Positions 1 to 64,000 of a stretch of DNA of 64,000 nucleotides are shown here, one piece after another (the stretch's first letter is position 1; every line of letters starts with the position of its first letter). Under the pieces are notes generated by a model. It was not told where the DNA came from and made no database searches. It saw only the letters and a list, made by a program, of their open reading frames with translations. The DNA is taken from assembly GCA_016281935.1 (NCBI GenBank), contig JAEEJN010000038.1, positions 1-64,000 of the forward strand, written 5' to 3'. The translations under genes and the position numbers were made by a program. The DNA comes from Bacillota bacterium. Lineage in GTDB: Bacteria > Bacillota > Clostridia > Christensenellales > UMGS416.

Positions 1-563
1 ATTATACGGGCAGTCTGACTCTGCAGGCGCTGGTCCAGAATATGGGCTTCTTCCTCGAACTGGGCGACTGGAATCCGGTGAATGCCCAGGGCATCGACTG
101 GAAGATCGAGAACGGCAAGTCCGACGTAGCACAGGAGACTTTCTTTGCGCGGAACGTGTACGCGGAGGAAAAAGAAGTTGCTCTGTCTGAAGGATGGCAT
201 GATTTCCGGATCGTGACCTATCACGGCGGCTTCGACTGCTATATCGACGGTGAGCTGATCCATACAGTGGTTCTGCCCAGTTATCCCGCTGTGGAAGCCG
301 TGGCCGATACGTCTGAAGATTCCGTCATCGTCAAGATCGTGAATTTCACGGATGTGTGCGAGACCATCGATGTCACCCTGGACTGTGATGTGGCTTCCGA
401 GTACACGCTGAAGCTCCTTGCCGGAGATGCGAACGATGGGAATTCCATTTCCGATCCCGAAAATGTGAAAGCTTCTGAATGCGTACGGACCGGAGCGGCC
501 AGGGAGTTCGCCTATGAAGCTCCCGCCAACTCTCTCTCCATCCTCATCCTCAAAAAAGCATAA
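1..563 (+). CDS. GH51 alpha-L-arabinofuranosidase, C-terminal part (5' end outside window)
   Basis: Open frame from base 3; GWHDFRIVTYHGGFDCYIDGELIHTVVLPSYPAVEAVADT...LSILILKKA closely matches the C-terminus of the complete paralog at 2410-4860. Confidence 0.85.
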   Translation, partial: YTGSLTLQALVQNMGFFLELGDWNPVNAQGIDWKIENGKSDVAQETFFARNVYAEEKEVALSEGWHDFRIVTYHGGFDCYIDGELIHTVVLPSYPAVEAVADTSEDSVIVKIVNFTDVCETIDVTLDCDVASEYTLKLLAGDANDGNSISDPENVKASECVRTGAAREFAYEAPANSLSILILKKA

Positions 564-573
564 TCAGACCCTG

Positions 574-604
574 AGGAGGCAGCCCATCCGGGCGTGCCTC
601 CTTC
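574..604 (+). terminator. Rho-independent terminator-like hairpin
   Basis: AGGAGGCAGCCC...GGGCGTGCCTCCT followed by a pyrimidine-rich tract, just after the GH51 stop. Confidence 0.6.
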
Positions 605-667
605 TTTTCCCCGAGTCCTTCCGTCCGTGAAGGGCCGGTGCTAGCGATCAGCAAAGGAGACCGATCC

Positions 668-1444
668 ATGGCGCTTCTCAACGTCAATTTCTTTTCGGAC
701 GCTCTCGGGATGTCTGTCTCGATGAACGTCATACTGCCAGAACCGGGCAGGGAAGCACGGAAACCATATCCGGTGCTGTATCTTCTCCACGGCATGTCGG
801 GCGATCATAATTCCTGGTGCCGAAAGAGTTCCATCGAACGCTATGCAGAACAGAAGGGCATAGCGGTGGTCATGCCGTCAACGGCTCTCGGCTGGTATAC
901 CGATATGGCGTACGGCTATGACTATTTCAAATTCATATCTTCCGAGCTTCCTGCGGTTTGCCGTTCGTTCTTTCCCAATATCTCGGATCGCAGGGAGGAT
1001 ACTTATGCCGCAGGACTGTCCATGGGCGGCTACGGTGCGCTCAAATGCGTCATACGGGCACCGGAGACTTTCTCGGCAGCGGGCTGTCTGTCGGGTGCGC
1101 TGGATATCGCCAGCCTGTATGGGGACGTCATGAAGTCTGAGGAGGCTCCTGTATTTGAGAACGCATTCGGTTCGCTGAGGCGACTTCGTGCGGAGGGCAA
1201 CGATCTCATGCTCGAAGCAGGGAAACTCGCTGCATCCGGCAGACCTATGCCCCGCATCTTCACATGGTGCGGCAAGCAGGATTTCCTGTACAGAAACAAC
1301 CGAAGGGCGGTCCGTCGGCTGAAAACTCTTGGGTTCGACGTCACGGATACCTGGTCTGACGGTGACCACAGCTGGCAGTATTGGGACAGGGAAATCGTCA
1401 GCGTCCTCGATTTCCTTTGCGGTTCCGGAAAGGAGACTGAATAA
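668..1444 (+). CDS. CE1/esterase D-like alpha/beta hydrolase (EstA tributyrin/feruloyl esterase type)
   Basis: YLLHGMSGDHNSW, GLSMGGYGA nucleophile elbow, C-terminal DGDHSWQYW His; AAAGGAG RBS before ATG 668. Confidence 0.8.
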   Translation: MALLNVNFFSDALGMSVSMNVILPEPGREARKPYPVLYLLHGMSGDHNSWCRKSSIERYAEQKGIAVVMPSTALGWYTDMAYGYDYFKFISSELPAVCRSFFPNISDRREDTYAAGLSMGGYGALKCVIRAPETFSAAGCLSGALDIASLYGDVMKSEEAPVFENAFGSLRRLRAEGNDLMLEAGKLAASGRPMPRIFTWCGKQDFLYRNNRRAVRRLKTLGFDVTDTWSDGDHSWQYWDREIVSVLDFLCGSGKETE

Positions 1445-2253
1445 TGGCACTTGTCAGGATCGACTTTGAATCAAAAACTCTGGGCATGGACACTGTCTGC
1501 GACGTGATCCTGCCCCAGAAAGCGACACGTCTCATCGGCATGGAAACAGCCGAGCGAGAGGGGGGGACCCCTGTCCTCTGGCTTCTGCACGGTGCGTCGG
1601 ATGACGAGACGATCTGGCAGCGGCGCACTTCGATCGAGCGCTATGCGGCTCCTCTGGGTCTTGCTGTCGTCATGCCCGGTGTACAGCTTTCCTCATACGC
1701 TGACATGGCACATGGCGGGAAATACTATACCTACGTCTCCAAAGAGCTCCCGGAGATCATGCATGAGTTCTTCGGCTTCTCACAGAAACGCGAAGACAAC
1801 TTCATTGCCGGCCTTTCCATGGGCGGATTCGGATGCATGAAGATCGGACTCGCAAATCCCGATCAATATGCCGCGATAGGCTGCCTGTCTGCAGGCATCT
1901 CCCGTGCAGGTGTCAGGCGCAGAGGCATGGACGCAGCACGGAAACGGCGCAATGAAGCTGTGTACGGCAAACGTGATCTGCATGGTACGGAGGAGGATCC
2001 CGAGTATCAGGCCCGGTCCATCATCGAGGAGGGAAAACCGATCCCCAGGATCTACCACTCCTGCGGAAGCGAGGATTTCCTCAAGGCTTCTGCACATCAT
2101 ACGCGTGATTTTTTCCTTGGCTTCGAGGGCAATCCGTTTGACTACGTCTATGAAGAAGATCCCGGAGCCCACACATGGGAATACTGGGACGAACATATCC
2201 AGCATTTTCTTGCGTACATCGGCCTGGAAAAGCAGGCGGATATCCGCAACTGA
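1444..2253 (+). CDS. CE1/esterase D-like alpha/beta hydrolase, paralog of the upstream gene
   Basis: WLLHGASDDETIW, GLSMGGFGC, AHTWEYWDEHI; start overlaps the upstream stop. Confidence 0.8.
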   Translation: MALVRIDFESKTLGMDTVCDVILPQKATRLIGMETAEREGGTPVLWLLHGASDDETIWQRRTSIERYAAPLGLAVVMPGVQLSSYADMAHGGKYYTYVSKELPEIMHEFFGFSQKREDNFIAGLSMGGFGCMKIGLANPDQYAAIGCLSAGISRAGVRRRGMDAARKRRNEAVYGKRDLHGTEEDPEYQARSIIEEGKPIPRIYHSCGSEDFLKASAHHTRDFFLGFEGNPFDYVYEEDPGAHTWEYWDEHIQHFLAYIGLEKQADIRN

Positions 2254-2270
2254 CAAGCCGTAGGCAGCAG

Positions 2271-2296
2271 CGCCTCCCTGCAGGGAGGCGTTTTTC
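2271..2296 (+). terminator. Rho-independent terminator
   Basis: CGCCTCCCTGCAGGGAGGCG perfect inverted repeat followed by TTTTT. Confidence 0.75.
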
Positions 2297-2409
2297 ATCC
2301 GAAGGGATTTGCGGATCGTTTCTTGCGCGTGCTTTTTTCGTGTGGTATGATGTATTTAGTGAAATTCGGTTTTCCGAATGAAGAACAAGAAATGCAAAGG
2401 AGAAAAGGA

Positions 2410-4860
2410 ATGACCAAAATCACGATCCAGACCGGGAATCCCAAGTTCCCTGTCACAGAGACCCTGTACGGACTGTTCTTTGAGGACATCAACCGTTCCG
2501 GCGACGGCGGTGTTTATCCCGAGATGATCCGCAACTGCACTTTTGAAGACTCTCTGGTTCCTGAAGAGTGCTGTCTGGTGGATGGCGAGGACAAGTTCTT
2601 CGAGTCTCCCTCCGGTTGGAGAGGCGAGTTCAACCACGGTGAAGGCCTGCCTCGCTGGATTGAAGAGAACAAGACCGAATACACGCCGATCCCTGCGTGG
2701 TATGCCGAGAAGGCTGAGATGAGCCTGGACGCTGAGGATACCCTCAACGCAAAGCGCCGCGTCTCTCTGAAGGTCAAGTTCGAAGACGGCGGCAAGATCT
2801 GCAACACCGGCTTTATGGGTGTGCCCGCTGTCAAAGGCCGCGCGCTGAACTTCTTCATGTTCGCCAAGTCCTGCTGCGATCATGCGGTCAAAGTCAAGCT
2901 GGTTTCTTCCTGCGGCTGCACCGTGTACGCGGAGACCTGCTTCATGGTCAAGTCCAACGGCTATTCCCGTTATGATGCGGCTTTCGTGCCGAACGATGAC
3001 GACAAAGACGCCCGTCTCGTGATCGAAGCGCCCGAAGGCTTCACGTTGCATCTGGGATTCATCTCCCTCAAACCCGCCGACACCTACAACGGCCACGGCC
3101 TGCGCAAGGATCTCGTGGAGAAGCTGGCTGCTCTGAAACCCGGCTTCATGCGTTTCCCCGGCGGCTGCATCGTGGAAGGCTTCACCTGGTCTTCTTCCCT
3201 GAAGTTCTCCAACATGATCGGCCCCGTCTGGGAGCGTCCCACCGACTGGAACCTGTGGGCTTATAACACCGTGAACGGTTTCGGCTATCATGAATTCCTG
3301 CAGCTCTGCGAAGACCTGAACATGAAGAAGATGTGGGTCTTCAACTGCGGCATGACCTGCCAGGCCCGCAACATGATTCCTTTTGAGGGCGAGCAGCTTC
3401 AGAATGCTCTGCAGGAAGCCATCGATGCCATCGAGTATGCTACCGCACCTGTAGGCACGAAGTGGGGCGACGTCCGTGCAGCAGCCGGCCATCCCGAACC
3501 CTTCGGCATGGACTATGTCGAGATCGGAAACGAGAACTGGGGCCCCGTCTACAACGAGCGCTATAAGATGTGCTATGACGAACTCAAGAAGCGTTATCCG
3601 GACATCACCTTCATCTCCAACACGCATACGGAGCGTGACGGACTGACGACGGAAGTCGCGGATGAGCACTTCTACAACACTCCCGAGTTCTTCGCAGAGA
3701 ACATCCATATGTATGACAATTATCCCCGCAAGGCGCAGGGCGGCCCCGACATCTTCGTCGGTGAATATGCCGTGACACAGGGCAAGCCCGGTTCCCTGTT
3801 TGCCGCACTGGGCGAAGCCATGTTCCTCATGGGCATGGAGCGCAACCAGGATGTCGTGAAGCTGGCTTCCTATGCGCCTCTGTTTGAGAACGTGTCCTTC
3901 TACAACTGGTATCCGAACCTCATCTGCTTCGACAATACCGACAGCTACGGGATTCCCTCCTGGCATATGCTCAAGCTCATGGGCGAGAACCGCGGCACCA
4001 AGTTCGTCGATGCCAAGACCGAGACGGAGACCCTGTATAAGGATGTCGCCGGTGTGTTCTCTCTGTTCTCCTCCGGTTCCTTCTCTTTCAAGAACGCCAA
4101 GATCGACGGCAAGCCCGTGGGCGTGTCCCATGAACTCCTGGGCGGCGTGAAAGAAGAGAACGGTGTATTCACGACCTTCGGAAAAGAGATGGATCCGCGC
4201 ATGTTCCGTGGACCGTTCGCCGGCCGTGGATTTGAGAAATACACCCGTGTCGCGCTGGGTGACGAACCCGTGGTCGAAGGCTGCTTCGAAGTTTCCATCG
4301 ATTTCCAGGGTTCCATGACTCTGCAGCCCAACGTACGCAACAGAAGACTTCGGACCGGTGAGGATCTGTGGAGCTTCATGAGCGCCCGCGGCTTTGACTG
4401 GAAGATCGAGAACGGTGTTTCCCATGTGGGTGAAGAACGCTTCCGTGAGTTCCTGGATTTCGCTCCTGCCAAGGAAGTGGCTCTGAGCAACGGCTGGCAT
4501 GACTTCAAGATCGTCACCTACATCGGCGGTTTCGACTGCTATATCGACGGTGAACTGATTCAGAAGGCTGTTCTGCCCAGCTATCCCGCGGTGGAAGCCG
4601 TGGCTGATACCTGCGACGACGCTGTCATCATCAAGATCGTGAACATCACGAACAAGGAAGAAGACATCGAGATCGCTCTGGACTGCGATGTGAAGTCTGA
4701 ATACTGCCTGAAGGTGCTTGCCGGTGATCCCGACGCGGGCAACTCCATCAAGGATCCCGAGAATGTCAAGATCGCAGAATGCGAAGCGACCGGTGCTGCG
4801 AAGGATTTCGTCTACAAAGCCCCTGCTTCCTCTCTGTCTGTCCTGATCCTCAAAAAGTAA
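2410..4860 (+). CDS. GH51 alpha-L-arabinofuranosidase
   Basis: LYGLFFEDINRSGDGGVYPEMIRN, RFPGGCIVEGF, YVEIGNEN (acid/base region), FVGEYAVT (nucleophile region); AAAGGAG RBS; no signal peptide. Confidence 0.9.
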   Translation: MTKITIQTGNPKFPVTETLYGLFFEDINRSGDGGVYPEMIRNCTFEDSLVPEECCLVDGEDKFFESPSGWRGEFNHGEGLPRWIEENKTEYTPIPAWYAEKAEMSLDAEDTLNAKRRVSLKVKFEDGGKICNTGFMGVPAVKGRALNFFMFAKSCCDHAVKVKLVSSCGCTVYAETCFMVKSNGYSRYDAAFVPNDDDKDARLVIEAPEGFTLHLGFISLKPADTYNGHGLRKDLVEKLAALKPGFMRFPGGCIVEGFTWSSSLKFSNMIGPVWERPTDWNLWAYNTVNGFGYHEFLQLCEDLNMKKMWVFNCGMTCQARNMIPFEGEQLQNALQEAIDAIEYATAPVGTKWGDVRAAAGHPEPFGMDYVEIGNENWGPVYNERYKMCYDELKKRYPDITFISNTHTERDGLTTEVADEHFYNTPEFFAENIHMYDNYPRKAQGGPDIFVGEYAVTQGKPGSLFAALGEAMFLMGMERNQDVVKLASYAPLFENVSFYNWYPNLICFDNTDSYGIPSWHMLKLMGENRGTKFVDAKTETETLYKDVAGVFSLFSSGSFSFKNAKIDGKPVGVSHELLGGVKEENGVFTTFGKEMDPRMFRGPFAGRGFEKYTRVALGDEPVVEGCFEVSIDFQGSMTLQPNVRNRRLRTGEDLWSFMSARGFDWKIENGVSHVGEERFREFLDFAPAKEVALSNGWHDFKIVTYIGGFDCYIDGELIQKAVLPSYPAVEAVADTCDDAVIIKIVNITNKEEDIEIALDCDVKSEYCLKVLAGDPDAGNSIKDPENVKIAECEATGAAKDFVYKAPASSLSVLILKK

Positions 4861-4874
4861 TTCCGACAAACACG

Positions 4875-4910
4875 GATGCCGGCTCGTTGAGCCGGCATCT
4901 TCTTTATCTT
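4875..4910 (+). terminator. Terminator hairpin between convergent genes
   Basis: GATGCCGGCTC-GTT-GAGCCGGCATC followed by TTCTTTATCTT. Confidence 0.65.
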
Positions 4911-5466
4911 ACAGAAAACCTCTGCGACCGTTCCAGGTCAGGACAGGTTTGTATCCGAGGCGGGAATACCATCCGGGCAGGTGGGTATAACTGATCCAGG
5001 AGAGATCGAAGCCTTCCCGATCGAGGAGGAGTGTGGCTTTCCGCACCATGGCCAGCCCGATGCCCTGTCTCTGAAAGGAGGGAAGCGTTCCGACGCAGCC
5101 GGGTCCGGCGATGCGGAGCGGAGTGCCGCTGACGGAATGACTTCCCAGATCTTCCAGAATGCAGAAAGACAGGATCAGTCCGTCCCAGCCGAATGCGCAG
5201 AAGACCCGGTCCGCATTTTCAAAATAAGGGATCCAGTATGGATTGACGCTGCCAAATGCCTGCCGAAGCTGGGCCATTTCGCCTTTCCAAAAGCCGAATG
5301 ATACACCGTCGGGAACCGCGTGTTCAAGTGGAAGGGGCTGTTCTGTTCTCAGATCCATGACGAGCTCGGTCAGGATCTCTTCTTCAGGCATGTCATGAAC
5401 CCATGGATGGTCAAAATGTTCCGGAAACATCTCGTTGAACAGCCGGATCGCTTCTGCTTTTTCCAT
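4909..5466 (-). CDS. GNAT family N-acetyltransferase
   Basis: LRIAGPGCVGTLPSFQRQGIGLAMVRKATLLLDREGFDLSWI acetyl-CoA binding motif. Confidence 0.75.
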   Translation of the reverse strand: MEKAEAIRLFNEMFPEHFDHPWVHDMPEEEILTELVMDLRTEQPLPLEHAVPDGVSFGFWKGEMAQLRQAFGSVNPYWIPYFENADRVFCAFGWDGLILSFCILEDLGSHSVSGTPLRIAGPGCVGTLPSFQRQGIGLAMVRKATLLLDREGFDLSWISYTHLPGWYSRLGYKPVLTWNGRRGFL

Positions 5467-5603
5467 CTGTCAGCCTCCTTTCCTTTCTGCTTCAGAAGAT
5501 AGCGAAACCTGCATCGCCTGTCAAGGGTGACTGCCTTGCATCCGTTGGGTGCCTGTGCTAATATGGAGCCGCAGACACATGTATCAGAAAGGAGTTTTCA
5601 AAT

Positions 5604-6503
5604 ATGAAAGTAGGATTCATCGGTCTTGGCATTATGGGCCGTCCCATGGCGGGAAATTTGATCAAGGCCGGCTATTCCCTGATCGTAAACGATCTGAACG
5701 AGCAGGCTGTCAAAGCGCTGGAGGAACAAGGCGCACAGGCAGGCACCCCCAAAGAGATCGGTGCTGCCTGTGATGTGATCTTCCTGAGCCTTCCCAACGG
5801 CTCGATCGTACAGGATATCCTTTTCGGTGAAAACGGTGTTGCCGCCTCGATCCGTCCGGGCACTCTTGTGTGTGACACGAGTTCCGTAACGCCCGGAGAA
5901 GCTCAGACGTGTTTCCGCCGCATGAAGGAACTCGGTGTGGGTTTTGTGGATGCGCCTGTGTCGGGTGGAGAGCCCGGAGCGATCGCGGGGACTCTTGCGT
6001 TCATGGCAGGAGGAGAAGAAGCCGACTTTGAAGCGCTGAAACCTTTCTTCTCTGCAATGGGGTCTTCCTGCGTTCTGATCGGCGGGTCCGGATCCGGGTG
6101 TGTGACGAAGCTTGCGAATCAGGTCATTGTGAATCTGACGATCGCAGCGGTCTCTGAAGCCTTTGTGCTTGCTGTGAAAGCGGGAGCGGATCCTGTGAAG
6201 GTCTATGAGGCGATCCGCGGCGGTCTTGCCGGAAGTGCGGTTCTGGATGCCAAGATTCCCATGATCGTGGAGAGGAACTTCAAGCCCGGCGGCAAGATCT
6301 CCATCAATCACAAGGACATCAAGAACGTGCTCGCGACGGCCCATGAGGTCGATGCCCCCGTTCCGCTGACAGCCCAGCTATTTGAGATCCAGCAGGCTTT
6401 GAAAGTCGCAGGCTGCATGGATGACGACCATTGTGCATATGTGAAATACTTCGAAAGACTGGCTGACGTGACAGTGCAGAAGAAGGAGAGCGAAGCGGAA
6501 TGA
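5604..6503 (+). CDS. Beta-hydroxyacid dehydrogenase, tartronate semialdehyde reductase (GarR) or L-threonate dehydrogenase (LtnD) type
   Basis: GFIGLGIMGRPMAGNLIKAGYSL; DAPVSGGEPGA; KLANQ catalytic Lys region. Confidence 0.85.
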   Translation: MKVGFIGLGIMGRPMAGNLIKAGYSLIVNDLNEQAVKALEEQGAQAGTPKEIGAACDVIFLSLPNGSIVQDILFGENGVAASIRPGTLVCDTSSVTPGEAQTCFRRMKELGVGFVDAPVSGGEPGAIAGTLAFMAGGEEADFEALKPFFSAMGSSCVLIGGSGSGCVTKLANQVIVNLTIAAVSEAFVLAVKAGADPVKVYEAIRGGLAGSAVLDAKIPMIVERNFKPGGKISINHKDIKNVLATAHEVDAPVPLTAQLFEIQQALKVAGCMDDDHCAYVKYFERLADVTVQKKESEAE

Positions 6504-7924
6504 CTTGGCTGAAAGCAGATATCCTAGACGCTTTTCCCGCTGTAGATGAAACTGCGGTGGACGTTCTCCTGAACGAGTCGATCGCAAAGGACCCGACCAA
6601 ACTGGTCGTCCTGGACGATGACCCTACAGGAGTGCAGACAGTGCATGACATATCGGTCTATACCCGCTGGGACAAGGAATCGATCCGGAAAGGTTTTGCG
6701 GAGGGGAACAAGGTCTTTTACATCCTGACGAACTCCAGAGGCATGACGCCTGCCGAGACGGAAAAACTGCACAGAGAGATCGCGGAAACGGTTGCTTCCG
6801 TCGCGCAGGAGACGGGAAAACCCTATCTGTTCATGTCCCGAAGCGATTCCACTCTGCGCGGACATTATCCTCTGGAACCCAGGATCCTGAAAGAAGCGAT
6901 GGAAAAGCATGGTTTCTCCGTGGATGGGGAAATCCTGACGCCTTTCTTCAAGGAAGGCGGTCGTTTCACGATTGGAAACGTCCATTATGTACGGCAGGGA
7001 GATGACCTCGTACCGGCGGCCGAGACTGAATTCGCGAAAGACAAATCTTTCGGATACACTCAGTCTGAAATCCCGAAATACATCGAGGAGAAAACCGGCG
7101 GTGCTTACCGTGCCGAAGATGTGACCTGCATTTCTCTGGATGACCTGCGTTCGCTTCGTTATGAGAAGATCGCAGACCAGCTTTGCCGTGTGCATGATTT
7201 CGGCAAGGTCTGCGTCAATGCCGTGGATTATATCGACCTGAAAATCTTCTGCATCGCTCTCTACAGGGCAATGGGCAAGGGCAGGACTTTCATGTTCCGT
7301 ACTGCCGCTGGCCTTGTTAAGGTCATGGGCGGCATTTCTGACCGGCCTCTGCTCACCAGGAATGACATGGTCGTGTCGGATACGGATATGGGAGGCCTTG
7401 TGGTCGTAGGCAGTCACATGGCCAAGACCACGGCTCAGCTTGAAACACTTCTGACACTGGAAGATACTGTGCCTATCGCTTTCGACTCCGATAAGGTTCT
7501 GGAAGGCGATGAGGCTTTTGAGGCTGAGATCCTTCGATGTGTAGCTGAAGAGGAGAAGGCAATCCAGGCGGGGAAAACAGCGGTTGCATATACGAAACGC
7601 ACTCTGCTTGCGTTGCCGGATGATACGAGAGAAAGCGCTCTTCTCCGTTCCGTGAAAATCAGTGACGGGGTACAGAGACTGGTGGGCGAGCTCAAGGTGA
7701 CTCCTGCGTTCGTCATCGCCAAAGGCGGGATCACGTCGTCTGATATCGGTACGAAGGCATTGCGTGTAAGACGTGCTAACGTCATGGGACAGATCCGGCC
7801 TGGGATTCCTGTCTGGCAGACTGGTCCGGAAAGCAGATTCCCCGGTATTCCCTATGTGATCTTCCCCGGTAATGTGGGCAGTGAAACCGATCTCAGGACT
7901 GCTGTAGAGATCCTTATGGGCTGA
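6500..7924 (+). CDS. Four-carbon acid sugar kinase family protein (OtnK/LtnK/DtnK, former DUF1537)
   Basis: KLVVLDDDPTGVQTVHDISVYTRW; SRSDSTLRGHYPLE; ATGA overlap with upstream dehydrogenase. Confidence 0.85.
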   Translation: MTWLKADILDAFPAVDETAVDVLLNESIAKDPTKLVVLDDDPTGVQTVHDISVYTRWDKESIRKGFAEGNKVFYILTNSRGMTPAETEKLHREIAETVASVAQETGKPYLFMSRSDSTLRGHYPLEPRILKEAMEKHGFSVDGEILTPFFKEGGRFTIGNVHYVRQGDDLVPAAETEFAKDKSFGYTQSEIPKYIEEKTGGAYRAEDVTCISLDDLRSLRYEKIADQLCRVHDFGKVCVNAVDYIDLKIFCIALYRAMGKGRTFMFRTAAGLVKVMGGISDRPLLTRNDMVVSDTDMGGLVVVGSHMAKTTAQLETLLTLEDTVPIAFDSDKVLEGDEAFEAEILRCVAEEEKAIQAGKTAVAYTKRTLLALPDDTRESALLRSVKISDGVQRLVGELKVTPAFVIAKGGITSSDIGTKALRVRRANVMGQIRPGIPVWQTGPESRFPGIPYVIFPGNVGSETDLRTAVEILMG

Positions 7925-7985
7925 TGTCAGCAGTGCTGTCTGACCGGCAGCATGGGACTATCTGTTCAATTTCCTGGAGGGACTC

Positions 7986-8654
7986 ATGAATGAAATACTG
8001 CCATCCGTAAACGCTGAGGATAAACCGGCAGTGAACAATCGACCGAAAATCTGGCTTATTGTCGTGATTGCATTGGCCGTGCTTATGATCCTTCGGAGCA
8101 TCATCGCTTTAGGAGCAATGGGACTGCTCGTCTTCGGATCGGCATCGTCTATAGTGCAGGCGGATACTGATCCCGAGCATTATACATATTATATGGGTGA
8201 TTCTGCCAGGGAAGAATACCGCGGCAAGTGGGGGATGGATGAGACGATCTTTCCGGATAGTCTGAAAGGGCTGGACGTAAAGGAATACAAGATGGTCTAT
8301 TATAATCCCTGGGATGCCCAGTATCTGTCGTATCTGACAGTACAGTATGATGAGGAGGGATTTGCCCGGGAAAGCGGAAGGCTGGCAGAATGCTCTCACG
8401 ATGCATACGAAGGCATCTATGGCGCCTCGGGCTTCGCTGGCAGAGACCCTTTGGCGATGGATGCGGATGCATATAATGGGTTTGTCTATGCCATCCCCAC
8501 GCCGGGGATGAAAAACGCTGTCACCTATGTCATGCTGGTCTTCTGTAATTATCAGTATGATATGGATTACCGTTCGATGATCCCCGAGGAATATCTCCCG
8601 GTCGGTTTTGATGCAGGCCCCGGGAATGCCTACGGTGAAAACGCACGTCCCTGA
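7986..8654 (+). CDS. Hypothetical protein with one N-terminal transmembrane helix
   Basis: Single hydrophobic stretch IWLIVVIALAVLMILRSIIALGAMGLLVF; CTGGAGGG RBS before ATG. Confidence 0.6.
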   Translation: MNEILPSVNAEDKPAVNNRPKIWLIVVIALAVLMILRSIIALGAMGLLVFGSASSIVQADTDPEHYTYYMGDSAREEYRGKWGMDETIFPDSLKGLDVKEYKMVYYNPWDAQYLSYLTVQYDEEGFARESGRLAECSHDAYEGIYGASGFAGRDPLAMDADAYNGFVYAIPTPGMKNAVTYVMLVFCNYQYDMDYRSMIPEEYLPVGFDAGPGNAYGENARP

Positions 8655-8690
8655 CACATGCGTTGTGCCGGCTTGGAACGACAGAATCGT

Positions 8691-8727
8691 AAACCGCACA
8701 GAATGTTCCTCTCTGTGCGGTTTTTCT
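8691..8727 (+). terminator. Rho-independent terminator
   Basis: AAACCGCACAGA...TCTGTGCGGTTT followed by TT. Confidence 0.75.
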
Positions 8728-8791
8728 TTCCCTTGAAGCGAAAATATGCTATCATGAAAACAAATCCCGATCCAAAGAAAAGGAGGCAAAC

Positions 8792-9559
8792 ATGAACTGG
8801 AACAGTTTTCAGACAGACGCCTATGAAGGCCTGATCGCCGAAACGATCAAGATCCCCGGACATGATGGAAAGCCCATCAGGGCTTACTACTCCCGTCCCC
8901 TCGGAGCGGGCCCTCATCCCGGCATCGTTCTCATTCCTCATATGCCCGGCTGGGATGAGTGGTGCAGGGAGACTGCACGCCGGTTCTCTGCTCACGGGTT
9001 CGCGGTCCTGTGCCCCAACATCTACGAAGACTTCGGTCACGCGACGCCTCCGGAAGTTTCCGGAATGGCCAGAGATGCGGGCGGAGCTACGGACGCTGAC
9101 GTCATGGCGGATACAGCGGGGGCTCTGTCATTCCTGCGCAACAGCACGACCAGCAACGGAAAGGTCGGTGTCATCGGCATGTGCTCCGGCGGCCGCCATA
9201 CTTTCCTTGCGGCCTGTACACTGGATGGAGTGGATGCGGCAGTCGACTGCTGGGGCGGCGGCGTCGTATGTCCCCCTGAGCAGCTGAGTCCTGCACGCCC
9301 TGTGGCTCCTATCGATTATGCGGAGAATCTGGACTGCCCTCTGCTCGGTATTTTCGGCAATGAGGATCGAAGCCCCACGCCTGAGGATGTCAATATCCTG
9401 GAAGCGCGGCTGAAGGAACTTGGCAAGGACTACGAATTCCATCGCTACGACGGCGCAGGACACGGATTCTGGTATTATGACAGACCGATGTACCGTCAGA
9501 CGCAGGCTATGGAATCCTGGAACATCGTTCTGGATTTCTTTGACAGGACGCTGAAATGA
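8792..9559 (+). CDS. Dienelactone hydrolase family protein
   Basis: VGVIGMCSGGRHTF nucleophile Cys/Ser elbow; GAGHGFWYYDRP catalytic His; GGAGGC RBS. Confidence 0.8.
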   Translation: MNWNSFQTDAYEGLIAETIKIPGHDGKPIRAYYSRPLGAGPHPGIVLIPHMPGWDEWCRETARRFSAHGFAVLCPNIYEDFGHATPPEVSGMARDAGGATDADVMADTAGALSFLRNSTTSNGKVGVIGMCSGGRHTFLAACTLDGVDAAVDCWGGGVVCPPEQLSPARPVAPIDYAENLDCPLLGIFGNEDRSPTPEDVNILEARLKELGKDYEFHRYDGAGHGFWYYDRPMYRQTQAMESWNIVLDFFDRTLK

Positions 9560-10743
9560 CAGCCGGGAAGATCCCGTTTTCCCTGATCGTCAAACCTGCG
9601 GGTTCACGGTGCAATCTGCATTGCCGCTACTGTTATTATCTGGAAAAGTCCAAGTATTCTTCCCATGAGCGTCAGACGGTCATGGGAGACGATCTCCTGG
9701 AGGCCATGATCGTTCAGGCAATCCAGGGAAATCCGGGCCCCGTCGTGTCCTTTACCTGGCATGGCGGGGAACCGACCCTGGCGGGCCTTGATTTCTATCG
9801 AAAGGCTGTGGCATTCGAAAAGAAACACCTGCCGCGTGGCTGGCAGGCCTGGAACAATCTGCAGACGAACGGTCTTCTTCTGGATAATGAATGGTGCCGT
9901 TTTCTCCAGAAAGAGCATTTTGATGTCGGATTGAGCATCGACGGGACTGAAACTGTACATGATACCAATCGTGTCGATCTTGGCGGAAACGGTACCTGGA
10001 AGAGAGTAAGGGAATCCTGCAGACGTCTGCAGCGGACAGGCGTGCAGCCGGATCTTCTCTGCACAGTGACTTCTGCTTCCGCAGCCGATCCGGTCGGCGT
10101 ATACCGTTCTCTCCGGGAACTGGATACGGGGTGGATCCAATTCATCCCTGTGGTCGTATATCGGGAAGACGGTACTTTGACGGAGGAATCCGTTACGCCT
10201 GAAGCTTACGGAGATTTTCTTACTGCGGTTTTTGACGAATGGATGACGAACGATCTGGGCCGGCTCGATGTGCAGCTGTTTGCGGAATGTGCGAAAGTCT
10301 GGGCAGGCGGCTCGGCTGCCGTATGTACGATGGCTCCGACCTGCGGTCAGGTCCTTGTCGTGGAGGAAGACGGTGCCGTGTATGCCTGCGATCATTATGT
10401 GGATTCCGAACACAGACTGGGCAGCCTGGAACGCGATCGCCTTGACGATCTGGCTCACGGATCTTTTCAGCGTGCATTTGGACTCTCGAAACAGGATTCT
10501 CTGACAGAGACCTGTAAGCATTGCCCCTATTTGTCTGTCTGTTCCGGCGGATGCCCCAAAGACAGAACGGTAAAAGGGCCGGCAGGGGAAAAGGGACATT
10601 ATCTGCTCTGTCCAGGGCTTCTTCGCTTTTTTGCTCATGCTGAGCCCCGACTCAGAGAGATGATGAGGCTGTCCGGGGAGGGACGAACACCTGCGGAGAT
10701 CATGGAACGGATGAGAATCAATGGAAACAATATGCCCGGCTGA
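9556..10743 (+). CDS. Radical SAM protein, anaerobic sulfatase-maturating enzyme (anSME) type with SPASM domain
   Basis: CNLHCRYCYYLEK radical SAM cluster; WHGGEPTLAG; C-terminal CKHCPYLSVCSGGCPKDR SPASM cysteines; ATGA overlap with DLH gene. Confidence 0.88.
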   Translation: MTAGKIPFSLIVKPAGSRCNLHCRYCYYLEKSKYSSHERQTVMGDDLLEAMIVQAIQGNPGPVVSFTWHGGEPTLAGLDFYRKAVAFEKKHLPRGWQAWNNLQTNGLLLDNEWCRFLQKEHFDVGLSIDGTETVHDTNRVDLGGNGTWKRVRESCRRLQRTGVQPDLLCTVTSASAADPVGVYRSLRELDTGWIQFIPVVVYREDGTLTEESVTPEAYGDFLTAVFDEWMTNDLGRLDVQLFAECAKVWAGGSAAVCTMAPTCGQVLVVEEDGAVYACDHYVDSEHRLGSLERDRLDDLAHGSFQRAFGLSKQDSLTETCKHCPYLSVCSGGCPKDRTVKGPAGEKGHYLLCPGLLRFFAHAEPRLREMMRLSGEGRTPAEIMERMRINGNNMPG

Positions 10744-10759
10744 CGAGTCGGGCTTTTTT
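10734..10759 (+). terminator. Rho-independent terminator overlapping the anSME stop codon
   Basis: GCCCGGCT-GACG-AGTCGGGC TTTTTT. Confidence 0.75.
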
Positions 10760-10930
10760 GATTGAGGGATTCTGAAACGGCTCTGATCCTGTGAGGTTCG
10801 GAGATGAAAATGACAGAGTATGCATGTGATTATGCATAATTCGGTCTGTATTTCGAATTTTAAGGAACAATTGTGCAATAACAAGCGCCTGAATATGGCT
10901 GAATTCACAAAAAGTTTTATTTTTTTGGGA

Positions 10931-10959
10931 TTGACAGAAAATGAATGCAAGAGTAAAAT
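10931..10959 (+). promoter_or_regulatory. Sigma70/sigmaA-type promoter of the importer operon
   Basis: TTGACA, 17-bp spacer, TAAAAT; ~60 nt upstream of the SBP start codon. Confidence 0.75.
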
Positions 10960-11022
10960 ACATACATTGATATGAACGGGACATTTATGCCCGTTTGTAT
11001 AAAATTTATTAGGAGGAACAAC

Positions 11023-12930
11023 ATGAGTAGGAAAATGAAGCTCGTTGCTGCCCTGCTTGCCGTCATGATGCTTGTTGGCGTGCTGGCCGGCTGCAAAGCG
11101 AACACTCCTGCCAACACTGTTTCCGGTCAGCAGATCACCGGTTCTACTACTGAACTGTCTGGTGACTGGGGCAACGCGTGGTGGACGAACAACGCGGCCG
11201 ATAATGACGTTCGCAGCCTGATGAACGGTTACGGCACTGTCGTCGTCAACCAGACCGGCGAGTACTTCTTCGATCCCACCGTTGTTGCTGAGCATTCCGA
11301 TTCTACCGATGCTGACGGCAACAAGACCTTCACCATGAAGATCAACAAGGGTCTGAAGTACAACGACGGCAAAGAGATCACCGCGAAGGACTATGTGGCT
11401 TACATGCTGCTGGCCTATTCTCCCATCATCAAGGATATGGGCGGTAAGGTCACTCCTTCCCAGGTCTACGGCGCTGCGGCCTATCAGGCCGGCGAAGCCA
11501 CTGAACTTGCCGGCGTCCGTCTGCTGGGCGACCTCGAGTTCTCCGTGACCATCAATGCCGACTTCCTGCCTTACTTCTACGACATCACCTATGCTGGCGT
11601 GTCTCCTCTGCCCATGCAGATGTGGCTGCCTGAAGGTGTTGACGTGAAGGATGACGGCAACGGCGCTTACTTCACCGGCCTGGATGCCGACAAGGCTAAG
11701 GAGACCGTTGAAAAGGCCCGTTACCTGAGCGAGAAGCGCGTCTGCTCCGGCCCCTATCAGCTGGAGAGCTTTGACCAGTCTTCCCTGCAGGCGGTCCTGA
11801 CCGTGAACCCCAACTATGCCGGCAACTTTGAAGGCCAGAAGGCTTCCATCGCCAAGGTCATCTATGTCAAGGTTATCACCGAGACCGAATTCGATCAGCT
11901 CTCCACCGGCCAGGTGGACGTCCTGCAGACTCTGTCTGACGGCGAAGAGATCGACAAGGCTCTGGACCTTGAGGCCAAGGGCGGCTTCAAAACTGCTAAC
12001 TATCTGCGCGCCGGCTACGGCAAGCTGATGTTCCAGTGCGACTTCGGTCCCACCCAGTTCATCGGTGTCCGTCATGCCATCGCTTACCTGCTTGACCGCA
12101 ACGACTTCGCCACCACCTTCACCGGCGGTTACGGATCCGTGGTGCACGGCCCCTATGGCCTGGCCATGTGGATGTATGAGAAAGGCGAAGAGGAGCTCAA
12201 CGCCAAGCTGAACACCTACACCTATTCTCTGGATTCCGCTATCAAGGAACTCGAAGAAGCCGGATTCACCCTGAACGAGAAGGGCGAACCCTATGCCGGC
12301 GAAGGCCCGCGCTATAAGAAGGTCACTGCTGAAGAGGCTGGCGACTATGCTCATAACGTGACCCTGGACGACGGCACCATCCTGATGCCCTGCATCATCG
12401 AGTGGTCTTCTTCCGAGAACAACCCCGTGTCTGAGCTGCTGGCTGTCAAACTGGCCAACACCGAAGCCACCAAGAGCGCCGGCGTCGTCATCAACCAGCA
12501 CGTGATGACCTTCACCGAGCTCCTGAACTACATGTATCGTGACTCTTCTCAGGGCGACCAGTACGCCGTGCCCACCTATGGCATGTACAACCTGGCCACC
12601 AACTTCAGCCCCGTGTATGACATGTCCTACAGCTGGACTTCCGATCCCGAGCTGGTCGCTCAGGGATACAACACCAACTTCCTGTTCGACGACAAGCTGG
12701 ATAAGCTGTCCATGGACATGGTGTACGGCGTTGAATCCGGCGACAATGATACCTATCTGAAGCTCTGGCTCGAATACATTGAGCGCTGGAACGAGCTGCT
12801 GCCCGAAGTGCCGCTGTACTCCAATGACTATCACGACGTGTATGCCGACAAGTTCGATCATTACGACGTGTCCTCTTACTGGAGCAGCATCGATCAGCTG
12901 CCCTATATGACCGCGAAAGCCGAGAAGTAA
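11023..12930 (+). CDS. ABC transporter substrate-binding lipoprotein, SBP_bac_5 (peptide/oligosaccharide) family
   Basis: Signal peptide with lipobox LAGC; FTMKINKGLKYNDGKEITAKDYVAYMLL; AGGAGG RBS before MSRK. Confidence 0.88.
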   Translation: MSRKMKLVAALLAVMMLVGVLAGCKANTPANTVSGQQITGSTTELSGDWGNAWWTNNAADNDVRSLMNGYGTVVVNQTGEYFFDPTVVAEHSDSTDADGNKTFTMKINKGLKYNDGKEITAKDYVAYMLLAYSPIIKDMGGKVTPSQVYGAAAYQAGEATELAGVRLLGDLEFSVTINADFLPYFYDITYAGVSPLPMQMWLPEGVDVKDDGNGAYFTGLDADKAKETVEKARYLSEKRVCSGPYQLESFDQSSLQAVLTVNPNYAGNFEGQKASIAKVIYVKVITETEFDQLSTGQVDVLQTLSDGEEIDKALDLEAKGGFKTANYLRAGYGKLMFQCDFGPTQFIGVRHAIAYLLDRNDFATTFTGGYGSVVHGPYGLAMWMYEKGEEELNAKLNTYTYSLDSAIKELEEAGFTLNEKGEPYAGEGPRYKKVTAEEAGDYAHNVTLDDGTILMPCIIEWSSSENNPVSELLAVKLANTEATKSAGVVINQHVMTFTELLNYMYRDSSQGDQYAVPTYGMYNLATNFSPVYDMSYSWTSDPELVAQGYNTNFLFDDKLDKLSMDMVYGVESGDNDTYLKLWLEYIERWNELLPEVPLYSNDYHDVYADKFDHYDVSSYWSSIDQLPYMTAKAEK

Positions 12931-12948
12931 TCGAATCATCCAGACCAA

Positions 12949-12976
12949 GCAGGGCGGGGGATTCCCCCCGTCCTGC
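12949..12976 (+). other. Strong intercistronic hairpin without T-tract
   Basis: GCAGGGCGGGGG-ATT-CCCCCCGTCCTGC between SBP gene and permease. Confidence 0.7.
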
Positions 12977-13056
12977 ATTTCTTCGAAGAAAAACAGTTTT
13001 ATCAGTTAAAGCAGCAAAGGGCTACAGCCTGATGCGAGGAAGGCGGAATCAAGGTT

Positions 13057-14043
13057 ATGGCAAAATACATTCTTAAACGTTTGGCGTATATGCTGGTCGT
13101 ATTCACGATCATCGCCGCGCTGATGTTTTTCCTGTATAACCTGATCCCAGGCGATCCGGCCCGTGCCGAAGTTGAGGCTTTGAAGAGTACGCTCAAACCT
13201 GAACAGTATGAACAGATGTATCAGGAAGCACGCGCCAGACTTGGATTGGATCAGCCGATGGTGGTCAGATTCTTCAAGTGGTACTTCGGTATCTGGACAG
13301 GCCATTTCGGCTTCTCCAACTATTACAAGGCCAACGTCATCGATATCGTGAAGGAGCCCATGATGAACACCCTGTTCATCAATATCTTCTCCACCTTCCT
13401 GGCATTAGGCTGCACGATTCCTCTGGGTATCTACTGTGCTGTACATCAGCAGAGCAAATTCGACCAGGGCGTGCAGGTGGGTACGATCGTCGGGTATTCC
13501 ATTCCCGGCTACATCATCGCTCTGATCTTCATTTACATCTTCTCCGTTACACTGCGCTGGTTCCCGGTTTCGGGATCCAAAGCTCCCGGATCGAGCCTCA
13601 CGGGATTCCCGGCACTGATGGAGAGACTCTATTACATCTGTCTGCCTCTGATCGTAATGACGTTCAGTGCTCTTGGCGGCATGACACGTTATGTCCGCGC
13701 TGCCATGATTGATGCTCTCAGCATGGATTACATCAGGACCGCAAGAGCGAAGGGCCTTCGCGAAAAGGTCGTCATCTATTCGCATGCATGGCGCAACGCA
13801 CTTCTTCCCGTCATCACGCTGATCATAGGATGGTTCCTGGGAATCTTCTCCGGATCCATCATCATCGAGAACACGTTCAACCTGAACGGCATGGGCCAGT
13901 TGTACTACAAAGGCCTGACGAACCAGGACTATGAACTCGTTCTTGCGATGCAGATGTTCTATACAGCCGTATCCCTGGTCGGAGCTCTGCTGATCGACTT
14001 GAGTTACGGCCTGGTCGACCCGCGCGTCCGCGTCAACAAGTAA
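13057..14043 (+). CDS. ABC transporter permease, DppB/OppB type
   Basis: YILKRLAYMLVVF...LIPGDPA; EAA-type loop DYIRTARAKGLREKVVI. Confidence 0.92.
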   Translation: MAKYILKRLAYMLVVFTIIAALMFFLYNLIPGDPARAEVEALKSTLKPEQYEQMYQEARARLGLDQPMVVRFFKWYFGIWTGHFGFSNYYKANVIDIVKEPMMNTLFINIFSTFLALGCTIPLGIYCAVHQQSKFDQGVQVGTIVGYSIPGYIIALIFIYIFSVTLRWFPVSGSKAPGSSLTGFPALMERLYYICLPLIVMTFSALGGMTRYVRAAMIDALSMDYIRTARAKGLREKVVIYSHAWRNALLPVITLIIGWFLGIFSGSIIIENTFNLNGMGQLYYKGLTNQDYELVLAMQMFYTAVSLVGALLIDLSYGLVDPRVRVNK

Positions 14044-14053
14044 GGAGGAAAAG

Positions 14054-15883
14054 ATGGCTGAAGAAAAGAAAAAAGGTTTCTTCTCTTTCCTCCGTTTTGG
14101 AAAGAAGAAAGAAGTCGATATCTTCCAGGAAGAACAGGTGCAGAGCCCGCTTCGCACCATCATTTCCAATTTCCTGCACAATCGTATCGCCATGACGGGT
14201 CTGATCGTGTTCCTTGCGATCTTCGTATTCGTCATGATCGGCCCCCACATCTGGATCCTGGATCTGGGGTATGAGGACAATACGCAGGTCAACGTAGCCC
14301 CCGGCCTCGATATGATGAGTTATCCCAGAGCGCTTGTAAACGAAGGCGTGCAGAAGATTGCCGTCGGCAATACCTTCTCTGTGGGCCTTTCCAAGGAAGG
14401 ACACGTATATACCTGGGGCAAGACGAAGATCACTGAAGTCGTCGATATCCGCGAGATTCCTGAAGAAGTGAAAAAAGCGACGATCATCGATATCGCCGCA
14501 GGCCAGGACCACGTCGTGGCTGTGGATGATAAAGGCAAGGTCTATGTCTGGGGCAATACCCGTCAGGGACAGAACAAAGTCCCGAGCGAGATGATGCAGC
14601 TTGAGAACGGCGACCGGATCAAGCAGATGTCTGCCGGTTATCAGGCGTCCGTTGCCGTTACGGAACAGGGAAAGCTATTTGTCTGGGGCAATGCCAACAT
14701 CTTTGATGCAAAGATCAACAGTGCCGTGAAGGAAAAGCTGATTGAAAAAGCAGTCTGCACTTCCTATGCATACATCGTTCTGACGAAGGATGGCCAGGTG
14801 CTGTATCCCGGATTTGAGTCCAATGCTTTCTCCAATATCCCCGAGAGCCTGTCTTCCGGAGTTGTGGATATTGCCGCTTCTTCCCAGACTGTTGCTGCTC
14901 TGAAAGCGGACGGCACTGTCGTGGTTTGGGGCAACTCCTCCAACGGTGAGGATTTGCTTCCTGATTTCCCGTCCAAGATCATTAATATCGAAGGTGGTCG
15001 TCTGCATTATTCCGCACTCATGGAAAACGGTGACGTCATCAGCTGGGGCAGCAATAAGAACGGACAGATCAACCTGCCGGCAAGCGTCAACTCCGGCGAA
15101 AAGCTCGTCAATGTTTTCGTGGGAAACAACCAGAACTACGGAATCACCGAATCCGGAAAGATCAAGACATGGGGTCATGTAGGTTACCTGATGGGGACCG
15201 ACAACCTCGGCCGTGATATCCTGACACGCCTCGTCAACGGCGGCAGAATGACCATGACCGTCGGTGCGGTTTCCGTTGCCATCTCTCTTGTCATCGGCGT
15301 TGTGTTCGGTTCACTGGCCGGATACTTCGGAGGCAAGGTCGACATGATCATCATGCGTGTGTCCGAAGTGGTCGGCGGTCTGCCGTTCCTCCCGTTTGCA
15401 ATGATTCTGTCTGCCATCGTACAGGCGACGATGAACCAGACACAGAGAATCTACATGATCATGGTGGTCCTGGGCGTTCTGTCCTGGCCCGGACTGTGCC
15501 GTCTCGTACGTGCGCAGATCCTGGCTGCCCGTGAAGAGGAATTCGTCACGGCAGCAAAGGCCATGGGTGTCGAAGAGCTCCAGATCGTATTCAAACATAT
15601 CCTTCCCAATGTTCTGTCCATCATCGTCGTTAACGCGACACTGGACTTTGCCACATGCATGCTGACGGAATCTTCGCTGTCCTATCTCGGATTCGGCGTA
15701 GCTCCGCCGCAGCCCACCTGGGGCAACATGCTGACCGGCGCCAACAACTCGGTCGTGATCCAGCAGTACTGGTGGCGTTGGGTATTCCCCTCCGCGATCT
15801 TCGGTCTGTGCACGATCTGCATCAATACTATCGGCGACGGCCTGCGCGACGCGATCGACCCCAAGAGCGATCGTCAGAGATAG
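14054..15883 (+). CDS. ABC transporter permease, DppC/OppC type, with an inserted RCC1-like seven-repeat beta-propeller
   Basis: N-terminal TM1 (IAMTGLIVFLAIFVFVMIGPHIW), seven RCC1-like repeats aa ~92-375, then canonical GTDNLGRDILTRLVNGG...EEFVTAAKAMGVEELQIVFKHILPN. Confidence 0.93.
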   Translation: MAEEKKKGFFSFLRFGKKKEVDIFQEEQVQSPLRTIISNFLHNRIAMTGLIVFLAIFVFVMIGPHIWILDLGYEDNTQVNVAPGLDMMSYPRALVNEGVQKIAVGNTFSVGLSKEGHVYTWGKTKITEVVDIREIPEEVKKATIIDIAAGQDHVVAVDDKGKVYVWGNTRQGQNKVPSEMMQLENGDRIKQMSAGYQASVAVTEQGKLFVWGNANIFDAKINSAVKEKLIEKAVCTSYAYIVLTKDGQVLYPGFESNAFSNIPESLSSGVVDIAASSQTVAALKADGTVVVWGNSSNGEDLLPDFPSKIINIEGGRLHYSALMENGDVISWGSNKNGQINLPASVNSGEKLVNVFVGNNQNYGITESGKIKTWGHVGYLMGTDNLGRDILTRLVNGGRMTMTVGAVSVAISLVIGVVFGSLAGYFGGKVDMIIMRVSEVVGGLPFLPFAMILSAIVQATMNQTQRIYMIMVVLGVLSWPGLCRLVRAQILAAREEEFVTAAKAMGVEELQIVFKHILPNVLSIIVVNATLDFATCMLTESSLSYLGFGVAPPQPTWGNMLTGANNSVVIQQYWWRWVFPSAIFGLCTICINTIGDGLRDAIDPKSDRQR

Positions 15884-15893
15884 GAGGTAGAAA

Positions 15894-16883
15894 ATGGCAT
15901 TATTGGAAATGCGTGATTTGCACACCTATTTCAAGACCAAGCGCGGTATCGTGAAGGCAGTCAACGGTGTGTCCTACAGCGTAGAAGCCGGAAGAACTCT
16001 CGGCGTAGTCGGTGAGTCCGGTTCAGGAAAATCCGTATCCGCCATGAGCATGCTGAGGCTTCTTGACGGCAACGGCTATATCGACAGCGGTGAGATCATT
16101 TTCGATGGCAGGGATCTGACGAAGATCTCCATGAACGATATGTATAAGGTCCGCGGGAACGAGATTTCGGTAATCTTCCAGGAACCCATGACGTCCCTGA
16201 ATCCCGTGTTCACCGTCGAAAAGCAGCTCAGTGAGCCTTTCATGATCCATCAGGGCATGAACAAGAAGGAAGCGGCGATCAAGAGCGTTGAGATGCTCTC
16301 CGACGTTAAGATCCCGAATCCTGAAGTTGTGGCGAAGCAGTATCCCCACCAGCTCTCCGGCGGTATGCGTCAGCGTGTCATGATCGCCATGGCACTGGCC
16401 TGCAAACCCAAGCTTCTGATTGCGGACGAGCCCACAACGGCCCTGGACGTGACGATTCAGGCGCAGATCCTGCGTCTTATGAATGATTTGAAGGCCGAAC
16501 ACGGTACTTCGATCCTGTTCATTACTCATGACCTCGGTGTTATCAACCAGATGGCGGATGATGTTGCGGTCATGTACTGCGGACAGGTCGTGGAGAAAGC
16601 ACCTGCCCGGACTATCTTCAGTCCTTCCACCCGTTTCTCCCATCCTTATACTCAGGGCCTCATGGATTCCATCCCGCGCCTTGACACTCCGGCAAACGTC
16701 CGTCTGGATGCAATTCCCGGTGCTGTTCCTCATCCGCTGGATCTCCCCAAGGGCTGCAAGTTCGCACCTCGCTGCAAGTACTGCACGAAGCGCTGCATGG
16801 AAGAAGAGCCGGAACTGGTGGATATCTCGGACGAGCAGCAGATCCGCTGCTTCTATCCGGAAAAGGAGGCAAGGAATGGATAA
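15894..16883 (+). CDS. ABC transporter ATP-binding protein, DppD/OppD type
   Basis: Walker A GESGSGKS, LSGGMRQR signature, LLIADEPTTALD; C-terminal oligo-HPY Cys motif CKFAPRCKYCTKRC. Confidence 0.93.
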   Translation: MALLEMRDLHTYFKTKRGIVKAVNGVSYSVEAGRTLGVVGESGSGKSVSAMSMLRLLDGNGYIDSGEIIFDGRDLTKISMNDMYKVRGNEISVIFQEPMTSLNPVFTVEKQLSEPFMIHQGMNKKEAAIKSVEMLSDVKIPNPEVVAKQYPHQLSGGMRQRVMIAMALACKPKLLIADEPTTALDVTIQAQILRLMNDLKAEHGTSILFITHDLGVINQMADDVAVMYCGQVVEKAPARTIFSPSTRFSHPYTQGLMDSIPRLDTPANVRLDAIPGAVPHPLDLPKGCKFAPRCKYCTKRCMEEEPELVDISDEQQIRCFYPEKEARNG

Positions 16884-18399
16884 CAAGAAGGTACTGCTGC
16901 GCATCAGCAACCTGAAGCAGTATTTCCCCCTGCCTCAGCGCGGACTTTACGTCAAGGCGAACGACGGCATCACACTGGACATTTATGAGGGCGAAGTCTT
17001 CGGCCTCGTAGGTGAATCCGGATGCGGTAAGTCCACTCTCGGCCGTACGATCCTTCAGCTCTACAAACAGACGGATGGCCGTACCATGTACTATGGCCGT
17101 ACGATCGATTCTCTGGCACCTAAGTACGTCATCCGTACGATCAAGACCCTTGATAAGCAGCGCAAGAAGCTCGCTTCTCTTGAGGCTGCCCGCGATAAGA
17201 TGCAGGCTGAGTACGATGCCCTGACGACGGACAAAGCCCGTTTCGCCATGAAGGACAATCTTGATCAGGCAATCAAGGCTGCAAACGATGCCCTGCTTGA
17301 TATGGCCAATATCGTCGGCGGCTTCATGATCGTTGACGATCTGGAACCTGTAAAGGCGATCTTCACTGAAGAATACAACAAATCGCTGGAACTGCATAAT
17401 CTTGAGCTCAAGCGTCAGAAGGCCCAGCTTAAATACGATTCTGCTGCCTACCGCGTTGACAACAAAGGTCAGGAGAAATATCGTCCCGCTATGGAACGTG
17501 CTAAGGCGGAACTGGACGCGATCGATGCCAGCATCGAAAAGGTTCAGAAAGAAATCGATGAGGTCCGCAGACGCATCGATGAGATGCGCACCAAGTATGC
17601 GGATAATGAGGAATTCCAGAAGCTTGAAGAGCTCCGTGACGACGGTATCGATCTGGCCCGTCTGGACTATAACGAGATGCGTCAGGTCCGTTCGGATATG
17701 CAGCTCATCTTCCAGGATCCCTATTCTTCATTGAATCCCCGTATGACGGTCGGCCAGATCGTCGGCGAAGGCATGCTGGCACATGAATACTTCGACAAGA
17801 ACGACGATCGGATGCAGGAAGAGATCCTGCGGGTCATGGATGAATGCGGACTTGCGCCTTATTTCCTCCACCGCTATCCGCATCAGTTCTCCGGAGGCCA
17901 GCGTCAGCGTATCGGTATCGCGCGCGCTCTCGCAGTGCGGCCCCGTTTCGTTGTCTGCGATGAAGCTGTTTCCGCATTGGACGTGTCGATCCAGTCCCAG
18001 ATCATTAATCTGCTTCAGGATCTTCGCGATAAGCAGAATCTGACCTATATGTTCATCACACACGATCTGTCCGTTGTGAAATACATCTCGGACCGTATCG
18101 GCGTCATGTATCTGGGTGCCATGGTGGAACTCTCCGATTCCCAGGAGATGTTCGATCATCCGCTGCATCCCTATACGGAAGCTCTGCTTTCCGCCATCCC
18201 GACGACGGATGAAGAAGCTAAGGAGCTGGTGATCCTTGAGGGCGATATCCCGAGCCCCGTGAATCCCCCTAAAGGCTGCAAGTTCAATACGCGCTGCCGC
18301 TACTGCACTGAGATTTGCACGAAGGTCACTCCGGAATGGATCGAAGTCCGTCCGAACCACTTCGTCGCATGCCATCATATCCTGGAGAAGAATCTGTAA
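16876..18399 (+). CDS. ABC transporter ATP-binding protein, DppF/OppF type, with ~180-aa charged coiled-coil-like insertion
   Basis: Walker A GESGCGKST (aa ~46-54), insertion aa ~83-262, then RSDMQLIFQDPYSSLNPRMTVG, FSGGQRQRIGIARAL, CKFNTRCRYCTEIC; AAAGGAGGCAAGGA RBS before ATG 16876. Confidence 0.92.
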   Translation: MDNKKVLLRISNLKQYFPLPQRGLYVKANDGITLDIYEGEVFGLVGESGCGKSTLGRTILQLYKQTDGRTMYYGRTIDSLAPKYVIRTIKTLDKQRKKLASLEAARDKMQAEYDALTTDKARFAMKDNLDQAIKAANDALLDMANIVGGFMIVDDLEPVKAIFTEEYNKSLELHNLELKRQKAQLKYDSAAYRVDNKGQEKYRPAMERAKAELDAIDASIEKVQKEIDEVRRRIDEMRTKYADNEEFQKLEELRDDGIDLARLDYNEMRQVRSDMQLIFQDPYSSLNPRMTVGQIVGEGMLAHEYFDKNDDRMQEEILRVMDECGLAPYFLHRYPHQFSGGQRQRIGIARALAVRPRFVVCDEAVSALDVSIQSQIINLLQDLRDKQNLTYMFITHDLSVVKYISDRIGVMYLGAMVELSDSQEMFDHPLHPYTEALLSAIPTTDEEAKELVILEGDIPSPVNPPKGCKFNTRCRYCTEICTKVTPEWIEVRPNHFVACHHILEKNL

Positions 18400-18630
18400 A
18401 TGGATATCTTTCTCGCGTTCAAGAACAGCGTGAAGCGGGCGCTTTCATGGCTGCATGCTGACAAGGAGAAACGCAGAGAACAGGAGACGGAGAATGTCGA
18501 TATGTCCCAGCAGTTGGAAAAGGGCGACATTCCGGCCATGATCATCTCCGCCTTGATCGTGATCCTGCCCGTAGCACTTCTGGCTCTGCTGATCCTGGCT
18601 CTGTTCGGCTGGTTCTTCTTCGTACGCTGA
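18400..18630 (+). CDS. Small single-pass membrane protein encoded immediately after the DppF-type gene
   Basis: ATG directly abuts the DppF TAA; charged N-terminal half, C-terminal helix MIISALIVILPVALLALLILALFGWFFFV. Confidence 0.75.
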   Translation: MDIFLAFKNSVKRALSWLHADKEKRREQETENVDMSQQLEKGDIPAMIISALIVILPVALLALLILALFGWFFFVR

Positions 18631-18644
18631 TCGAAACTGTTACC

Positions 18645-18675
18645 AAACCGTCCCATTCGGGACGGTTTTCTTTTT
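18645..18675 (+). terminator. Rho-independent terminator of the importer operon
   Basis: AAACCGTCCC-ATTC-GGGACGGTTT TCTTTTT. Confidence 0.8.
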
Positions 18676-18792
18676 CTAGAAAGCAGGCAGGAACACATGA
18701 TAATGGAACGGATAGACACAACAGTTACTTGCATTTTCCTGGCTGCTGCACTAACATAAGCATAAAGACCAAATTCTGTAAGGAGGGTCATT

Positions 18793-21360
18793 ATGAGCAA
18801 AGTTTCGATTCAAACTCAAAACAAGCGCTTCCCCGTTGCTCCGGATCTGTACGGTATCTTCTTTGAAGACATCAACCGTTCGGGCGACTCCGGTCTCTAT
18901 CCCGAGATGATCCGCAACCGTTCCTTCGAGGACTCCATTCCTCCGGAACGCTGCACTGTGACGGAAGACGGCGTATCCTTCACGACGCCCGAAGGTTGGA
19001 CCGATCAGTTCAATGGCGGTGAAGGCCTGACCCGCTGGGTTGAGAAGAACAAGTACCCGGCGACCCCGATCCCTGCATGGTATGCGGAAAAGGCAGAAAT
19101 GGCGCTGGACTGTGCTGATACCCTGAACGCCAAGCGCCTGGTCTCTCTGGACGTGAAGTTCACTCCCGGAGGCAAAGTCTACAATATCGGATATTGCGGC
19201 GTGCCCCAGGAAAAAGGCAAGATCTACAACTTCTACATGTTTGCCAAAGCGGTCGGTGAAGCTGTTCCCGTAACTGTCGCGATCGAATCCGAAGCGGGCG
19301 AAGTATATGCCGAAAAGACCTTCTGTGTATCTCCCGCGAGCTTCTGCCGTTATGACGCATCCTTTGCGGCGATTGCAGACGACAAGAATGCGCGCCTTGT
19401 CCTGAAGTCCTGCTGTGGCGGAGAAGTCAAGTTCGGCTTCACCTCGCTCATGCCTGCAGACACTTATAACGGCCATGGGCTGCGCAAGGATATCCTGGAA
19501 GTTCTGAAGGGCATGAACCCGCACTTCCTGCGTTTCCCCGGCGGCTGCATCGTGGAAGGTTTCACCTATGAGACCGCCATGCGTTTCCCGAACACGATCG
19601 GACCCGTCTGGGAGCGTCCTTCCCATATGCTCATGTGGCACTACAAGACGACGAACGGCTTGGGCTATCATGAGTATCTGCAGATGTGCGAAGACCTGAA
19701 CATGGAGCCCATGTACGTGTTCAACTGCGGCCTGACCTGCCAGGGACGCGGTCCAGAGTATTTCGAGGGAGAAGAACTGGATCAGCTTCTGCAGGAAGCC
19801 ATCGATGCCATCGAGTACGCCATTGCGCCTGCCGATTCCAAGTGGGGCAAGGTCCGTGCTGCTGCCGGCCATCCGGATCCCTTCAAGATGACTTATGTGG
19901 AGATTGGCAACGAGAACAACGGCGAAGTCTATAACGTGCGTTACAAGAAATGCTATGATGCCCTGAAAGCCCGTTTCCCGCAGATCAAATACATTTCCAA
20001 CACGCATACGGAACGCGATGGCCTGCCTACGGAGATCGCGGATGAGCATTATTACTCCACGACCGAGTTTTTTGCCGAAAGTCTGCACATGTTCGATAAG
20101 TATCCGCGCCAGGCAGACGGCGCTCCCGAGATTTTCCTTGGTGAGATCGCGGTGAACCAGGGTGCCAGCGGCAAGGTCTACGCTTCCATCGGTGAAGCTA
20201 TGTACATGATCGGCATCGAGCGGAACCAGGATATCGTACGGCTCGCATCCTACGCGCCTCTGCTTGAGAACGTGAACTTCTCCAGCTGGTATCCGAACCT
20301 TGTCTGCTTCGACAATACACGCGTTTACCCGATCCCGACCTATTATGCGTGGAAACTCTTCAGTAGCTACCGCGGAAAGGATGTCGTTGAGTCCTGTGAA
20401 GAAACCGGCCCCGTGTATCGCAAAGTCTGGGGACTTCCTTCCATCCAGCTGACGGCTGGCATGCGCGTACGCAATCCCATCTTCAATGGGAAACCTGCTG
20501 AGCCCTATCAGTCCGTTCTGGGCTACATGGACAAGCAGGGCGACGAGTATGTGATCAAGCCCATGGAAGAGAAGCAGATCGACGGCGATATCCGCATGAC
20601 CCGCTTCTACAAGATGGCACGTGAAATGGGCTTCCTCAACGGTGCTCAGAGTGATTCCCTGACTGGCCGTGCAGCCTTCATCAAGAGAATCTTCGGCCGC
20701 AGTATGGTCGTCCTCGGCGATGAAGCGAATGAAAAGAACGTGGTCGGCGATTTCGAAGTGGAAGTCTTTGCCGAAGAGGGCAAGGATATCTGCATCGGCG
20801 CCTTCACGTCCCGTATTCCCCAGAGCCAGTACGATATCGATGCCGGCCATGTGACTGAGAAGTGGGGCTATATGGAGCTTCAGCCCTTCCGCTGGGAGAT
20901 CTCCGACGGTGTCAGCACTCTGCGCGGCGGTCATGCTTTCCGTCCGAAAGACTTTGCGGAGCCTGCAAATGTCAAGATCAATTACGGCGCCTTCAACAAG
21001 CTGCGCTATCAGACCACGGCAGAGAGCATCAAGCTTTATGTGAATGGTGAACTTGTACAGGAAGCCGAGCTTCCGAACTTCCAGAAGGTCGCTACGGTCG
21101 CTACCACGACTGACGATGAAGTCATCCTGAAGGCTGTGAACATCGGCGCAACAGCCGAGCCCGTGGAGATCAGCCTGGACTGCGATGTGGAGTCTGACTA
21201 CAAAGTCTGTCTCTTTACCGGCGATCCGGATGCCATGAACTCTCTCGAGAAGCCTGACAACGTCCACGATGTGGAGTTCTGCTGCTCCGGAGCCGGCAAG
21301 AGCTTCACTTACGAGGCACCTGCCTATTCCATCAACGTCCTGATCCTGAAAAAGAAATAA
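18793..21360 (+). CDS. GH51 alpha-L-arabinofuranosidase
   Basis: LYGIFFEDINRSGDSGLYPEMIRNRSFED; RFPGGCIVEGF; VEIGNENNGEVYN; FLGEIAVNQG; AGGAGG RBS. Confidence 0.9.
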   Translation: MSKVSIQTQNKRFPVAPDLYGIFFEDINRSGDSGLYPEMIRNRSFEDSIPPERCTVTEDGVSFTTPEGWTDQFNGGEGLTRWVEKNKYPATPIPAWYAEKAEMALDCADTLNAKRLVSLDVKFTPGGKVYNIGYCGVPQEKGKIYNFYMFAKAVGEAVPVTVAIESEAGEVYAEKTFCVSPASFCRYDASFAAIADDKNARLVLKSCCGGEVKFGFTSLMPADTYNGHGLRKDILEVLKGMNPHFLRFPGGCIVEGFTYETAMRFPNTIGPVWERPSHMLMWHYKTTNGLGYHEYLQMCEDLNMEPMYVFNCGLTCQGRGPEYFEGEELDQLLQEAIDAIEYAIAPADSKWGKVRAAAGHPDPFKMTYVEIGNENNGEVYNVRYKKCYDALKARFPQIKYISNTHTERDGLPTEIADEHYYSTTEFFAESLHMFDKYPRQADGAPEIFLGEIAVNQGASGKVYASIGEAMYMIGIERNQDIVRLASYAPLLENVNFSSWYPNLVCFDNTRVYPIPTYYAWKLFSSYRGKDVVESCEETGPVYRKVWGLPSIQLTAGMRVRNPIFNGKPAEPYQSVLGYMDKQGDEYVIKPMEEKQIDGDIRMTRFYKMAREMGFLNGAQSDSLTGRAAFIKRIFGRSMVVLGDEANEKNVVGDFEVEVFAEEGKDICIGAFTSRIPQSQYDIDAGHVTEKWGYMELQPFRWEISDGVSTLRGGHAFRPKDFAEPANVKINYGAFNKLRYQTTAESIKLYVNGELVQEAELPNFQKVATVATTTDDEVILKAVNIGATAEPVEISLDCDVESDYKVCLFTGDPDAMNSLEKPDNVHDVEFCCSGAGKSFTYEAPAYSINVLILKKK

Positions 21361-21390
21361 ACAACATAGAATCAGGTAAAACGACACTGG

Positions 21391-21415
21391 GACGGCCCTC
21401 TGGGCCGTCTTTTTC
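21391..21415 (+). terminator. Rho-independent terminator
   Basis: GACGGCCC-TCT-GGGCCGTC TTTTT. Confidence 0.8.
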
Positions 21416-21419
21416 GGTA

Positions 21420-21448
21420 TTGACCTGGGCATGGAACAGGACTAGAAT
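21420..21448 (+). promoter_or_regulatory. Sigma70/sigmaA-type promoter for the next GH51 gene
   Basis: TTGACC, 17-bp spacer, TAGAAT; begins 5 bp after the preceding terminator. Confidence 0.6.
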
Positions 21449-21488
21449 GAAGGTACTTATTATATCCCATGAAAAGGAGAGAAGAACC

Positions 21489-23996
21489 ATGAGCAGGATA
21501 TCTATCCAGACGAAAGAAAAGCGGTTCCCCACAGCGCCTCACCTGTATGGACTGTTTTTCGAAGACATCAACCGTTCGGGCGATTCAGGTCTCTACCCGG
21601 AAATGATCCGTAACCGTGCTTTTGAGGATTCGATTCCCCCTGAACGCTGCACAGTGGCCGAAGACGGCAGTACGTTTGTGACCCCGGAAGGCTGGTCAGA
21701 CCAGTTCAACGGCGGTGAAGGTCTGCCCCGCTGGGTCCGTGAAGACAAGATCGCCTATACGCCCGTTCCAGCCTGGTACACTGACGGCGCCGAGATGGCA
21801 CTCGACTACGAAGACAAGCTGAATGCCAAGCGCCTGGTATCCCTGGACGTCAAGTTCGCCCCCGGCGGCAAGGTCTGCAACATCGGCTTCGCAGGCGTGC
21901 CCCAGGAGAAGGGCAAGATCTACAACTTCTATATGTTTGCCAAGGCGATCGGCGCGGCCGTCAAAGTGACCGTAGCCATCGAATCCGCAGCGGGCAAAGT
22001 GTACGCCGAGAAGACCTTCAACGTCTCCGACGCCAGCTTCTGCCGCTATGACGCGTCTTTCGCGGCCGTCGCGGACGACAAGGATGCCCGCCTGGTCCTG
22101 AAGTCCTGCTGCGGCGGTGAAGTGAAGTTCGGCTTCACGTCCCTCATGCCCGCCGATACCTACAACGGCCACGGTATGCGCACGGATCTCATGGAGACCC
22201 TGAAGGCCATCAACCCCAAGTTCCTGCGCTTCCCGGGCGGCTGCATCGTGGAAGGTTTCACCTATGAGACCGCCATGCGCTTCCCGAACATCATCGGGCC
22301 CGTCTGGGAACGTCCGTCCCACATCCTTATGTGGCATTACCGCACGACGAACGGTCTGGGCTATCATGAATATCTGCAGATCTGCGAAGACCTTGGCCTC
22401 GAGCCCATGTATGTCTTCAACTGCGGCCTGACCTGCCAGGGACGCGCGCCCGAGTACTTTGAGGGCGAAGAGCTCCAGAAACTTCTGCAGGAAGCAATCG
22501 ACGCCATTGAATACGCCACTGCGCCTGCGGATTCCAAGTGGGGCAAGGTCCGTGCGGCCGCCGGCCATCCGGATCCCTTCAAGATGACCTACATCGAGAT
22601 CGGCAACGAGAACAGCGGCGAAGTCTACAACGTGCGCTACAAGATGTGCTATGACGAACTGAAGAAACGCTTCCCGTTCATCAAGTATATTTCCAATACC
22701 CATACGGAGCGCGACGGCCTGCCTACCGAGATCGCCGACGAGCATTACTACAACACGCCTGAGTTCTTTGCCGAGAACCTGCATATGTTCGACAACTATC
22801 CGCGGCAGAAGGACGGAGGCCCCGAGATCTTCCTGGGCGAGATCGCCGCGAACCAGGGTGCCGCCTGCGGCAAGGTATACGCTTCCATCAGTGAAGCCAT
22901 GTACATGATCGGCATCGAGCACAACCAGGACATCGTGCGTCTGGCCTCCTACGCGCCCCTGTTCGAGAACGTCCACTACATCGGCTGGTACCCGAACCTG
23001 ATCTGCTTCGACAACACGAAGTCCTACGCGATTCCGACATACTATGCCTGGAAGCTCTTCGGCAACGCCCGCGGCAAGGACGTCGTCAAATCCTGTGAGG
23101 AGACGACGCCCATCTACCGTCCTGTCAAGGGCATGCCCTCCATCCAGGGCAGCGTGGGCACCCGTTTCCGCAGCCCCGTCTTCAACGGCAAGGCCGTGAA
23201 GCCTTTCATCGAAGTGACCGGCTATGTGAAGGAAGAGAACGGTGAATACGTGACGACCGCGCCTACGGAGGACCAGATCGATCCCCGCATGCTGCGCTTC
23301 GCCAGCCGTCCCGGCATGCCCAATCCTTATGACCGTGCCTTCATCGTCCTGGGCGAAGCCGCCGACGAAGAAACGGTCAATGGCGTCTTTGAAGTGGAAG
23401 TCTTCGCGGAGGAAGGCAAGGACATCGGCATCGGCCTGTTCACGTGCCGCCCGCCGCGCAGTGTCTTCGTGCTCGACGAGACCCGCGTGCCCAAGGAATG
23501 GGATCCCGGACGCCTGCAGCCCTTTGCCTGGGCTATCGCGAACGGTGTCAGCACCTTGACCGAAGGCCGTTGGATGCGCCGCCGCAACGTGATCGCGCCT
23601 GCGGACGTGAAAGTCAACTACGGTGCCTGGAACAAGCTGCGCTATGAAGTGACCGCCGAGACCATCAAGCTGTACGTCAACGGCGAGCTGGTTCAGGAAG
23701 GCGCCGTGCCGAACTTCCAGAAGATCGCGTCCGTCACTACGACCACTGACAACGAAGTCATCGTCAAGATCGTGAACATCAGCGCTACAGCCGAGCCCGT
23801 GGAGATCAACCTCGACTGCGCCGTATGCCCGGACTACGAGGTCCGCTGCTTCACCGGCGATCCTGATGCCGAGAACTCGCTGGACGCGCCCACGAACGTG
23901 TGCGACGCGGTCTGCAAAGCGACCGGTGCCTCCTCGGACTTCACGTTCGAAGCGCCCGCGTATTCCATCAACGTGCTCGTGCTGAAAAAAGCATAA
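21489..23996 (+). CDS. GH51 alpha-L-arabinofuranosidase, close paralog of 18793-21360
   Basis: LYGLFFEDINRSGDSGLYPEMIRNRAFEDSIPPERCTV; YIEIGNENSGEVYN; FLGEIAANQG. Confidence 0.9.
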   Translation: MSRISIQTKEKRFPTAPHLYGLFFEDINRSGDSGLYPEMIRNRAFEDSIPPERCTVAEDGSTFVTPEGWSDQFNGGEGLPRWVREDKIAYTPVPAWYTDGAEMALDYEDKLNAKRLVSLDVKFAPGGKVCNIGFAGVPQEKGKIYNFYMFAKAIGAAVKVTVAIESAAGKVYAEKTFNVSDASFCRYDASFAAVADDKDARLVLKSCCGGEVKFGFTSLMPADTYNGHGMRTDLMETLKAINPKFLRFPGGCIVEGFTYETAMRFPNIIGPVWERPSHILMWHYRTTNGLGYHEYLQICEDLGLEPMYVFNCGLTCQGRAPEYFEGEELQKLLQEAIDAIEYATAPADSKWGKVRAAAGHPDPFKMTYIEIGNENSGEVYNVRYKMCYDELKKRFPFIKYISNTHTERDGLPTEIADEHYYNTPEFFAENLHMFDNYPRQKDGGPEIFLGEIAANQGAACGKVYASISEAMYMIGIEHNQDIVRLASYAPLFENVHYIGWYPNLICFDNTKSYAIPTYYAWKLFGNARGKDVVKSCEETTPIYRPVKGMPSIQGSVGTRFRSPVFNGKAVKPFIEVTGYVKEENGEYVTTAPTEDQIDPRMLRFASRPGMPNPYDRAFIVLGEAADEETVNGVFEVEVFAEEGKDIGIGLFTCRPPRSVFVLDETRVPKEWDPGRLQPFAWAIANGVSTLTEGRWMRRRNVIAPADVKVNYGAWNKLRYEVTAETIKLYVNGELVQEGAVPNFQKIASVTTTTDNEVIVKIVNISATAEPVEINLDCAVCPDYEVRCFTGDPDAENSLDAPTNVCDAVCKATGASSDFTFEAPAYSINVLVLKKA

Positions 23997-24010
23997 ACTG
24001 CCATAAACAG

Positions 24011-24042
24011 AATGTCCCCGGAGTGATCCGGGGACATTTCTT
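24011..24042 (+). terminator. Rho-independent terminator
   Basis: AATGTCCCCGGA-GTGA-TCCGGGGACATT TCTTT. Confidence 0.75.
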
Positions 24043-24061
24043 TATGCTGCTGGCCATTTGT

Positions 24062-24919
24062 TCATTCTTCAAGGTAAGCTTTCATCGTGTCTTCTATCCA
24101 ATATAGAAAGCAACTGTCCGGACTGTGATGTTCCAATGCTTTCATCTTGAGGTATAGGGGGATCCCGTCTCCTGCATCGTGCCAGAGGTCCGTAAAGACT
24201 GTATCAAAGCGCCAGCATCCCATTTCTGTTTCGGCGTAATCAAAAGCGTCTGATACCACAAACTGCACGTCTTTATCTTTCTGGAAATAAGGGAAGAGGG
24301 CTTCATGAAAGAGATCTAAAAGCTTTCTGTCCCGTTCAACAACCGTTACTGACAGGACATCGGGTTTCTCCAAAGCATGAAAGAGATAATATCCCATGCC
24401 CAAACCGAACGTGAGCACTTTGCCGTGTGTCTGATGAAGGGCTTTGTCCATGGTCGCGGCTTCGTTGGGAGTGACGCTCATCCATTCGCGTCCGTTCTGC
24501 AGAACACGAGGGAAACGGTACGACACCGGGAAGCACCCGATACGCGGGATGATCCTGCCCTCAAACAGCGCGAAGTCATCCCGTACGAACATTTCAAAAG
24601 GCTCGAGACTGCCCCATGAGAAGGCCCATCCATCCAGTTCCTCCTGAGGGAACGGAAGGCTGCAATAGGTATCAGAGAGGAAAGGAGCGGGATCCAGCAG
24701 TTTAAAGCCGCTGGAAAGCATATGGAACAGGATCCGGTCTTTCTCGGACCCGAAGGGATCGATCTCCAGAGCGGAAGCCAGGAGCAGAAGACAGGCTTCT
24801 TCCTCCGTGACGGAGGTATCGCGGACCAGCTCCTGCACTGTATCCCTGCTGATCCATGTCGTATGGCGGTTCAAGAAAAGAGAGAGCCGCTCCAGCAAAT
24901 CAAGAGAATAGTCATCCAT
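24062..24919 (-). CDS. Class I SAM-dependent methyltransferase-like (spermidine synthase-like fold) protein
   Basis: KVLTFGLGMGYYLFHALEKPDVLSVTVVERDRKLLDLF and DTVFTDLWHDAGDGIPLYLKMKAL resemble a Rossmann SAM-binding core. Confidence 0.55.
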   Translation of the reverse strand: MDDYSLDLLERLSLFLNRHTTWISRDTVQELVRDTSVTEEEACLLLLASALEIDPFGSEKDRILFHMLSSGFKLLDPAPFLSDTYCSLPFPQEELDGWAFSWGSLEPFEMFVRDDFALFEGRIIPRIGCFPVSYRFPRVLQNGREWMSVTPNEAATMDKALHQTHGKVLTFGLGMGYYLFHALEKPDVLSVTVVERDRKLLDLFHEALFPYFQKDKDVQFVVSDAFDYAETEMGCWRFDTVFTDLWHDAGDGIPLYLKMKALEHHSPDSCFLYWIEDTMKAYLEE

Positions 24920-25040
24920 GCCATATTTATAGCTGAAGGGACTGCTTTCGTCAAGCTTCTACTCAAATTCGTCCGTTTGTGGTATGATGGTGATACGCAT
25001 CAGAAGCCGCGGCTGCCTTTTCCGCGGCAAAGGAGATTTC

Positions 25041-26498
25041 ATGAGAGTCTGTCTTCTGAACGATTCTTTTCCGCCAATGATCGACGGAGTATCCAACACG
25101 GTCTTCAATTATGCCACCTTTGTGCAGAAGGATTTCGGCGACGCTGTTGTCCTGACGCCTGCTTATCCTCATGTTACAGATGATTATCCGTTTGAAGTCA
25201 TCCGGTATCCCAGCCTCGATATGACGCGTTTCATGGATGGCTACAGAACAGGACTGCCCCTGGACGCCAAAACGCATTACAGAATCTCTAAAAATCCGCC
25301 GGATATCATCCACAGCCATTGCCCTATGGTCTCGGGGGTCCTGGCGCGCGCACTGAAGGAAGAGACCGGTGCACCCTTGATTGGAACATATCATACCAAA
25401 TTCGATGAGGATCTGAAGAGGGTTCTGCACAACCCGCCGCTTGAAAAGATCGCCTGCAGAGCTATCGTGGATAATATGTCCGCCTGCGATGAAGTATGGG
25501 CGGTCAGCGAAGGAGCAGGGGAGAACCTGCGAAGCTTGGGATATCAGGGCGATTACCGTGTCATGCCCAACGGGGTGGATTTTCCCCTCGGAAGCACAAA
25601 GGGACCGCGAACTGAAAAACTTCGGGCAGGGCACGGAATCCCGGAAAGTGTTCCTGTCTTTATCTTTGTGGGACGTATGGTATGGTATAAAGGCCAGCGG
25701 CTGATCCTGGACGCTCTCCGAGAACTCAAAGATGAAGGGTTCGACTTCCGTATGGTTTTTATCGGCGGTGGAGAGAACAAGGAAGACGTCGAGAAATATG
25801 CGGACGTACAGGGGCTCGCCGACAACTGCATCTTTACAGGACCTATCCTGGATCGTGAACTTCTGCGGGACTATTTCAGTATGAGCAGCATGCTCCTTTT
25901 CCCTTCCGAATATGACACGAACGGCATCGTTGTGAGGGAAGCTGCGGCATGCGGACTTGGCTCTGTGCTTATTCGGAACAGCTGTGCTGCAGAAGGCATC
26001 CGGGACGGCCGGGAAGCTCTGCTCTGTGAACCGGATGCAAGGGATATGGCAAACAGACTCCGGGAAATGGTACGGGATCCGGCTCAAATGTCCTGGATCG
26101 GGAAAATGGCACAGAACGATATTTACATTTCCTGGGAGGATGCCGTGACTATGGCACATGCCCGTTATGAAGTGCTTCTGGAGGAGAAAAAAGCAGGAAG
26201 ACTCACAGGAACACGCAGTGTCACGACGGAAATGCTTGCATTGAATGCCGAGATGCAGGCCAGTATGAACCGGATATTCCGTACTCAGGAAAAAGTTCGC
26301 CTGCAGATGAACACCTTCCGAAAGAACTATGCCCGTCGTGTGCTTCGCGATGAATACAGGGCCAGATTCCGTATGCGCGCGATGCGCAGAGAAGTGGAAA
26401 AGACAAGCCGGCAGCTCAAGGTTCGGGCACGCTGGACTTATCGCGGATTCAGTTCCCTGCGGCGCAGAATCCTGGAAGAGATCGAGAGATATCTCTGA
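25041..26498 (+). CDS. GT4-family glycosyltransferase
   Basis: VCLLNDSFPPMIDGVSNTVFNYA; HSHCPMVSGVLA; GRMVWYKGQRLILDAL; FPSEYDTNGIVVREAAACG. Confidence 0.85.
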   Translation: MRVCLLNDSFPPMIDGVSNTVFNYATFVQKDFGDAVVLTPAYPHVTDDYPFEVIRYPSLDMTRFMDGYRTGLPLDAKTHYRISKNPPDIIHSHCPMVSGVLARALKEETGAPLIGTYHTKFDEDLKRVLHNPPLEKIACRAIVDNMSACDEVWAVSEGAGENLRSLGYQGDYRVMPNGVDFPLGSTKGPRTEKLRAGHGIPESVPVFIFVGRMVWYKGQRLILDALRELKDEGFDFRMVFIGGGENKEDVEKYADVQGLADNCIFTGPILDRELLRDYFSMSSMLLFPSEYDTNGIVVREAAACGLGSVLIRNSCAAEGIRDGREALLCEPDARDMANRLREMVRDPAQMSWIGKMAQNDIYISWEDAVTMAHARYEVLLEEKKAGRLTGTRSVTTEMLALNAEMQASMNRIFRTQEKVRLQMNTFRKNYARRVLRDEYRARFRMRAMRREVEKTSRQLKVRARWTYRGFSSLRRRILEEIERYL

Positions 26499-26513
26499 CG
26501 GTCGGTTCCGCTC

Positions 26514-26557
26514 ATACAGCAAAGATCCTCGCATCGATGCGAGGATCTTTGCTGTAT
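26514..26557. terminator. Bidirectional terminator: 44-bp perfect palindrome between convergent genes
   Basis: ATACAGCAAAGATCCTCGCATCGATGCGAGGATCTTTGCTGTAT equals its own reverse complement. Confidence 0.8.
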
Positions 26558-26563
26558 CGCTTA

Positions 26564-27631
26564 TCAGACCGTCTGGAGTTCCCGGGTATAGGAATTCAGG
26601 CTGCGATGTCCGTCTTCCGTGACTTCCACGAGATTCTCGATGCGGACACCAAACCGTCCGGGAAGGTAGATGCCGGGTTCGATTGAAAAGACCATTCCGG
26701 GCTGTGCTACGACATCGCTTACTGCGCTGACATCCGGGTACTCATGTACGTCCATTCCGATGTTGTGACCGGTTCTGTGAGTAAAATACGGGCCGTATCC
26801 GGCGTTCTCGATCACGCTTCGTGCGGCTCTGTCGATCTCTTTCAGCGGAATGCCCGGTGCAACGGTATCCATGGCCGAAAGATGGGCTTCGAGCACGGTC
26901 TCATAGACTTTTTTCTGCTCATCCGTAGGTTCGCCGCAGAAAACAGTGCGGGTCATGTCGCTGTGATAGCCTTTCCAGGGGGAACCGATATCGATAACGA
27001 CACTGTCGCCCTTCTTCAATACTGCCGTGCCGCCCGCATGGTGAGGATCTGCTGCGTGCGCCCCGAAACTGACGATGGCAAAGGCAGGGACCGGCAGCCC
27101 GTGATCTGTGTACAGCCGCTTCAGGATCTCCGTGACTTCGTCTTCCCGAATCCCTTCATGAAGTGAACGGATCGTTCCCTCGATGACAAGATCGTTGCGT
27201 CTGGAAGCTTCCCGCATAAGGGCCAGTTCGTCTTCGCTTTTGATCATTCGTACTTCCTGCAGAGGAAGGCTCCCCAGGACAGGACGGGTCGTTCCGGGCA
27301 GAGCATCCAGCAGCGGCAGAATGAATCGGCCCTGCCATGAGCCATCTATCCCGACCGTGCCTTCCGGCACGGCGGGAATGATATCCTTCAACGGATTTTC
27401 AGTATCTTTATGAGTGTATACGGGGCAGCCGAGATCGGGTGTGGGGAACAATTCATTCGTGAAAAACGATGCTTGCCCGTCTTTCTTCAGGAACAATACT
27501 GCCAGACGTTCCCCGGGATCGGGACGATATCCGGTCAGATAGGCGATATGGCTGGGGTCTGTTACGATAAGACTGTCCAAACAATGCCTCGTCATGGCTG
27601 CAAGGACGGTGTCCAAACGTTTCCTGTTCAT
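26564..27631 (-). CDS. M24 family Xaa-Pro aminopeptidase
   Basis: VVIDIGSPWKGYHSDMTRTVFCG; THRTGHNIGMDVHEYP; GMVFSIEPGIYLPGRFGVRIENLV; GGAGG RBS before MNRKRLD. Confidence 0.9.
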   Translation of the reverse strand: MNRKRLDTVLAAMTRHCLDSLIVTDPSHIAYLTGYRPDPGERLAVLFLKKDGQASFFTNELFPTPDLGCPVYTHKDTENPLKDIIPAVPEGTVGIDGSWQGRFILPLLDALPGTTRPVLGSLPLQEVRMIKSEDELALMREASRRNDLVIEGTIRSLHEGIREDEVTEILKRLYTDHGLPVPAFAIVSFGAHAADPHHAGGTAVLKKGDSVVIDIGSPWKGYHSDMTRTVFCGEPTDEQKKVYETVLEAHLSAMDTVAPGIPLKEIDRAARSVIENAGYGPYFTHRTGHNIGMDVHEYPDVSAVSDVVAQPGMVFSIEPGIYLPGRFGVRIENLVEVTEDGHRSLNSYTRELQTV

Positions 27632-27815
27632 TGAAAGACCTCCTGTTTTTTCTCGGTTCAATCCTAAAACAGCAGAGGGGACTTGTCAAGAAAAGCGCTT
27701 TGCATTTGGAAGTTTTGGAGAATCGGATCATGAGGCAGGAAAAGGTAAGACGGTAGCGAATTGAGTAAATGTATAAAGTACGATCCGGGCAGAAACCCGG
27801 GAAAGGAGACCCAGA

Positions 27816-30260
27816 TTGAGTAAGATCACAGTACGCACTAAAGAGGTAAGGTTCCCCGTTACAGATACCCTGTACGGCCTCTTCTTCGAGGATATCAACC
27901 GTTCCGGAGACGGCGGTCTGTATCCTGAAATGATCCGCAACCGCACCTTCGAGGATTCCCTGATCCCCGGCGGCTGCATCGCAGCGGATGATGAACACAC
28001 TGCATTTCTGAGCGAAAAAGGATGGCGCGGTGAATTCAATCACGGCGAAGGTATGGATGCCTGGATCGAAGAGAACCAGTACCCCTATACGCCTATTCCC
28101 GCCTGGTATGCTGAGAATGCGACACTTGAGTTGGATGAGAAGGATACTCTGAATGCCAAACGTACTGCCGCATTGAAGATTGTCTTCGGCAAAAACGGAT
28201 GCGCCTACAATACAGGCTATATCGGTGTTTCCGTGAAAAAGGGTGAAGCGTATAACTTCTATATGTTTGCCAAAGCCTGCTGCGACGTCAAAGTCCGGAT
28301 CCGTCTGGCTTCCGCGTGCGGCTGCAAAGTTTATGCCGAGACTGAATTCACGGTGCATGACAAAGGCTATGCCCGCTACGATGCTGTTCTCGTTGCATCC
28401 GGAGATGACAACGATGCCCGTTTTGAGATCTGTGCCGATGACGCAGAAGTGAAGCTCGGCTTCATTTCCCTTATGCCTGCTGATACATACAACGGACATG
28501 GACTTCGCAAGGACATCATGGAGATGCTGGCCGGCCTCTCTCCCAAGTTCATGCGTTTCCCCGGAGGCTGCATCGTGGAAGGCTTCAACAGGGAATCCCT
28601 GCTGCGCTTCTCCAACATGATCGGACCGGTCTGGGAACGTCCTACGAACTGGAACCTGTGGGCCTACCGCACGACGAACGGTCTCGGATTCCATGAATGG
28701 CTGCAGATGTGTGAAGACCTCGGCATGAAGAAAATGTGGGTCTTCAACTGCGGTCTGACCTGTCAGGGCCGCAAACCCACTTATTTCGAGGGCGATGAAC
28801 TGGATGATCTGCTTCAGGAAGCCGTTGACGCCATCGAGTATGCAACGGCACCCGTTGGAACCAAGTGGGGCGATGCCCGCGCAGCGGCGGGCCATCCAGA
28901 ACCTTTCGGAATGGACTATGTCGAGATCGGCAACGAGAACCGCGGCCCCGAGTACTTCAAGCGTTATGAGAAGGCTTACAAGCTGCTCAAGGAAAAGTAT
29001 CCTCAGATCACTTTCCTTGCCAACATGCATGTTGAACAGGAAGCCGGTCTGCCTGCCGATATCGTAGACGAGCACTTCTACAACACGCCGGAGTTCTTCA
29101 TCGAACGCCGCAACATGTATGACAACTATGACCGTAAGGGACCGAAGATCTTCGTAGGCGAATATGCAGTGACCCAGGGAGCTCCCGGCCCCGGCACGCT
29201 GCATGCTGCGATCGGTGAATCCGCCTATCTGCTGGGTGTGGAGCGCAATCAGGATCTGGTACAGTTGACGGCATATGCTCCCCTGTTCGAAAATGTCAAC
29301 TTCTATAACTGGTATCCGAACCTTATCTGTTTCGACAACCACAGGGTCTACGGAATCCCGACCTATCACGCTCTGGCGCTTCTGGGAAGCAACCGCGGAA
29401 AGAACGTGGTCGTAACGGAAGACTGTGCGGCTACGGTCTACAAAAAAACTGTCGGCCTTCCCGGCATGGTGAGCGCTCTGCCCGGAATGCGTGTGCGCAA
29501 CGTTACCGTGAACGGCAAACCGGCTGAACTGGGTTACCGCCTGATGGGCAACGTGGAAAAGCAGGGCGACGAGTTTGTGTCCGTCGAATATCGTGATCCG
29601 GCAAGCCAGGGAATCGGCGTGCCCGAGATCCGCGCCTGGATGACCTTCGGCACGGAGCCTATGGAGGCATATGATTCTTCCATGGATATCTATGTCGAGA
29701 AGGATCTGCCTGTCGTCATTCCGATCTTCTCCCGGAAGCATCCCCGTGACCGTGTGAACGACTGGATCATGCGCTGCTGCCGCAAGTATGAATGGACGCT
29801 GGACAACGGCAAGTCCATCGTGGCTGATCCTATGAACTACTGTGATGACATCCGTCTCTGTGATGACGTGGATTTCGAACTGACCGAAGGCTGGCATACC
29901 TTCCGCGTGAATGCAAACCAGAAAACAGCTGAAGTGTATGTGGACGGACAGCTGATCCAGACGGCTCAGATGCCCAGCTATCCTGACGTCTTCTCTTCTG
30001 CAGATACGACGGATGACGAAGTGATCCTCAAGTTCGTCAATTTCAAGGACGAGACGGACGACGTGGAGATTGAACTCGACTGTGACGTGGAATCTGCCTA
30101 TTGCGCCAAGATCCTGACAGGTGAGGCGACCGCCATGAACACGATCGATGCACTTGAGAACGTAAAGCCCGTGACAAAGGCGTTGGACGGTGCAGCCCGT
30201 TCCTTCACATTCAAAGCGCCTGCAAATGCTCTGTGCATCCTGCGCCTGAAGAAAAAATAA
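27816..30260 (+). CDS. GH51 alpha-L-arabinofuranosidase (TTG start)
   Basis: AAAGGAG RBS before TTG; LYGLFFEDINRSGDGGLYPEMIRN; RFPGGCIVEGF; YVEIGNENRGPEY; FVGEYAVT. Confidence 0.9.
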   Translation: MSKITVRTKEVRFPVTDTLYGLFFEDINRSGDGGLYPEMIRNRTFEDSLIPGGCIAADDEHTAFLSEKGWRGEFNHGEGMDAWIEENQYPYTPIPAWYAENATLELDEKDTLNAKRTAALKIVFGKNGCAYNTGYIGVSVKKGEAYNFYMFAKACCDVKVRIRLASACGCKVYAETEFTVHDKGYARYDAVLVASGDDNDARFEICADDAEVKLGFISLMPADTYNGHGLRKDIMEMLAGLSPKFMRFPGGCIVEGFNRESLLRFSNMIGPVWERPTNWNLWAYRTTNGLGFHEWLQMCEDLGMKKMWVFNCGLTCQGRKPTYFEGDELDDLLQEAVDAIEYATAPVGTKWGDARAAAGHPEPFGMDYVEIGNENRGPEYFKRYEKAYKLLKEKYPQITFLANMHVEQEAGLPADIVDEHFYNTPEFFIERRNMYDNYDRKGPKIFVGEYAVTQGAPGPGTLHAAIGESAYLLGVERNQDLVQLTAYAPLFENVNFYNWYPNLICFDNHRVYGIPTYHALALLGSNRGKNVVVTEDCAATVYKKTVGLPGMVSALPGMRVRNVTVNGKPAELGYRLMGNVEKQGDEFVSVEYRDPASQGIGVPEIRAWMTFGTEPMEAYDSSMDIYVEKDLPVVIPIFSRKHPRDRVNDWIMRCCRKYEWTLDNGKSIVADPMNYCDDIRLCDDVDFELTEGWHTFRVNANQKTAEVYVDGQLIQTAQMPSYPDVFSSADTTDDEVILKFVNFKDETDDVEIELDCDVESAYCAKILTGEATAMNTIDALENVKPVTKALDGAARSFTFKAPANALCILRLKKK

Positions 30261-30272
30261 GAACAACGACTG

Positions 30273-30297
30273 AAGGGGCCGGGCGACCGGCCCCTTT
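30273..30297 (+). terminator. Rho-independent terminator
   Basis: AAGGGGCCGG-GCGA-CCGGCCCCTTT. Confidence 0.7.
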
Positions 30298-30321
30298 CCC
30301 ATCGGGAGGGCATGAGGAGCT

Positions 30322-30465
30322 GTGGGTATTGCACAGTATGTGCATAAAGTCATGCCCGGTGTCTGGATCCCGGACGAAGACCGCGCTTTCATTAGCTGTC
30401 TGCTCCAGGGACTCGACCGCGCCTTCTTGAATGACATCATGAACAGCATCTGTGATGCAGAATAG
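30322..30465 (+). CDS. Possible 47-aa small protein (GTG start)
   Basis: GAGGAG RBS-like motif upstream of GTG; V(M)GIAQYVHKVMPGVWIPDEDRAFISCLLQGLDRAFLNDIMNSICDAE; below the ORF-track length cutoff. Confidence 0.25.
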   Translation: MGIAQYVHKVMPGVWIPDEDRAFISCLLQGLDRAFLNDIMNSICDAE

Positions 30466-30752
30466 CTATCCGAGAGATCACAGATCTCCCTGTCACTGAT
30501 GTGAACACCCATGGTCGTCCTGACCGCATCTTTGAATAACTGTTTTTTCTCTTGATCCGGACAATCCGTCATCTGGCAGAAACCCAAAGACAGCTTCTCT
30601 GCGAAACTGTCTTTTTGTTATGGATTATGATCGGTACGGCTCTGATCCGCATTCTACTATATTTGGTGGAGGCCCACACCTTGTGTTTGCCTTCTGTCTC
30701 AAGATTTTGTATAATAAGAGACGGTGAATCATATATAAAGGAGAAATATGCC

Positions 30753-32000
30753 ATGGATCCTTCCAGGGAAATGCTCTTTACCGAGCTGTATGGCTCTTCT
30801 GTTCAGGCTCAGAAACGTATCGACGCAGTTTGCGCCCGCTTTGAGCATTATTATGGGACGGCTCCCTACCGCATCTTTTCCGCCCCCGGCCGCAGTGAAG
30901 TGGGAGGAAACCACACGGATCATAATCACGGACGGGTGCTCGCCGCTGCCGTCAGCGTTGATACACTGGCTGTCGTCCGCCCCAATGGCACGAGCATCGT
31001 GCGTTATCGTTCGGAGGGGTTCCGCGGAGAATCCGAATACAGTGTGGATCTGTCAGATCTCTCGATTGTAGAGGCCGAAAAGGGCAACAGCGCGGGCATG
31101 GTGCGCGGTATCGCAGCCCGTATGGCCGAATTGGGTTACAAAGTCGGAGGCTTCGACGCTTATACGTCCAGCCGCGTTCTGAGAGGATCCGGACTGTCAT
31201 CTTCTGCTGCGTTTGAGGTCCTGATTACCGCGGTTCTGGACGGCCTTTTCAACAAGGGAGACATGAGTCCCATTCTTCGCGCTCAGATCTCTCAGTTCGC
31301 TGAAAACATCTATTTCGGAAAGCCCAGCGGACTGATGGATCAGATGGCTTCTTCCGTGGGCGGACTTGTGACTATCGACTTTGAAGATACGGAGAACCCG
31401 AAGGTCGAGAAGGTCGACGTGGATTTCACCCGTTCCGGCTGTCAGCTGGTCGTCGTGGATACCCGGGGAAGCCATGCGAACCTGACAGACCAGTATGCTT
31501 CGATCCCTGTCGAGATGAAGAGTGTTGCCGAACAGTTCGGCGTATCCTTCCTGCGGGAGATCGAGCCCGCAGAATTCTATCGAAGACTGCCGGATCTTGT
31601 GGGTAAAGTATCCGACAGAGCTCTTCTGAGGGCTGTACATTTCTTTGCGGAGAACGACCGTGTGAGCAGTGAAGTGGATGCTCTGAAACATGAGGATTTC
31701 AAAGCTTTCTTCAGACTGGTTCGTGAATCCGGTCATTCTTCCTTTGAGTATCTGCAGAATGTCTGTGCCGCAGGCCAGACAGAGCAGCGCTATGCGCTTG
31801 CTCTGGCTCTCTGTCAGTCCGTTCTGGGCGACGAAGGAGCATGGCGGGTACACGGCGGCGGCTTTGCCGGGACCGTCCAGGCTTTTGTGCCTGAAGCTAA
31901 GCTCGGCCTGTTTATGGAGCGAATGGAAGCTGTCTTTGGACGTGGTTCCGTTCAGGTCCTGTCTGTGCGCCCCTATGGCGCAGTGGAGCTTTCTCTGTGA
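30753..32000 (+). CDS. galK: Galactokinase
   Basis: FSAPGRSEVGGNHTDHNHG; RGSGLSSSAAFEVLI; WRVHGGGFAGTVQAFV GHMP kinase motifs; AAAGGAG RBS. Confidence 0.85.
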   Translation: MDPSREMLFTELYGSSVQAQKRIDAVCARFEHYYGTAPYRIFSAPGRSEVGGNHTDHNHGRVLAAAVSVDTLAVVRPNGTSIVRYRSEGFRGESEYSVDLSDLSIVEAEKGNSAGMVRGIAARMAELGYKVGGFDAYTSSRVLRGSGLSSSAAFEVLITAVLDGLFNKGDMSPILRAQISQFAENIYFGKPSGLMDQMASSVGGLVTIDFEDTENPKVEKVDVDFTRSGCQLVVVDTRGSHANLTDQYASIPVEMKSVAEQFGVSFLREIEPAEFYRRLPDLVGKVSDRALLRAVHFFAENDRVSSEVDALKHEDFKAFFRLVRESGHSSFEYLQNVCAAGQTEQRYALALALCQSVLGDEGAWRVHGGGFAGTVQAFVPEAKLGLFMERMEAVFGRGSVQVLSVRPYGAVELSL

Positions 32001-32449
32001 TCGAACGGCACAGCGCTTCACGCGCCGAAACGGAAATTCTCGGGGCAGCTTTGGCACGCATACTGCGCAGAGGTGACGTTGTGACTCTCTCGGGAGCCAT
32101 GGGTGCGGGAAAGACGGTGCTTGTGAATGGAATCGTTCGTGCCCTGGGTTCGGATGAGGACGCAGCAAGTCCCACATTTGCCCTGGCTCACGAATACCCG
32201 ACGGATCCGCCTGTTGTGCATATGGATGCCTGCAGACTTGAAAACGAGAAGGAATTCCAGTCGGCGGGAATGGAAGAGTATCTGGGTGGGGAAGCTGTCT
32301 GCCTTCTGGAATGGCCTGATGCCGGAATCCGTTTTCTGCCCGATTCCAGGCTTGATATCCTTATCCGCGGCTGCGGAGATGAAGAAAGGACGATTTATCT
32401 GCGCCCTGTAGGTAATGACTGGGAAATGCGGATGGAGGATTTTGAATGA
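31997..32449 (+). CDS. tsaE: tRNA t6A biosynthesis ATPase TsaE
   Basis: GDVVTLSGAMGAGKTVLVNGIVRALG; SPTFALAHEY; LLEWPDA; GTG start in GTGA overlap with galK. Confidence 0.9.
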   Translation: MIERHSASRAETEILGAALARILRRGDVVTLSGAMGAGKTVLVNGIVRALGSDEDAASPTFALAHEYPTDPPVVHMDACRLENEKEFQSAGMEEYLGGEAVCLLEWPDAGIRFLPDSRLDILIRGCGDEERTIYLRPVGNDWEMRMEDFE

Positions 32450-33144
32450 AGATCCTTGTATGCGATACGTCGGGACAGATCGCGTCCTGCGCTCTCGCAG
32501 AAGAGGGCAGGATCGCAGCGGAGATCAATCTGCGTCACGGATTGACCCATTCTGAAAAACTGCTGCCGGTGGTCGAATCTGCATTGGAGCTTGCTGACTG
32601 GACGTTCCGGGATCTGGATGCGTTAGGCATAGTAGCCGGGCCCGGTTCTTTTACGGGACTCAGGATCGGTGCCGCGACTGTCAAAGGGCTTGCCTTTGCT
32701 TTGAATCTCCCTGTCGTTCCCGTGGGGACACTGGAGGCTCTGGCATGGAATCTGCCCGGATATCGCGGAACGGTGGTCCCTCTTCTGGATGCAAGACGTG
32801 GTGAGGTATATGCAGCTGCCTATCGATGGAGCGGGGAAGAGTGGGATGAGATCCTGCCGCCCCGGGCGGAAAAGCTGATAGAGTTTCTCTCCTGCCTGAC
32901 GGCTGAAGGACATTGTGCCTTTCTAGGAGACGGCGTAGCTCCGAATGAGGCGTTGCTGCGGGAGTTCCCAGGTGCCTTTCTCGTTCCGGAAACGTTGAGG
33001 CTGCAGAGGGCTTCGGGAGCCGCACAGGCAGCCCTGCAGCATGCTGCAAAGGGAGAATTCCTGTCTGCGGAAGCTTTCCTGCCGGATTATCTGCGGGATT
33101 CTTCCGCTGTACCCCCCGAAGGACTGAAGCTATGGGATTTTTAG
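32446..33144 (+). CDS. tsaB: tRNA t6A biosynthesis protein TsaB
   Basis: ILVCDTSGQIASCAL; HSEKLLPVVESAL; AGPGSFTGLRIGAATVKGLAFAL. Confidence 0.92.
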   Translation: MKILVCDTSGQIASCALAEEGRIAAEINLRHGLTHSEKLLPVVESALELADWTFRDLDALGIVAGPGSFTGLRIGAATVKGLAFALNLPVVPVGTLEALAWNLPGYRGTVVPLLDARRGEVYAAAYRWSGEEWDEILPPRAEKLIEFLSCLTAEGHCAFLGDGVAPNEALLREFPGAFLVPETLRLQRASGAAQAALQHAAKGEFLSAEAFLPDYLRDSSAVPPEGLKLWDF

Positions 33145-33629
33145 AAGACAACGGGATCCGTCGCATGCGGTTGGAAGACGCTGAAGAAGCTGCCGAGATC
33201 GACAGACTGTCTTTTGCTTTGCCTTGGTCGGCAGGGTCCTATGCACAGGAGACGAAGAACCCGGTAGCCTGGTATTATGTCCTGGAACGGGATGGCCTGA
33301 TTGCCGCAATGTCCGGCATGTGGCTCATCCTTGGCGAGGGACAGATCACGACAATCGCGGTGCGTCCTGAATACCGTAGACAGGGACTTGGAAGGATCAT
33401 GCTCCGCGCCATGCTCACGGTAGCCTATGAGGAACTGAATGTAACTGAGATGAGTCTTGAAGTTCGGCCCTCCAACATGCCCGCCCGAAACCTGTATCGG
33501 TCTATGGGATTCGTTGAGGAAGGAAGAAGACGCCGCTATTACGAAGACAACGGCGAAGACGCCATCATCATGTGGAATCACGATACGCTGCCCGCCATAA
33601 ACGGGGAGCTCTACCCGACAACAGACTGA
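33132..33629 (+). CDS. rimI: Ribosomal protein S18-alanine N-acetyltransferase
   Basis: GNAT motif TIAVRPEYRRQGLGRIML; EVRPSNMPARNLYRSMGFVEEGRRRRYYEDNGEDAIIM; adjacent to tsaEB. Confidence 0.88.
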   Translation: MGFLEDNGIRRMRLEDAEEAAEIDRLSFALPWSAGSYAQETKNPVAWYYVLERDGLIAAMSGMWLILGEGQITTIAVRPEYRRQGLGRIMLRAMLTVAYEELNVTEMSLEVRPSNMPARNLYRSMGFVEEGRRRRYYEDNGEDAIIMWNHDTLPAINGELYPTTD

Positions 33630-33655
33630 GCGGCTGAGACCGCCGGGAGGAAGAA

Positions 33656-34429
33656 ATGCAGGATCTGTGGTGGAAGGACGGAGACGTGAGCGTTCACGCC
33701 GTCGTCCAGGGCGAAGGCGAACCTGTTCTTCTGCTCCATGGATGGGGCGGACGGGCAGACAGCTTCAAGCCCGTAGCGGAAGGCCTGGAAACAGCCCGGA
33801 AGGTCTACCGGATCGATTTCCCGGGATTTGGCGAGAGCGGCACTCCGGGCACGGTTTGGGACGTGACCGATTATGCGGAAAGCCTTGCCCGATGGATGAA
33901 GGCTCAAGGATTGGAAAAAACGGATATCGTAGCCCATTCCTTCGGAGGAAGGGTCTCCATCGTACTGTCTGCTTCATATCCCGAACTCGTGGGGAAACTC
34001 GTACTTGTGGATTCTGCGGGGATCATCCCCAAAAGGACCTTAGGATACCGGATCAGAGTTGCTTTGGCCAAAGCGGGCAAGTCTGTCCTGAATCTCCCGG
34101 GACTTCGGGGATCAAGACTGGAAAAAACTCTCCGCCGTCTTACCGGTTCAGCAGATTACAGAGATCTGAACGGAACCATGCGCGAGATCTTTGTCAAGGT
34201 GATCAATCAGGATCTGGAACCTTTTCTTACCCGGATCCAGGCATCTACACTTCTTGTGTGGGGTGAGAATGATAAGGATACGCCCGTATCTTTCGGGCAG
34301 ACCATGGAAAAGAAGATCCCCGACGCAGGCCTTGTGATCCTGCCTGGGGCAGGCCATTTCTCCTATCTGGACCAGTTCCCCTGGTTCATGAAAATCCTGA
34401 AGAACTTTCTGGGGGTGACGCCTTCATGA
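33656..34429 (+). CDS. Alpha/beta fold hydrolase
   Basis: VLLLHGWGGRADSF; DIVAHSFGGRVSI; GAGHFSYLDQ. Confidence 0.85.
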   Translation: MQDLWWKDGDVSVHAVVQGEGEPVLLLHGWGGRADSFKPVAEGLETARKVYRIDFPGFGESGTPGTVWDVTDYAESLARWMKAQGLEKTDIVAHSFGGRVSIVLSASYPELVGKLVLVDSAGIIPKRTLGYRIRVALAKAGKSVLNLPGLRGSRLEKTLRRLTGSADYRDLNGTMREIFVKVINQDLEPFLTRIQASTLLVWGENDKDTPVSFGQTMEKKIPDAGLVILPGAGHFSYLDQFPWFMKILKNFLGVTPS

Positions 34430-36054
34430 TGATCGTCCTGGGCCTTCTGGGAGCGGGATTCCTGCTTCCGGCCGCCGCACTGACCTTTCTGCACGTATTC
34501 CAGCTGGAAAGTTATCAGCTGCCCGGTTATCATCGGTATCTGAGGGATCATGGGACGAGGGCTGTTCGTACACCTGTCCTGTTTGGTGCCGTCATGTCCA
34601 TCGTTCTCGGAGGCGCTGTCATTGGGCTCTCCTTTGTGGGACCTGAATGGATCGTGGTTCCTGCACTCTGGATTCTGTCCATCGCAGGTGCTGTATTCGC
34701 TTGGAAGAAGACTCTTTCAGCTCCTGCAAAGAAGCCTCTTGCTTTCACAGCGAGGATGAAGAGGCTTGTCATATGTATGCTGTGCATGGGCTTCCTGATC
34801 TCTTTGCTGATCTCTCTTCCCACACTCTTCCTTACCGGGGCGGCAGCCGCTGTCTGCGCTTTTGCAGTTCCCCTCTCAACAGCTGCGCTGGCGCCGCTTT
34901 GGACGGTTCTGGCGGCGAAGATCATGGCACCGGTCGAAGCTCGGATCAACCAAAGCTATCTGAACGACGCGGCACGCATCCTGAAGGAACATGCGCCGAT
35001 GGTGAAGATCGGCATCACCGGGAGCTATGGGAAAACCTCCACGAAAATGATCCTGCAGACGATCCTGTCGGAAAAGTTCAGGACCCAGTGTACGCCTGCT
35101 TCCTACAATACTCCGATGGGTATCACTCGCTTTGTCCGCGAGGAACTCAAGCCTGACACGGAGGTGTTTCTGGCTGAAATGGGAGCCCGGCATGTGGGAG
35201 ACATCAAAGAGCTTTGTGACCTGGTACATCCGGATCACGGACTCCTGACATCTGTGGGACCTCAGCATCTGGAAACTTTCTTTACGATAGAGAACGTCGC
35301 CAAGACAAAATATGAGCTTGCTCAGTCTCTGCCTGAAACAGGTATCGCATTTTTCCCCATGGATGACGGGGAAGCCGAGAAGCTGTACAGGCATCATCCG
35401 GGACGCAAAGTTTCATTCGGGTTCCCGAGAGAGGGGGAATCTATTCCTGATATGAGCGCCATCAATGTGTTCTGCTCCGAAAACGGCGTTCATTTCACGC
35501 TTGTCGATCCTTTGGGACGTGAAACAGAGTGTGTTTCATCTCTGCTTGGAGCCCATAACGTACAGAACATTCTCGGTGCCGCGGCAGTCGCCTACGAACT
35601 TGGCATGACCTCTGAGGAGATCGCACGGGGCATTTCGAAAGTCCAAGCGGTAGAGCATCGGCTTCAGCTGATCCGCGGACGTGGCGGAGTCACCGTAATC
35701 GACGACGCATTCAATTCCAACCCGACAGGTGCGAAGGCTGCGATGGATGTCCTGGCAGCATTCCCGGGACGTCATATCGTTGTGACTCCCGGACTTGTGG
35801 AACAGGGTGAAGACGAATATACGAGGAATCGGGAATTCGGCAGTGCCATGGCTTCTGCTGCGGATCTTGTGATCCTGGTCGCCGGGAACGCGGATGCCAT
35901 GCGGCAAGGCCTTCTGGACGAGGGCTATTCACCGCAGCGTATCCATGAAGCTGCGACGCTGACGGAAGCATCCCGTATCCTTGCGTCGTTCGCGAGAGCC
36001 GGTGACGTGGTGCTTTTCGAAAACGATCTGCCTGATCAGTATGAGGCAAAATGA
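34426..36054 (+). CDS. Mur ligase family protein (MurF-like) with N-terminal multi-TM region
   Basis: IGITGSYGKTSTKMIL; SYNTPMGIT; AEMGARHVGDIKEL; VIDDAFNSNPTGAKAAMD; hydrophobic segments in the first ~160 aa. Confidence 0.85.
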   Translation: MMIVLGLLGAGFLLPAAALTFLHVFQLESYQLPGYHRYLRDHGTRAVRTPVLFGAVMSIVLGGAVIGLSFVGPEWIVVPALWILSIAGAVFAWKKTLSAPAKKPLAFTARMKRLVICMLCMGFLISLLISLPTLFLTGAAAAVCAFAVPLSTAALAPLWTVLAAKIMAPVEARINQSYLNDAARILKEHAPMVKIGITGSYGKTSTKMILQTILSEKFRTQCTPASYNTPMGITRFVREELKPDTEVFLAEMGARHVGDIKELCDLVHPDHGLLTSVGPQHLETFFTIENVAKTKYELAQSLPETGIAFFPMDDGEAEKLYRHHPGRKVSFGFPREGESIPDMSAINVFCSENGVHFTLVDPLGRETECVSSLLGAHNVQNILGAAAVAYELGMTSEEIARGISKVQAVEHRLQLIRGRGGVTVIDDAFNSNPTGAKAAMDVLAAFPGRHIVVTPGLVEQGEDEYTRNREFGSAMASAADLVILVAGNADAMRQGLLDEGYSPQRIHEAATLTEASRILASFARAGDVVLFENDLPDQYEAK

Positions 36055-36067
36055 GGAGGACTGTTTT

Positions 36068-37267
36068 ATGAAGACTATCGGTGTGTTTTTCGGCGGAAGA
36101 TCCTGTGAGCATGATGTGTCGATCATCACGGGCCATCAGGCGATGCAGAATCTGGATCCTTCCAAATTCCGTGTGGAGCCTGTTTATATCGCAAGAGATG
36201 GACGCTGGTATATGGGCGAACGCCTGAGGGATATCTCCTTTTATTCAAATTTCGATCCTTTGGATGTCGATCAGGTCTATCTGGATCCCAACGCAGGCTA
36301 TCATGGCCTGTATAAGGTGATTCCTCCGCGTTCCTTTCTGTGGATCCAGCCCGAACGCATGCCTGTGGCTCAGTTGGACTGCGCTCTTCTGTGCATGCAC
36401 GGCATGCATGGTGAAGACGGCGCGCTTCCCGGCCTTCTGGAACTGGCGGAAATCCCCTATACCTGTTCTTCTCTCGTAGGTTCCTCCGTGGGTATGGACA
36501 AAATCGCGATGCGTGTTCTTTTCAAGGGTGCCGGCTTCCCGGTACTTCCATTTGCGAGCGTCCTGAGGGAAGATTTCAGGCGTGATCCCGTTTCGATTCT
36601 GGATCAGGCCGAATCAGGGCTGAAATATCCCATTTTCGTGAAACCCGCAAACCTGGGCTCTTCGATCGGCATCACGAAAGCGACAGACCGCACCTCACTG
36701 AGAGAGGCTCTGGAAGTTGCCTTCGCCTACGATTCCCGTGTCATGCTCGATCAGGGCATCGAACATGTAAAGGAGATCAACTGCTCTGCTCTGGGTTACG
36801 GTTCCGAAGTGCAGGTCTCGGTCTGTGAACAGCCTGTATCCTGGGAAGAGTTCCTGACTTTCTCTGAGAAGTATACCCGCAGTGCGGGCGATGGGATGGA
36901 GAGTTTGTCACGCATCGTGCCTGCTCCGATCCCGGACGATATGACGGCAAGGATCCAGCGCATGACCTCGGACATTTTCCGTGCGCTGAACTGCAAGGGC
37001 GTCGTACGGATCGACTTTATGATCGACGAGGACACCGGTGAACTCTATGTCAACGAGATCAATACGATTCCCGGGTCTCTTGCGTATTATCTCTGGGAGC
37101 CCATGGGGCTGCCTTTCCCCAAACTGCTGGAACGCCTGATCGAGATCGCGGAGAAGGCTGAGAAAGATCTGGAAGAGAACAGTTATGCCTTTGAGTCAGT
37201 GATCCTGCAGAATTTCGGCGGGGCTAAAGGTGCCAAAGGCGGAGCAAAATCAGGCGGAAAATTCTAA
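36068..37267 (+). CDS. ddl: D-alanine--D-alanine ligase
   Basis: GVFFGGRSCEHDVSIITGHQAM; CALLCMHGMHGEDGALPGLLELAEIPYT; VKPANLGSSIGITKA; NEINTIPGS. Confidence 0.92.
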   Translation: MKTIGVFFGGRSCEHDVSIITGHQAMQNLDPSKFRVEPVYIARDGRWYMGERLRDISFYSNFDPLDVDQVYLDPNAGYHGLYKVIPPRSFLWIQPERMPVAQLDCALLCMHGMHGEDGALPGLLELAEIPYTCSSLVGSSVGMDKIAMRVLFKGAGFPVLPFASVLREDFRRDPVSILDQAESGLKYPIFVKPANLGSSIGITKATDRTSLREALEVAFAYDSRVMLDQGIEHVKEINCSALGYGSEVQVSVCEQPVSWEEFLTFSEKYTRSAGDGMESLSRIVPAPIPDDMTARIQRMTSDIFRALNCKGVVRIDFMIDEDTGELYVNEINTIPGSLAYYLWEPMGLPFPKLLERLIEIAEKAEKDLEENSYAFESVILQNFGGAKGAKGGAKSGGKF

Positions 37268-37279
37268 GGGAGGACATCT

Positions 37280-39082
37280 TTGAATTCAAGGCAATCCCAT
37301 ATCCGTAATTTCTGCATCATCGCGCATATCGACCATGGCAAATCAACACTGGCTGACAGACTTCTGGAAAAGACAGGCGTTTTTGCTCAGCGGGATATGG
37401 AAGAGCAGATCCTGGATTCCATGGATCTGGAACGGGAGCGCGGCATTACGATCAAAAGTCATCCCGTACGTATGCAGTACAGGGCATCGGATGGACAGAC
37501 TTATGTTTTCCATCTTCTTGACACGCCCGGACATGTGGACTTCACGTACGAAGTTTCCCGTTCCCTTGCAGCCTGCGAGGGGGCCATTCTTGTTGTGGAT
37601 GCGACGCAGGGCATCGAAGCGCAGACCTTGGCCAACGTGTATCTGGCGCTGGAGCATGATCTTGAGATCCTGCCGGTCATCAATAAGATCGATCTGCCTT
37701 CCGCAGATGTGGAAGGCACGCGTAAGATGATCGAAGACGTGATCGGTCTCGATGCATCGGAAGCTCCCGCAGTGTCGGCCAAGACGGGAGAGGGCGTGGA
37801 CGGCCTCCTGGAGAAGATTGTGGAAGTCCTGCCTCCGCCGGACTGTCCGGAAGAGGGACCGGTCCGTGCACTCATCTTTGACTCGAATTATGACAACTAC
37901 AAAGGCGCCCTGTGCTATATCCGCCTGATGAGCGGGACACTTCGGGCGGGCATGCATGTCCGGATGATGGCGACCGGGAAGGAATATGAGGTGACGGAAG
38001 TGGGCTTTTTCGCCCCCGACTGCCGTCCTGCCGACGAGCTCCGTGCGGGTGAAGTCGGATATCTCGCCGCATCGATCAAGGACATTTCCGACACCCGTGT
38101 GGGCGATACGATCACAGCGGCGGACGATCCCGCGGACGAACCGCTTCCCGGATACAAGGAAGTCAAACCTATGGTCTACTGCGGAATCTATCCCGCGGAC
38201 GGAGCTCACTATGAAGATGTGCGGGAAGCGCTGGAGAGACTGAAGCTCAATGATGCGGCTCTTATGTATGAACCGGAGACGTCCAACGCGCTTGGTTTCG
38301 GGTTCCGCTGCGGTTTCCTCGGCCTTCTCCACATGGAAGTGGTCCAGGAACGTCTTGAACGGGAGTTTGAGCTGGATCTCGTCACGACCGCTCCTTCCGT
38401 CAAGTATATCGTGACCACACGTTCCGGCGAGACCACAGAGATCGAGAATCCTGCGAACCTTCCGGATCCCGCTGAGATCGAGTTTATGGAAGAGCCCATG
38501 GTCTCGGCTCATGTGATTACACCTACGGACTATGTAGGGACCGTCATGGAGCTCTGTCAGGAAAAGCGGGGCGTGTTCGACACGATGGAATACCTTGAAC
38601 CTACCCGTGTTCAGCTGAACTACAAACTGCCTCTCAACGAGATCATCTATGATTTCTTCGATCAGATCAAATCCAGGACACGCGGCTATGCGTCTCTTGA
38701 CTATGAGCTTTGCGGATATGAGAAGAGTGACCTGGTAAAGCTGGATATCCTCCTCAACGGTGAGATGTGCGATGCTTTGACCTGTATCGTGCACAGGGAA
38801 AAAGCTTATGCCCGCGGACGCAGACTCGCGGAGAAACTCGTCGAAGTCATACCCCGTCAGCTCTTTGAGATTCCGGTGCAGGCATGTATCGGGGGCAAGA
38901 TCATCGCGCGCGAGACCGTACGTGCATATCGTAAAGATGTTCTGGCCAAATGCTACGGCGGCGATATCTCCAGAAAGAAGAAACTGCTCGAAAAACAGAA
39001 GGAAGGCAAAAAGCGCATGCGTCAGGTCGGCAGCGTACAGGTGCCTTCCGAGGCCTTTATGTCCGTGCTGAGGACGAACTGA
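37280..39082 (+). CDS. lepA: Elongation factor 4 (LepA), TTG start
   Basis: [45 protein letters not shown]-terminal [22 protein letters not shown]. Confidence 0.97.
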
Positions 39083-39129
39083 TATGGAACAGACCGTTCC
39101 GATGGGAACGGAGGAGAAGGAGAACAGAC

Positions 39130-39594
39130 ATGCGCTGCGTATACTGTAACCACACGGACAGTCGCGTCGTGGACTCACGTCCGACAGAAGACGGCTGGGC
39201 GATCCGCCGCAGGAGAGAATGCATTGCTTGCGGACGCCGTTTCACGACCTATGAGAAGGTTGAGACACCTTCCATCCTCGTTGTCAAGAAGGACAACCGC
39301 AGAGAGAGTTTCAACCCTGAAAAGATCCGTGCCGGCATCATCAAAGCCTGTGAGAAGAGACAGGTGGATGCCGCCACGATCGATAAGATTGTAAGCGAGA
39401 TCGAGAAGCAGGTATACAACAACCTCGAGGGAGAGGTCACGTCTGCTTATATCGGCGAACTCGTCATGGACAAGCTGAAGGATCTTGATCAGGTAGCCTA
39501 TGTCCGCTTTGCTTCTGTACATCGTCAGTTCAAGGATATCAACACGCTCATGGAGGAAATGCAGCGGCTCCTGGGTGATCAGGGCCATCAATGA
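39130..39594 (+). CDS. nrdR: Transcriptional repressor NrdR
   Basis: MRCVYCNHTDSRVVDSRPTEDGWAIRRRRECIACGRRFTTYEKVE zinc ribbon plus ATP-cone. Confidence 0.97.
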   Translation: MRCVYCNHTDSRVVDSRPTEDGWAIRRRRECIACGRRFTTYEKVETPSILVVKKDNRRESFNPEKIRAGIIKACEKRQVDAATIDKIVSEIEKQVYNNLEGEVTSAYIGELVMDKLKDLDQVAYVRFASVHRQFKDINTLMEEMQRLLGDQGHQ

Positions 39595-40397
39595 GAAGCT
39601 TCTCTCGGAAAGGAATCCTATATCGGGTAGAAGCCCTGGAAGCGACAGGCCTTGTGCGTGCCGCTTTCACGACGCGTCTGGGGGGCGTGAGTCCTGCACC
39701 GAGGAACAGTCTGAATCTTTCTTTTGCACGCGGAGATGATCCTGACACGGTGAGAGAAAACTACCGCAGGGCTGCGGAAGCCTTTTCCTGTCGGATCGAG
39801 GATATGGTTCTGTCGCGTCAGCCTCATGGAGATCTGTGCGAAGAGATCAAGCCGGAGGAGGCGGGAGCCCGTCTCTTGAACAATGAACTGCCCCGTCAGC
39901 GTGATGCAGTCATGACAGATCGCCCTGGCCTTGTTCTTGTAACGAGTCATGCAGACTGTGTACCCGTATGGCTCCTGGATCCTGTCCATCATGCGATCGC
40001 AATGGTACATGCGGGATGGAAGGGTACAAGTCTGCGCATCGCTCAGAAGAGCCTCCGGGCCATGATACGATGCTATGGAACAGATCCTGCGGACGTGATC
40101 GCTGCAGTCGGTCCGTCCATTGGACCTGATTCCTTCGAGGTACAGTCAGATGTACGAGGGATTTTTGAGGACCTGTTTCCTGAGATGGATATAGTGTATA
40201 CTCGGAATGGTCGTACGACGGTTGATCTCTGGAAATGCAATGAGCTTCAGCTGATGGAATCGGGCATCAGAAAAAAGAACATCCATAGCGCACATCTGGA
40301 TACTGCGCAGCATACCGACCTTTTTTTCTCGCATAGGGCAGAAAAAGGAAACACAGGGACGATGGCAGCCTTGTTCATGCTCACGGAGCCGATCTGA
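39591..40397 (+). CDS. pgeF: Purine nucleoside phosphorylase YfiH/LACC1 family (polyphenol oxidase family)
   Basis: VLVTSHADCVPVWLLDPVHHAIAMVHAGWKGT; AAVGPSIGPDSFEV; ATGA overlap with nrdR. Confidence 0.9.
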   Translation: MRSFSRKGILYRVEALEATGLVRAAFTTRLGGVSPAPRNSLNLSFARGDDPDTVRENYRRAAEAFSCRIEDMVLSRQPHGDLCEEIKPEEAGARLLNNELPRQRDAVMTDRPGLVLVTSHADCVPVWLLDPVHHAIAMVHAGWKGTSLRIAQKSLRAMIRCYGTDPADVIAAVGPSIGPDSFEVQSDVRGIFEDLFPEMDIVYTRNGRTTVDLWKCNELQLMESGIRKKNIHSAHLDTAQHTDLFFSHRAEKGNTGTMAALFMLTEPI

Positions 40398-40437
40398 GAA
40401 AAGAGCTTCTTAACAAAACAGTAATTTTGGACCAGAT

Positions 40438-40463
40438 GATCCGGCTTATGCCGGATCTTGTTT
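40438..40463 (+). terminator. Terminator-like hairpin
   Basis: GATCCGGC-TTAT-GCCGGATC TTGTTT. Confidence 0.55.
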
Positions 40464-40681
40464 GTTTTCGGGTTTATCAGCCCTCAAAAAGGCCGGGAAC
40501 AGTCAATGATGACGAAAATGGTCGTACATTATAGCACGCTAAAGTAAAAAATACAAGTCTGTTTTCTTTTCTGCAGATGTTGTAAAATAGATGCCAATGT
40601 ACTTCGGGAAAAAGCCCGAAAAAACGGCTGTTCCAGCTTTCAGCATTGCTTATGTTCCAAGGAACGGCCGGGGAGGTTTCA

Positions 40682-42868
40682 TTGATCGATCAGACCCAGT
40701 GGGAGATTGAAGCGGATAGACTCTCCAGAACGCATGGCATGATCATGCGTCAGCTCAGGCGTGCGGAAAATGAATTCCGCAGCCAGCAGACGGAGACTCT
40801 TTCCCTGCAGAGTCAGATGTGGGCCGAAGTAGGCCTGTCCAATAAATCCAGCAGCGATGACGTCCTCTCGGGTCAGTACCTGGATGCGTTGCGGCTGAAT
40901 CGGGCGATCAAGCAAGATCAGGCTCTGAGTATCCTCAATCTCCGCCATATGGAGGAACATGCCTATTTCGGACGGGTCGATTTCAGACGTCAGGGATCAG
41001 AGAACATCCGGTCGACCTATATCGGGATATCGACTCTGTACGATCCAGAAACACAGGAGATCCTCATCTGTGACTGGAGGGCTCCAATCTCCTCTCTGTT
41101 CTATGAAAACACGGTTGGGAACACGTCCTATGAAGGCCCAAACGGTCCGATCCGCGGGGAACTCATGGGCAAGCGCCAGTACAAGTGCAGTCATGACCGC
41201 TTGGTCTACTGTCTGGACAGTGCCGTAACGATCCAAGATGAGATCCTGCAGGAGACTCTTTCCCGGCATGGGGATTCCCGCATGCACAATATCGTGTCGA
41301 CGATCCAGGAACATCAGAACAGGATCATCTGCGAGAATAACCATAGCCGCGTGGCTGTACAGGGAGTTGCCGGATCCGGAAAAACTGCTGTTGCCCTCCA
41401 CAGGGTCGCATGGCTTTTATACCGCTACCGCAAAGACGCTCTTGACTACAGTCAGATCCTGTTCCTGACTCCCAACAGGGCATTCGTGAACTATATCCGG
41501 GATGTCCTGCCCGAACTGGGTGAGCAGAACGTCCCCACCTCGACACTCTTCGATGAAGCTGCGCGTCTCATCCCGTCATCGTATGGGCTGGAATCCCCGT
41601 CAGAGTGTGCTGAAGAAAGACTGGAAAGGTCTGGAACCGAAGAGGGGAGGAGAGATATCGAGCTCCGTGCCCTTCTTGCAGGGGAAGAGATATGGGAGCT
41701 GCTTCTGGCTTTCCTGAAAGAGAAGGACGATGCAGTCGATTTCCCCGACTTCGTTTTCGAAGGTGAGACTGTTGCTCACAGCCGTACGCTTCGCCATCTG
41801 TATCTGACCCGTTCGGCGGAAGTCCCCATGGGCAAGCGGATGCTGAGAGCTATGCGCTGCCTGACGGATGCTGTCAGCCGCCTTTATGAAGAGAAAATAA
41901 AGGAAGTGACGGCGGAAAAGCGGTCGGAAGGTTATCGGAAGAAAGAAGCCCGGGAAGCTGCCGCCCATGAACTGCGGGATCGATTCGCGCCTCTTGCGGA
42001 GCAGATGCGTACTCATCTGACGATGGATACCCGTGTCTGTTTCACGGAATTCCTGGCTTACGTTCGGAAGCATCACAGCCGTGGAGAGGAGCTGTACAGC
42101 ACTCTCAAGAAGGAGTGGCTGGACAAAAAAGCTCTCAGTCAGGAGGCTGCCGTACTGTATGCCCTCATACGCGTCATGCTTTACGGCGCACCTGTCAGCC
42201 GCTGCAGGCACGTCCTTGTGGATGAAGCTCAGAACTATACGCCTTTGCAGGTCCATCTGATCGAACGGCTGTATCCTCAGTGCGGGATGACTGTTCTTAT
42301 GGATATACATCAGCATATGAATTCAGGCATGCCGGTAGGCAGCTGGGATTTCTGCGACACTCGCCTTACGATGGATATATGCTATCGGTCCACCCGGGAA
42401 CTGACGCTGTTCACACGTTCGTTCCTGCCTGATCCGGAAGCCATCCGTCCTTTCGACAGGAGCGGAGAGAAACCTCTCCTCATGCGGCTGCCTGATCTGT
42501 CAGGTGAGACACTGGCAGAGATCATCCGGAAACTGGATGATCCCGGACGAACCGCCGTGATTGCACGGACCCGCGTACAGGCTGAAAAGATCTGTGATTC
42601 GCTCAAGTCCGTATTTCCTGAGATCCGTCTTTTGACGGCGGATGACAGGGAGCCTGCATCCGATCTGTCTGTCGTGCCTTCCTGGCTCTGTCAGGGCCTG
42701 GAATTCGATACGGTCCTTGCTGCTGAGCCTTCTTCTTATGCGGGACCCGAAGAGCGGGGGATTCTTTATACAGTCTGCTCCCGCGCACAGCACAGGCTGC
42801 TGCTTTTGGATACGACAGGCACGTATATACCGGATACGGATCCGTCTCTTTACGAGATCCGGGAATAG
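40682..42868 (+). CDS. HelD-like UvrD/Rep-family helicase (TTG start proposed)
   Basis: GGGGAGG RBS before TTG 40682; YFGRVDFRRQGSENIRSTYIGISTLYD...ILICDWRAPISSLFYEN; Walker A VQGVAGSGKTAVALHRVAWLLY; VLVDEAQNYTPLQ. Confidence 0.85.
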   Translation: MIDQTQWEIEADRLSRTHGMIMRQLRRAENEFRSQQTETLSLQSQMWAEVGLSNKSSSDDVLSGQYLDALRLNRAIKQDQALSILNLRHMEEHAYFGRVDFRRQGSENIRSTYIGISTLYDPETQEILICDWRAPISSLFYENTVGNTSYEGPNGPIRGELMGKRQYKCSHDRLVYCLDSAVTIQDEILQETLSRHGDSRMHNIVSTIQEHQNRIICENNHSRVAVQGVAGSGKTAVALHRVAWLLYRYRKDALDYSQILFLTPNRAFVNYIRDVLPELGEQNVPTSTLFDEAARLIPSSYGLESPSECAEERLERSGTEEGRRDIELRALLAGEEIWELLLAFLKEKDDAVDFPDFVFEGETVAHSRTLRHLYLTRSAEVPMGKRMLRAMRCLTDAVSRLYEEKIKEVTAEKRSEGYRKKEAREAAAHELRDRFAPLAEQMRTHLTMDTRVCFTEFLAYVRKHHSRGEELYSTLKKEWLDKKALSQEAAVLYALIRVMLYGAPVSRCRHVLVDEAQNYTPLQVHLIERLYPQCGMTVLMDIHQHMNSGMPVGSWDFCDTRLTMDICYRSTRELTLFTRSFLPDPEAIRPFDRSGEKPLLMRLPDLSGETLAEIIRKLDDPGRTAVIARTRVQAEKICDSLKSVFPEIRLLTADDREPASDLSVVPSWLCQGLEFDTVLAAEPSSYAGPEERGILYTVCSRAQHRLLLLDTTGTYIPDTDPSLYEIRE

Positions 42869-43029
42869 AAATATGTTCGGTTCTTCTTTTGGGCAGGATA
42901 GACATAAGGAGGGCCCGGAAAGGACGAAGGAAGAAAAAAACCTTGCTTCCTCTTGACCGATGGACCCTGTGCGGTTAATATTCTTCTGTATGGCTCCGTG
43001 TATCGACGACGCGGAGGGGAGGGTTTGAT

Positions 43030-43503
43030 ATGGCGATTCGTAATTCCTGCAAAGCGCTGATCGAAGCGAACGGCAAGTATCTGCTGAACCACTACCTTCA
43101 TGAGGACGGTTCTGAATACTACGATCTTCCGGGCGGCGGGCAGAAACAGTATGAAACGCTCCAGGAGGCCGTGATCCGCGAATGCCGCGAAGAGACCGGG
43201 TACGAAGTCGAGATCAAGCGCTTAGGCGCAGTGAGGGAAGAAATCTGGGATGATCCTGCGATCCGCCAGTCTTCTCCCGATTATGCTCACCGGGTCCATT
43301 TCATTTTCCTTACGAGTCCCGTGAATACCATCCGATGGGAAGCGACAGCTCCGGACAGGCATCAGATCGGATGCCGATGGATGAGCCTGGAGGAGATGGA
43401 ATCTTACCCGCTGCGTATGCCTGAATTGACTGATCTCATCCGTGAGATCCAAGAGGCTTCAGAGATCCTTTTCCTTGAACCTGTTCACAGGGATTCTCTC
43501 TGA
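43030..43503 (+). CDS. NUDIX hydrolase
   Basis: LPGGGQKQYETLQEAVIRECREETGYEVEI NUDIX box. Confidence 0.88.
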   Translation: MAIRNSCKALIEANGKYLLNHYLHEDGSEYYDLPGGGQKQYETLQEAVIRECREETGYEVEIKRLGAVREEIWDDPAIRQSSPDYAHRVHFIFLTSPVNTIRWEATAPDRHQIGCRWMSLEEMESYPLRMPELTDLIREIQEASEILFLEPVHRDSL

Positions 43504-43524
43504 TCAAAACTGACATATGAACAG

Positions 43525-43553
43525 ACACAACCATGCCGGGCATGGTTGTGTTT
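43525..43553 (+). terminator. Terminator-like hairpin
   Basis: ACACAACCATGCC/GGCATGGTTGTGT followed by TTG. Confidence 0.45.
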
Positions 43554-43600
43554 GATGTTTGAAAAGCGGAGCATAGGCTCCGGGATAAGGAAAACGATAG

Positions 43601-44080
43601 ATGTTCCTTCTTCTGTTTTTTGTCTGGCTGGTCCTGAACGGGTCCGTTACATGGGAGATCGTCCTGACCGGGCTCGTACTCAGTGGGGCTGTGACATTTG
43701 TATGCATGAAGCTCACGGGCACGGACCTGAAACGGGATCTGCTCCTTTTCCGGGCTGCTCCCTGGTTCCTGGCCTGGTTTTTCGTGCTCCTGTCTGAGAT
43801 CATCAAGGCGAATTATAAAATGATCCGGATCATACTGGATCCGGGCATCGCCGTACGCCAGACTCTCGTTACGATGGATACCGGCCTGCATTCGGAAGTG
43901 GCTCGCACCATGCTGTCCAATTCGATCACCCTGACTCCGGGCACCATCACAGTGGAATCCCGTCCTGACGGCGTTATGACGATCCACTGCCTTTCCTGGG
44001 AGATGCTGGACGGTATCGAAGAGACCAAACTCATGCGGATCATCCGCAAAGTGGAGGCGCTGTATGGACAAAGCGTATGA
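43601..44080 (+). CDS. Na+/H+ antiporter subunit E (MrpE/MnhE/MbhA-like)
   Basis: MFLLLFFVWLVLNGSVTWEIVLTGLVLSG; SITLTPGTITVE signature. Confidence 0.88.
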   Translation: MFLLLFFVWLVLNGSVTWEIVLTGLVLSGAVTFVCMKLTGTDLKRDLLLFRAAPWFLAWFFVLLSEIIKANYKMIRIILDPGIAVRQTLVTMDTGLHSEVARTMLSNSITLTPGTITVESRPDGVMTIHCLSWEMLDGIEETKLMRIIRKVEALYGQSV

Positions 44081-44369
44081 GATCCTATTTACCGCAGCGC
44101 TCATCTGCCTTGCGGCGGGCATGATCCTTGCCCTTGTCCGCGTCATCCGAGGGCCCCGTGTCGCAGACCGGATCATGGGAGTGAACATGATCGGCACCAT
44201 GGCCGTGTGTGCTCTTGCGATCCTTTCCCGGATAATGGGGAAAGCTTACCTCCTTGATGTGGCCCTGATCTATTGCATGATCTCCTTCCTTGCTGTCGTA
44301 GTGCTTGCCAAGGTGTTCATCAGTGCTTATGAATCGAAGCGCCGGGGAGAAAGGGAGGATGGGAAATGA
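44064..44369 (+). CDS. Na+/H+ antiporter subunit F (MrpF-like)
   Basis: ILALVRVIRGPRVADRIMGVNMIGT; YLLDVALIYCMISFLAVVVLAK. Confidence 0.88.
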   Translation: MDKAYEILFTAALICLAAGMILALVRVIRGPRVADRIMGVNMIGTMAVCALAILSRIMGKAYLLDVALIYCMISFLAVVVLAKVFISAYESKRRGEREDGK

Positions 44370-44695
44370 GCTGGATCCGTTTAGGCTTCTGTGCCCTGTT
44401 CCTTGTATCCGGCATTCTGACGATCGCCACAAGCATACTGGGAACCTATCGCTTCCGTTTCGCATTGAACCGGATGCATTCCGCATCCATAGGAGATACC
44501 CTGGGACTGCTCCTGATCTGTCTGGGCCTTATGACCGCATGGGGTTTTTCCTGGGCATCCGCGAAACTGATACTTATCGTTGTCCTCATGTGGGCTGCCA
44601 GCCCCATCGCCAGCCATCTTATCGCGCAGCTGGAATGCCGCACGGATGATGAACTGGCTCAGCATATGGCAAGACAGGACTGGAGGGAGAAATGA
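44366..44695 (+). CDS. Na+/H+ antiporter subunit G (MrpG-like)
   Basis: RFRFALNRMHSASIGDTLGLLLICLGLM; AASPIASHLIAQ. Confidence 0.88.
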   Translation: MSWIRLGFCALFLVSGILTIATSILGTYRFRFALNRMHSASIGDTLGLLLICLGLMTAWGFSWASAKLILIVVLMWAASPIASHLIAQLECRTDDELAQHMARQDWREK

Positions 44696-44973
44696 ATCTG
44701 TTCCTTTGGATCCTTTTGGGTTTTCTCGTGATATGTGCTCTGGCCGCGACTTTTCACCGGAATCTGCTGTCGACGGTCATCATCTTCATGGGATACAGTG
44801 TCGTCATGAGCGTGATCTGGGTCCTGCTCCAGTCGCCTGATCTCGCGATCACGGAGGCGGCAGTGGGAGCCGGCGTGACGGGCGTCCTTTTCTTTGTCAC
44901 ACTGAAAAAGATCCGGCAGGTCGACGACGAATACAGCGAGGGAAAGAAGCATGAAGAAGAAAAGCAGGACTAA
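44692..44973 (+). CDS. MbhD-like subunit (MrpA C-terminal/DUF4040-type)
   Basis: STVIIFMGYSVVMSVIWVLLQSPDLAITEAAVGAGVTGVLFFVTLKKI. Confidence 0.85.
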   Translation: MNLFLWILLGFLVICALAATFHRNLLSTVIIFMGYSVVMSVIWVLLQSPDLAITEAAVGAGVTGVLFFVTLKKIRQVDDEYSEGKKHEEEKQD

Positions 44974-45874
44974 GAATCAAAGCCTCTTTGCCCGCATACA
45001 GTCGTTTCTGGACAGTCAGGACGACAGACTGACGGAGGAGATGGAAAGGGACGAAGAACCCGAGCCGCCCCACGAATCCAAACTCCCCGTGTGGGGTCAG
45101 ACCGTGGAGGGGCTGGCCAGCGGTGAGATCCGGTTTTTTGATAAGATCTATCCTTTTGCGGCATTCCTGCTTGCGCTCTTCATCATCGCGGTTCTGCTGG
45201 TGACGGCATCCAGACTGCCTCGTTTCGGAGGTGACAGCAATCCTGCCCTGAATGAAGTGACGGAGCGGTATCTGGAAGACGGTATGGAGGAGACCGGTGC
45301 CGTAAACCTGGTCACTGGGATCATTCTGGACTACCGTGCTTTCGATACCCTGGGAGAGAGTCATGTGCTCTTTACGGCTGCTGTCGCTGTTCTCGTTCTT
45401 CTTTTCGATGCGGCGACGGAGAAGCAGGATCTTCTGGAGAACAGGGATTATGATCTTGCGGGAGATACCGTCTTCCGTGAAGGCGTGCGGTTCCTTCTGC
45501 CGGTCATTCTGCTCTTCGGTGTCTACGTCGTTCTCAATGGACACCTGTCTCCCGGAGGAGGTTTCTCGGGCGGCGCGATCCTCGGGGCCGGCCTCATCCT
45601 GCATTCTCTGGGCTATGGCTTTGCCGCAACGGAAAAACTGGTCAATCGGAAGAGCTATGGGGCCTTGACTGTCTGCTCTTTGTGTTTTTACAGTCTGAGC
45701 AAAGCCTACTCCTTCTTTACGGGTGCAAACCATCTTCCGAGCATCATTACATCGGGCGTTCCCGGAAGGATCTTTTCCGCAGGTCTCATCCTGCCGCTGA
45801 ACATCTGCGTCGGGATCGTCGTGGCCTGCACCATGTACGGGTTCTTTTCACTGTACAAGAGGGGGAGGATCTGA
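44951..45874 (+). CDS. MbhE-MrpB/MbhF-like fused subunit
   Basis: GAVNLVTGIILDYRAFDTLGESHVLFTAAVAV and GVYVVLNGHLSPGGGFSGGAILGAGLIL in one ORF. Confidence 0.85.
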   Translation: MKKKSRTKNQSLFARIQSFLDSQDDRLTEEMERDEEPEPPHESKLPVWGQTVEGLASGEIRFFDKIYPFAAFLLALFIIAVLLVTASRLPRFGGDSNPALNEVTERYLEDGMEETGAVNLVTGIILDYRAFDTLGESHVLFTAAVAVLVLLFDAATEKQDLLENRDYDLAGDTVFREGVRFLLPVILLFGVYVVLNGHLSPGGGFSGGAILGAGLILHSLGYGFAATEKLVNRKSYGALTVCSLCFYSLSKAYSFFTGANHLPSIITSGVPGRIFSAGLILPLNICVGIVVACTMYGFFSLYKRGRI

Positions 45875-46251
45875 TGGCTTCATTTCTGACGAACAACGTG
45901 GAGGTCGTGGCGATCGTTCTGTTTTCGATCGGATTCACGTCGCTCCTTCTGCATAAGAATCTGGTCAAGAAGATCATCGGGCTGAACATCATGGACACCG
46001 CCGTCGATCTTTTCCTGGCGTCCATGGGCTATGTGCAGGGCAAGACCGCCCCAATCGTTGAGAACGGCATCGTGGAGGCTTCCAGTTATATCAACCCTCT
46101 GCCCTCCGGACTTGTCCTTACAAGCATCGTCGTCTCAGTGTCCGTGACGGCACTCATGCTGGCGCTTACGGTCCGGCTGTACCATCGCTACCATACGCTC
46201 AATGTGGACGAGATCTACCTTCTCGCCAGAGAGGAGGTCCGCAGAAAGTGA
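45874..46251 (+). CDS. Antiporter subunit C (MrpC/NuoK-like)
   Basis: LLLHKNLVKKIIGLNIMDTAVDLFL; NPLPSGLVLTSIVVSVSVTALMLAL; TGATG overlap. Confidence 0.87.
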   Translation: MASFLTNNVEVVAIVLFSIGFTSLLLHKNLVKKIIGLNIMDTAVDLFLASMGYVQGKTAPIVENGIVEASSYINPLPSGLVLTSIVVSVSVTALMLALTVRLYHRYHTLNVDEIYLLAREEVRRK

Positions 46252-47735
46252 GCTGGATGAACGATATACCTCTTTTCAGCCTGATTGCGTGCCTTGTGTG
46301 TGCGGCCGTTTCCTCCGTCCTCAAGGCAAGAGCGGCCCGCAATGTCACGCTTGGCCTGCTGACCGCGGTATTTGCAGGCGCTGTCGCTCTCACTGCCCGC
46401 GGCGTCCTGGAGAACACAAACGTGACGTACTGGATGGGCCACTATCCGGCACCATGGGGCAATGAGATCCGGTTCGGGATCCTGGAGCCTTTTCTGACCG
46501 CTCTGTTTTCGGGGGTGATCGCCGCCTGCATCGTGGGAGGCAACCGTCATCTCCTGTCGGACGTGGAAGAGGTCCACCTGAATCGCTATTACGTCATGCT
46601 CGACCTGCTTCTGGCTGCTATCCAGGCGATCGCCTATACGAACGATATTTTTACGGCGTATGTGTTTGTGGAGATCTCGACTCTGGCTTCATGCGGGATC
46701 ATGATCCTGCGCCATACGGGCAGAACGACTCTCGCAGCGGTCCGCTACATGATCTTTTCTCTTGTCGGAAGCGGCCTGTTCCTGATGGGAGTCATCATCC
46801 TGTATGATCTGACGGGACATCTTCTGATCGTGCCGATCCACGAGAAACTCGTATCTCTTGCGCAATCCGGGAACTACCATCTTCCCATGACGGTCAGTAT
46901 CGCCCTCATGATCCTGGGACTGGGCATCAAGAGCGGCATGTTCCCATTCCATTTCTGGATGGCGGATACCTACGGCGCTTCCACCCCTGCTTCGTCCGGT
47001 ATTCTTTCCGGTGTCGTCAGCAAGATCTATATCTTTCTTGCCGTCAAAGTTATCACCCGGGTCACCGGAACGGAACTGTTTTATGAGACGGGTCTGCAGA
47101 ACGTACTGTACGGCTTCGGGATCGCGGCCATGATCGTTGCGTCCGTATCAGCGCTCCGTGAGAACGATGTCCGCAGGATGCTGGCCTGGTCCTCGGCTGC
47201 TCAGGTAGGCTATATCTACATGGGGCTTGGTCTCGGTACGCCCGAGGCCATGCTCGCCGTGATCTATCAGATCCTGGCGCACAGCCTGACGAAAGCGCTG
47301 CTCTTCCTCTCCGCGTCGAGCCTTTCGGATGCGTCGGGAGGTTCACACAGCTTCCATGATCTGCAGGGTGCTGCACTGCGGAACGTGCCTGCTGGCATTG
47401 CCTTCACAACGGGGGCGCTCAGCATGGTGGGTATCCCGCTCTTTATGGGTTTCGTCGCAAAGTATCTGTTCATGACGGCCGCTCTGCATGTGGAGAACAA
47501 GGCTCTGCTCGCGGTCGTGGCTCTGGTCGTATCGGCGATCCTCAACACGGCTTATTTCCTCCGCACGGTGATCCGCCTCTGGGCTTCGGAAGGGAACGAG
47601 AGGTTTTCTCCTTTCCGCCCTTCAGCAGGGCTCGTGGCTGCGTGTGCTGTGCTTGTCCTGGCCAATCTGGCTGTCGGTTATTATTCTCAGCCCGTCATCA
47701 GTGTGATCCAGATGGGCATCAATCTCTTGGGATAG
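46248..47735 (+). CDS. Antiporter subunit D-like (NuoL/M/N family), copy 1
   Basis: FVEISTLASCGIMIL; KSGMFPFHFWMADTYGASTPASSGILSGVVSKIYIF; MLAWSSAAQVGYI. Confidence 0.88.
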   Translation: MSWMNDIPLFSLIACLVCAAVSSVLKARAARNVTLGLLTAVFAGAVALTARGVLENTNVTYWMGHYPAPWGNEIRFGILEPFLTALFSGVIAACIVGGNRHLLSDVEEVHLNRYYVMLDLLLAAIQAIAYTNDIFTAYVFVEISTLASCGIMILRHTGRTTLAAVRYMIFSLVGSGLFLMGVIILYDLTGHLLIVPIHEKLVSLAQSGNYHLPMTVSIALMILGLGIKSGMFPFHFWMADTYGASTPASSGILSGVVSKIYIFLAVKVITRVTGTELFYETGLQNVLYGFGIAAMIVASVSALRENDVRRMLAWSSAAQVGYIYMGLGLGTPEAMLAVIYQILAHSLTKALLFLSASSLSDASGGSHSFHDLQGAALRNVPAGIAFTTGALSMVGIPLFMGFVAKYLFMTAALHVENKALLAVVALVVSAILNTAYFLRTVIRLWASEGNERFSPFRPSAGLVAACAVLVLANLAVGYYSQPVISVIQMGINLLG

Positions 47736-47750
47736 GAGAGATAAAAAAAC

Positions 47751-49214
47751 ATGACTATGTATCTCATGCTGTTCCTCATGGGGCTTCCGGTTCTTGCCGG
47801 AGTGCTTCTGCATCCGCTGCATCTGCGCGGGGCAGCCCGCAAGGCCTGGTGTATCGTTACCGCATTCCTGGAAGCAGCCGGAACACTGCTCCTGCTCTTC
47901 CAGCCAGAAAGCAGTTTTACGGTTCTCTCCATGACGGATACGCTGACGATTGCGTTCCGTCTCGATCTTACAGCAAAGATCTTTGCCGCGATCGCGGGAT
48001 TCGCCTGGCTGCCTGTCGCGGTCTTCGCTTTTCCGTATCTTGAACATGAGGGCGGGGAAGACTTCTTCTTCTCCTTCTATCTCATCGTGGAAGGCATGCT
48101 TTTCGGGATGGATTTCTCTTCCAACCTCGTCACGCTTTACCTTTTCTTCGAACTGGTGACCCTGACGTCGATGCCCCTCGTGCTCCACAGCCTTGAAAAG
48201 GAATCCATTGCTGCGGCGCTCAAATACCTGTTCTACAGTGTGGGCGGCGCGTTCCTGGCCCTTTTCGGCATCTTCATCCTGGCCCGGTATACGGACAGCC
48301 TGGAATTCGCGGCCGGCGGCTGCCTGGATCTTTCCGCTGTCCGGGGACATGAGACTCTGCTCCTCACTGCTGTCTTCCTGGCAGTCGTTGGCTTCGGCGC
48401 CAAGGCCGGCCTGTATCCGCTCCATGGATGGCTGCCTACAGCACATCCCGTGGCGCCGGCACCTGCCAGTGCAGTCCTGTCCGGCATCATCGCCAAAGCA
48501 GGCGTGCTCGCCATCTTCCGTCTGATCTATTTCAGTGTCGGCACCTCTTTCCTTGCCGGGACCTGGGTCCAGTATGCCTGGCTGGGGCTTTCGCTCCTTA
48601 CGGTATTCATGGGTTCCATGATGGCCTACAGGGAGCAGGTTTTCAAAAAGAGACTTGCCTATTCGACGGTGAGCCAGGTCTCCTATGTCCTGACGGGCCT
48701 GTTCCTTTTCCAGGAAAAGGCGGTCGCAGGCGCTCTGCTGCATGTCCTCTTTCACGCAACGATCAAGGTCTGTCTCTTCCTTTCTGCCGGTGCGGTCATC
48801 CGCGTGACAGGGAAAACGAGAGTCGAGCAGCTCCGCGGCCTCGGTAAGGCCATGCCCGTGACATTCTGGGGTTATACTCTCGCAAGCCTGGCGCTCATCG
48901 GTATCCCGCCTTTTTCGGGATTCGTGAGCAAATGGTATCTCGCTGAAGGAGCCCTCGCATCCGGTGTCCCGGTCTATGCCTGGCTTGCTCCCGTGATCCT
49001 TCTAGTATCCGCGCTTCTGACAGCGGGCTATCTGCTTCCGATCACGATCTCCGGATTCTTCCCCGGCGAAGGTTTTCCCGCGCAGGAAAGAAATGAAGGA
49101 CCGGCGTCGCTGTGGCTGCCTGTCATCATCCTTGGAACCGCAACTCTTCTTCTGGGTGTGTTTTCCGCCCCGATCGCCCGTGTCATCATGACGCTGGCGG
49201 AATCGCTGGTGTGA
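47751..49214 (+). CDS. Antiporter subunit D-like (NuoL/M/N family), copy 2
   Basis: FFELVTLTSMPLVLH; KAGLYPLHGWLPTAHPVAPAPASAVLSGIIAKAGVLAI; LAYSTVSQVSYV. Confidence 0.88.
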   Translation: MTMYLMLFLMGLPVLAGVLLHPLHLRGAARKAWCIVTAFLEAAGTLLLLFQPESSFTVLSMTDTLTIAFRLDLTAKIFAAIAGFAWLPVAVFAFPYLEHEGGEDFFFSFYLIVEGMLFGMDFSSNLVTLYLFFELVTLTSMPLVLHSLEKESIAAALKYLFYSVGGAFLALFGIFILARYTDSLEFAAGGCLDLSAVRGHETLLLTAVFLAVVGFGAKAGLYPLHGWLPTAHPVAPAPASAVLSGIIAKAGVLAIFRLIYFSVGTSFLAGTWVQYAWLGLSLLTVFMGSMMAYREQVFKKRLAYSTVSQVSYVLTGLFLFQEKAVAGALLHVLFHATIKVCLFLSAGAVIRVTGKTRVEQLRGLGKAMPVTFWGYTLASLALIGIPPFSGFVSKWYLAEGALASGVPVYAWLAPVILLVSALLTAGYLLPITISGFFPGEGFPAQERNEGPASLWLPVIILGTATLLLGVFSAPIARVIMTLAESLV

Positions 49215-49215
49215 C

Positions 49216-50661
49216 ATGGCCGCTTACTGGATGCTGATCGCGATCCTTCTGCCGATCGCCGCAGGTTTCGCATATCTGGCGCTGGGACACGGACCTCAGA
49301 TCGTCCGAAGACTGTATGTCATGGGCATCATGATCCTGGACTCCGTTCTCGTAGCCGCACTGTGTCTGTATACGCCGGAACGCAGCCTGTCTTTCATGAT
49401 CTTCACGAGGAGCCTGACGATGGAGTTCCGTCTGGACGGCCTTGGCCGTCTGTTCGCGGCGCTTCTTGCTCTGCTGTATCCTCTGACGACCCTGTACGCT
49501 TTTTCCTATCTGGAACACTGGAGGCACAACAGGCCTTTCTTCATGTTCTTCCTCATGTCGTACGGAGTGACCCTGGGGATCTGCTTTGCGGGCAATCTCC
49601 TGACGCTCTACTGCTTCTATGAACTTCTGACGCTGGCGACCGTGCCTCTTGTCATGAACCAGATGGACCATGATTCCATCCGTGCGGCACGAACATACCT
49701 CATCTATTCGATCGGAGGTGCGTCCCTGGCATTCGTAGGGGTGGTCTTCCTAATCGAGAACGGAATCTCTTCTTTCGAACTCGGCGGAGGCCTCTGGGCG
49801 GAAGAACCGATCGAGTATGCGGTCTACGTCATCACGTTCCTCGGATTCTCCGTCAAGGCTGCGCTGTTCCCGGCACACGTCTGGCTGCCCAGGGCGTCCG
49901 TAGCTCCGACTCCGGTGACGGCTCTCCTTCATGCGGTGGCTGTCGTCAAGGCAGGTGCCTTTGCCGTGTTCCGCCTTACCTATTATGCCTACCGGGCAGA
50001 GTCTCTGAGGGGCACATGGGCACAGGCTGTTGTGCTTGGACTCTGTGCTGTCACGATCGTATTCGGTTCCGTCATTGCTATGAGGCAGATCCATTTCAAA
50101 CGCCGTTTGGCTTATTCGACGGTCGCGAACATGAGCTACATCCTGTTCGGAGCTGCGCTGATGACAAGAGAAGGCATGTCTGCCGGCATGCAGCACCTGC
50201 TCTTCCACGCCGTCACGAAGATCCTGGCTTTCTTCTGTGCCGGAGCGGTTCTACACAGGACGGAAAAGGAATACATACGTGACCTGGACGGTATGGGCTA
50301 CTCCATGCCTCTGACCTTTGCCGCGTTCGCGGTCTCTTCACTGTCTCTTGTAGGCATACCGCCTCTGTGCGGCTTCGTCAGCAAGTGGAATCTTCTGAAT
50401 GCTGCAGCGGCTCTAGGAACGCCCTGGGCTTATTTCGGAGCGGCAGCGCTCCTGATCTCGGCCCTGTGCACTTCCATCTACATGTTCGGAGTCTGTGCAC
50501 GGGCCTGGTTCCCCAAAGGCGGAAAGCTTTCCGGAGAAAAAAACGAAGCAGACTGGCGCATGACGGTCCCTATGGCCTTCCTGGCCCTGACCGTGATCCT
50601 GTGCGGCATTTTTGCGAAACCGATCTGCGACTGGACTTTCCGGATCGCGCTCGGATTGTAG
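49216..50661 (+). CDS. Antiporter subunit D-like (NuoL/M/N family), copy 3
   Basis: FYELLTLATVPLVMN; KAALFPAHVWLPRASVAPTPVTALLHAVAVVKAGAFAV; LAYSTVANMSYI. Confidence 0.88.
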   Translation: MAAYWMLIAILLPIAAGFAYLALGHGPQIVRRLYVMGIMILDSVLVAALCLYTPERSLSFMIFTRSLTMEFRLDGLGRLFAALLALLYPLTTLYAFSYLEHWRHNRPFFMFFLMSYGVTLGICFAGNLLTLYCFYELLTLATVPLVMNQMDHDSIRAARTYLIYSIGGASLAFVGVVFLIENGISSFELGGGLWAEEPIEYAVYVITFLGFSVKAALFPAHVWLPRASVAPTPVTALLHAVAVVKAGAFAVFRLTYYAYRAESLRGTWAQAVVLGLCAVTIVFGSVIAMRQIHFKRRLAYSTVANMSYILFGAALMTREGMSAGMQHLLFHAVTKILAFFCAGAVLHRTEKEYIRDLDGMGYSMPLTFAAFAVSSLSLVGIPPLCGFVSKWNLLNAAAALGTPWAYFGAAALLISALCTSIYMFGVCARAWFPKGGKLSGEKNEADWRMTVPMAFLALTVILCGIFAKPICDWTFRIALGL

Positions 50662-50671
50662 GGAGGGGAAC

Positions 50672-52837
50672 ATGCAGTACATCCTGATTTCGCTCGTGTT
50701 TTTCCCCATGGCCGCCGCCTGTCTGTCCTATCTGATCGGAAGGAAGAACAAAAACGTACGGAACGTCTTCTGTGTCTGCGCCGGTCTGATCGAACTTGCG
50801 CTCGCTTTCCTCTGTGTCACCGGGAACGTGACATCCGGCAGTCTGCCCGGCGTCTGCGGGTTCGGCCTGCATTTCGAACTCGACGGATTCCGCAGGCTCT
50901 ATGTGCTTGTCATCGCCTTTATGTGGGCCATGACGCTTCTGTTCTCACCGGGGTATTTCGCCCACTATCATAATCGGAACCGTTACTATTTCTTCAATCT
51001 CATGACCCTCGGTGCAACGATGGGCGTGTTTCTCTCGGCGGATCTCCTGACCACGTTCACTTTCTTTGAGGTCATGAGCTTCACGTCCTACGTATGGGTG
51101 CTGCATGAGGAGACGCCGGATGCTATGCGTGCGGCGAACACCTATCTGGCCGTGGCCGTCATCGGAGGCCTTGCAGCCCTCATGGGCATCTTTATCCTTG
51201 GGAATGAGTTCGGGATCCTGACGTTCGATTCTATCCGGGAAGCCGCGCGGGATACGGAAAAGACCGCGCTGCTCTATACCGCGGGCGGATGCATCCTCTT
51301 CGGCTTCGGTGCTAAGGCGGGCATGTTTCCCCTGCATATCTGGCTGCCCAAAGCCCATCCGGTGGCGCCAGCTCCCGCCAGCGCACTGCTGTCCGGGGTC
51401 CTTACGAAATCGGGTATCTTCGGCGTTCTGTTTCTGTCTTTCTGCCTGTTCAGGGACGATGTCCCCTGGGCAGTCACGATCGCGGTGCTCGGTGCATGCA
51501 CCATGTTCCTCGGTGCCGTTCTGGCTCTTCTGAGCGTGAACCTCAAGCGAACGCTGGCCTGCTCGTCCATGAGCCAGATCGGTTTTATCCTTGTGGGGAT
51601 CGCCATGACCGGACTTCTGGGAGAAGAGGGGACCACCGCAGCCCGCGGCGTCGTCCTTTACATGATGAACCACTCTCTCTATAAGCTTCTGCTGTTCATG
51701 GCAGCCGGTGCGGTCTATATGAATCTGCACCGTCTGAATCTGAACGATATCCGGGGATTCGGAAGGAACAAACCGCTGCTGCATCTCTGTTTTCTCGTGG
51801 GCGGTCTGGGTCTGGCGGGCATTCCGGGCACCTCGGGTTACGTCGCCAAGACCCTGATCCATGAAGGAATCCTGGAGGCAGCGGAACACAGAGAGTCCAT
51901 GGCTGTCGCCCTGAAGACCCTGGAAGTCTTCTTCCTTGCTTCCGGCGGCATGACTCTGACCTATATGACCAAGCTGTATAAGGCGGTCTGCTGGGAGAGA
52001 CATCCGCAGAAGCAGACTGAATACGATGCAGCTTCCGGATGGCTGCCTGCATCTGGAAGGATCGCTCTGATCGTTCCCATGGCAGCGCTCATTCTCTTCG
52101 GCCTTGCGCCTTACCGTGTGCTCGATCCCATCGCTACGGCGGCGACCGATTTTCTGGGTTGCGGAGCCCCTGAGCATGCCGTGCACTATTTCGTCTGGGA
52201 GAATCTGAAAGGTGCCTGCATCACGGTGGGCACGGCTTCGGTGCTTTATCTGCTCGTCGTCAGAAAACTCCTTATGCAGAAAGACCGTTATGTGGACCGA
52301 CTTCCTTCCTGGCTCGATCTGGAGAACGCCGTCTATCGGCCGCTGCTCCTGAAGGTCCTGCCCGGTATCCTGGGACCTGCCGCCGCGGTATTCGGGGAGA
52401 ACCGGATCCTGACACCTCTGTTCGGCAAGACTGTGGAAGGCTTTGGACATCTGGCGTCACTGTTCGGAGAGAACCGAGTGCTGGGGCCGGTATGGAACGG
52501 CGTTCAGCGTATCGGCGCTTTCCTGCTGCAGACCGTCGGAACGCTTCCCGATACTGCGGTATGGGCTTCTGCCAGGACGCTCTTCCGTCCGATCCGGCAT
52601 CTGGACAGGGGGACCGAGGAAGATGGCCTGACTTACCGCGCCGGTTCCGTGCTCGATGCGTTCCGTCCCCGTGGTGTGGACGGAGAGAAGGATCACCGCA
52701 TGGCCAACCTCGCCGTACGCATCCGAAGGACCATCGAGGATACGACACATCTCGTTACGGGGAATCTTTCCTTTGCCATGTTCATGATGGCTGCAGGGAT
52801 CGTGTTCGCACTTATCTATCTCCTGTTCCTGCGCTGA
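50672..52837 (+). CDS. Antiporter subunit D-like (NuoL/M/N family), copy 4, with long C-terminal extension
   Basis: FFEVMSFTSYVWVLHEE; KAGMFPLHIWLPKAHPVAPAPASALLSGVLTKSGIFGV; LACSSMSQIGFI; ~180 extra C-terminal residues ending in a TM helix. Confidence 0.88.
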   Translation: MQYILISLVFFPMAAACLSYLIGRKNKNVRNVFCVCAGLIELALAFLCVTGNVTSGSLPGVCGFGLHFELDGFRRLYVLVIAFMWAMTLLFSPGYFAHYHNRNRYYFFNLMTLGATMGVFLSADLLTTFTFFEVMSFTSYVWVLHEETPDAMRAANTYLAVAVIGGLAALMGIFILGNEFGILTFDSIREAARDTEKTALLYTAGGCILFGFGAKAGMFPLHIWLPKAHPVAPAPASALLSGVLTKSGIFGVLFLSFCLFRDDVPWAVTIAVLGACTMFLGAVLALLSVNLKRTLACSSMSQIGFILVGIAMTGLLGEEGTTAARGVVLYMMNHSLYKLLLFMAAGAVYMNLHRLNLNDIRGFGRNKPLLHLCFLVGGLGLAGIPGTSGYVAKTLIHEGILEAAEHRESMAVALKTLEVFFLASGGMTLTYMTKLYKAVCWERHPQKQTEYDAASGWLPASGRIALIVPMAALILFGLAPYRVLDPIATAATDFLGCGAPEHAVHYFVWENLKGACITVGTASVLYLLVVRKLLMQKDRYVDRLPSWLDLENAVYRPLLLKVLPGILGPAAAVFGENRILTPLFGKTVEGFGHLASLFGENRVLGPVWNGVQRIGAFLLQTVGTLPDTAVWASARTLFRPIRHLDRGTEEDGLTYRAGSVLDAFRPRGVDGEKDHRMANLAVRIRRTIEDTTHLVTGNLSFAMFMMAAGIVFALIYLLFLR

Positions 52838-52852
52838 CAGAAAGGCAACTTC

Positions 52853-52887
52853 AGGAGCCGTTCCTTAAAGGACGGCTCCTTTTGATT
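52853..52887 (+). terminator. Rho-independent terminator of the antiporter operon
   Basis: AGGAGCCGTTCC-TTAAA-GGACGGCTCCT TTT. Confidence 0.75.
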
Positions 52888-52966
52888 TCCGTTTCTCTTG
52901 CGAAGACTCCGGTATTGTGGCACAATAGTATCGGATATACAGCAATCGTGAAGAGGAGGAAAAACT

Positions 52967-54502
52967 ATGCTAAGAAAGGTCACAACACAATATGGAGAGA
53001 TCCGCGGTGTCGCATCGGGCGATCCCCGCGTCACCGTCTTCAAAGGCGTACCTTTTGCAAAGCCCCCGATCGGTGAACTGCGCTGGCGCTCTCCCGAAAA
53101 ACCCGAACCCTGGGAAGGCGTGCTGCAGGCGGACCGCTTCCCCGATATGGCATGGCAGAACGCTCCGGGCCAGCATCCGGACACGGATTTCTATGACAAA
53201 GAACTGAATCCTGCCGCTCAGGATTGGAAAATGAGCGAGGACTGTCTTTATCTGAACGTGTGGACGCCTGCTCGGTCTGCAGCAGAAAAATATCCGGTCT
53301 ATATCTGGATCCACGGCGGCGGATATTCCGCAGGTTACTCCTATGAGATGGAATTCGACGGGGAAAAGATGGCCAGGCAGGGCATCGTTTTCGTGACTGT
53401 CGGCTATCGCCTGAACGTATTCGGGTTCCTGGCTCATCCCGAACTCGTTTCGGAGTCTCCGGGGATGCCCATCGGCAATCAGGGCGTGGAGGATCAGACT
53501 GCTGCGATCGCTTGGGTGAAGGAGAATATATCCGCTTTCGGCGGAGATCCCGAGAAGATCACGATTGGCGGACAGTCCGCCGGAGCAGGCTCCGTCTTGA
53601 CCCAGATGATCACACCCATGAGCCGCGGTCTGTATCAGCGGGCGATCACACAGTCCGGCGGCGGACTGCGTACGATCGGCTACGGCCACATCTTCCGTGA
53701 CAAAGAAGCGGCTCTCCGTGACGGTGAAGCCTTTTTCCGTCATCTGGGAGTGAATTCACTGGAAGAAGCGAGAGCCCTTCCCGCTTCGGCCGTATTCGAA
53801 GGCTTCAGGACTTTCCATGGGGAGACCCGCGGCGGTCCCACGCTTGACGGTATCTATCTGGTGGAAGAAGGGATGCAGGCTTTCCTGAACGATCATCAGC
53901 ATCCGGTAGATTACCTCTGCGGTTTCAATGCAGGGGAGGTCCCCGGAGCAGCGGCCTCAGGTGTCATGCCCGAGACCATTGAAGCGTTCGAGACCATGGT
54001 GCGCTCCCGCTTCGGAGAACAGGCTGATGAGATCCTTGCCGCTGCAAATGTGAAGAACGTTGAGGATGCGCGCAATCTCATACGGACGAACGAGACTTTC
54101 CAGATGAGGGCGATCTCGACCCGGGCTTGGGCTCTGGCGGAAAAAGTGACTGGAAGGAAGACCTGGTTCTACCGCTTTGATGTTTCCATTCCCGGCGAAG
54201 ATAATCCCGGTGCGTTCCATGGCGCCGAACTCTGGTTCGTGTTCAATTCCCTCGGACGCTGTTGGAGGCCGTTCACCGGAAAGCATTATGATCTCGCAAG
54301 GCAGATCAGCGGCTACTGGATCAATTTCATCAAGACGGGAGATCCCAATGGCTGCGATATGAACGGCAACCCCCTGCCGGAGTGGAAGATATCCGGTGAA
54401 GATATCTCCTTCCAGCTTCTGGAAGACACGATCCGTCCGGAGGAAGGATGGGAACCCGATCCCATCATGCGCGCCGCTCTGAAGCATTACGGACTGGAAT
54501 GA
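52967..54502 (+). CDS. Type B carboxylesterase
   Basis: GVPFAKPPIGELRWR; SEDCLYLNVWTP; ITIGGQSAGAGSVLTQM; FHGAELWFVF. Confidence 0.92.
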   Translation: MLRKVTTQYGEIRGVASGDPRVTVFKGVPFAKPPIGELRWRSPEKPEPWEGVLQADRFPDMAWQNAPGQHPDTDFYDKELNPAAQDWKMSEDCLYLNVWTPARSAAEKYPVYIWIHGGGYSAGYSYEMEFDGEKMARQGIVFVTVGYRLNVFGFLAHPELVSESPGMPIGNQGVEDQTAAIAWVKENISAFGGDPEKITIGGQSAGAGSVLTQMITPMSRGLYQRAITQSGGGLRTIGYGHIFRDKEAALRDGEAFFRHLGVNSLEEARALPASAVFEGFRTFHGETRGGPTLDGIYLVEEGMQAFLNDHQHPVDYLCGFNAGEVPGAAASGVMPETIEAFETMVRSRFGEQADEILAAANVKNVEDARNLIRTNETFQMRAISTRAWALAEKVTGRKTWFYRFDVSIPGEDNPGAFHGAELWFVFNSLGRCWRPFTGKHYDLARQISGYWINFIKTGDPNGCDMNGNPLPEWKISGEDISFQLLEDTIRPEEGWEPDPIMRAALKHYGLE

Positions 54503-54547
54503 CAGGAAGGATGCCTTTCTGAATGAAAGGCGACGGGAGGAGAATCC

Positions 54548-55312
54548 TTGAAATACCATCTGGAAACGATACCCGTGTGGGAAGCATTCCACCGGGAAGA
54601 CGAATGCCCCGTATGCGCGATCTATCACAAGCTGGAAGGGGAGTATCTGGACACTGCTCTGGGCGGCGCCGCCATGGATCCGGATATCAGGCTCATGACC
54701 AATGAACTGGGTTTCTGCAGGGATCATCTGGAGATGCTTTACCTGATGCGCAAACGGCTTCCGCTTGCTCTCATGCTCCTGACGCATCTGCAGGAGATCG
54801 AAAAGGACCTCGCAGCTCCCGAAAAACTACTTATCGATCCTGAGGGAGCAAAATCCGGCCTGTTCCGCCGGGCACCGTCGGAAGAAGAAAGTGTCCGCAG
54901 GCTGCTGGACGTTCTTGGAAAACATAATTCCACCTGCCTTGTCTGTGACCAGATCGCACGCAACATGGACCGGTATCTTTACACGATCCTGCATCTGTAT
55001 CAGAAAGATCCCCAGTTCAGAGAAACGCTTACCGCAGGAAAAGGGTTCTGTCTTCCTCACTTTGAAGCGCTCCTGACTTTTGCAGAGAAGACACTTCATG
55101 GAGCCGTCCGCCAGGAGTTTTTCCGCGATCTGTGCAAAGTGGAAAAAGAGAATCTGTACCGTCTGGAAGGGGAGGTCGAGCATTTTACGAAAATGTTTGA
55201 TTTCCGCAACGTGAAAGGGGATTTCGGATCTTCCAAAGACGCGGTGCCCCGAGTCATCGGAAAGCTTCGCGGGACGCCGTCGGAGAGATCGGACGGTATC
55301 GAGACTCTGTGA
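54548..55312 (+). CDS. DUF6062-like protein with duplicated CxxC/FCxxH motifs (TTG start)
   Basis: ECPVCAIYHKLE...GFCRDHLEML and TCLVCDQIARNMDRY...GFCLPHFEAL; GGGAGG RBS. Confidence 0.7.
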   Translation: MKYHLETIPVWEAFHREDECPVCAIYHKLEGEYLDTALGGAAMDPDIRLMTNELGFCRDHLEMLYLMRKRLPLALMLLTHLQEIEKDLAAPEKLLIDPEGAKSGLFRRAPSEEESVRRLLDVLGKHNSTCLVCDQIARNMDRYLYTILHLYQKDPQFRETLTAGKGFCLPHFEALLTFAEKTLHGAVRQEFFRDLCKVEKENLYRLEGEVEHFTKMFDFRNVKGDFGSSKDAVPRVIGKLRGTPSERSDGIETL

Positions 55313-55328
55313 TTTCGGAATCATAAGA

Positions 55329-55366
55329 AAACGAAAAAGCGTGACATTGGCACGCTTTTTTCGTTT
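55329..55366 (+). terminator. Terminator-like hairpin between convergent genes
   Basis: AAACGAAAAAGCGTG...CACGCTTTTTTCGTTT. Confidence 0.7.
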
Positions 55367-55402
55367 CTTCAGTTACATGCTTCCCGGATCCATATTCGGA
55401 CG

Positions 55403-55906
55403 TCAGGCTTCTTCGCTCTTGAGTTCTCCGTCGGTCCCTCTGCGGGCCAGTTCTTCCTCGGGATAGATCTCGACTTCGATCTCCGCTTCATCCAGGAGTT
55501 CACGGGAAAAGGCGTCGGGGTAGGGGTGCGCATACACAAGGCGCTTGATCCCCGAATTGATGATCAGCCTGGTGCAGATGGTGCAGGGCTGGTGTGTGCA
55601 GTACAGAGTCGCACCTTCCAGAGAGATACCCAGACGTGCCGCCTGGGCGATTGCATTCTCTTCGCTGTGGACAGCATAGCAGCGCTCCAGCTGGGTCCCG
55701 GAAGGTATGTTGAGCTGCCTTCGCAGGCAGATGCCCTTTTCTTTGCACGACACGATGCCGCTCGGAGCGCCGTTATAACCCGTAGCGACGATCCGTTTGT
55801 TTTTGACGATCACTGCTCCGATCTGCCGGTTTTTCTGGAAACATGATGTCCAGCTTCCCACGATGACTGCCATTTGCATGAAGCGGTGATCCCATTTGTT
55901 CCACAT
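55403..55906 (-). CDS. Deoxycytidylate (dCMP) deaminase family protein
   Basis: CYAVHSEENAIAQAARLG HxE motif and CTHQPCTICTRLIINSGIKRLVY PCxxC motif. Confidence 0.9.
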   Translation of the reverse strand: MWNKWDHRFMQMAVIVGSWTSCFQKNRQIGAVIVKNKRIVATGYNGAPSGIVSCKEKGICLRRQLNIPSGTQLERCYAVHSEENAIAQAARLGISLEGATLYCTHQPCTICTRLIINSGIKRLVYAHPYPDAFSRELLDEAEIEVEIYPEEELARRGTDGELKSEEA

Positions 55907-56016
55907 GCCTGCTGTACCTCCCGATTTTCTCTTCTTACACAATTCTTCACGAAGGGGCAGGATTCCTTTATTTCGGGTTTTCTCCGAAACTTTTTGAAAA
56001 AAAGCTCTTTTTCCTC

Positions 56017-56044
56017 TTGATTTTTTTCCAAGGACTGGTATACT
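56017..56044 (+). promoter_or_regulatory. groESL promoter
   Basis: TTGATT, 16-bp spacer, TATACT immediately upstream of CIRCE. Confidence 0.7.
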
Positions 56045-56048
56045 ATTG

Positions 56049-56075
56049 TTAGCACTCGGAAGTGATGAGTGCTAA
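56049..56075 (+). promoter_or_regulatory. CIRCE element (HrcA operator)
   Basis: TTAGCACTC-N9-GAGTGCTAA, exact consensus. Confidence 0.97.
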
Positions 56076-56088
56076 AATTGTTCATTAA

Positions 56089-58041
<1,953 letters not shown>

Positions 58042-58091
58042 TCGAGGCCGAAAAGCCTTGATATAGCTGGATTTTAGCGCAATCGGGAAAG

Positions 58092-58125
58092 CATTTACGC
58101 CACATTTACGCCAGATTCAGCGCCA
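58092..58125. repeat. 11-bp tandem direct repeat CATTTACGCCA x2 plus degenerate third copy
   Basis: CATTTACGCCA|CATTTACGCCA|GATTCAGCGCCA. Confidence 0.8.
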
Positions 58126-58144
58126 AATGGATAGCTAGAAAAGG

Positions 58145-58177
58145 GCAGTCAGTATCGTATGTACTGACTGCTTTTTT
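58145..58177 (+). terminator. Rho-independent terminator downstream of groEL
   Basis: GCAGTCAGTA-TCGTATG-TACTGACTGC TTTTTT. Confidence 0.8.
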
Positions 58178-58347
58178 CTACGCCACTTTTGCTTTTTAGA
58201 ATCTTCGGTCGAAAAGTCACCGTCGATAGGACGGGTTTCTGCACCCCATAAGACAGGATGCTGTCTGTGACAGGGCCGAATACCGACCCCAAATAATAGA
58301 ATTAGAAATATAAAATAAAAGCAAGAAGGAAAAGCCTCTTTGGCTAA

Positions 58348-58524
58348 TCTTCTGTGATTTGGGACGACCCGGATCACGGCCAGAACGGCTTCGCCGAGCA
58401 TGTGGGGATCGCCAAAAAGGTCGAATCCGGTCTGATCTACACGATAGAAGGCAACGTTCGCAACTAGTGCTGCCGCTAACCTCTCGGACATTACGAGATT
58501 CTGGGGCTTGGGGTGGTGGAGTAG
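58348..58524 (+). pseudogene. Decayed CHAP-domain (peptidoglycan amidase) fragment
   Basis: Frame 1: VIWDDPDHGQNGFAEHVGIAKKVESGLIYTIEGNVRN*CCR*PLGHYEILGLG, CHAP-like with two in-frame stops and no start. Confidence 0.6.
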
Positions 58525-58633
58525 AGTGCAAAAAAACTGGCATGAGTTTTATGTTTGTGCCAAAAACAGGCTGTTCGTGCCATAAAAAAGATTTGCGTTT
58601 GTATTCTGATATGATGAAATCGTCCTGGGGCGA

Positions 58634-59136
58634 TTGAAGAAACTAACCGGAATATCCTGTTTGCAACCTGTGGCTGCTCGTCCGGTTCTTCAGTCGATAA
58701 TCCATACTGGCAGATCAGGGATGGAAAGTACTTTGATTACGATGATGCTAAAGTTATGTTCGTGAATCCTGAGACGATTGAAAACAAAGGGGCTTATGAA
58801 GCGAGAATGCGCCTATATCAGTATTCCATGACTTTTGGCAAACAGCATGCCTATTGTTTGATCCGCATCGATGAGCTGAGAGAAGTACATGCCGAATACC
58901 CTACAGAAAACGCACACTACACTGATAGGATCATAGATGATGAGCATAAAACCGTGACTCCGGGAATCTATCATGTGGATTTTTCTGTCATGAAAGCGAC
59001 GATCATTACGGTGTTTCGCAATTCTGAGCATACGGATTTTCATGAAGGCGATGAGATCACGATCGGAACGAAATACACTCAGGAGCGATATGGAAGGTGG
59101 AAATATGCTTCGCAAGTGACCTGCGGTCACCTTTGA
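58634..59136 (+). pseudogene. Putative lipoprotein, probably frameshifted in the signal peptide
   Basis: Open frame ILFATCGCSSGSSVDNPYWQIRDGKYFDYDDAKVMFVNPETIENKG...; signal-like start LKKLTGI lies in another frame; ORF track starts only at internal Met 58756. Confidence 0.45.
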
Positions 59137-59391
59137 CCAGATTCCATCAGTGTGCAGATAGGGAACCAAGGGGGCAGATCCATCTGCTCCCTTGGACTAA
59201 CCATCCATTCATCCATTATGCCGCAAGATACATTGACAGTTAGAATAATATATTATAAGATTGATGCGTCTAAATGGGGAAGCGGAGAATCAACGTACAG
59301 AGATCTCGATTTTTTGTGAAAACCTTGCTCTGACACTCGAACTGATCACTCGTTCGTCAGAATGGATGAAACCATACAGGAGGATAATCAA

Positions 59392-59787
59392 ATGAAACAA
59401 AAAAAGTGCTTGGCTATTGTTGCGCTGTTGTTCATAATGGCTTTCTTGACAGTATCAGCTTCTGCTTCAGGGAATGTAACGGCAACAGCTTATCAGAACA
59501 CAACTTATGATGTAAATCCAGCATACAGCAGTTATACGATTTCCAGTTCAGGCTCTCCAACAGGATATGTTTCCGTGAATGCAAATTATTCTGGATCCGG
59601 AACGGTTACTGGTGTGATGCAAGAGAAACTGCATGGTAATGTCGGTGGAACAAGTGTATCTGCCAGAGGAACTGTTAGCCAAAGCGGAACTGTAGTGCTT
59701 TCTTCCAATTTGTATTATCGTGCCAAAGCCAGCATAAGCGGTGCAACAAGTACCTCCACAGGCTCTGCTACTGCACATGTTGGATAG
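59392..59787 (+). CDS. Small secreted, Ser/Thr/Gly-rich, beta-rich hypothetical protein
   Basis: AGGAGG RBS; signal peptide MKQKKCLAIVALLFIMAFLTVSASASG; mature part rich in alternating S/T/G/V. Confidence 0.7.
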   Translation: MKQKKCLAIVALLFIMAFLTVSASASGNVTATAYQNTTYDVNPAYSSYTISSSGSPTGYVSVNANYSGSGTVTGVMQEKLHGNVGGTSVSARGTVSQSGTVVLSSNLYYRAKASISGATSTSTGSATAHVG

Positions 59788-59811
59788 GAATGCAAGGAGA
59801 GAAGGCAAGCA

Positions 59812-60963
59812 ATGAAACGTCGATTCTTTAGAGGAATGATTGTTGCTTTGTGTTTCTTTCTTTCCGCATGCTCTGCTGTCAGCTCCGCCGCTCCGGAAGG
59901 AGCGGCGGAGTCTTTCTATACGACTTTATCGGAAGAGCAGAAGCAGAGGATCGAGGACGCTTTACAATCCATTCCGGACACCTCGGCACCTTCATGGGTT
60001 AATGAAGAGCCCTCTGTCTCAAGTATAGGGATGAACTATTCCGAGGCTCGATTAGCAGATACCAAAGAAGATGCGGCGCAGATCATGATGGCGATCCTGA
60101 AAGATGCGCCTTATCCGTATGATTATATCATCAGGGATTCTATATCGATGAACGGCAAGGAGATTCCCTGCATCTGGATTTTCGCTGTCAATGAACTGGG
60201 AGAATCCATCGACCTGCTGTTCTATGATATTGAATATGCTTCCAGTGATATGGATCCAGTTGTGATCCGAAACGATCCTGTTTTTATCTGGACCAGAAAG
60301 AATGAGTGCACCAACTTCGTCCACGGCTTTCATTATCCCAGCAACATCTTGGGTATCGGGCAGATGATTCACTGTGAAAGCAAGAATCATCTGTTTGGGA
60401 TCTCCTTTACCGGACAGACTTTTTCCATGTTGGATCTGCGGATCGTGATTTATGCGGAAGAAGAGAATGAAACGGATTGGGACCATGAGTTCGAATACTG
60501 GAACGGTTCAAAATGGGTGACAATTACGCAGAGGCCTGAACAGTCTGCTCCTTTTTCTTCTGATCAGGTTAACTATCCTACTCATAAACCGGAAGAGAAT
60601 CTCAAAAAGGAACTGGAATCCATGCTCACAAGTCTGGAAACATCGGGGGAAGGCTATAACTGGGAATTCCAGAACGATGAGATCACCCTGGAGGGCAATA
60701 CGTATCCTGTGGTGTGGGTCTTCGCAGAGAACCAGAAGGGCGAATGGGTGGACATCCTTTTCTCAGAAGATCCGGATTTCTGTTACCTTATGACAAGACA
60801 TCAGGAAGAGATCGGACTCCAGCGCAAGACGCAACCCGAATCTTTGGACCGTACTTTTGAGGACTGGTTGACGCAGGACGTCTTCTATCATGGCTACAGT
60901 TTTTATATGGATGGTGATGCTCACGCCATCCGTGATTGCGGCATGGCATGGGGGATGAAGTAG
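59812..60963 (+). CDS. Lipoprotein with two related internal repeats
   Basis: MKRRFFRGMIVALCFFLSAC lipobox; MNGKEIPCIWIFAVNELGESIDLLFYD and LEGNTYPVVWVFAENQKGEWVDILFSE. Confidence 0.7.
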   Translation: MKRRFFRGMIVALCFFLSACSAVSSAAPEGAAESFYTTLSEEQKQRIEDALQSIPDTSAPSWVNEEPSVSSIGMNYSEARLADTKEDAAQIMMAILKDAPYPYDYIIRDSISMNGKEIPCIWIFAVNELGESIDLLFYDIEYASSDMDPVVIRNDPVFIWTRKNECTNFVHGFHYPSNILGIGQMIHCESKNHLFGISFTGQTFSMLDLRIVIYAEEENETDWDHEFEYWNGSKWVTITQRPEQSAPFSSDQVNYPTHKPEENLKKELESMLTSLETSGEGYNWEFQNDEITLEGNTYPVVWVFAENQKGEWVDILFSEDPDFCYLMTRHQEEIGLQRKTQPESLDRTFEDWLTQDVFYHGYSFYMDGDAHAIRDCGMAWGMK

Positions 60964-60994
60964 ACGGATCGCTTTTCAGGGGGAGGATCATATC

Positions 60995-62278
60995 ATGAGG
61001 AATATCCTGAAATTTGAACTTCGAAAAATCTGGTACAGGAAAGCCTGGACAATTCCTGCTTTGATTGCTGCGATTCTTGTGCTTTGGATCACCATCGGAG
61101 GCGGTTTGGACGGTCTGCGTTATGTCCTGAGCGGGAAGGCCGCTGTGGTCCGTAAGGAAATGCAGCCTTTATGGGGGAAAAGCTACACGCAGGAAGTAAG
61201 GGAATACGCAAAGGGCAGGGCAGAAGAAATGGGGATTGTTCTGGATGGTGATCCCCTGATGATGGATGTGCTTCACCTCATTCAACCCGTCGCGGAGCAG
61301 TATGGAGAAGATTCTGCAGAATATGAAATGGCTTTTTCCTGGCTTATGATTTATACTCTTCCCAGCGATGAAGAGAACATGGAGAATTATGAAACCATGC
61401 TTCAGAGCATGAAGGAAGCTCTACAGACAGGACAGATCTCCAGGTCACAGTATCGTCAGGTCCTTCGCGCATCAGATCCCATGCCCTATGAGATCGTTCC
61501 GGGCAGCACGGCATGGCAATTCTGGCTGGATTCGGAAGACTATCTGCCGCTCCTTTCCGGAGTTGGTGTATTAGCACTGCTCCTGGTGTTTTTCAGTGAT
61601 GTGTTCAGCAGGGAAGAGGGTGGAGGATTGAGGGAAATCTCTCTCTCCAGGCCTCGCTGCCGGCAATGGATTCTAGCCAAAGTGCTGGCGACGGCGATCT
61701 CCAGCGCAGGGATCGTCCTGGCTTTGTATGGCGGTTTGCTCCTGATCTTAGGCTTGATTTTCGGCTTTCAAGGCTGGAACTGCAGTCCGCTTGCTTATGC
61801 GGCAGGCGGCTATATCTATGGGGATATCGGGCACAATGCGACCAGCCTGACCCTTGGATTGCTTCGCCTGGCTGTGCTGACCCTGGGTGGAACCGCGCTG
61901 GGGACGATGATTGCTGCCTGCTCTGCTGTGACACGCAGAGCGCTTCCCGCCATGGGAATGGCCTTACTGATATTCTTTTTGATGGAAAGCCTGCTTTTCA
62001 TCGAATGTTCTGTGACGAATTACCTGATCCAGCATGCCTCGCCCCTTCTGTATGAAGCGGATTTCCAAATGATTCGGACGATACTCACGACGCCGGTACG
62101 GCTATTCCTCAACGTAGAAGTTCTGACAATGGGAACAAAGCTGATGAGCAACTATTCCAATCTGATGATTCATAATATGACAGTGACTCCCGATCTCCTA
62201 TTTGCGTTCATTTTGGTGACGGTGACATTCATGGCCTTATGTATCGGACTGTGCTTTACCTACCGACGGCAGCGATAG
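60995..62278 (+). CDS. ABC-2 type transporter permease
   Basis: N-terminal FELRKIWYRKAWTIPALIAAIL TM, extracytoplasmic domain, C-terminal cluster of TM helices; followed by ATPase gene. Confidence 0.75.
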   Translation: MRNILKFELRKIWYRKAWTIPALIAAILVLWITIGGGLDGLRYVLSGKAAVVRKEMQPLWGKSYTQEVREYAKGRAEEMGIVLDGDPLMMDVLHLIQPVAEQYGEDSAEYEMAFSWLMIYTLPSDEENMENYETMLQSMKEALQTGQISRSQYRQVLRASDPMPYEIVPGSTAWQFWLDSEDYLPLLSGVGVLALLLVFFSDVFSREEGGGLREISLSRPRCRQWILAKVLATAISSAGIVLALYGGLLLILGLIFGFQGWNCSPLAYAAGGYIYGDIGHNATSLTLGLLRLAVLTLGGTALGTMIAACSAVTRRALPAMGMALLIFFLMESLLFIECSVTNYLIQHASPLLYEADFQMIRTILTTPVRLFLNVEVLTMGTKLMSNYSNLMIHNMTVTPDLLFAFILVTVTFMALCIGLCFTYRRQR

Positions 62279-62319
62279 TGCTATACCAGGAACGACAGTC
62301 TTTTCATGAGGAGGATCAG

Positions 62320-63198
62320 ATGGAACTTACATTCAAAGACCTGACGAAACGCTACGGACGCAAGCGCGCCGTTGACCGTTTGAACGTGACCCTGACGCAC
62401 GGGGTGTACGGACTGCTCGGACCCAACGGGTCCGGCAAGACTACCCTCATGCGCATGATGACCGGTCTCCTGAAGCCGACTTCCGGCCAGGTCCTGTATA
62501 ACGGACAGGAGATTGCGAAGATGGGAGACGCCTACCGGGCCAAACTGGGCTTCCTGCCCCAGGAGTTCGGGTTCTACAGGGGATTCACCGGAAATGATAT
62601 GCTCCGCTATATCGCCGCCCTCAAGGGACTGGATGAGAAGAAAACGGAAAAGGAAGTCAAAAGGCTCTCGGAGATGGTGGGGCTTTCGTCAGATGAGATG
62701 GGACGTCTCGTCTCCGGTTATTCCGGCGGCATGCGCAGGAGACTGGGCATCGCGCAGGCGCTCATGGACGATCCCGAGATCCTCGTTCTGGACGAACCGA
62801 CCGCCGGCCTCGACCCCCAGGAACGCGTCCGTTTCCGCAATCTTATCTCAGGCATCTCGTCTTCCCGGCTCGTACTTCTGTCCACGCACATCATATCGGA
62901 TATCGAGTTCATCGCGGGAGACGTCATTATCCTGCGCAGGGGGAAACTCCTGCTCCAGGCGCCGCCGGCGGAGATCATAGCGTCAGTAAAGGGAAAGGTG
63001 TGGATCGTGGAAGTGCGGCCGGAAGAAGTCGAACGCTTTCAGAAGAGCTGCCTCATCGGAAACCTGCGCCAGACGGAGAACGGTGTGGAACTGCGCATCG
63101 TGGGAGACGAAGCGCCGGATCATCCGGACACACTGCCGGCTGAACCCACACTGGAAGACGTATACCTTTATTATTTCCGCGAAGCATCCGGATCATGA
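62320..63198 (+). CDS. ABC transporter ATP-binding protein
   Basis: GLLGPNGSGKTTLMRMMTGL; VSGYSGGMRRRLGIAQAL; ILVLDEPTAGLDPQERVRFRNLI. Confidence 0.92.
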   Translation: MELTFKDLTKRYGRKRAVDRLNVTLTHGVYGLLGPNGSGKTTLMRMMTGLLKPTSGQVLYNGQEIAKMGDAYRAKLGFLPQEFGFYRGFTGNDMLRYIAALKGLDEKKTEKEVKRLSEMVGLSSDEMGRLVSGYSGGMRRRLGIAQALMDDPEILVLDEPTAGLDPQERVRFRNLISGISSSRLVLLSTHIISDIEFIAGDVIILRRGKLLLQAPPAEIIASVKGKVWIVEVRPEEVERFQKSCLIGNLRQTENGVELRIVGDEAPDHPDTLPAEPTLEDVYLYYFREASGS

Positions 63199-64000
63199 GA
63201 CGGGAGAAGAAAAGCGGATCGAAAAAGATCCGGCGCAGGCTTTATGCCCTCGAACTGAAGAAACTGAATCCTCTGGGGACAGGGATCGCTGCGGCGTGTA
63301 TCCTGACCGCGCTGTTCCTGCTCCCTTTTCTTCTGCGCAGCAGCACGCTGGGCATCTATGAGTCTGCGGCAGAACGAAAAGCCATGTATGAAGAGCACGG
63401 AGGTCTGATCACGGAAGCGTATCTGCACGAAGCGGCGGACATCGCCCGGGATCTGCCGGATCCGAACGATCCGGAAGCCTGGTTCTCCATGACGGAAGAG
63501 AACAGGAAGGACCAGATGTGGCTCGAGGATCTGAAACGGAAACTGGAACGGTTCGGACTGCCGAGCTATGAGGAACTGCTCTGGGATCCGGAACAGACTG
63601 AACCTCTGCTTTCGGAAGGATATGAACCTGTCCTCTATGCGGATACGGACGGATGGGAACTGTACATGAAGCTGCAGTCAGGGATCGGGGCGGTGGTGTC
63701 GCTGATCCTCCCGTGTTTCCTCCTGTCCCCGCTCCTGAACGGGGAAGTGGCATCCGGGATGCGCCGGGTGATCCTGACGATCGCCGGGAGCGAAAAGAGC
63801 CAGATCCGTGCGAAGTGGTGCGCCGCGCTGACCGTGGCGGCGGCCTCAGCCGTACTGACGGAACTGCTGCCACTCCTGGGCACTGCGCTTTGTACGGGCC
63901 TTACGTCGCCGGATCTTCCTGTCGGGAACCTGGGACTCGGACTGGAGAATGGATGGACGATTGGGCAGCTATTCCTGCTGCGCTTTTCTCTTCTGTTCCT
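63195..64000 (+). CDS. ABC-2 type transporter permease-like protein (3' end outside window)
   Basis: ATGA overlap with ATPase; RLYALELKKLNPLGTGIAAACILTALFLLPFLL TM then LILPCFLLSPLLNGEVASGM. Confidence 0.7.
   Translation, partial: MRREKKSGSKKIRRRLYALELKKLNPLGTGIAAACILTALFLLPFLLRSSTLGIYESAAERKAMYEEHGGLITEAYLHEAADIARDLPDPNDPEAWFSMTEENRKDQMWLEDLKRKLERFGLPSYEELLWDPEQTEPLLSEGYEPVLYADTDGWELYMKLQSGIGAVVSLILPCFLLSPLLNGEVASGMRRVILTIAGSEKSQIRAKWCAALTVAAASAVLTELLPLLGTALCTGLTSPDLPVGNLGLGLENGWTIGQLFLLRFSLLF

Follow-up and report, generated by a model that had tools for sequence, protein, structure and literature searches.

Opp/Dpp importers serve the peptide nutrition of bacteria and also carry peptide signals and antibiotics. 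In the window analysed here, a stretch of 64,000 nucleotides from a Bacillota bacterium, a gene set of this kind is complete in the order SBP-OppB-OppC-OppD-OppF, with every gene on the + strand. It begins with a family-5 (cluster C) substrate-binding lipoprotein (SBP; 11023..12930; SBP_bac_5, E 2.3e-34), whose reading frame opens at 10972 and whose likely start is at 11023 (MSRKMKLVAALLAVMMLVGVLAGC). An OppB/DppB-type permease follows (13057..14043; BPD_transp_1, 3.5e-34), and the third gene encodes an OppC/DppC-type permease of 609 aa with an inserted propeller (14054..15883; Pfam and an AlphaFold model). Two oligo_HPY-containing ATPases complete the set: OppD (15894..16883; ABC_tran 1.4e-29, oligo_HPY 3.4e-19) and OppF (16873..18399; ABC_tran, oligo_HPY), the latter with a coiled-coil-like insert of ~188 aa (17134-17697) before the Q-loop. 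The binding protein that the preliminary description associated with the permease is thus encoded by the operon itself. A second Opp/Dpp-type permease pair was not found in the host genome, whose assembly is 88% complete and comprises 117 contigs.

OppB aligns end to end with OppB of 8z21 and DppB of 8z1v and retains the extracytoplasmic scoop after TM1 (about residues 30-72); a scoop region of 34-53 aa is found in 62 operons of the propeller clade. The best solved relative of the SBP, whose length varies between about 600 and 800 aa in the clade, is OppA (9p48, 7.7e-36). Its model (pLDDT 92.3) has B. subtilis AppA and lactococcal OppA as nearest folds, so oligopeptides are the likely cargo predicted for the importer.

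Inspected by eye, the flanks hold a dienelactone-hydrolase-like gene (8792-9559) adjoining a radical-SAM gene (9556-10743), whose product has CxxxCxxC and C-terminal Cys clusters and resembles anaerobic sulfatase-maturating enzymes. On the 3' side of the operon (18793-23996) lie two adjoining, very similar genes of ~855 aa that look like GH51-type arabinofuranosidases in tandem duplication. We dropped the GH51-like genes as a general clue to the substrate, because the flanks vary among relatives, in which just the five transporter genes recur, and because the fold of the SBP is of the peptide type.

A propeller grafted into an ordinary OppC

The reading frame of the permease is intact, and its unusual part, 14327-15178, corresponds to residues 92-375. 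An OppC_N region with TM1 (residues 31-66; 14144..14251; model helices 32-42 and 44-66) precedes the propeller (residues 92-374; 14327..15175). The exit junction HVGYLMGTDNLGRD (375-388; 15176..15217), which aligns with the HWLGTDnxGRD of ordinary OppC, leads into the TM2-TM6 core with the EAA coupling helix at 496-503 (389-601; 15218..15856; model helices, OppC 8z21 match). Pfam finds both components in the one protein: RCC1_2 (E 2.8e-40, 135.5 bits, cut-off 22) and RCC1 (E 8.6e-10, 39.5 bits, cut-off 21.7) on one side, OppC_N at 31-76 (E 2.4e-8, 34.2 bits, cut-off 23.9) and BPD_transp_1 at 415-604 (E 7.6e-34, 117.5 bits, cut-off 26.4) on the other. All four pass, with E values far past chance. 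The Pfam model WD40_RLD (PF25390), which represents a full RCC1-like domain, scores the window protein at 139.5 bits, below its cut-off of 150 bits, which a relative (L104) passes with 155.1. Among the Opp models, the NCBIfam equivalog Opp4C (NF045476) ranks top at 310.4 bits but stays below its cut-off of 350, and we therefore do not file the permease as Opp4.

The graft is clean. When nine ordinary OppC proteins are aligned with the permease, the insert falls exactly between the 'PPS' that follows TM1 and the 'HWLGTD..GRD' that precedes TM2, and not one ordinary OppC residue aligns inside 92-372. With a mean conservation of 0.75, the exit junction is the most conserved non-membrane stretch; the propeller, at 0.50, is more variable than the transmembrane domain (TMD; 0.75).

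An AlphaFold2 model of the whole permease, built with 57 aligned relatives (pLDDT 90.6, pTM 0.85; propeller mostly above 90), places helices of the OppC core at residues 44-66 and 389-601 and resolves residues 99-374 into seven successive beta-meanders of three strands each. Blade 1 (99-122; 14348..14419; strands 99-104, 108-113, 118-122) ends in VYTWG at 122, blade 2 (144-167; 14483..14554; strands 144-149, 153-158, 163-167) in VYVWG at 167, and blade 3 (189-212; 14618..14689; strands 189-194, 198-203, 208-212) in LFVWG at 212. Blade 4 (230-253; 14741..14812; strands 230-235, 240-244) is the least canonical: its end, VLYPG at 253, has PG for WG, and its third strand (249-250) is very short. 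Blade 5 (270-293; 14861..14932; strands 270-275, 279-284, 289-293) closes with VVVWG at 293, blade 6 (309-332; 14978..15049; strands 309-314, 318-323, 328-332) with VISWG at 332, and blade 7 (351-374; 15104..15175; strands 351-357, 360-365, 370-374) with IKTWG at 374. The prediction is thus of a seven-bladed, closed propeller mounted on an OppC core that is ordinary in all other respects. The membrane part has 41% identity to E. coli OppC (8z21) at an rmsd of 1.9, and Foldseek matches to 8z21_B, 8j5q_C and 8z1w_B identify the six-TM OppC fold with its EAA helix. The seven tandem repeats with these endings, their closure into one propeller, the pairing of RCC1 and BPD_transp_1 in a single chain and the insertion between TM1 and TM2 had all been proposed from the DNA, and all are borne out.

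The RCC1-like fold proposed at the same time needs refinement. The repeats do belong to the RCC1 superfamily, but the nearest fold of the modelled insert is BLIP-II rather than eukaryotic RCC1: BLIP-II (1jtd_B) is the best PDB match (Foldseek E 6.3e-20, TM-score 0.85 on the BLIP-II chain) and also the best by sequence (phmmer 2e-24). UVR8 and other RCC1-like domains come next and fit less well, with TM-scores of about 0.6 on UVR8 and 0.42-0.51 on RCC1.

The EAA coupling helix docks the ATPases (PMC12136057) and is therefore cytoplasmic. Since three TM helices separate it from the propeller, and the N-terminus ahead of TM1 is lysine-rich, the topology implies that the propeller must be outside the cell, which agrees with the outward orientation assumed in the preliminary description.

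An inherited trait of one importer lineage

Could the fusion be a misassembly, a frameshift or a chimeric gene of one metagenome bin? The incomplete host assembly invites the question, and recurrence in many genomes answers it: about 60 intact genes share the architecture, among them those of two isolates, Clostridium sp. Cult1 (L085) and Butyrivibrio sp. AE2015 (L094), and of two single-contig genomes (G418, G436). We regard the chance of an artefact as negligible. At the level of the order, 34 of 396 genomes from 23 of 142 genera match at E 1e-70 or better, 32 of them over the full length. The propeller permease occurs in 17 of 391 genomes of the class (one match partial), and 14 of 399 genomes of the phylum, most from other classes, match at E 1e-100. 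We extracted 62 intact full-length fusion genes, mostly from Clostridia, with additions from Erysipelotrichia and Tissierellia; the survey of homologs thus upholds the fusion together with its conserved operon, all five genes being present at 57 of the 62 loci and the SBP alone missing at the remaining five. The seven other sampled genomes of the host's own family lack the fusion and have different OppC genes. The fusion operon was also seen in single bins labelled Treponema (L066) and Anaerolineaceae (L052), which reflects either transfer or mislabelled bins.

In a tree built from just the membrane part, the fusion proteins group together as a single clade (100/100 support) that requires one change, and no loss of the propeller was found within it among the sampled sequences. 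Most likely, judging from this tree, one fusion event founded the propeller clade, and the patchy distribution most likely stems from gain and loss of the whole operon. As far as these sequences tell, the propeller is an old, conserved trait of the entire importer lineage and not one oddity. Distances of the operon proteins correlate weakly (0.14-0.26) with those of MreC from the same genomes (L196-L221), which makes MreC a poor rate control, yet hints at movement of the operon and suggests that it often passes horizontally between lineages. No relatives of the propeller permease were found among viral contigs; we rejected a viral or mobile origin, as there is no viral relative and the Foldseek matches in BFVD are unrelated RCC1 proteins.

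The coiled-coil-like insert of OppF is present in most, though not all, relatives of the operon. A joint gain with the propeller was considered and is not obligatory, because some propeller relatives (L059, L060, L089) have a short OppF of 334-349 aa.

The propeller is not the only addition at this position of OppC. Other Clostridia carry a different insertion of ~300 aa in the TM1-TM2 loop (L008:1498-3267, - strand; L009:430-2199, + strand; L160:538-2193, + strand), in which Pfam has no match, and shorter ones measure ~130 aa (L153/L154) and ~120 aa (L013). The loop seems to be a recurrent site for added outer domains, of which, among the insertions seen, the propeller alone has a recognisable fold. 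Two further OppC genes (L157:796-2199 and L159:790-2193, both + strand) have an N-terminal extension of ~180 residues with a membrane-embedded look before OppC_N, and L156, which groups with L157, is similar. L157 and the L091 paralogue were rejected as TM1-TM2 insertions, as Pfam puts their extra part N-terminally, before OppC_N. This reassignment leaves the RCC1 clade unaffected.

Propeller and binding protein diverge together

We compared pairwise divergences between the operon proteins by partial correlation and by the residuals of a cubic regression on four slow proteins. Across 46 operons, the propeller follows the SBP (partial r 0.54) and hardly the TMD in its own chain (0.09), and the known contact between OppB and the membrane part of OppC is recovered (partial r 0.68). 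The residual correlation of SBP and propeller is 0.53 (Mantel p 0.0005, from a test that is too lenient because it permutes related taxa as if they were exchangeable). As a fast, cytoplasmic control, the OppF insert gives residual correlations of 0.06 with the SBP and 0.11 with the propeller, at a mean distance (1.89) that is near saturation. A further set, of 33 operons drawn almost entirely from other genomes, yields 0.53 (partial) and 0.45 (residual) for SBP and propeller, and 0.21 for the propeller and its own membrane part. With MreC as an outside control, in 23 genomes, the SBP-propeller residual is 0.32 and the MreC residuals are -0.07 and 0.01; in this small set, the partial correlation of the propeller is 0.41 with the SBP and 0.34 with its own membrane part. 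Physical linkage explains the pattern poorly: the OppB gene lies between those of the SBP and OppC, yet OppB divergence does not track the propeller. A mirror-tree signal can also arise from shared extracytoplasmic selection or similar substitution rates instead. Altogether, co-divergence lends moderate support to a partnership of propeller and SBP.

Discussion

What could a propeller do on the outer face of a peptide importer? In the E. coli Dpp system, DppA caps DppB and DppC from outside, and the scoop that DppB forms between TM1 and the helix after it reaches into the cleft of DppA (PMC12136057). The scoop is kept in OppB here and the propeller sits in the equivalent loop of OppC, which would place it beside the landing site of the SBP. 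We lean, by a modest degree, towards the view that the propeller is a permanent, built-in platform on which the peptide-binding lipoprotein of its operon docks, with a function like that of MalF P2. Grafted once into the TM1-TM2 loop of OppC, and rigid, it would hold or orient the SBP above the entrance formed by OppB and OppC, across from the scoop of OppB. Such docking may render delivery more efficient and help to seal the cavity, as with MalF P2 and MalE. The pointers are the fold, the clean graft, the single clade, the five-gene operon, the kept scoop and the co-divergence, as well as the nature of BLIP-II, the fold relative, which is secreted and binds proteins (PMC9218822). Against it counts that ordinary Opp/Dpp systems function without such a domain. 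The role at the SBP, as dock or gate, suggested in the preliminary description thus gains indirect support from co-divergence, and we continue to infer rather than observe it. The second receptor and the glycan/peptidoglycan-binding role, put forward there as well, gained no positive support in this analysis.

Other roles have to be weighed against docking. The propeller might be a second receptor or selectivity filter that binds peptides or another soluble ligand and passes it to the SBP or the pore, giving the importer two outer sites. Ligand binding on one face is common among propellers, the SBP of the operon belongs to the OppA/AppA type for long peptides, and conserved H/Q/N residues occupy the A-B loops (H153, Q197, H318, Q360); these residues, however, match the general pattern of RCC1 repeats and are not necessarily the sign of a site, conserved polar residues showed no unusual clustering, and the propeller is more variable than the TMD (0.50 vs 0.75), although ligand specificity could vary as well. 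We hold this reading to be unlikely, and would say the same of its bolder form, a built-in second receptor for peptides or a surface partner that gates SBP delivery and would define a distinct importer class with two outer recognition modules. That BLIP-II is a dedicated binder of proteins, beta-lactamases, might also mean that the propeller grips the cell wall or another surface protein (for instance a peptidase, or one that is PBP-like) and thereby stations the importer at sites of peptide release. No recurrent partner gene lies beside the operon, with flanks judged by size and similarity to the window genes, and the co-divergence seen is with the SBP; we give this option a similarly small chance. 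A passive role as a spacer or as an aid to stable OppC folding, or a neutral presence at a site that permits insertions, appears slightly more improbable still. The unrelated insertions of ~300, ~130 and ~120 aa in the same OppC loop of other Clostridia show that the site tolerates insertions, but the propeller has not been lost across a divergent clade, its seven blades and repeat signature residues are conserved, and its co-divergence with the SBP speaks against passivity.

Finally, we would like to place the propeller permease among known systems. It resembles DppABCDF/OppABCDF (E. coli 8z1v-8z1z, 8z21; M. tuberculosis OppABCD 8j5q) in its five-gene set, its six-TM OppC core with EAA helix, its OppB with a scoop region and its cluster C SBP; unlike those systems, in which the outer TM1-TM2 segment of DppC/OppC is short, it has a 283-residue propeller at that place. 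In MalFGK2-MalE, too, an outer loop of a single permease subunit bears an inserted folded domain, MalF P2, which differs in fold, sits in another loop (TM3-TM4) and belongs to a sugar importer; its contact with the SBP has been shown experimentally, whereas that of the permease propeller is proposed. MalF P2 interacts with MalE throughout the cycle (as cited in PMC3150292 and PMC8134467). With BLIP-II (1jtd, 3qhy), the propeller shares an extracellular location and seven blades, a likeness of both fold and sequence, but BLIP-II is a free secreted protein with 26-28% identity to it. The blades of BLIP-II are three-stranded, as in our model. The RCC1-like domains of RCC1, UVR8 and HERC belong to the same repeat superfamily (Pfam RCC1_2, RCC1) and also have seven blades, yet are eukaryotic and intracellular, with longer blades. 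The transporter is therefore of the Opp/Dpp kind and the propeller of the RCC1/BLIP-II kind; what is novel is their combination. Among the open-licence papers searched, we came across no account of an ABC permease with an RCC1/BLIP-II propeller, in line with the earlier remark that no such fusion was known to be described, although such proteins abound in public genomes.

Where structures have been solved, it is the scoop of OppB/DppB that acts on the SBP. In the present lineage, a large outer domain has been added to the second permease subunit and kept over a long history, in Clostridia as well as other Bacillota from digesters and the guts of animals. The lineage is in effect a natural experiment in the holding and release of an SBP, and its propeller is a module that is exposed at the cell surface and specific to one importer lineage.
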